From Litomosoides sigmodontis (taxonomy: Eukaryota > Nematoda > Chromadorea > Rhabditida > Onchocercidae), in assembly GCA_963070105.1 (NCBI GenBank), contig OY718805.1, positions 8,809,152-8,873,151 on the forward strand: DNA of 64,000 nt, in the 5' to 3' direction. The notes below the pieces were generated by a model. That model ran no database searches. It had not been told where the DNA came from and worked only from the letters and a program-made list of their open reading frames with translations. How positions within the stretch are numbered: the stretch's first letter is position 1; every line of letters begins with the position of its first letter. Made by a program: the position numbers and the translations under genes. Positions 1-64,000 of this stretch are shown here, piece after piece.

Positions 1-1020
1 GAATCTGTCAGAGGGATAAGTTTTGCCGTCCACCTCCTTTTTTTCTTAATTTTTTTTGCTCATTCTCTTTTCTACCTCTCTCTCTCACTCTCTCTCCCCC
101 TTCTTGTCTTTCTTTTTTTGCATTACAAATGACCTGAAATTTGATCATATTTTTTTGGCACATTTGTGCTTATTACTTTATTACTTATTAAATCCGAAAA
201 GTAATTAGCACATTAAATGATAGCAATAAATCACTAGTAGTGAATTGTTGCTTGCTACTTTAAACTTTAAATTTGAGTGAAATATTCAACTTTAATCAAT
301 GAACTAACTTAACACATTCACTTCACAGCATTAACTGAAAGATTAGCGTAGATTATTTTACGGTGCTTTTATGATTATCCGAAAACATGAAAAAAAAAGA
401 AAATAAAATTTAAGATTTAAAAGTAATAGAATTATAATTCTCGACAATGAAAGCATAACCTAGCAAAATTTCACTCTATTTTGTTCTAATGAAATATTTG
501 AGATTGAAAATTTCTTCTCCACTTTGCACTCATTACATTGTCTAATAAAGTTACTTAAAATTAATGAGATAATATTTCAATGCGTCCAACTGAAACTTGC
601 AAACTTCTGCAACAAAGTTCTGTCGAAGTTGCACTTCTCATTACCGTTCCTATTTTCATTCATAAATTAAACTTTGCGAACAAATGTGTTAGCGTAACAC
701 CTAGAATTTCACCCCTAATTCACGTCTTAATTTTGACGTAATAGAAAGGAGTGACCTGCATTCATGTCACTTCATTCCTCTCATACATTCTCTTCACTTA
801 GTTAATTGATTGTAAATGAAAGCAACTTCCATTTCACATTTCATAGTGAACTTATTTTTTACCATTAGGAAATTAGCCCGTCATCGCGGACACGTCAAAA
901 GTCAAAATTACAGCTTGAAGTGACAGCTCTTCACTTGATGTTTCATTTTTCTGCACGCTAAATTTACAAGACAGCAAATGTCATTACATTCATCATCATC
1001 AACATCATCAGCTGTAATTT
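1..1020. other. Intergenic DNA, no gene seen
   Basis: AT-rich DNA with pyrimidine-rich stretches near the left edge (CT-rich around 60-115). I see no exon with sensible coding content, no tRNA-like fold and no repeat longer than a short microsatellite. It leads directly into the 10-bp tandem array that follows. Confidence 0.5.
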
Positions 1021-1803
1021 TATTTATTATTATTTATTATTTACTACTTATTTATTATTTATTATTGTTTGTTATTATTTATTATTATTTATTATTATTT
1101 ATTATTATTTATTATTATTTATTATTATTTATTATTATTTATTATTATTTATTATTATTTATTATTATTTATTATTATTTATTATTATTTATTATTATTT
1201 ATTATTATTTATTATTATTTATTATTATTTATTATTATTTATTATTATTTATTATTATTTATTATTATTTATTATTATTTATTATTATTTATTATTATTT
1301 ATTATTATTTATTATTATTTATTATTATTTATTATTATTTATTATTATTTATTATTATTTATTATTATTTATTATTATTTATTATTATTTATTATTATTT
1401 ATTATTATTTATTATTATTTATTATTATTTATTATTATTTATTATTATTTATTATTATTTATTATTATTTATTATTATTTATTATTATTTATTATTATTT
1501 ATTATTATTTATTATTATTTATTATTATTTATTATTATTTATTATTATTTATTATTATTTATTATTATTTATTATTATTTATTATTATTTATTATTATTT
1601 ATTATTATTTATTATTATTTATTATTATTTATTATTATTTATTATTATTTATTATTATTTATTATTATTTATTATTATTTATTATTATTTATTATTATTT
1701 ATTATTATTTATTATTAATTATTTATTATTGTTTATTATTATTTATTATTATTATTATTTATTACTATTTATTACTATTTATTATTATTATTTGTATTAT
1801 TAA
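1021..1803. repeat. Tandem array of a 10-bp unit (ATTATTATTT)n
   Basis: From about 1072 to 1716 the decamer ATTATTATTT repeats about 64 times without a visible substitution. Imperfect ATT/ATTT flanks extend from 1021 to about 1803. Long open frames of repeating Ile/Tyr/Leu/Phe run through it, but they arise only because the array contains no stop codon, and are not genes. The 10-bp period places each T3 tract close to one helical turn from the next. Confidence 0.97.
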
Positions 1804-3898
1804 TGATTATCTGTTATTATTTTGTAATTATGATTTCCTTGATCATCATCACCATCATTTAAATTTGTTATTACTTATCACATCATTATCATTATTATTC
1901 TCACTATCATTATTATTGTTATCATCACCCTAATCACAGTCATGAATAACAGCATTAGTTCCCTAATTCTTTCACACAATCTAAGAGGGATCTAAGAGGC
2001 TACTCAAGATTGCCGGACATAAATGAGAGAGGACATTGCAAATGTAAACTATTCTTTCTGGTCATTTTTCCTTTACCTTATAAGCTTGTTAGGTAAGCTA
2101 ATGTATGAATCTTTCCTCTGGCTATTTGTCCACTTTAGTAACCTTTCCAATTCGGTTACAGCAATTGCATTTACAGTGGAAATGTAGGAAGCGCTCTGCT
2201 CTTAGCTGTAGAAAATCATAAATGTAATTGAGTGAGTTAGGGCTTGCAAATTATTTGATTATTAAATGTTGATTAAATTTTTAATAATTTTTATTCTTAA
2301 ATAATTTATCAATGAATTTACCAACTATTTACATTACTTAGTGCATGCAGTTTTTGCCTAGATTATTTGATTTAAGTTTATTGCACAATAATATTTTTCC
2401 ACCTATCTTTTCTAGCAATACTTTTTGAAAATATCCCTGTTGTAATTGCTTAATGATTAAAATGTTAGTTATGTTTAAAATTCGACAAATTTCAAAACAC
2501 ACGTGGAGCAATTTCATTCTTTGCAATGGAAGCAATAAAGCGAAATTATTGCTTTCCAATTGATTCACTTCGCTTTTTTACGAAGTTATTGGGTTATATT
2601 CATATTTTATAAGCTAATAAATGACAAGCAAGCTATTGCTGCTACTAGCCTATCAATATAATTTTAAAATTTAAAAATGAAGTTATTTATATTGTTCACG
2701 TAAACGTCGGTAGGTAGGTATGTTATGGATGATGTGAGTGGAGAGTGAGAAAGATTGCGTATGTTTCTTTTTTTTTTTTGCTTTTCCCACTAAATTTTCA
2801 CTGTTCCAATGCCATGACGATAATATTAACTTCATTAAATAACTTATAAAATTTATGATTAAATAATTTATAAAATAAACTGAGCACTTGAATTATTTCA
2901 AATCTCTGCAAACACTCTCTCTACTACACCTTTTGTTTTTTCCCCTTTTTCGCTCTTCATACTTTGATCAAAATTTAAAACGTTTTGCTTTTATTTGCTT
3001 ATTTCAACTTCAGTAATGCAATTGCTAACATTTTGCAAGAGGCAAAATGAATTGAGAGTGTTAGAGATTTTTTGGAAAGGTTCAACTGCAATCGAATTAA
3101 TTCATTCATAAATTATTCATTCATAATAATTTCTTTTTTTCATAATTTCAATTTTAATCTGAAGTTTATGATTCGTTTAATTATAATTTTAATTAATCAG
3201 TTCTACGACGTTTAATACTGTTTACATTTAGCTTCACTAATAGGCACCATTTATTTTAATGATTGTTTTTAAACATATTTTATTCATATTCAATGTAAAC
3301 AAACAATAACTGTTGGAACAGAGCTTATATTTATATAAAAGGAATTTTTTTTTAAAAAAATTCAAATGCTGCCTCATTTCACTTCCATCTCTATCGCTAT
3401 TTGCATTTCAATTGCGTCAAATTAATTGCAATTTTGTAACTATGCATTGAAAGCATTCAATTTTTCATCTTTCATAAAAATTTCATTGGAAAAATATAGC
3501 TAGCAGAATGTTGGGATCGTTTCTAAAACATATATTTTATACATATTAATATTATACATATTAATATACATATTAATATTATACATATTAATATATTATA
3601 TTTTAGATTTGTATCGTTTGAAATTTTATAATTTTTCCAAAATGTTTCATCCTTATTTTATTTGCAATAATTAATTATTGAATTTGTTAAAATTTTTCGC
3701 GTTTTTTTTGGAAAATTTTTTATATCTTTCAGGTGTTTCATCGATGCCAGTGAAATGATGATGATGTTGCTGCTGCTGCTACTACTACTAATGATGATGA
3801 TGAAGGAAATTGCGACAACTTATGTCGAAATTTGAAACAAGAAAAAAGCCCCCAATCAATCAATCAATCAATGATCGATCATAGCATAGGAATTTTAG
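1804..3898. other. Intergenic DNA upstream of the C2-domain gene
   Basis: AT-rich sequence with ATT/ATC microsatellite residue next to the decamer array. There is a small AT repeat at about 3533-3600 built from an ATACATATTAAT motif, and GATGAT/CTGCTG/CTACTA triplets at about 3755-3800. No convincing coding exon was found. A TTTCAG at about 3731 and an acceptor-like TTTTAG ending at 3898 could belong to the 5' part of the downstream gene. Confidence 0.45.
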
Positions 3899-4075
3899 GC
3901 ATTGCTACCAATCACTAATGCTAACGTTGCTAATTACAAGCTAATTTATTATTCGTGGAAAATTTCCGATAAAGGAGGAAGAAGAAAAGTCGCAATTGCA
4001 ACAATCAAACTGGCGTTCTGTCTCGTACGATTTGCAACACTTCTCAATCAGCTGATAATTTCAACAATTGAAATA

Positions 4076-25766
<21,691 letters not shown>

Positions 25767-26802
25767 TCGGCGATGCGCTCGCATTTTGTAAATTCAAACT
25801 TTCACAAATCATTCCGTTCCACTCATTTCATTGGTCTACGAAATCATTTCTCACTCTCATCCTTACTGCGGGTATTTTAATCAATTAATTAAAGTATTCC
25901 ATCGTGTATTCTTTTTTCATGTTTATATATATATATATCTAGAATGCTCAGAAGTTGTTAAATTTCACGCATCACTTTGATATACAAAAATGTCCATATC
26001 ACTATTTATTGTTATTATTATTGATTATTGTTTATTATTATTAATTAATTAATTGATTTAATTATTTTCATCATTGCTGCGAAAGTTTGCAATGGGAATG
26101 AATGTGATCGGATGAGGAGGAGGAGGAGGAATTGAATGATTCGTTTACCTCTTTTGATACCTCTCATTAGTGTAGATGAAGTGCAACGCAGTTGATGATT
26201 GCACACAATGTTCATTTGAATAAGTTGCATAACTTAGTATGACTCTCATTTTATGAATCAAAGCAATTTGCTATGATATCATTCACCTGTATGAGATGGA
26301 TATGTTAGCTGTACATTAAAACTAAATGGAACTTAATTTTGGCAATAACAGTTCATGATATGATTTTAAAAGTGAAACTTCAACAACACTCTTCATCAAA
26401 TAGAATTTGAAAAAAAAAAGAAAGAAAACCTTCAAATGCATGCCTATATGGGGTTACACAAACGAAGTTACAAGAAAAAAGTCGAATAGATAAAACTATT
26501 GTTAAATTTAATGGTACACACATTGTCAACTTCAACTCCCAGATATCTGGAATAATAACGAAAAAAAAAATTCTTATAATTACAAAATAGTTAAAGAAGC
26601 TATGTGGCATCAGTGAGAGAAGTAAACGGTGTTGACATCAGTCTAACCTCGGTCTTTTGGACTTCATTTCTCATCTGCTTGTAAGAATTCGAATGATTAC
26701 TGAGTTCCGGGCTAGATATTGATACTCGTACGTGTTCTAGTGGAGCCTCTCTAATTATTGCCGTCTCTAGAGCTATTAAGATTTTTGACAAGAATTATTG
26801 AA
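25767..26802. other. Intergenic DNA between the C2 gene and the next small exons
   Basis: It contains a short TA run near 25926-25940, an ATT/ATTA-rich stretch near 26008-26056 and a (GGA)5 run at about 26115. A minus-strand open stretch at about 26600-26780 is moderately less AT-biased but lacks a convincing start and acceptor pair, so I do not call it a gene. Confidence 0.4.
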
Positions 26803-27109
26803 ATGAACACGTATTCCGTGGCGCAGCGCGAATTCTGCATGATTTGCGAGGTTGCCTACACGTATGTATGATTCATCGTTTATTGATCTGAAATTTGAAT
26901 GCAAATTGAAATTAATCGAAATACAACGTTATGAAAAGTTGTACGTTTAATTCATTAATTTTTGAAGCTCAATTTCTGTCCAAAGATCATAGCGTTTGAT
27001 GGAATTAGCAAATTTCAAAAGAAAAAATTCAACAGAATTAATGAAAAGAAAAAAGAGCCTGCCGGTGTATTTCATCGAAATACTAAAGGAGCAACATTTA
27101 ACAGGCAAC
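26803..27109 (+). CDS. Possible small gene, first two exons only
   Basis: Exon 26803-26861 starts ATG and reads MNTYSVAQREFCMICEVAYT before a GTATGT donor. Exon 27036-27109 follows a TTCAACAG acceptor in matching phase 2, adds sequence such as NEKKKEPAGVFHRNTKG, and ends at a GTACGT donor in phase 1. Both exons are clearly less AT-rich than their flanks. The next exon was not identified with confidence. A phase-matching candidate follows TTTTAG at 29490 and gives RQLFKNLRTNHITVG plus a few residues before a stop, but that acceptor is better explained as the TOP2 5' end. A CxxC pair (CMIC) is visible. No family is recognised. It could be a short unannotated gene or a chance pair of open exons. 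Confidence 0.35.
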
Positions 27110-27701
27110 GTACGTAGCCGTAAATGATACGTCCTACCTGAATGTTAATTTCATATCCTTTACTGACGTATCGTCGACTACTGATTTATTGAAAGCGGAA
27201 ATTTTACGAAATATTTGATTAAATTTGAAATTTGAAATGAAATTACTGACATGACTGCTCACTAAATGATTTAATGCCGTAACCACAGTGCTACAGTTTC
27301 AAATCGCAGTCATACAACATACACTTAAAAGTGTAACGATCAGTTGTTACGATCAAAACAAAAAAAAAAATTTTTTTTTGAATATTAAATAAATGAAGAT
27401 GCTTGATCGACAATCATATTGTTTTGCTATAAAATATTTGACATATCTTGAAATACGTAAGCATTCGGGAGGAATTTTCCTCGTTGTTATCAAACGAAAA
27501 GGCTTATCAACTATCAGCAGCAGCAGCAGCTATCAATCTTAAGCCATAACACTTCTCACTAGCTACAACCAACCTCTTCATCCACCGCTACCAATCAGGA
27601 GATCAATCAATCAATCGAATCATTCATTCACAGCTAAGAGACATTTGCATTTTTTTTCATCAATGTAGCAAAAACGTCGAAATCACCACTTGCAAACGGT
27701 C

Positions 27702-27773
27702 GGGCTGAGCCGGTGATCGAAACCGGGACCTCTCGCACCCGAAGCGAGAATCATACCACTAGACCACTCAGCC
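27702..27773 (-). tRNA. tRNA-Pro (anticodon CGG)
   Basis: The minus strand folds as a standard cloverleaf of 72 nt. The acceptor stem GGCTGAG (27767-27773) pairs with CTCAGCC (27703-27709), with C as discriminator. The D arm contains the A-box-like TGGTCTAGTGGT. The anticodon stem CTCGC/GCGAG encloses loop TTCGGGT, giving CGG. The T arm is CCGGT-TTCGATC-ACCGG, which includes the B box. No intron is needed. Confidence 0.95.
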
Positions 27774-27865
27774 TGAGAAGGCGCCATTTATTCACTCATT
27801 TCTGCCTGATACCGTTGACTGGAAATATTTTCAATTGACGAAATGTTTTGGGCGCAAAACGGCGA

Positions 27866-27938
27866 TGCCACGAGCCGGGATCGAACCGGCGACCTTTAGA
27901 TCTTCAGTCTAACGCTCTCCCGACTGAGCTATCATGGC
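27866..27938 (-). tRNA. tRNA-Phe (anticodon GAA)
   Basis: The minus strand gives a 73-nt cloverleaf. The acceptor GCCATGA pairs with TCGTGGC (one T-G pair), with discriminator A. The D arm is TAGCTCAGTCGGGAGAGC. The anticodon arm TTAGA-CTGAAGA-TCTAA has GAA as anticodon, and the T arm is GCCGG-TTCGATC-CCGGC. The plus-strand open frame across it (starting 27848) is only the antisense of the tRNA. Confidence 0.96.
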
Positions 27939-29477
27939 ACATAGTGCCGCTCTTTCAGGAATTTATTTTCCCTCAATTAATAAATTGCAGTATCATAATC
28001 CTCTCAACGAAAACTTTTCAACAACTGTTGAGCTTTAGCTATGCAATTTTATTTCGCTAAATTTTATAACCTCATAGTATTTCAATTTGATAATTTAGAA
28101 ATTAAAACATTTTTTGGTCGCTAACTTCCATGTGCAGCTGTTGCTTGTTGTCACTTGAATGCATGAAAGGATTAATGATAAAAGCTAAAATAAATTAGGC
28201 ACGTAGGTTAGGTATGTGCTAGGTATGTGTTTGTACCATCATTTCATCTATACGTGCACATATATATATACGCTAAAGTAATTGTTCGAAAATTGCAGAT
28301 ATTTTGTAACAGCTAGCAGTAAACGTTCTTTGCACTTTTTTTCTATTAGCATCAATATTAAACTTTTAAAATTTCAAAGAAAAAAAACAAACAAACAAAC
28401 TTTTTTGGAGACTTTTGAAATTTCAAATAAAAGAAAACAATAATTGCATTTTTTATGGAACAAAAGTGATAGTAAATTTCGAGTGAAATATTTGGCTTAT
28501 AGGAGGAAGTCATTTCAACAATCATTTCTAATTAATTTAGTTCTACTTCAGCTTTAGCTGGTTTTCTTTTTTTTCGAAATTTCTATTCCTTTCAATGCAA
28601 CAATGGTGCAGCTGTCAGTGGAGGGAGGAAGCTGAAGGTGCTTAATTAATAGGAAGTAATACTTTACTCATGCACACACACACATACACACACGAAAATT
28701 CTTTGAAATATTAAAATTATCGAAGTAAAATTGCATGGAAATAATAATGCGCAAGAAATTACGACTAATTCAAAATATTACAAGCAATCAGATACAGGAT
28801 TTTTTTGAGATGGAAATTTTGCATTTTAGGCAAGTCAAAATTACTTAAGATAAAAAGCAAGGGACAATGGACACTTGGTTTGAGTGGTCAAGCATTTTGT
28901 TTGGTGGGTTGCAGTGCATTCAAAAATGAGAGACGGTCCAACGTGGAGTTTTTTTTTTTTGCCTGAATCAGACAGACCTTTACAAGTTCCTATGAAAATT
29001 AATTAATCACATCGTCATTACCTTCCTTGGTCTTCTTTTTCGTCATGCCAAGTAGCATATCAAGCTTTCTAATAAAATGATTGGATTAGTACGTGGGCGT
29101 TAGGAGAGGGGGGTTGCAGAAGTGGAAGAAAAGAAATAACTTATCATAAGACGTTAACCCTATTTTCTTTACTGTAGTTGTTTAGTCGCTCGTTCGGTAT
29201 TATACGTGCTGTATACATTTCACAATTTGAAAGCCTCTATATTTCTAAAGTAATAGTAATGGAAGGAAACGTTGTGTAAGAAATCGTCTTCAAGTTTTTT
29301 TTTTTTTTTTACTCTGCTCCAAATCTCCTTTCCATTTACTATTACATAACAATTAATGTTGCCGATAACACTAGGCAATATTTTTTGAGCGGATAGCTCA
29401 CTTTTCCACTTTTAAAGCCTCTATATTTGTAAAGTAATAGTAATGTGAATCTTGCTGATTTAATGAATTTCAGGTTG

Positions 29478-29490
29478 TGTTTTGTTTTAG
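29478..29490 (+). promoter_or_regulatory. Probable trans-splice (or 5'UTR) acceptor for TOP2
   Basis: A strong pyrimidine-rich acceptor, TTTTGTTTTAG, ends at 29490, 61 nt before the TOP2 start codon. In nematodes this arrangement usually marks a spliced-leader addition site, but a 5'UTR cis-intron would look the same. Confidence 0.5.
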
Positions 29491-29551
29491 GGCAACTTTT
29501 TAAGAACTTACGAACGAATCACATCACAGTTGGCACCTCACTTTGTTGGTA

Positions 29552-32500
29552 ATGAGCAGCGGCGAAGAATCTGACTATGATCCTTTGGTGTGCCCTTTTT
29601 GTAGTTCTCTAGAATTTGCCACATACCAAATGAAAAGTTGCGGGCCATTTCTGCTGAAGCCCATGTTTGGATTCTTTATGGCTGCTCTGAAACACCTAGA
29701 GGATTAAGCACTTAGAAAGCAAGCATATAAAAATATGGCAGTATTTTTTTTTTATTTCAGATGGTCGTGATAGACGGCAATTATGTCTTTTCCAACAAAC
29801 TGTGATTTATACCTTGCACAATAGCTTCATTTTTAGATCATTTCACCTCCTCAAAAGAAAAAGTCCAAGAAGCAAATCGAGAAAAGTGATAAACCACCAG
29901 TTAAAAGGAAACAAATATCGAAAAAAGAAGCAAGTGATGGTTCGGCTTAGATGTACTTTATATCCTTTAATTGCGAATATAATGGAATATTTTGTACAAC
30001 TTCTTTGTTACAGTCATGAATGGTGATAAGAGTGACAGTAATGATCCATTGGATGTCTTCACGAACATCGATCGACAACCCAAACGATTAGCTATTGAAA
30101 AAATCTACCAGAAAAAGAGTCAATTGGAACATATCTTACTGCGTCCAGACACATATATTGGTTCCGTTGAGCGTACTGATAAAGCGGTATAGCTTTTTAC
30201 TGAAACAGAACAGAATCTATCTTCCTCTTGGTAGCTTAGTAAAATCTAAAACTTGTTGGCTTTGAATGATCAATTTTTTAAATCTTTTCTTTTTTCCTTT
30301 CATATTTGTTTAATTTTAGCCATTGTGGGTATACGATGCAGAAGTAGAACGAATCGTTCAACGTGATGTTTCATATGTTCCTGGGTTATACAAAATATTT
30401 GACGAGATTTTGGTAAATGCTGCAGACAACAAACAACGGGATCCGAAGATGAATCTTATCAAAATTAACATTAATAAGTCTGATTTTGGTTCACTTATTT
30501 AATTTGAGTAGAATTTATTCCTTAGAATTAATGAAATTGTTATTTAGTATACGTTGATTTGATAGCTGGGTTGCATGCCGATCGCTATCACACATAAGCT
30601 TTTTGAAAATGTTTTACCTTGGAAGCCTGCTACTTTTAATTTACAATTTGAGATCAGTGAAAGTTTGTCGTAGATAGATAGGGGGAGGGGGGGGGGGGGG
30701 CTTCCTTTCCATATCCGAACTTCAAGAAAGGAAGATAATTGTATTAAACTTTTGTTTTTAAAGAGAAATGAACGAAATCAGCGTGTTTAACAATGGTAAA
30801 GGTATTCCTGTGGTACTACACAAGGTCGAACAGTTGTTTGTCCCTGAACTAATATTTGGTACACTGCTTACTTCCTCAAATTATGACGACAGCGAACGAA
30901 AAGTAACAGGTGCAATTATGTAATTTTTCTCTTTTGAATGTTTAGTGGTGATAAGTTTTTCATATGCTTCGATTCGTTGTTCTTGTTTTGAACAGGTTGT
31001 AGAAAATGACTTTCAGGTGGCCGAAACGGATATGGTGCTAAGCTATGCAACATATTCAGTACAGAATTTACAGTTGAGACATCTTCCAAGGAATATGGAA
31101 AAGCTTTTAAACAAGTAAGTCTAGTGTATAATTTTTGTCTTTTTTTTAATGGTGAATTGATTAATTTGGATTGAACTGTGTTGGAATGTTTTAAGACTTG
31201 GAAGAATAATATGACAAAAGACAAAGACCCATTCGTGAGTAAAGCAACTGGTGAAGATTTTACACGCATAACATTTAAACCGGACCTCGCGAAATTCAAA
31301 ATGATCGAATTGGATGACGACATTATTTCGCTGATATCGCGTCGAGCCTACGATGTCGCTGGTTCAACAAAAGGCGTCAAAGTGTACTTAAACGGCAAAC
31401 TACTACCGGTATTGATTTTTAAAACGCAAGTTTGCATGGATTTATATTTTTACTAATAACTAACAAGAATCCGCTGAAGTTTCTGCTGATTGTAACAGTG
31501 CTTGGTGATGCTTTGTTTCAGGTTCAAGGTTTCAAGCAGTATGTCGACCAGTATGCAAAACATAATCTTGACAGTGATGGCGAACCATATAAAGTTGTTT
31601 ACGAACAAGTTAATGAAAGATGGGAAGTAGCTTTAACAGTTTCTGAAAAAGGATTCCAACAAGTTTCTTTTGTCAACTCCATCGCTACTTCAAAGGTTAG
31701 TTAGCCGTACTGTTGAAATTTCTTTTTTAATTGTTCTCGGTGCTTTCATGTATTTTTTGGTGGTATGGTGAATTTAAGATCTTTCTCTTTTTTATTTTCT
31801 AATGAGAAGTAGGGTCGGAAGAATTCTACTTTATGTAGAAAGCTAAATTTAGAAGTTAGTAACTTAATAAAATAAGGTGCGAAAGTATCCACCATATTGT
31901 TCAATATCTAAATATATAGTGAATATTGCTTATTCTGATAAAAAATGGAAATCCAATTTTAATTCAGGGTGGTCGTCACGTAGACTACGTTGCAGATCAA
32001 ATTACAGCGAAGCTGATAGACACTATCAAAAAGAAAATAGGAAAAAGTGGAGTGAATGTTAAGCCGTTTCAAGTAAGATTTTGTATATGTTCATGTAAGC
32101 TTTTGCATATTAAGGCTTTTTCCTGACAGACTATCTTAACTTTGAGTAATGATCTGTCTGTTTACATATTTCAGATTAAAAGTCACATGTGGATCTTTGT
32201 GAATTCACTTGTTGAAAATCCAACGTTTGACTCGCAAACAAAGGAGACAATGACCTTACAAGCAAAAAGTTTTGGCAGCAAATGTGAGTTATCTGAAAGA
32301 TTCATCGGCGGAGTAATGAAATGCGGAATTGTTGAATCTGTCTTGGCATGGGTCCGTTTCAAACAGCAGGAAACATTGGACAAGAAATGTTCCAGCAAGA
32401 AAACTAGTAAACTGAAGGTTTGCTTAATTGTCATTGTATTTGATATATTTGGAATTTTATTTGAATTCCTCACGTAATAAATCATTATCCTGCTTTTTGT

Positions 32501-35500
32501 GGTCACAATTAATCTTTCCAGGGCATACCGAAATTAGAAGATGCAAATGATGCTGGAACCAAAAATTCATCCATGTGCACGCTGATACTTACTGAAGGAG
32601 ATTCGGCTAAATCGCTTGCTGTTTCGGGATTGGGTGTCGTTGGACGTGACCATTACGGCGTTTTTCCACTACGCGGCAAAATGCTAAACGTTCGTGAAGG
32701 CAGTCATAAACAGGTATGGTTTTACGTCACTCTTCATGCTCTTTTTTTTCCTGGTTAGCTGTAAATGTTTGAAAATATTTCTTTTTTGATTTAATCAGTT
32801 TTAGATTATGGAAAATGCAGAAATAAATGCGCTAATTAAAATTATTGGTCTGCAATATCGTCTGAAATATGATAAAGATGATGATATGAAAACGCTTCGC
32901 TATGGAAAAGTGATGGTTATGGCTGATCAGGTGGCTTATTCAACATTTTTATGAGTTATTCTAAATTAGTTTTTTTGTTGAATAGCTTACTCATTTTGCT
33001 AGAAAGAATTCGTCTTTTGTTTTTCTTTTAATAAATTCTGCTTTAGGATCAAGATGGTTCGCATATCAAGGGTCTTGTGATTAATTTTATTCATTATAAC
33101 TGGCCGGTATTAATTCGTCGTAACTTTGTCGAGGAATTTATCACACCCATTGTTAAAGTGCGTATGAAGTCATTTACTTCATTTTAGGATTACTAAAACA
33201 ACCATAACTTTTGAGTGTTTTTAAATTTATATTTATTATAGCTAAATTAAAAATTTTTTCAGTTTATTTTTTAATGCGTTCAAAGTTATGTTCAGTGCTT
33301 GATTGAAGCTTCAGTTATTTTAAACAATTATTGATGTCCTTTATTTCCAGGCTACAAAGGGTAAAGAGTCATTTTCTTTCTTTTCACTTCCAGAATATGC
33401 TGAATGGCGAAATAACACTGAAAATTGGAAAACATACCGCATAAAATACTACAAAGGTTTGCACTTTGGAAATTTGTGATTTGCCGTGATGTAGTTGTAA
33501 TTATGTATATTAGTCGTTTAGGTTTGGGTACTTCAACATCGAAGGAAGCGAAAGAATATTTCACTGACATGGCACGCCATCGCATTAAATTTCAGTATTC
33601 AGGAGAAGAAGATGACAATTCTTTGGATATGGCATTTAGTAAAAAGAAAGTTGAAGATCGAAAAGTATGGTTGACGAATTGGATGACTGTAAGTATATTA
33701 TACTGTCAATGCAGCTAGGTCTTGAAGTTATTTGCAGTGCTTTGTGTCACATCTATTTCATAACCTATCTTAAGCAAAAAAAATAAATATTCAATATGCT
33801 TTTTTGGTTTGTGACTGATGTTAGATGCATATTTCTTTGATCGAAGTACAGAATTCGTTATTATTTTTAGGAAAAAAAAGCAAGACGTGAGCAGGGGTTA
33901 ACGGAAGAGTATCTCTATGATAAAGATACTCGTGCCGTTTCATTCAAAGATTTTGTCAATAAAGAACTAGTGTTGTTTTCAAATGCTGATAATGAAAGAT
34001 CGATACCAAGTTTGGTTGACGGATTAAAGCCTGGACAGCGTAAGGTTGGTCCTGTCAGTTCTCATGCTCATTAATATTGAGTTCTTTTTTCATGTATAAG
34101 GTTCTGCATATATAATCGACGTCTCGTGTACGATCTTTCCGGTAGTCTGCGCATTTCGTTTAACCTTAATAGTATTACGAAGTTGCAAAATTTTGAGCAA
34201 AATTTTCTTGCAGTCTTTCTTTTCAGCAACTTCATATTATTTTCTAGTCTCATATAATTATTTTTAGGTCTTGTTCACTTGCTTCAAGCGAGCAGATAAA
34301 AAAGAGGTGAAAGTAGCGCAGCTTGCTGGTGCAGTTGGAGAAATGTCTGCTTATCATCATGGCGAGGTACCTCATACATTTTATACATTTGCTGTTGCAT
34401 GTTTTGCGGAAAAATTTTCGTTGATTTCGAATTAATCTAACTCCGAAGTTTTTAGGCTTCTCTTATGTCAACAATTGTAAACCTGGCACAAGATTATGTC
34501 GGTTCAAACAATATAAATTTATTGTTACCAATCGGTCAGTTCGGCACACGTTTGCAAGGCGGAAAAGATAGTGCAAGTCCACGTTATATTTTTACACAGC
34601 TGAAGTAAGCATTCATTATCTGGAATTGTCAAATTGAGATCTGAACGATTTGATTTTGAAATGCTTGGTTAAACATAACTGTTATAAAATGTTATTGTTA
34701 TTACAGTCCTGTAACTCGAGCGTTGTTTCCCTCTGTTGATGAAAATGTTCTACACTTCCTGTTTGAAGAAAATCAGCGAATTGAACCTGAATGGTGAGCT
34801 GCTAAATATGAAGTGTTACTTGAACAACAACCTAAATATTATTGAAAAAAATTATTTCTTAGGTACTGTCCGATCATACCCATGGTTTTGGTTAACGGAG
34901 CCGAGGGAATTGGAACCGCTTGGTCAACGAAAATACCAAATTATAACCCGCGTGAAATCGTTGATAACATGCGGCGTTTAATACGTGGCGAGGAACCCAA
35001 GCCTCTGGTATGCTTCCGATTTTAATGATTTTCTAAAGGTGGTAATGAAGATATTGGTTTTCTACATTGATGCTGGAAATTTTTTAATGTTTAGTCTTTT
35101 ATACGTACCTTAAATATATAAGGTTGATGAGTTTTTTATTTCCGAAAATACTGGCTTTTTTATATATATTCGAAAATACTGATTCATCAAACTTATTTCC
35201 AGATTCCGTGGTTCAAAAACTTTCGTGGAACGATCGAGAGATTAGATGAATCCCGATATATTTGCAGTGGTGAGATAGCACTTTTGAGCGATGATACAAT
35301 TGAAATCACTGAGCTGCCGATACGAACTTGGACACAAAACTATAAAGAGAGTGTCCTAGAAGCCATGCTCGAGGGGTCGGACAAACAACCCGCTTTAATA
35401 CAGTATGTTTTTCGATTTGTGAATATGTTTTCACCTTTTGGTACTGACTGTTGCTCATAACCGAAAACTTTTCAGAGACTTCAAAGAATATCACACTGAT

Positions 35501-38500
35501 ACAACTGTTAAATTTGTTATAAAAATGAATACAGCGAAGTTGAGAGAGGCGGAAATGGAAGGATTGCATAAAATATTCAAGCTTCAAACGACAATAAACA
35601 TAAGCTCTATGGTTTGTAACTTAGTTGTAGTAGATAAACCAAAGTAATATTGCCAAAGGACTTTTTATTGTATAAATTTTGGCCTCTACGATTTCTCCAC
35701 ATGCTCTAGGAGGAGCAACCTGAAAGAAGTTTGAGAGACCCAAATTAAAGTCATTGTGAATTATTTGTAGGTTCTGTTTGATCCTTTGGGTTGCCTAAGG
35801 CGATTCTCAAATGTGGAAGATATTTGCAAAGAATTTTTTGAAGTAAGGAAAAAGAAATACATCGAGCGGAAGGCATTCCAAGAAGGCATGCTTCGTGCTC
35901 AAAGCGAACGACTCAGCAATCAGGTATGTTATATTTGTCATGCAAGATGAAGGACGAAATAATTGATGGGTTTTTTTTTGACAAGGAGATTTATTGAAAG
36001 GCGCAACCTTAATTCCAAGCGAGTCCTAACATTTCAGGCACGCTTCATCTTGGAAAAAATTAAGGGCGAAATATTGATTGAGAATAAACGTAAGGCAGCA
36101 ATAGTGGAGCAGCTGGTGAAAAAAGGTTTCGATCCAGATCCTGTGAAACGATGGAAGGAACTACAGAGAAAGCGTGAACTTGAAATAAGTGGCGAAGTCG
36201 AGGTAGATGACGAAGAAATAGAGGGGGAAGAAGAGGTTTATTTTTGTTGAAATATTGAGTTTTTAATTTACATAAATTGTAGAGACGTGATCAGTATACT
36301 AGATTCGGTACTGTCTCTATATACTAGGTACATATGGATGGAATGTTGCAACAGTAAGTAGTAACTCCCCCTGTTTTGATGTATGTTTATCTTCACTCGT
36401 GTTCTAATGAATGTTTTGCTCTTGCTTTCTCTCACTCTATCCCTCTTTTTCTCCGTTTTGCTTAAAGGAGGAAGTTCGATGTTACATACATATTAATTAT
36501 ATAATGTCGTTCCACAAATTTTCGAGTTCTCGTACTGTCAAAAAGGATTGCAAGTGCACTATTTTATGATTAATTATTGTTTAAGGAAGAATCAGGGTCA
36601 CCTGTTTCTCCGACAAACAAGGATTTGGAGAAGAAATTAAGTGACTATGATTATTTAGTGGGTATGGCGATTCTGAAATTATCGGAAGAGGAAAAGGATA
36701 AGTTGTTACACGATAGCGAAGTGAAGTTGGAAGAGTTAAAGGTACAATCCAAAGTTTCTTTATTTAATTCGAATTCATATTTAAAGTTTTGTTCAGCTGA
36801 AAGCTATTTTCTTTTTAGGATTTGCAATCAAAGACATGGTCTGATTTATGGGAGGAAGATTTGGATAATTTTTTGGTTGAATTAGAAAAGCAGGTTTGTG
36901 GATGGATATATATTTTTTTCAGTTCGAACTACGTTCTGACATCCAGTGTCAAATTTTCCTATTTTTTCAGGAAGCCAAAGAAAGAGCTGATATAGAGATG
37001 CAGGTAAAAGATGCTGCTAAGAAAATTGCTGGTGCAGTCTCAAAAGGAGGTCGTAAGAGGGCGGGTCCTCTCGTACAAGTACGTTTCAATAATTAAAAAA
37101 AATTGTTAGCAAAACTGTCATTTGATAAAGCAGGTTTTTGTATTGGAATGCTGATTACATTTTTTAGGCCAAATTCTTTTCCTAATTAGATTTTCTTGTT
37201 TTTACTATGATTTTCTGGCTGTTTAGGAGGTACTTCCTGATCCAAACGGAATTAGAATTCTACCTTCTATAAATGCTATCAAAGAAAAATATGAAGGTAA
37301 GAAATTCGACGAACCAAAAATCAAAAGGACTAGAGTACCAAAGGAGTCAAAAAAAGTGCAGGATGAAAATGATGAAGAGGTTACACTTTTCACTGAGTTT
37401 GCCATATTTATTTATAAAGACTATTTGAAAAGACATATATGTATATTGGAATGTTTAGGATGACAAAAAGAAGGAGAAGTCCAAACGTCAGAAGAAAGAC
37501 AATGGTAGTTTGCAGTTTATTTTATATCTGATGAATGATGATATTTCGCAGTGCTGTCCTGGAGCTACTATTATGTACTCTAGAACATTGGGAATTTTGC
37601 TCAGTTATGCTTCGCACTTGAATAAGTATATATGGAGCGTCTAACTCAATGATTAACAAATTTTCAGATCGAGGTGGAAGCTCATTGAATACAAAAGCGA
37701 AAAAGAAAAAACGAGATAAGTGGGAATCCAGTAGTAGTGAAAATGGTTTCGATGAATCTGATTACGTTATAGATGACGATGATGATGATGTGATTGAGAT
37801 TAAGAAGACGACAGCTGGAGATAGGAAGCGACGAGTTAGTCAGCAAACTTTTTTAAGGAAAGTTTAACGTGAGACTGTTTTTGTGTTTCAAATCATATTT
37901 TAGGCAGAGCAGTTGAGTAAATCCGATATGAATAGCACTGGTACAAGTGTTGAAGACGACTCGATGCATTCTAGTGGTGGGAACAAGAAATTCCATGAGA
38001 AAATGGACGATCTTTTCGTGAATGAGGTGGACCTTGGTTTCTGTCAATAATTCTTTCGTTATTTGTTGTATGTATGGGAACAAATTTCACCATAAAGGGA
38101 TCAATCTTACTCATGCTAAAATTTATAGAAACCATCTGGAAGTAACACAAAATCAAAAGATATGGTTGAAGTGAAAGAAGCAAAGTCTAAGAATTCAGCA
38201 AAGCTGAAAAGCACGACGGAAACGAATAAAAAAGTAAGATTGTTTTTTTTTAATATGTGCAAAAATGAGGCTTAATCAATGGTGCAAAAAAATACTTGGT
38301 GACTTTCGTATTATCTCATCCTCTTAATCTTTAAAAAATTATGGTCTTCGAGACGTTTTTGATACCATAAATTGAAGTGCGTTCGAATTTTACAGTATTC
38401 TGATCAGAGTCAGATTTCTTGAGTAGCTTCAGGCTAATTTGATGTCCGTCTGAAAATTTTGGAAACCACTTTTTAAAGTTCACTGAAAATCATATTTGTT

Positions 38501-38572
38501 TCACTATTTCATTTATCAAATTATTTTCTGATTCGATCAGGGACCCAAAAAACGAAAAATGGAATATAATAC

Positions 38573-38604
<32 letters not shown>

Positions 38605-38837
38605 GTGACGATGATTACTCTGATAAAGATGACGTTTATCCTGAACCGGCTCCTTCGCATCGTCGTGAGAGAGGCCGACAGATTAAAGCAGTTAAGTACA
38701 CTTTCGATGATGATAATGATGATGATGATGATGATATTAATGATGTTGCTGGATCATCTGGTGGTAGACCATTACCGCAACAAATAGCGCGGCGAAAGAA
38801 GATTGAAAGCGATGAGGAATTTGAGTTAAGCAGTTAA
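29552..38837 (+). CDS. top-2: DNA topoisomerase II (type IIA)
   Basis: Complete 33-exon model, 1573 aa, all phases matching. Exons: 29552-29587, 29837-29939, 30014-30186, 30320-30477, 30764-30909, 31017-31114, 31196-31408, 31522-31695, 31968-32072, 32175-32417, 32522-32713, 32805-32930, 33047-33157, 33351-33456, 33522-33688, 33871-34044, 34268-34366, 34456-34604, 34707-34793, 34863-35007, 35203-35402, 35476-35611, 35771-35923, 36038-36235, 36586-36741, 36819-36893, 36971-37078, 37227-37379, 37459-37504, 37668-37834, 37904-38026, 38129-38233, 38541-38837. The nuclear enzyme passes one duplex through a transient double-strand break. Visible in order are the GHKL ATPase ([10 protein letters not shown] about 132-141; NNGKGIP about 166-172; GGRNGYGAK about 206-214; QTK 423-425), TOPRIM (EGDSA at 508; DQDGSH 590-595), and the cleavage domain with [10 protein letters not shown], where Tyr852 is the expected catalytic tyrosine next to Arg851. 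The C-terminus (about 1150-1573) is Lys/Asp/Ser-rich with Asp runs, typical of the variable tail. Length fits the metazoan family. Confidence 0.96.
30682..30700 (+). repeat. G-run in TOP2 intron 4
   Basis: Five Gs, one A, then thirteen Gs, on the sense strand of TOP2 between exons 4 and 5. Such a tract is rare in this AT-rich DNA and could fold as a G-quadruplex in DNA or pre-mRNA. Confidence 0.85.
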
Positions 38838-39476
38838 GAAATCTCTGCCAATTAAACCGTGATCATTCACATTGAACTTTCATATTAATCTACTAACTAC
38901 GATTTTTATTTGTGTGCAATTGAAATGCGGTAACAGATTGTTTTGACCTGCATTTCGATTAATTGTTTACTTACCTCTTTTCTATTCAGTTTTTTTTCTA
39001 ATTTCAACAGTTTATTTAAGCTTATTATATTCAGTGTACACTGAGAAGTCAACCTTATTTATCTTCATAATTATGGAACAGTTTTGTGTCTCGAATGCAA
39101 AACGAAAATTAACCTGCTTAAAATCCTTAGTTTTTGTGTATATTGATTTTGATCTCTTGATTTTCCGCTATTTTAATCGAATTTTTGACCTTTTGACCTT
39201 GTAGTCTATAAAGAATGACTTATAAACTTTCTTTTCTCGACAAGAATTTTATCCCTTTTCCGCATTAATCCTGTTTTCCAGTACTTATGATGTAACGATA
39301 AAAGATCCTGTTTCATACAGTTCAAATACATAATAGTGCAAAAGAAGACTTTCAAATTTGTAATTTTGTCAGTTCCTTTATTTTTGAACGCATGTGAAAG
39401 TATAGCTGCTCTTCTAAAGGAGTTGGATGGTCTGATGCAATTTGAGGCATGGCTAGCTAATTGCACGGTCTGATGC
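38838..39476. other. TOP2 3' flank
   Basis: AT-rich sequence, presumably holding the TOP2 3'UTR. I saw no clear AATAAA close to the stop. The motif GGTCTGATGCA occurs twice (about 39429 and 39468) just before the putative small gene. Confidence 0.4.
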
Positions 39477-39872
39477 ATGGGAGCAAAGTATTACGATCGG
39501 TTTATCGTCATGCAGGGTCGGAGTAATGAAGTGGCACATAGAAGCTTCGAAATGAATTATGCCGAAACATTTGCCAGATGTTTCTTGCCTAGCAAAAGGT
39601 AGTCTAGGTTATTGAAAGTTCAATTCCAAAAAAAAAAAAAAAAAAAAAAAAAAGCTACTAAATATGAAAAATTGGAATGAGAGGTGTTTTGAGCGGTGGA
39701 AATTTTTTCTTCCTAAAGGATATCTTTTGCTTGCAGTCTCCGCGGTGCAAAAGGTAACAGGGAAATAGCGATAAGAATTGTATCGTGTACATCCTGTAGG
39801 AGATCTAGCAAATATTGTTCGTATATTACTCAACAATTGCTAAAGATCGGATTTACAGGAAGAGAATTTTGA
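39477..39872 (+). CDS. Possible two-exon small-protein gene
   Basis: Exon 1 (39477-39598) starts ATG, reads MGAKYYDRFIVMQGRSNEVA onward for 40 codons, and ends AG before a GTAGTC donor in phase 2. Exon 2 (39737-39872) follows a TTTTGCTTGCAG acceptor in the same phase and runs 45 codons to TGA, with a Cys-rich patch (CTSCRRSSKYC). The model gives 85 aa with no signal peptide or membrane segment. Both exons are less AT-rich than their flanks and neither contains a stop. The 138-nt intron carries a 26-nt A run. I recognise no family. A minus-strand frame overlaps exon 2, so the coding strand is not certain. It lies 640 bp downstream of TOP2 on the same strand and could alternatively belong to an extended TOP2 3'UTR or be a retroposed fragment. 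Confidence 0.33.
39628..39653 (+). repeat. A26 homopolymer
   Basis: Twenty-six consecutive A residues, the longest homopolymer I noticed in the window. It follows AATTCC and precedes GCTACT. It lies in the proposed intron of the small gene and could instead be the tail of an old retroposed transcript. Confidence 0.95.
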
Positions 39873-42729
39873 TAAGAGGAAAACAAACTGAAGAGAGGAA
39901 GAAAAAACGAAGGAACAACTGCTATTTTGCAGTGTAAGTGCAGAAACACTTAATTGACGACATTTGGACAATTAATTGGGCAATTTACTTTTCAATTTCT
40001 ATATGTTGAAAATGATTGATAAAATATGTGTCGGCCTTGACTGATTACTTTTACTTCCCCCATCATTAAATGACTCGATTAATGGTGTAGAGATAAATTT
40101 ATTCGAATTAATTTAGCACATTCATATTACAGTGAAAAATGCTCATATCAATTTCGAAAGCCTTATTCATTAATTTCACTTTAATCCTTCTTTCTGATGT
40201 AACCAGTCTTAAATTTCAGGAAAAAAATAAAATTTAAAATGTAATTGAATGTATCGGCTCGATTAGCCATACAGTTTTGTATTAAAATTTAAATAATTGT
40301 GAAGCGATATTGGAAACTTCTAAATTACCGCAACAACTGCTTATTTCAATGTTAGTTGTGTGATTTTTTTTTTCTTGAAAACTATCAAGTGTATTTTTTT
40401 TTGATATTGAAATTGGAAAGCAATATTATTTGAAAAGAATTATCATGTATGCAGTTGAAGCGTGAAAATTTGTAACTTTAAATGTTTGAAACTTGTTGAG
40501 ACGGAAGATTGACGAGTGCACGATTTCACACTCAAATGGATTTACAAGAAATTTCCATTGCTCTTTTACACTGAATATAATTGGAAGTGGGTTTTTTTCT
40601 GTCTTTCCTTAGAGCAGTATTGATGATTCTAAAAAAATATATTAAAAAAATCGAATATGCTTAATTCATTGAAATTTTACAAAAAAGATTTGCGAATTTA
40701 TTTGAAATACTACTATCTGATTGACTATCTGATTGATTGCATTTTTGATTAGCAACATTTTATTCTTTAACAATCAAAGTATTCAAACATAATATTCAAA
40801 TATAATTTATGAAATATTCAAGCAAGCATTCAAACATAATTTTATTTTATTTACTAATTTATTTCAAGAGTTTTCCTCTTCTCATTCTCTTAATTTTGTT
40901 TGAATACTATTTGATCGAATAAGTTGTGTGTGGAAGAAGAGGAGGAATAAGTTAAGGGATCGATTGAATGAATTTGAGTATTTTTAAGAATGCAATACAA
41001 AATCGAAATATTTTACTGAGTTTTGTTAACATCATCTTTTAATCATTTGTGATAGTAATATTTTTGTCAATTCATCGTTGCAAATGTTCAATTGTTTCAA
41101 TACAATCTTTTTTTATTTCAATTAAAATTTTTACAAGTTTAATTATTAAAATTAAGAGTGCTTATTTATATCTAATTATTTTAATTAACTCACAAAGTAA
41201 AGTATGAATATTTGGAGCAAATTTATCTTGAGATAAAATACTAGAAACTTTTATTAATTTATATTTATGAATATTTGCTATGCAATGATAATAATGTACT
41301 GATTAAATTGCACTTGTATGAAAATATGCATGTGTTTATTAAATGATTAACAGAATTTCATTGGATCAATTTAAATCTAAACTTCAATTTAAACGAACCA
41401 ATTAACCGAATCAACCGAATTTCATCTCTATCGCAAACGATTTATCATTGTTAATTTCAAGTAATTATCTTGAATTAGCTATTAATTTTTAGACTGTATT
41501 AAAATGATCCATAAATTTTTATCTTTAAATGTTGCAGAATAAATTTTGTGCACTTCGTTCCGGCAATTTCATTTTGCTCACACCTCTCTTGAATCATTGA
41601 ATGGAGACAGGTAATTGAACAATCATTGAGAATGCTGTAAGACGAAGGATCACTCTCTCTTCGTCCTCAAATCACTTCCCTCCTCTCTCCACCTCTCCTC
41701 GACCTTACCTCACAATACACGTGGTAAGTATCCATTGTGAACGATCATTCATTTCCATCATATCAATTATCTAATTGCTACCCTCACCAATCAGTTCAAA
41801 ATTTCCACCCATACGCAGCACGGACGAGCACGTCGACGACGACGACCACAACACAACTTCCATTCAGTTGCTAGCACTATTAGCCGATGAATGAAATCGT
41901 TCAGCGCCATTTTCATCAATGAATTTACTACTACCACTATTTTCAATTATTCAAGTAGGTTTCCTGCTTGCTAACATATTAAATTAGCTAATGGTTGTCG
42001 CACTTAATTGCTAATACTTTACTGGCACACTGAATTGCTTCAATAATGCATAAATTAAGTGATTTTTACTCATTTAGAATGAATTTCAATTGATTAGTCA
42101 AATTTGTTAGTTGAAAATTTTTTTTTCATTTTGTTAGACAAATAGCAAAGAAGTTATTCGTAATTTGATACAGTTAATACACCTTAATCCTATGATGATT
42201 TATTTTCTCGATGTTGCAAATTAGCATGTGCAAAATTCTTTGTGAACAGTGAGCGACAACGAATGAAATTTAGTGAATTCCTTTTCGTCGAGTGATCACT
42301 TCTGTCTTTTTCATTTTTACAATTAATTCACTAATTGACGAAATTCATTCACCGACTCATAATTTGCAAATTATAAAATTGTGCTAACTTAAAGAAAGCG
42401 ACTGCGTGAAAGTTGATTTTTTATTGAAAAGAAAACTGGAAAATATTGTACTTTTCATTTTTATCCCACTAATTATTGCTCAACTATGTTCACTTTTTCA
42501 AATTAAACCGAATTAGTTGCAATTAGTAATCATGTAGCGAGCAATCTGAAATTTAATTAAAGGCTCAATTAGAAATTATATGAAGTACAGTGATTACTGT
42601 TTCTTTTCTCCTGTTTTCTTTTGCACTTTTTTATTTTTAATTTCTTTTCAATATAAGTAAAATTAAGAGCTGAAAACTAAAACTTGAAAACTTTTTAGGT
42701 ATTCGTTTCATCACACAACATTGTTGAAA
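39873..42729. other. Intergenic DNA upstream of the ZP-domain gene
   Basis: AT-rich with no convincing exon on either strand. Around 41640-41900 the sequence is CT- and ACG-rich and may be promoter or 5' exon material of the ZP gene. An ATG near 41893 opens a short frame that ends at a GTAGGT donor (about 41954) in phase 1, which would match the first clear ZP exon, but the peptide is a poor signal sequence. Confidence 0.4.
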
Positions 42730-42850
42730 ATGAAATTTTTGGTGAGTATGAAAAGTTTCTTTCATATTTGCATTCAATTTTGCAATTTTTTTTATTTTTC
42801 ATCTCATTCCCTCTCTTTGATCTTTTTAAAACATACGACTTCCTACACTA

Positions 42851-42924
42851 ACGTAAGAGTATAATTAGTAACGTAAGTACAATTAGTAGCGTAAGTATAA
42901 TTAGTAACGTAAGTACACCAAGTA
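42851..42924. repeat. Short tandem repeat carrying splice-donor-like GTAAGT
   Basis: Four tandem copies of an 18-20 bp unit, ACGTAAGTAYAATTAGTA-like, with small substitutions. Each copy contains CGTAAG, close to a 5' splice-site consensus. It lies just 5' of the first clear ZP-gene exon. Confidence 0.8.
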
Positions 42925-43145
42925 ATTGTGGATGAATGGATAACTATTTGCTATTAAAAGTAATGTGTGGTTGTTTTAAAAGAAAAAGCACAACATCTAT
43001 AACACTTTATTAATTATACTTATAGTTTATTAATTACATCACTTATCATTCAAGCATTAGTCGGCGAATATCATAGGCTTTTTTTTCAAAAAAAAAACAA
43101 AAAAAAATGGAATGCAATGATTTAAGAAACAAAGGATAAGCATAG

Positions 43146-46100
43146 AATTGCCAGTTAAATTTTTGAAAAACAACTGTCATTTAACAGGCCAACCATTGGT
43201 AAAGTGTGGAAATGAATTTATCCAATTTTCGGTGAAAACAACGAAGCCTTTTCGAGGTAAAGTATTCGTTAAAGGGCAACATGGAAATAGCAACTGTAGT
43301 CGAAATTATAGTGGAACTGATTCCACTGATACTTTCCACTCAAAAGGTAAAATTTTAGTACCTAACTAAAAAGCTTTTAAAATTCAAAATTGTTGAGCAC
43401 ACTTATCACTTACATTTGAATTTGGTGAATTTCATTATCAATGTAATTATTCCAATCTGGAGGATTTATGAAGAATGAATTTGAAAATCCAATATTTTAA
43501 CTTGGCAATTATCTTCATTATTCGCTTTTTCTCCAACATCATTACGTAAATTCTGAAATTTCAATTTTCAAAATTTTAAACTTTTGATCGATGAGTGTTA
43601 ATTTTGCTTTCAATCGTAGTAGAAGTATTTGCAGAGACAGCAGATAGTTCGCCACAAAATGGAAATGACTCGTTGGAAGCGACAACAGGTAGAGCTCAGC
43701 AATTATTTGTGTAAAGGTGGCAAAAGTTGATTGAATTTGAAAAAGAGTGAAAGTTGATAAAAAAAATTATACTCAATTTGTTGATAAAAAAGAGCGGTTA
43801 TGACAGATGAAGATTGTTCAAAAAGTGTTAGCAATAAAAATTTCACAATTAATTGGTTAAAATATTGACCTAATGAATTTTGAGAGGAAACGCTTTAAAA
43901 TAAATTAAAATTTCTGGATGCTAATAAATTTCTAGACGTGTAAAATTATTGTTTAAAATTATTTGCAAATTTACGGCTTAACAGTTGAGGAGTGATATGA
44001 TGCGCATTGTTGATGATAACACATCTGAAATTGACAATCTCAATACTTTGAAACTTCCAGTACAGAAATTCATTATTGAAAAATATACTGGACGAAACAT
44101 TATCAGAGGAAAAGATAAAATTTAATTTTATAGATTACCGATCAACCACTGCAACAGCACAACCATCACATTCATCATCATTGAACCGTTTTACTTTCAA
44201 TGCTAACGATCATGAGTATGGTCGAAGCAGCAGTTCGATATTTGCAACCGTTGCAACAACACCTTATCATCATTGTCCACCATGTCCGGTGTGTCAACAT
44301 GCTATGAATGGTCATCAGCAACAGAAGACTATCGAAAATACTGTTAATTTGCGTATCCGACTGGGTACCTGTAATATTAACTACGAGCAACAGGTATGCA
44401 TACTGTTCATTCATTCATTTACACATTTCAAAATAAATTGTCAACATCTTTCAATTAAACATTCACTGATGGAATAAAACCTCCTAAACTATCAATCATC
44501 TTTCTACAAGACTTAAGAATAAAATTTTGAAACTATTTTAAGACACTTAAAAGATGAAAAAATGTTGATTTCTGGTGTTTGAACTTTCTTTTCAATTATG
44601 CAATTTTTTTTAAATATTGCGAAGTTGATGCATTTTATTTACTGATATGATAGAAAAAAAATGCTAGCCAAATTTGCATTTATTGATCGCATAATGCTTT
44701 TTCCGTGCATTTCATAAATAAGGAATATGAATTTTTAAAAAAAAATGTTGAATAAAAGCGAAACTGAATAAAATGAATAAAAACGAAATAGAAACGCCAC
44801 TGAATGAAAACGATCGAATATCCAACGATAATTTAGTAAACGTTGTAAATATCATAAATTCAACGGAAAGGAATTTGTGACACTTACAACTGGAGAGGGA
44901 AATTTGCTGAAAGAAATGAAAAGAAAAGTTCAGGGACATTTTTTAAAGCAAAATTTGCTTGCTACAAGAATCTTCTTCGGCTAAAACAATTCTGATAATC
45001 CTGTCATCATTTGAATGTATGAAATTCGTTTACTAAATGATTTGTTTTGCTTTTGTGAAAAACTAACCGAACAATTTATAACATTTAAATATTGTTTTTA
45101 GCGATAAAACGGATTGAATTAATTAAAGTTTATGATGAAATTATTAGTAGAAATATGAGGAGATCTTGGTAAATTAATGAGAAAGAATAAAACTTCTCGA
45201 ATTTTCACTTTAACATATTGCCCTTTCGGCTATCGTCCTTCTTCAGGTGAAACCTCGTTCAACGATCATATCATTAACAGTAGTTGTTAGCTTCCATCAA
45301 AATCTTCTCACCAAGCTTGATCGAGCATTTCGTATTCAATGTGCCTACACAGAAGGTAGTAAGACAATTGATGCTAATTTAAATGTTAGGTTGGTTTTTT
45401 TTTTAAATTTCCATGTGCTCATTGGAATTATTAGCTCATTCATCTGCATGCATGAAAATACAGTAATGGATTACTAATTACTTGTAAAGTTTACAGGCAA
45501 ATCAGAAAGCTTTACAAGTCATTTCATAGATGGTTCGTGTAATTTTTACGGATGCAAATTAATTTAAATTACCTTTAACTTAAAATGTATAGCAAATTAG
45601 AGGAAGTTGAATTGTCGGAGCTTTTTTTTAGTATGCCACCAAGCATTGAAGTGAAGTCAACAATGAATTCACCGCACTGTATCTATACGGTAAAGAGTCC
45701 GTCCGGTAAAGTAATTACGCATGCTCGGATTGGTGAACTTGTTGATCATCAATGGATTTGTCGCAGTCTTTTCAAAGGTTATTGAAAAAATTTTGCAATT
45801 TATAATTAAATTAAGCATAGCCATTCAAAAATGTCATCTGCAAACTTTAATGAAATCAATTTCAAGAATTTTTTTTCCCATCTTTCCTCTTTTTTTTTCT
45901 ACAGTAACTATTATGAGTTTTCGAAACAACACTTCTGTGCAGCAGCACTTATTATAAGTGTAGTAGAATGAGTATGTGATTTCGATTTATCTAATTTTCC
46001 TTTGAAATTAGAGGGTAAAATTTTAGGAGTTTATGCAATGCTCGTAAGGAACTGTTTTGCAGAATCAAATGATAACTTTAGAGTTCGTGTTATCGATGAA

Positions 46101-48305
46101 AATGGGTTTGACTTATTAATTTACGTTTAATAAATACCTAAACCGAAATGATAAGATTGGATAATTTTGAGATATGTTTAAATTGCATATCTTTTTAAAT
46201 TCTAATATATGATATGTGCAGGGAGAGAGAGAGAGAGTGAAAGAGGAAGAGAGTAAAATCAGTGTTCATTGTTTCAATACATGTAATACATTTGGAATAG
46301 ATATATTGAAAATTGAAATCTAGCCTTTTACACAATTCTTTACTATAATTTTGTATAATTTTATATAATTTTCATAGTACTCATCTAAGTAAGTGTATTT
46401 TTCCGTATCAGTTTTAGAGGACGAATCAGTGACATTTATTTAGTTTATTGTTTTCAAGACGATTTGAAAATATTTAATTTTACTGAAGGAGTGCTATATT
46501 TTTAGATGTACATTGGATCCATACATTTTACCAAATCTGCAATATGCATCCGATTTAATGTCAGCGAAAGTACGTGTACCTGTTTTCAAATTTCCTGATC
46601 ATTCCGAAATTAGTTTTCGATGTGATGTCCTTGTTTGTATGCAAGGTAAACATGATTGCGAATTAATTACGGTAAACTTTTCCTTTGTAATCACCGATGT
46701 CTATTGAAGAAATTCATCATGCCACTCAACTTTCACTTCCATAAAACTTCAAATGTTGAACAAACAGGATGTTTGTTCGTTCAGTTAAAATTTTCAGTTA
46801 ATTTTACAAATTTAAATTCAACTCATCAACTTTCTGATTTAAGAGCAATGAAGCCATTGTTAAATCTCCCGCACAAGTTTCAGCTTATATTCTAAACGAA
46901 TGAAATAATCATTTTAAAGTTTTTTGTTAAATGATCAATCTTAAATTCTTTCGAAACTTGCAATTTTGGTTGGAAAAATTCTAATTGATCTCTACTCATT
47001 CTTTCTACATAACACCACAAATAATGGAAAATAATATAAAGCTTAACTTGTACAACTAAACATAGCAAATTAAAATTTTGAATGAAAAAAATATTTCTTT
47101 TTATGAACAAAAATTATCATTGTATTAATTTGTAATAATACCACACACTGCACTTTTCATTCCTATTTACTTCCCTGTTCAACCCAATTTTCGAGATGAA
47201 GTTTGACTTCTAGCAAATTACTAATTTGTCATACAAATAGGTATTTAATTTAGAAATACCGATGCTGTCTTCTTTTTTTTTAGCCTATGATCACTGTTCT
47301 TCAGTAAAGAATTTATAGACTCAAATAATTGTTTCTTATAAAAACACAATTAGTTTTCACCGTTTGTTAGCACTACGAATTTTGAATTTTCAACCAGATG
47401 AAATATTTTTTCACAAAAAGTACAAAGTTTACAAAGATGCTACACAGTAGAATGATAGATAGCATTGCTGAACGTTTTTTTTTTTTCAAATTTAATCAAT
47501 AAACCGTTATATTTGGGAATTTTAAATTCGGTTTCATCTTGCAGCCACCAAAGTGCACAAGTGATAAACGAAAACGTCGTAATCTGCTCAATACTAGCCG
47601 CGAGAGTTTGATTCTTCAAACATTGACAATGAATATCGTCGACCTGGATTACGTCACTCCAGGTGCTGTATTGGATTCATTGAAAAGTCCTTATAAATTT
47701 TTTTTCCAACTAATTTTGCTAGATAATATATATATTGGTGTTATTACCATGATATGAATGTCAGGATAAAGGATAACGAAGTTACCACTTTTCATCAAAA
47801 CTTCTCACTCAATACATTGAATAATGTTTGTTAGTCTTGCAAATGTAAACGCAACAGAATGATCGATTTCATTTGTTTCACCCAATTAAAATATATTCGG
47901 TGTTTAATTATGAAATTAAAAATAGGTGCAAATGGATTAAAAGAGAGTGCAAAAGATTCTTATTCTTTACTAATATATGTTGGACGAATAATATGTTGAA
48001 TCGGAAAATTTTATTTACCCAATTTGCTTACTACAAATTTAGCTAACCAAAACATACAGTAATCTATTTTTTCTGTTTGTTTTTTTCTAACTGTGAAACT
48101 TTTTACAGGACTGGAATCAGATCCGTTAATTTTGAATCCTTCACTACACAGTAAGCCATTGCAATATTGCTTAACAGTAACTCGATTTGCATGTTTCATT
48201 GCAAGCGCAACATTTCTAATTACTACTACAGCAACACTTATCGGTGCTTTCATTATCAGTTTCAATTCACATCATATCAATATTTTCTCAGCATCCGATT
48301 TGTGA
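43146..48305 (+). CDS. ZP-domain (cuticlin-like) transmembrane protein, 5' end unresolved
   Basis: Exons 43146-43346, 43620-43688, 44134-44393, 45247-45389, 45593-45777, 46027-46105, 46506-46671, 47545-47662 and 48109-48305 join in phase and give 471 codons plus an unknown start. The ZP-N half shows KCGNEFIQFSVKTTKPF, GKVFVKGQHG and, after a long insertion, RLGTCN, TVVVSFHQ, KLDRAFRIQC. The ZP-C half shows HCIYTV, HARIGELVDHQWIC, VRNCFAES, GCTLDPYILPNLQYASDLMS, ISFRCDVLVC. This matches the nematode cuticlin/CUTL order. KRKRR in exon 8 fits a furin-type cleavage site ahead of a single C-terminal membrane segment (about FACFIASATFLITTTATLIG) and a short tail. Such proteins polymerise in cuticle or apical extracellular matrix after cleavage. 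The signal-peptide exon was not found. Candidates are an ATG at 42730 using a donor at 42746, or one near 41893. Two Ser/Thr-rich exons insert about 90-100 residues into ZP-N, including CPPCPVC. Confidence 0.8.
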
Positions 48306-49057
48306 TTACATTTACAATAGCATTCAAAATTTATCTACGCGTAGAATTTTTATATTATCAAAATTCAATACTTTAGGAGCAAAATCTTTTAAATGCAATA
48401 ATGAAAACGTATTTTCAAATGTGTCCAGGTAACAGGAATAAAAATTCAGTATTCTTTTGTGACACATAGATATATATGTTATCATTACAATGGATGCATT
48501 TCAAGGCCGCATCTTAATTGGATTATTTAAAACGTGTCGAAAATTGGCTTAGATTAGCTGCTCATCAAATTAAAATCAGCAAATCGGCTCAATTTCGAGC
48601 AATAATAAGTGATAATTAATGTATTATTTTCTATCTTTCTCCAATTCATAAAATTATTTAAATGTAAATGTAAAAACACGATGAATCAAAGGAATGAATA
48701 AAATTAAAGAAAATTAGATGTCTTTTTCAGTACAGCGTTCGCAATGAACCACGATAATTTAATTGTTTATTAAATGAAATTATGACGTATCACAAAACAT
48801 AAGTATCGACATCAAATTTTTTTTAAAAACATGTGTTACACAAGAAGTACTTCTCCACCACACGAAATTTTAACTTTTAATAAAAATCTTGCAAACCCTA
48901 ATTTTTACAACAAAACAGATTCCCCAACGTCTAACAACAATTTTTTTCAAAAATTATCCAATAAAATTTCCCAATTTTCTCATTTCAATTCATGAAATCA
49001 TTGGTTCATACAATTTTTATAAAAAATTAAACTGAACAAGAATAAGACAGCATGCGA
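48306..49057. other. Intergenic DNA between convergent ZP and SMG8 genes
   Basis: Short AT-rich gap between the 3' ends of two convergent genes. It includes a plus-strand AATAAA at 48437-48442 and another near 48697. No exon is supported. Confidence 0.5.
48437..48442 (+). terminator. Candidate poly(A) signal of the ZP gene
   Basis: AATAAA 132 nt after the predicted ZP stop codon. The position is plausible but untested. Confidence 0.4.
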
Positions 49058-52000
49058 TTAATGCATAGGTATGTACAGCACTTCAACACAGTTCGCTAGC
49101 AATTTACCTGACATTGTAGCCTCACCAGGTCGTTGAACAGGTCCATGCGGTCCAGCATAAACGTATGGAAAACGTAAAATATAATAGCGGGCCCACTCCA
49201 AATGTATAGGCGCTTCCCCTATATGGTATATCGGCTCCTTTGATGTTGGCTAGAAGTACACAATTCATCAATTTCACAAATGCATTAAACATGATAAATT
49301 TTTATAGTAAGATTGCTGTCAAAATTCAATTGTTGAAAAATAAACCTGAACGCGAGGATTCAAGATGACCGTAACAGGTGCTTTAGGAGTGACGACATGG
49401 AGTCGCATCAACTGAGCATTTACTTGAGGCAATCGACGACATGTGCATTTCGTCCACAACGGTAAGTCTGAACGAATTAAGGCTGATCCGGACTCCTGGA
49501 GAATCCATTCATTTTTATGACTCACGACTTTTCAAACGTAAGAACAGGCCTAATTATTGCAATTAAACAGCAACAAAAAAAAGCAAAAAGAATAAAAAAC
49601 CAAGCGTCAATCAATACTTATATTCTTTCTTCCCGTGTAGCAAGATTGGAATAAAAGAGTGATGCTCTGATCAATCCACTCAGTACATAATATAAAACAT
49701 CCTTAGTAATGCAGACATCCAATCTCTTATTCCTCAACGTTTGTATTGCGCTCCCCTCAACAAAATCAAGCCGCAGACCTTATATATACAACTTATCCCA
49801 AATTTCTTAGACTAATGCACTCAAGTACCCACTAAGTAAAGTAAAAACAAAAGCAAGCCACTTCCCCTACTATTGCACGACGAAATATTTTTTAATTCAA
49901 ACTCTTTAAATATCAAAGTAAAAAATACTTTTGAATTCGACACTATTTTCAATCGCGCGTTAGCATGGATATCCTGGATCATAAATCGATGTCCCCGCGG
50001 ACATTCATATTCAAATCCAACAAACAACTAAAAAACAAATAGATTACAATACAGTGAGACATGATCACTCCTTTCAATATATCTCTCATTATAGTACCGA
50101 TAATTCCCAACAAATTTAGATAGCTACCTTCAGTAAAGAAAAAGGAGTTATAAGCAATTGCAGTATGCTGGGTATATATTAGAGATAGTAATGTAAAAAA
50201 AAATTTCGAATGAATTTAAACCTGCATTATAATTCTTACAGCCGATGAAATCGGAATAAATACTTTCATGTCACTAAAAACCATACAAACTTCAATTCCT
50301 GCAAAGTAACTACAATACCTTCACTTTTTCACGATTATTCTTGATCATTTTGACAGGACGCTTTGACCTCACGCCATATGAGTCGCCCATAATTTCCTTC
50401 ATATCAATATCCCATTTTTCAGGATCAACTGTGACGAAAACATCGATCGGTAGAAGAAACTGCATCCCGCTTTTAAAGTTTGGCATATCGCGAAGGCCAG
50501 CCTTGTGACTAAACCAATCAACTTTCATTGATCCGTTATTAATTTAATGAACTAGGCAAACATTAATCAGCCACTGTAAAGATGTAGTTTGATTGAACTC
50601 AACATAAATAAAGGGACCTGTACAAGCTCGATGTACCCAGACATAAGAGTGACCATGAAGGAAAAAGAGGCTTTCTAGACGGCGACTCTGTATTTGGGAC
50701 ACATTCCAAAAACTGGCCTAGAACAAATTATTCGGAAAAGCCTGCATTCTAGAACAAATTATTCAGAAAAGTCTGCATTAGGACACTGGGACAAGGAAAA
50801 AACAAATAAATTTCGACAGCCACGCTGCTGGTGCGGAATGCTATCTGGTTGCAAAATTCCGAAACAAGTCATATAAATAATGAACCGGGTAAACTGACTA
50901 AACGAAAAAAAAGTAGCAAAACCAGTACCTTTGCATAATTTTTTTAGCATTACCAGTTCTTCTTCAAAATTCATGGCAGTACTGTTTAACTTGTCAGAGT
51001 TATCTACATCCGGTCCTCGTAGCTGTACATCATCATCATCAAGGTATGAAACTTGCGCCTCAGCCTCTAGAACAGTCTCTTCATCTTCCTGTGACCACGA
51101 TTCGTAATCATCCATATGCTGCAATTGTGCGCACTCAAAAATATAAGGGTAAAAGTATCAATATGGCACATCACATCGGCTCTTCCAGCACAATTATTTC
51201 TGAACAACTTCGTTTTAATAAAAAATTAAAAAAAATTAAAATTACAGCTCGATGGTGCTTTGTTCCTAAAAATAATTGCTCAGCTTCTTCTGCCCTAGCA
51301 TATTCTTCCTCGTCCTCGTCATCATTATTATCCATTTCTTCAGGTGATTGTTCCTCGCCACACTTTTCCGCCCCTGATGACGCCAGAACTTTTTTTTCTT
51401 CTAATTCCTTCTCAACATCATCAATATCTGTACCTTCCGCTGAAATATTAAAACCTTTAGATTTTGAAAGGACGCCTAGGTAAAAAATCATAAAACTTAC
51501 TGCACAAATTACTTTTGAAGGGAGACTGTATACTTTCACGTTGCATTTCGTCATCTTCCAAGGGATTATCACGATCCAGGAGCATTTTTAAGTAGTCTAA
51601 ATATGTCGGTATAGAGATAACAAAACAAGTCTCAGAACATAGCAATTCAACATTACCACCTACGAGTAATCATCTCCGTCAGAAGTTTTAAGCATGCCAG
51701 TTACCTTTTTACAAATCATTTTCAAGCATGATATAAAGTCATGAAAAAAGCATGGAATTAGAAATGTGATTACTCTCTCCTATCGACGTTGATGAAGACC
51801 CAGAAAAACTATGTTCTGAGGAAGATATCGATTTTTGCGATTTATCTGGTAAACTATCCATAGCCAATGATCTGTCATTAACGTCATCATGTTTAAAGAC
51901 TTCAAATTCATATTGTTCCATGTTTTTGCAACATGTGAACTGTGACTGCATGTAGAAATCATAATTAGCTTCCTGCAACAATGCAATGATCTTTAGGTCA

Positions 52001-55000
52001 TCGATCTATGAATTCGAAATATTGCTGTTTTTAAGCTCTATTAATAGATATTTAGGATGAACGTAAATTTATGGCTAAAATTGTACCCACTAACCTTGCC
52101 AATTTAATCGAAGTTCAAACAATTTGAGTAAATAATTTCATGCGAAGTAATAAAGAGAAACGAAACGAACACGTAGTGAAAAAGGATCGTTACGCAGAGC
52201 TTGTGAATGACCACAATTACATGTAGAAAGAAAACGGGCTCCGCTTGAGTGAGCAACTCGTTTCGAGGCCGGCACTTCCACATCCGATAAGGAGTAATGA
52301 ACCTGAGAAACAATGTAAATCCATTTCTGACGAGGTAATAAGGACCATGAACTAATTTAAAAGCGAAATCTGTAGTGTCCTGAAGAATTTTCTAGAAAAT
52401 TTGATTTAATGCCTTTGCGCTAAATTGTGTACTAGATTAACCCCCAAAGTGATATTTTTCGAGCTTAACATCGATTCCGTTAGATTAAATGAAAAAGTAT
52501 TATTAATTATTTTCAAGTAGTAAGGATCATAATGAAATGAAAAGATTTTAAATAATAAAAATAGCAAAAGTGAAATTACGAATCAAAACTGTTGATACTA
52601 TTTAAGCTATATTTTCACTAAAAAATTACTATCACACTATCTTATATTTCTAGAAGGATTCATACAAATTTTGCAGGAACCCATTATCCGTTCGCCAATT
52701 CTTAGATAAAAACATAATATCAACTGCCTTTGGAAGTTCCTGTACAACCTCACATGTGACAATATTTTTCCTTTATTTAAGGCTGAAGCAACTTACTGGT
52801 AGACAGCATTCATTTCCTGTCAAAGAAACAAATTCACATGCTTTTTGAGAGGTCCATAGAGTTTCGCACTCCAACTTCAGTTTTTCTTTTGCCTTTTCTA
52901 ATCTGGTACCATGATAAATACATTCCAGATGCTCCAGTGCACGTCCTAACTAAATAACCTCAAAATTTTTTCTTAATAAGTTTTGATAGCTATTTTTTAA
53001 CATATGCTGTGTACTTCTTTTCTGTCACTATCCGATGAAAATTTTAAATGTGACTTGAAGACCTATGGTTTCTCTTTTTTCTTCATGGAAAAAAATCCTT
53101 TTTGAACGATATTTTAAGAAACAATGAAGTTCAACCTTAGCTTCATGCTCCGCTTTCGTGAAAACCTGTGATTTTCGCTTTTCGAAATCACGCGTATCCT
53201 TGTTACTGTTTTGATATACTGCTTTAGCTTGTCCGATATAGGTGTCCTCCATGCTTAAGTGTATTTTGTCACAATGACACCAGTGCAAATTTGTCATTTA
53301 ATATATTCCGTGATCAATTTTGCAAGCATTTAAATAAAGAAAAGGAAAAATAGGAATGGAGAATGGAGAAAGTCAAGAAAACATTATAAAGCAGTAAACT
53401 AGATGTTCAGATACAAGTTTCCGGTATCATTAAAATCTAAGAAATTCTCAAGTTTGGATACCGCAATGTATAGAATTACGCCACAAAAAGTGCAAAAGCA
53501 GGTTTGAAAAAAGAAATCAAGTTAAACTATTCGATTTCGAAAGAAATTATGCTGAATTTTATTAAAAAGCAGAATTATCACTTTTACCTTTTGGAAAACT
53601 GCAGTTCAGGGCTAGTAAGTTTGTAAATTTTCTCATCATTAATAATTCGCATTTGAAATAACTGATAATATACGATTTTTCCACCAATCAAAAGCCACTT
53701 GAGCATAGGTATCTGAAACAACTATTTCATAAAAGTGATCTTTTGTGCAAAATTAATTAAAAAAAATCCTAAAATCTAGCGACTTTTTAAGAAACATTAG
53801 TAACAAATATAACATGCTAATTACAGCGCCGCAAAAAGAAACTAATATCCAAAAATCCTACAAAAATATTTCTCTAAAAAGAAACCTCATAAAGATATCT
53901 CTTCCTTTCTTCATCTTGTCTTACGAGATTGATATGTGACTGCAGAAATTCACCGAAATCGTTTCGATCTTCCTTATCTATAATGCCTTCTCATACGAAA
54001 TTAATCTCATGAGTTAAGTATGGATAACAACTGAGAACAAAAAAAGCGTTAGCTAATTGCAAAAAATTTTAATATGGGACTACGAATCATCTTATCCAGT
54101 ACGCTAGCTTCCTGAGCAAAAGCAAACTTGTTTTTCAAAGACAGTAAAATGCAGTTTGATGTCACTAATGACGCGTTAAAATCTTTGAATATTTTCATGC
54201 TTGTGAACTCAATGTGTATTCCTGCTGGAAATATCTTTAGTTTTCCTCTATTTATAATAAACTAGAGAATTTGTTGAAGCAAAATTATTGCAATGTTAAA
54301 ACTTAATCACAATCCCGCCCACGTCAACAACATTTAATCCCTTGCTATAAAAATTCAAAAGCGGAGACAAAACAGTACCTTTTTTTCCAGAACCGTCATT
54401 CCCTTCTTTACCGTTACCTCGTTCAATAAGCATCAATAAACTACTACGAATAACATCATGAGATGATTCTGCTGCCGAAAATAAATAAACGGATTGTTCT
54501 GCAGACTTCGGCAAACTACATGGACAATCCCTTAAAAAGTAAATATTCAACACTTTTAATCACTGCTGGAAAAACACAAGCAGTTACAAAGCTCTGCTTT
54601 GTAAAACAATTAAAGACAAGAATTAGCCATCTGGCCCTTATTAATAATTATTTTGATTTCCCATTTCACCTCAAAGACTTTATGGAAACAATGGTTAAAT
54701 ATTTGATAAACTTAGTTGAAAATTAAAAAGATGATTACTTATCACTAGTTGTAACTAATCCATATAGTTGCATACAGCGATATATCTGTTGTTCTAATTT
54801 GTCCACAAGTTTGCTTCTCAGTTCTCTCTGAATTCAATAAAACATTAAACACCAGAATTAGCATTCGTCGATTTACTTTTTTTAGAATCGACCATTATTT
54901 TTCGAAAGAGTTGCCACGTGCTTAAGCCTCTTTTAAAAAGCGCTCTTCCGCGAATGGCAAAAAGCCTTCTAGTATCAGAGAACGTACATGCAGTGAAATA

Positions 55001-56239
55001 AAGTTTTTCACCATTTTAAATTGCTCCCATATCAGTTGATATAAAGGACTAGTTCACACACACAGAGTTGCAACAGTTGGGCATGCTAGCAAAAGAAACG
55101 AAACTAAAAAATCAGAAACTGCACACACCTTTCGACTGGAATTTAAGTCACCCCTTAGTAAATGACGATGGAAGGCAAAGAGGCAACGCGGCTGAGCTAA
55201 GCGTCCCTCAGCAGACCAGCCTTGTGGGAAACCAGTAACAGCTGACAGTTTTGTTCCAATTTCTTTTTGACAAAACCGTCTAAGTTCATTGGCTCGTTTC
55301 AAATCGCGACAACAATTCTGATCAAATCTACAACCTGGTTCCATGTAAATGAGTATATGAGAATAAAGCAAGAGGAAGGTCAGACATCGCGTATAATCAA
55401 TTTCCTGATGCGAAAGACATTCGAAGAAATCCTGCAATTCATAAGTTAAATATAAAAACACGTTAGACGTTGACGACCAAGAGCATAATTGAACTGAAAT
55501 ACAAGGTTAAGACTATCTGCCACAGATTTAAACATAATAAAGTGCTTCGCCAACTAAAGCACTACACTAATCATAATGTTCATGTTGAACTTATAGATAA
55601 TAAAAATGGGTTAGAGAACTGGTTTTGAACATAGCCACAATATTAAACTGTTATCTGCATTCATACCTTTCCATCGCCATCATTATTTCGTACAAAATAT
55701 TCCAATGAGCATAAATCACCATAGCCGAAAAGATGCAAAAAAAGAACCGACCATTCCGATTCATAATATGCTTCGATCTAAAATTGTGTAAATTGTGCCA
55801 GTAATGAAGGGACATTCTTTTAGACAAATCTTAAGTTTAGGACCACAAAGACTTCTGGTTATGCTTTCCGGTTGTAATAGAAGTGAACGCCGTATATAAC
55901 CGTATATTAAATCTCCTTATTCCGAAGTGGTGATACTACAGCAAATAATCGCTTTGTCGTCAACAACTAAATCTTCTACTTGACAAAAATTTGAAATTTA
56001 AAACTGACAAAAAAGTTAGGAGGTTAATTGCTTACCGAAGCAGTACTGCCTTCCGAAGGTATTTGCTGCATGAAAACCGGGCGCCCTAATAACTGATTGA
56101 TTGGATCGGCTTTCGAACAATCACTAGAACCTTTTCCAACAATTCCAACAACAACCACACGCCTCTGTTTGAACATGTCTAAATTGTATGCCGATTCTGT
56201 AAGCCATTTCCATAACGATTCTGCAAGTCCGTTCCTCAT
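49058..56239 (-). CDS. smg-8: SMG8, nonsense-mediated decay factor
   Basis: Complete 20-exon minus-strand model, 1002 aa (human SMG8 is about 990), all phases matching. Exons 5'-3': 56239-56036, 55777-55667, 55431-55129, 54827-54739, 54530-54379, 54224-54084, 53986-53886, 53712-53588, 53253-53136, 52949-52797, 52302-52171, 51972-51774, 51596-51501, 51439-51246, 51118-50929, 50687-50618, 50508-50319, 50027-49929, 49495-49346, 49249-49058. SMG8 binds SMG9 and restrains the SMG1 kinase that phosphorylates UPF1 during mRNA surveillance. Evidence is a P-loop-like VVVVGIVGKG at about 28-37 in the G-like domain, STCNCGHSQALRNDPF followed by EANYDFY, an acidic low-complexity linker, LFPSWSLLCLG, the diagnostic FVGFEYECPRGHRFM, VNAQLMRLHVV, and the C-terminal YYILRFPYVYAG block. 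A TATTGCAG acceptor sits one base before the ATG. Exon 16's GTCCCT donor is weak, but the joined protein fits. Confidence 0.93.
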
Positions 56240-56845
56240 CCTGCAATACTATTTTCGTTTATACACATAATGCTTGGCATGATAGAAGCAATAGGTATAT
56301 CACATCAAAGATAAACAAATGCTTTATCATGCAACCATAGACGGAAGACCAGCTTACAGATACTTTCAAATCACCCAGTAATAGATGATCAGATTCCATA
56401 AACTTCAAAAGTATCAATGCACTTCATCCTCGAACTACCAATGAAAAAGATATAATTAATATCGGACTTTATTTCCGTTAATTTTATTTAAAAAAAATGG
56501 ACGATCGGCAAAAGTGATGTTATCGGTGAAGTCTACAAATCTTGCGCAAACGACGTATTCTTCACACCGTCAAAGCGTATCTTTTAATTGAATTTGGTAT
56601 AAAACCCCACTCAACAACACAAAAACGTCTACATCACCAAACCATAATACACTTCGCTACTTTAAAAATCTTATCATTCTCTCACCTCTTTATCTCCACA
56701 TATTCTTTATGCTATTTTCCAGTTCTTATTAATCTCTGCTTACTCCACAAAAACTGTGCGTTTTTTAGTGCATAACCTAACATGAACGGATCTAGTTGAT
56801 GGTGTTGCACACTTCGCTAAATTTCTCGAACAGATTGCACAAGTC

Positions 56846-56881
56846 CGGGACGGAGGAGGGCGGTGGAGGGAGGGCGGGGGG
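56846..56881 (+). promoter_or_regulatory. G-rich, quadruplex-capable tract upstream of SMG8
   Basis: A 36-bp stretch of plus-strand Gs in runs of 2-6 (for example GGAGGGAGGGCGGGGGG), in otherwise AT-rich DNA. It has enough G3+ runs for a G-quadruplex and resembles GC-box clusters. It lies about 610 bp 5' of the SMG8 start, on the template strand for SMG8. Confidence 0.6.
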
Positions 56882-57685
56882 AATTGCTTTTTAATTCATT
56901 TCAAAATTTTTTGCACAAACAGAACTATGATTAATTTCCTCATTACCATTTCTTCCACTTTATCATTGTGTTATTATTGTGATAGTGAAGCAATAATGCG
57001 ATGTCTTCCAATAGGTGTTGGTATAAATATCATGAACATTGGTCTTCTTCTATAATGACAGTAGAATGAGAAGGTTGAAGTTCAAAAAGTTCAAGTATAT
57101 TTAAATATAAACTATCATCGTGGAATGCTAAAATCAGCACAATAAATATGCATCAAAATCTTCTAATGACAATTGTAATTTTCACTAATCAAGTAAGCCT
57201 GAGCAATGGAATCGATGTTTTTTTTTTTTGTTCTTACAATATCAACTTAGAATAACTCATTTTTATGCATTATAAAGAAACAAAAAAGGATGAAAACTAA
57301 GTGTAAATCGTCATCAATAAGAATATAATAAGACGAAAAAGATAATTTGAAAGTATGTGCTTCCAGGTATCCTGACTCTATTAAGGTGTTGTTGTTGAAG
57401 TATAACATTTCATCATTCTTTAATACATGTTTTCCTAATTTGCAGTTACAGGTTAAAGATATCAAGCATAGCTATATGTTTTCATAATTCTTAATTAACG
57501 TTGTTTTAATTAAAATATTTTAAAATATTAAATTTGAAAGGAAAAAAAACAATTGAAAGGACTGATTTTAATGTGACTGAATTTGGAAGAACTTAATGTT
57601 TGTATTCCATTCTACTGCAAAGTAATTCAACATTTAAATGTATGTTTTAATCTAATTCGGAAACTATACTTAGGAAGTGAAGGTA

Positions 57686-57691
57686 TTTATT
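57686..57691 (-). terminator. Candidate poly(A) signal of the K2P-FN3 gene
   Basis: TTTATT on the plus strand reads AATAAA on the minus strand, about 56 nt after the predicted stop codon. Confidence 0.4.
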
Positions 57692-57746
57692 ATAATGTGA
57701 TGTATGTCTGCGGTCATATACTGTATTTAATTAATTCACAAAACGA

Positions 57747-60700
57747 TTAGTTCTGGAATGACACGTAGTTTCGAGGTAATAAGGGCAGTGTTTCATTAAC
57801 TTCCTCTTTTGATTGTAGTATCGTATTCATTACTTCAATGGTATGTGATTGACCAACACCTGAAAGTAATAAATATCATTTACATTTGAGTGATATTGAT
57901 TATTGTAATCATGGAAGTATAAATAATGTTATAATCAATGTTTAGAATATTTATTGTATTATGAAAATTAACTAAATGATCCTTCATATTTTTTTTTTTG
58001 TTTAACCGATTTCAATCTATTTCACTTTCATCTTTTCCATTAGGAAGTTATTCCACCTTTTTCATTAAATGAAGTGAAATTGATTTTGTTTTAGAGCAAA
58101 CTTAAAATTCGCAATTCCCTTCTTTTCTTAAACATGAAGAGTGCTATTGTAAACAATATTCAAATTTTTGAAGGAAATTGTTGATGTCCGAACATTTAGG
58201 TCGAAATTCCAGCTTATCAGTCTTTACAAATAATGCTCTAGATAGTGGTGATCGTTGTCCATCTTTGAAACAAGCTGTAGCACAAAATGTATAGAACCAG
58301 TCGTAGCGTAAATCAGGAAAAACTATCCGTCGTCCACGTACTGTAATCCGCTCCCACACTGAGAAGTGAGCATTGGGATTTTCCGTGTAATAAACAATAT
58401 AATTCTGAAAGATATTATTTTTTTGAGCCAAAACCAATCACTTGAATTGTGTTAGAAGTCCTGATGAGTTAAGCATTAATTTCGAAATAATGAAAATCTC
58501 GAAATGGCATTTTTATTCTCTTAAAAAGAATCTTACTTGGAAAACATTAATTTAATTATTTGAATTGCTTATTTTAACAAACTGAATTCCTTACGTAACC
58601 TGAGGATTACTTATTATCATTATGTGTAATTTTTTAAAATATATTTTCAAAATTATAACAATGCAAAAATCCACCAATATCTACCGTGACGTCTTTCGTA
58701 CGTTTGTAAGGCGGTTCCCATGACAGCTCGATGGTATTGGCGTTTAAACGTTGAGCTAGGATGTGCTGTGGGCTGAGTTGTGGCTCTAAAGAAATATTAT
58801 TACTGAACTGCAGACAAAATTTACTTCTTGAAAATAAAGTGAAAAAATCAAATTTAATAATCGAATTTAATCCAGTCGACGACTAGTCATTATTTTTTTT
58901 TTACATCTAAAGAGCATTTCCTAAAATTTTTTGGAAAAGGATCATTTGATTTTAATTACTCCAAATTTGAGCAAGAAGTTATCGTAGGAAAAGCTTTAGC
59001 TACCTGTATACTGCACCAAATAGACTGGTTTGCTTTCACCGAAGCGTGAAACAGCAGTGATACGGAATTCATATAAGGAACATGAATCAACGCTCATAAT
59101 TTCTGCCGTATGACCTTGAATGCCACGTAGCTCACGCATTTTACTGTCTTCTTGATGCCTAAACAGACTAACTTATTTTTGACATAATCGTTCAAGTTTT
59201 CAATTGTTGAAATGTGATTTATAAGTTGAACCACCGCGAATTGTTTTGATTATGAAGTGGAGAAAACTAGAAATAGTATGAATAAGAGTAACATATGCTA
59301 AGTTATTAAATTTACCAACTGTTTATTTGTATAATATAAGCTTGAAATCAAATCTTTTGCACTCAAAAATTATAACTGCGAACTTGATCCGATAACGTAT
59401 ATTGTAGGTAACTTGATCATCGGCCGAAAATGCCGGTGCCCATGCAAGCCGGACCGAATAAGCGGATGTTGAAACAACCTGACATTCTCGTGGCGGATCA
59501 GGTGGTAGACGAGCGAACATAAATTCATCATCTGTTACTGGAAATGAATTTTATGAAATTTTTTTTCCTGACATATTGCTTTAGAAAGTAAAGTACTTCA
59601 AAAAAAATTAAGCAGAAAAAACTGAATTTTCACTCACCATCTTATTGTTTAAAAAAAAATTAATTTTAAACTTACGCATGTGTGGTCCACGTTTTTGAAA
59701 CTTTCTGCTCATTCGTCTGGCCATCATACGACCACCACTATGTTCAAATATCATACCTTTTGCTAATTCCAAAAGGATACCTGCAGTTGCTTGTCGTCGT
59801 CGCCTAAATTCTAATCACAGTTATCAGGGATAAATGGCAAAAGCTAATTGAAACTTTTTTTCGAACAGTGAAACACATATCAAATTATCTGAAACTAAAA
59901 TTAACTAGATAGTTGTGTATGACTGCTATCAAAATTATCATTTTGTAAACGTAAAGAAATATTTTGGTAAAAGGTAAAAGTTTACATGAAATTAAATAAA
60001 ATGAGAAAAAAAACGATATTAATGATTTGTCACACTAAAACAATACCTAATTTAACTAAAACAAAAAAAAAACAATAGCATTAAAGGAATTCACCAATCA
60101 ATTAATAATATATATGCCTACTACACATGTGTGCACATGTGTATTAATTAAAAATAAAATTAAAATCTCAAATACATTAAAAGAAAAAATTCATCAACCA
60201 ATTAATATGCAACGTGAGTATTAATTAAATTAAATTCTCTATTACTCCTTCACCTTTTCACTCAACACACGCACACACGCACCTTGCTTTTGCCTCACGA
60301 ATTAGGAAGAATGGATTGTTCGTTTGAATTTTACGACCAATATAGTGAATTTCCTTGAGATACATTCGACCAACTACATCCATACACATTGTGGTTAAAA
60401 TTATGCCACCCATAATGACGCATAAAACTACTAGCATATTTTGCTGTTCCGGTCGATAATCACCAAAACCTGTAGTTTTACGAATATCTTTCTTAGCTTT
60501 CAACTTACGTAGACAGTCTGCATAAGTTAAAGTAAAAAAAAAATGATTATTAAGTTTTTTTGTTTTTTTGTTAATAAAGAACTATCGATTTCTAGCACTG
60601 AATGTAGCTGTGAGTGGCTGTGCATTGGTTAAAGAAATGATAGTAATAAATTGAATAATTTTTTTTTATTAATATACTAAGTTTGGAATTTAAAAGTAAA

Positions 60701-62966
60701 ATTAGAATTTTGTAAACACATTGAAAAATTTTCACCAACCAACTGTTAAAATGCTAATAAATGTGAAATACACTGATTCAATGTATGTCCAATGTTCCTT
60801 CTTTTGAATAATGTACGAGCCAAAAAGTCCATATAAAAATACAATTAGAAATAAGATTACTGGTGGAAAACGCACAAGCTTTATTTTATCTAATAATTCC
60901 TGAAATATAAAAATTAAAAGTGAAAAAAAACAACAGCAAACAAATAGTAAATTTAAAAATTTTGAATTCATCAAGATTTACCAGATAGATGGAAAACACA
61001 CACACACAAGTTCAGTGCTTACTATATTCCCATATAAAAAACACTAGCAAATTGTATAATATTTTATTTTCAAAAAAAAAAAAGACTGCTACTAATATTT
61101 TAACAAGGGACTGTACCACTTCGTAGTAAGCTTTCATTAAATTTAAAAAGAACGAATTGAAATTTAAAACTTGTTCATCGTCATTATCGTCAAAAAATGG
61201 CCGAATCTCATGAATTGTAATGCCTTTGCGACGATCTCGCCATGTTGACAGTTTTTTCCAGCAATTGTAATGAACCAAAAAAGCACATTCTGATATGAAC
61301 TTAGCAATGTTCGCCACTGTAACAAGTGTTAGTGGAATTCCTAAAATTTAGTATAATTTAGGAAAATTAAGTACGTAAATGATAGGTTATACAGAGACTA
61401 GCGATAGAGAGTATTCTTGAATTCAATTAAAAGTATTTGAAATTTCAATGCTACGTACGCTTACCGATGAGACAATAGACTACGCCAAATAAGCGACCAG
61501 CAAATGTTGACGGTGCAATATAGCCATATCCAATTGATGTAAGCATTGTTGCAGTAAAGAAAAATGATGTGAGAAAATCCCAGGTGGGAGCAGTCGTATC
61601 GTATCCATGTCGGTACTTCAGATGTGCAGCAAATACCGTATCCACGTACTGTAAATAAATGAATAATTGCAAAACTTACTGTATTATCCTGGATAATTTG
61701 TAGATATTGTGGTTTTTGATCATTAAGCTACGTTGTTGTTTCATAAATTATGCAATAATATTTGAATAAATCAAATCAAAATTTCGCTGTAAATATAGTA
61801 CAGTAGTTATACAGTATTACATATATGTACAGTAATTATTTACTTCATAAAATTGTTCTTTGCTATCACGTTTGAATATTTTCTTCCATTTTGATCTGTC
61901 AATTTTTTGATAATTTTTTGAATGCGTTAATTTCCAAATTCGATCCACGTACTTTTCCACGCTCACATCAATCCTGCTTAGTTGAGCTGCTTTCATATCC
62001 TAAAATTAATTTAAAAATTTGACGACATATTTTTTTCAAATTTTTTTTGCTAATAATACCATACTTTCTATACTTAAGCACATTTTAGCATTTGTGCAAA
62101 CTTACCAAATCAAATTAATTTCTCAAAAGAAGCAATGATATTATACATAAGTTTTTTTTTACAAAAAAAAAAACTTTCCTTATTAGTCTTTTAATTTTTG
62201 TTTTATAATTGATTAACATAAATTCAAAGGCATAGAACTAGTAGCTTCTAAATTGCCGTATACGACAACAACAATTATGTGCCATAATTAATACTTCAAT
62301 CATCATTTTCAAATCTTTTTAAAGTTACTCTAACAAAGTGAACAGTTTTCCATTGATGATTTTTCAACTGAAAATAATCGCTAATAATTGCCCGAAGAAG
62401 TAAAAAATGAATTTTGTGTCATTCGACTTTTTTTTTCTTCGTTGAAAAATCAAAATCAAAAACTTGAACGTCCAATCGCTTTTTTAATAGAAGATTTTAA
62501 TTATAGGATTATAAAATTTTAATTTATTTTCCTAATAGTTGGTGCAGTTGAATTTGGAAAATTTTACAAACTTTAAGATGACGTCCTTCAAGTGCTTGAA
62601 ATATCCACGCTCCAAATATCATATAGAGAATACAAGCAACAATTAGTAGAAAATGCGGCGAGATAATTCTGGCAATAATTACACGTCGTAAAACTCTGCA
62701 AAAATAAAACTTCTAAATTGAAAAATTTTTTCAAATTTGCTGCAAAGGACAATTGCTGCCATAAATTGATTGCTATAAGATTTGAGAATGAAACAAAAAA
62801 AAAATTTATTTATTGAACATAGCGTGACCAATTTTGTTAATAATTTTTTTTTTGTTTTGAACAGTTTAAAAAGATAGAATGTAAGAAATAATGAATACCT
62901 TAAGAAAGACATTATGGCTAGCTGGTTGGTGAATTTGTATTGAAATTGATGTAACCATCGTGGCAT
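57747..62966 (-). CDS. Two-pore-domain K+ channel (TWK type) with C-terminal FN3 repeats
   Basis: Thirteen-exon minus-strand model, 654 aa, all phases matching. Exons 5'-3': 62966-62899, 62695-62572, 61999-61844, 61648-61465, 61340-61117, 60899-60740, 60469-60283, 59803-59676, 59537-59384, 59158-59004, 58785-58685, 58404-58194, 57859-57747. TM1 is at about 35-55 (FLLIVACILYMIFGAWIF). Pore 1 is TMLTSIGYGYIAP with filter GYG at 156-158, followed by TM2. TM3 is at about 263-283. Pore 2 is ILTVGFGDYRPE with filter GFG at 306-308, followed by TM4 (LVVLCVIMGGIILTTMCMDV). This is the K2P leak-channel order in the plasma membrane. A basic linker (ARRRRQ, MARRMSRKFQKR) then leads into two FN3-like repeats: PPDPPRECQVVSTSAYSV with YEFRITAVSRFGESKP (about 422-513), then EPQLSPQHI, IELSWEPPYK, NYIVYY and FYTFCATACFKDG (about 514-615). 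Exons 7, 8 and 9 splice in frame, supporting a real fusion. Exon 5's donor could be 3 nt shorter (61120). The last intron is the least certain. Confidence 0.87.
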
Positions 62967-64000
62967 TTCTAGCTATTATCGTTTTCGTGGAAACTTCCAA
63001 ACGTCAATGCACACGTCAACCAAGTAAGGTGAGAGAGAGAGGGAAGAGGAAAAAGGTTGAATAAATTTGACGGAAAATATGATGATAATGATGATATTCG
63101 GTTGTTGAAGGAAATCGAAGAGATCCACTGGTGGCAAATCCTATGGGAATCAAAATTCCATATTTGCTTCTCTCTTAAGCTAAAGCAATTCTAAAAATTG
63201 GTTTCTATGACAAAATCTAAAATTAAACTCCCCTTTATCCTCCCTTCCTCCTCCTCCTCCTCCTCCTCCTCCTCCTCCAAAATCGACAAATGAAATACCT
63301 AATTTGTAACACTTTCATTTGCATATTCTGATTGAAAATAAACTATGTATCATCGAAAAGAGAAGGGAAAACCCGATGAAGGATGATGACGAAAGCAAAA
63401 AAGAAAGGATGAATTTATGATTATGAGCTATATGGGAATATTTCATTCGCATATGCAAAAAATTCACGAGCATACTACGTGTAACACGTTTAATGGCTAC
63501 TACATACATGTATATATATATATGTGTGTGTGTGCATGTGCGCATTGTGTCTGCTAGACATTTGCGCATTCTTGTGCACTATTTGATCCTTACATTAGCT
63601 TATCATTTTTTAAGCTTTCGTACTGCTATCGTTGTTTATGGCATAAAAGGGAGGGAGAAAAGAGGAAGGAAAAAAAATGCATTTCTTGCTGGCTAATTTG
63701 TCGTTCTTGCTTGTTTTTTTTTGCTTGACTTGATTAGTTTAAACTTCTTATCCAACAAAAGAGCTTTAGATCGTCTTTTTTTTCGCTTTGAAAGAGTAAA
63801 ATATCACCAAAATTCGGGCAAATTTTAATGTAATTTTGAGAAATGGCTATTTTGATGATTTATTTGCATTCTCTCTCACATCACCTCATTTGCTTATTGC
63901 ATTCTCTCGTGCTAATTTAAAAAATAAAATGAAAATTCAGGAAGCGAATTTAGAATGGAACTGATAGGCGCATATTAATGTAGCAGCAGTACAGTGAGCG
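62967..64000. other. 5' flank of the K2P-FN3 gene
   Basis: Presumed promoter region of the minus-strand channel. It contains a (CCT)n run (about 63239-63279), a TA run next to a TG run (63511-63540) and GA-rich patches. An acceptor-like CTAG lies about 3 nt 5' of the channel start codon. No further exon is seen. Confidence 0.4.
63239..63279. repeat. (TCC)n microsatellite
   Basis: About 12 TCC triplets, pyrimidine-only on the plus strand and GGA on the strand of the channel gene, 270-315 bp 5' of its start codon. Confidence 0.9.

What the first reader, a model, noticed from the sequence alone, without database searches (positions are those of the whole stretch)
57747..60469. K2P potassium channel fused to two fibronectin type III repeats
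Seen: the exon with pore 2 and TM4 (60469-60283) ends in phase 2. It joins in frame to a basic exon (59803-59676), and then to exons with clear FN3 hallmarks (PPDPP start, Trp in strand B, YEFRITAVSRFGES). The 654-aa frame has no break. Known: K2P/TWK channels normally end in a short or unstructured cytosolic tail. FN3 domains are usually extracellular, but also occur in cytosolic muscle and cytoskeletal proteins. Inference: by K2P topology the FN3 pair is cytosolic and could tether the channel to sarcomere or cortical scaffolds. I am not aware of this architecture being described, but I could not search.
Basis: partly seen in the sequence, partly recalled or inferred. Interest (0 to 1): 0.75.

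Follow-up and report, generated by a model that had tools for sequence, protein, structure and literature searches.

The report
Nematode leak channel with FN3 pair
This is the roundworm version of the potassium leak channel TWK-30, whose inner tail carries two fibronectin-type domains; the layout is real and conserved in many roundworms, and already present in protein databases, but my searches found no paper that discusses it.

Summary
In detail: the minus strand at 62966-57747 encodes one K2P potassium channel followed, in frame, by two FN3 domains. One detail is wrong: homologues show exon 5 ends at 61171, so the protein is 636 aa, not 654. It is not private to this genome. 42 database proteins (40 named as nematode, 2 unnamed) match the FN3 region, 41 with a channel domain too; one is named TWK-30. 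A second gene in the same genome (contig C5) has the same layout and belongs with TWK-32. Three introns inside the two FN3 pairs coincide in position and phase, so the pairs share one source, older than the split of Plectus from the other Chromadorea sampled. In the TWK-30 group both FN3 domains are about as conserved as the first pore, and the segment after TM4 more so. An acidic dileucine motif stands near the C-terminus in all 37 of 43 sequences that reach it. Best reading: a background K+ channel whose cytosolic FN3 pair docks it to a partner, while the dileucine motif sets surface density. Docking is inferred. C. elegans reports point to motor neurons rather than sarcomeres. New member of a known, apparently undescribed, architecture.

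The parts
62899..62966 (-). exon 1 (N-terminus; first Met uncertain)
   Evidence: junction FLR|VLRR resembles FLRILRR of Dirofilaria P0002
62572..62695 (-). exon 2: TM1 and start of cap
61844..61999 (-). exon 3: extracellular cap
61465..61648 (-). exon 4: pore 1 (TSIGYG, residues 153-158) and start of TM2
61171..61340 (-). exon 5: TM2 and cytosolic TM2-TM3 loop; ends at 61171, not 61117
60740..60899 (-). exon 6: TM3 and pore helix 2
60283..60469 (-). exon 7: second selectivity filter (GFGD), TM4, start of the conserved segment after TM4; ends phase 2
59676..59803 (-). exon 8: rest of the conserved segment after TM4 (probably helical) and basic linker; ends phase 1
59384..59537 (-). exon 9: first half of FN3-1 (PPDPP ... 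RYRIK)
59004..59158 (-). exon 10: second half of FN3-1; ends phase 1
58685..58785 (-). exon 11: first part of FN3-2
58194..58404 (-). exon 12: rest of FN3-2; ends phase 1
57747..57859 (-). exon 13: C-terminal tail and stop
57777..57794 (-). acidic dileucine motif ETLPLL ([DE]xxxL[LI])
   Evidence: present in 37 of 43 sequences; the other 6 stop or diverge before it

Best explanation
Shown by sequence: the gene is the TWK-30-type two-pore-domain (K2P) potassium channel of a filaria-like nematode, with an extra cassette of two FN3 domains joined to TM4 by a very conserved segment and a basic linker, and ending in an acidic dileucine motif. Shown: a second, old paralogue (TWK-32 group) has the same channel-FN3-FN3 order. 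Inferred: the FN3 pair is cytosolic, from K2P topology. Inferred: it works as a background K+ channel of excitable cells, probably motor neurons. Inferred: the FN3 pair is a protein-docking module that holds the channel at a cytoskeletal or scaffold site, much as the cytosolic FN3 pairs of integrin beta4 bind plectin and BP230. Inferred: the dileucine motif recruits clathrin adaptors and sets how much channel stays at the surface. Speculative: force or partner binding at the FN3 pair is passed through the conserved segment to TM4, a gating element in other K2Ps (recalled).
Against: No partner, no electrophysiology and no RNA from this species. The C. elegans TWK-30 sequence itself was not retrieved; the link is by the name of P0038 and by family. 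By sequence the FN3 pair is nearest to extracellular receptor FN3s (LAR, E 2.3e-18) and titin (4.1e-18); integrin beta4 is not among the 60 of 87 rows shown. The segment after TM4, though very conserved, is modelled as helix only at low confidence (blocks of pLDDT 45-60), and pTM is 0.45, so its structure and the orientation of the FN3 pair are unknown. Some gene models split or truncate the protein: Ascaris has a channel-only P0111 and an FN3-only P0104; P0098, P0099 and P0100 start inside TM4, P0105 and P0106 after it. The dileucine motif is in only 4 of 51 TWK-32-group C-termini, one of them a truncated model.
Confidence: 0.6

Rival explanations
1. The FN3 pair is mainly a gating or force-coupling module: it pulls on or stiffens the segment after TM4, so that the leak current follows cytoskeletal tension or partner binding.
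For: The segment linking TM4 towards the FN3 pair is the most conserved part of both families (0.84 in TWK-30, 0.78 in TWK-32). TM4 and the proximal C-terminus gate TREK-type K2Ps (recalled).
Against: No functional data. The following basic linker is variable (0.50) and both it and the segment are modelled at low confidence; a floppy linker would damp force. The conserved segment could serve assembly or lipid contact instead.
Confidence: 0.2
2. Two genes: a K2P that ends near 60283 or 59676 and a separate FN3 gene, fused by gene prediction.
For: Ascaris models are split (P0111 channel only, P0104 FN3 only) and a few models start in or after TM4 (P0098, P0099, P0100, P0105, P0106). A stop follows soon after exon 7 if it is not spliced.
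Against: 41 of the 42 homologues carry both domains; P0019 reads through in a contig too short for the introns; sequence on the channel side of the junction and FN3-1 itself are conserved; the C5 paralogue repeats the order with matching FN3 introns.
Confidence: 0.03
3. A sarcomere or muscle tether.
For: Titin FN3s are among the best matches, and the best FN3 matches elsewhere in this genome lie in a dense cluster of fn3 copies at C6:4404313-4422651, which I did not identify.
Against: C. elegans twk-30 is listed in ventral-cord motor neurons with no muscle entry (PMC1079822). FN3 similarity to that cluster is weak (27.6 bits, E 4.9e-5).
Confidence: 0.08
4. The FN3 pair is an assembly or trafficking domain that decides which subunits pair, without an outside partner.
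For: K2Ps are dimers (recalled), so two FN3 pairs sit side by side; both paralogues keep the pair; the TWK-30 tail carries a sorting-type motif.
Against: Not tested; no dimer was modelled.
Confidence: 0.2

Closest known systems
Caenorhabditis TWK-30 (C. elegans F36A2.4)
   Same: Orthologue group of the window gene by the name on P0038 and the clade that holds both; the C. elegans gene is listed as a K+ channel in all ventral-cord motor neurons
   Different: Window copy is from a filaria-like worm; after the dileucine its tail ends SFQN, where Caenorhabditis relatives (P0007, P0098) end SFAV. The C. elegans protein itself was not retrieved
TWK-32 group (CRE-TWK-32, P0065; paralogue at C5:1945908-1951064)
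   Same: K2P followed by two FN3; three FN3 introns at identical column and phase
   Different: 25% identity (158 of 620 columns); less conserved; 18 of 51 C-termini end in [ST]ALR and 4 of 51 have a dileucine motif
Vertebrate K2P channels (TWIK-1/K2P1, TRAAK, TASK)
   Same: Same channel fold, cap and two pores
   Different: No chain listed from the solved structures matched both the channel and the FN3 part of the profile in its best stretch (60 of 173 shown)
Integrin beta4 cytosolic FN3 pairs
   Same: Membrane protein with tandem FN3 in the cytosol, solved with plectin or BP230 (3f7p, 6gvl; also 1qg3)
   Different: Unrelated membrane part; FN3 sequence not specially close; binding partner of TWK-30 unknown
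LAR-type receptor phosphatases and titin
   Same: Closest FN3 sequences with solved structures
   Different: LAR FN3s are extracellular; titin is sarcomeric; neither is fused to a channel (recalled)

Membership tests
K2P potassium channel | two pore loops with K+ selectivity signatures | tested here: met
   TSIGYG at 153 and TVGFG at 286, followed by D; PF07885 two stretches
K2P potassium channel | four TM helices and an extracellular cap | tested here: met
K2P potassium channel | K+-selective leak current | not testable with these tools
   needs electrophysiology
TWK-30 orthologue group | falls in one clade with the protein named TWK-30 | tested here: met
   34-row group of an 83-row tree, SH-aLRT 100, holds window and P0038; midpoint root
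TWK-30 orthologue group | C-terminal [DE]xxxL[LI] | tested here: met
   37 of 43 sequences; the other 6 stop or diverge before it
FN3 domain pair | two FN3 sandwiches | tested here: met
   PF00041 two stretches, protein over cut-off; strands 384-456 and 464-565 in the model of P0002
Cytosolic FN3 docking module (integrin beta4-like) | binds a cytoskeletal partner | not testable with these tools
   only fold similarity
Cytosolic FN3 docking module (integrin beta4-like) | FN3 pair lies in the cytosol | tested here: inconclusive
   follows from K2P topology; absence of conserved sequons agrees; not observed directly
Clathrin-adaptor cargo | acidic dileucine binds AP complexes | not testable with these tools
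   motif present; its role is recalled

The most novel reading that the evidence does not exclude
TWK-30 and TWK-32 are a nematode-born class of leak channels in which a cytosolic FN3 pair mechanically couples the TM4 gate to the motor-neuron cytoskeleton, so that the resting K+ leak follows body bending.
Probability: 0.1. Interest if true: 0.7.

Novelty: new member of a known kind. Interest (0 to 1): 0.4.

Why it matters
C. elegans has 47 TWK channels by the tree of PMC9049526 (passage). Two of the named groups have a tail that is a folded domain pair, in one group about as conserved as the pore and with a fixed sorting-type motif. C. elegans twk-30 loss-of-function mutants already exist with a locomotion phenotype, so removing only the FN3 pair or only the dileucine motif is a direct test of how a leak channel is placed or gated by its tail.

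Tried and rejected
Rejected: the 654-aa frame as the usual protein (exon 5 over-read by 54 bases). Rejected: two separate genes (see rivals). Not found: a third K2P-FN3 gene in this genome; the FN3 pairs of both genes hit only themselves plus weaker FN3 stretches elsewhere, and of 52 Ion_trans_2 matches only C5:1946936 had an fn3 match within 40 kb on the same strand (using 28 of the 69 fn3 rows; the rest, mostly further copies within the same arrays, were dropped). The Pfam fn3 scan did not list the window's own FN3 exons, probably because introns split them, so such scans undercount. Not settled: whether the two channels are sisters. A channel-only tree of 30 rows (14 FN3-K2Ps and 16 other K2P-like loci of this genome; 13 of the 29 other loci dropped for too few aligned residues) puts them together with support only 34. 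Not settled: origin of the FN3 pair (LAR-like or titin-like). Not settled: range beyond Chromadorea; the named FN3-bearing hits are all nematodes and I saw no Enoplea among them, but one search scored only the 7995 best candidates. Disulfide: Cys411 and Cys470 are invariant (42 of 42, 43 of 43; printed before it stopped), but no distance could be measured. Foldseek and VIA-align gave large rmsd (8 Angstrom or more) in the rows that span both FN3 domains, probably because the angle between the two domains differs. The tree left out 12 of the 93 proteins P0001-P0093 as short or partial. Papers: searches returned none; others (20 of 94 listed; 15 of 18; 7 of 7; 5 of 9) were seen as listings with abstract starts only; PMC9049526, PMC6377628, PMC1079822 and PMC2323220 were seen as passages. 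Subscription papers and other spellings of the domain name were not covered.

Full report
What is there. On the minus strand, 62966 to 57747, thirteen exons with GT-AG introns encode one protein without a stop. Pfam finds two Ion_trans_2 and two fn3 stretches, both families above their cut-offs for the protein. Exon 5 was over-read: 61170-61117 has no counterpart in the aligned homologues, and ending the exon at 61171 gives 636 aa.

Is it one gene? The FN3 region of the model finds 42 homologous proteins, 40 named as nematode (filariae to Plectus, Strongyloides and root-knot nematodes) and 2 without a name; 41 of 42 also carry a precomputed ion-channel domain, the exception being P0012. P0019 encodes 628 aa and its longest contig has 2,036 bases, which leaves 152 bases; a genomic copy with a dozen introns would not fit, so I take it as an assembled transcript that crosses both junctions. 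P0033 (670 aa, 2,524 bases) leaves about 500 and is less telling. Against: a few models are split or truncated (Ascaris P0111 and P0104; P0098-P0100, P0105, P0106). I judge annotation splits the simpler explanation of these.

Which channel? A. avenae P0038 is named TWK-30 and falls with the window in one group of 34 rows (SH-aLRT 100; 83-row tree, 12 of P0001-P0093 left out). C. elegans twk-30 is F36A2.4 (PMC1079822 passages). I did not retrieve the C. elegans protein.

A second K2P-FN3 gene. An fn3 match 2.2 kb downstream of a K2P pore on contig C5 led to a second gene, C5:1945908-1951064, modelled here with 14 exons and an unresolved 5' end. It is 25% identical to the window gene over 620 alignment columns, collinear through both FN3s. 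Its homologues include CRE-TWK-32; 50 of 54 carry both domains. Three introns within the FN3 pair match in alignment column and phase (columns 613, 672, 705; phases 2, 1, 0); the entry intron has the same phase, three columns off in a gapped stretch. Both groups hold a Plectus protein (P0025, P0058), and Plectus is a plectid chromadorean. So the FN3 pairs share one source, and the two lines are older than the split among the Chromadorea sampled. Whether a fused gene was duplicated, or the cassette moved between two K2Ps, is open: no channel intron coincides exactly (two pairs lie within six columns with equal phase) and the channel-only tree is weak (support 34). FN3-1 and FN3-2 of the window gene are each bounded by phase-1 introns (residues 393, 496, 600), the pattern expected of exon shuffling (recalled).

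Conservation. Mean pairwise identity in the TWK-30 group (window plus 42 homologues; per part, only pairs covering 70% or more): P1-TM2 0.80; TM3-P2-TM4 0.68; segment after TM4 0.84; basic linker 0.50; FN3-1 0.77; FN3-2 0.76; tail 0.58; cap 0.36; N-terminus with TM1 0.39. In TWK-32: segment after TM4 0.78, P1-TM2 0.68, TM3-P2-TM4 0.62, FN3s 0.59 and 0.57, so there the FN3s are less conserved than the pores. The tail of the TWK-30 group ends in [DE]xxxL[LI] in 37 of 43 sequences; the other six stop or diverge earlier. In the TWK-32 group 4 of 51 C-termini show it. The TWK-30 linker is basic on average (mean net charge +6.9 in the 41 of 43 sequences matched, range -4 to +10).

Structure. AlphaFold on P0002 with 41 relatives: mean pLDDT 75.7, pTM 0.45; FN3 blocks 78-95; the segment after TM4, the linker and the tail are low (26-60), so the helix drawn at 333-359 is uncertain. 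The channel matches K2P1 and TRAAK; the FN3 pair matches LAR, neogenin, titin and the integrin beta4 pairs. By sequence LAR and titin lead.

How it likely works. The channel part makes a K+ leak pathway; TM2.6 is Leu183, hydrophobic as in most K2Ps (PMC6377628 passages). K2P topology puts the tail inside the cell. A folded pair this conserved, tied to TM4 by a still more conserved segment, is best explained by a binding partner; integrin beta4 shows that cytosolic FN3 pairs can do this. The dileucine motif suggests adaptor-dependent sorting. In C. elegans the gene is listed in ventral-cord motor neurons, and its loss extends backward locomotion, which favours a neuronal role over a sarcomeric one.

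Novelty. Searches of the open library returned nothing that names it, and the two K2P papers that I searched for the word hold no 'fibronectin'. Subscription papers were not searchable. I file the gene as a new member of a known kind.

Noticed in passing
G000 C5:1945908-1951064 (L017 2909-8065): Second K2P with two FN3 domains (TWK-32 group); 5' end not resolved, and the modelled linker exon with a QLQQDF-type repeat is not supported by homologues.
   Followed up: yes
window residues 411 and 470 (exons 9 and 10): Two cysteines of FN3-1 are invariant in the TWK-30 group (42 of 42 and 43 of 43) although the domain should be cytosolic; role unknown.
   Followed up: partly
window 14011-14865: 855-base array of the trinucleotide TAC (142.7 six-base copies, 99% matches).
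   Followed up: no
window 18996-19561: Minisatellite of 38-base units, 14.8 copies.
   Followed up: no
window 1020-1822: TTATTTATTA array of about 80 copies.
   Followed up: no
window 27702-27939: Two tRNA genes on the minus strand, Pro(CGG) and Phe(GAA), 90 bases apart.
   Followed up: no
P0009 and P0058: Gene models of Mesorhabditis spiculigera and Plectus in which the K2P-FN3 protein runs on into an unrelated stretch (P0058: named DDB1- and CUL4-associated factor 7); probably annotation fusions.
   Followed up: no
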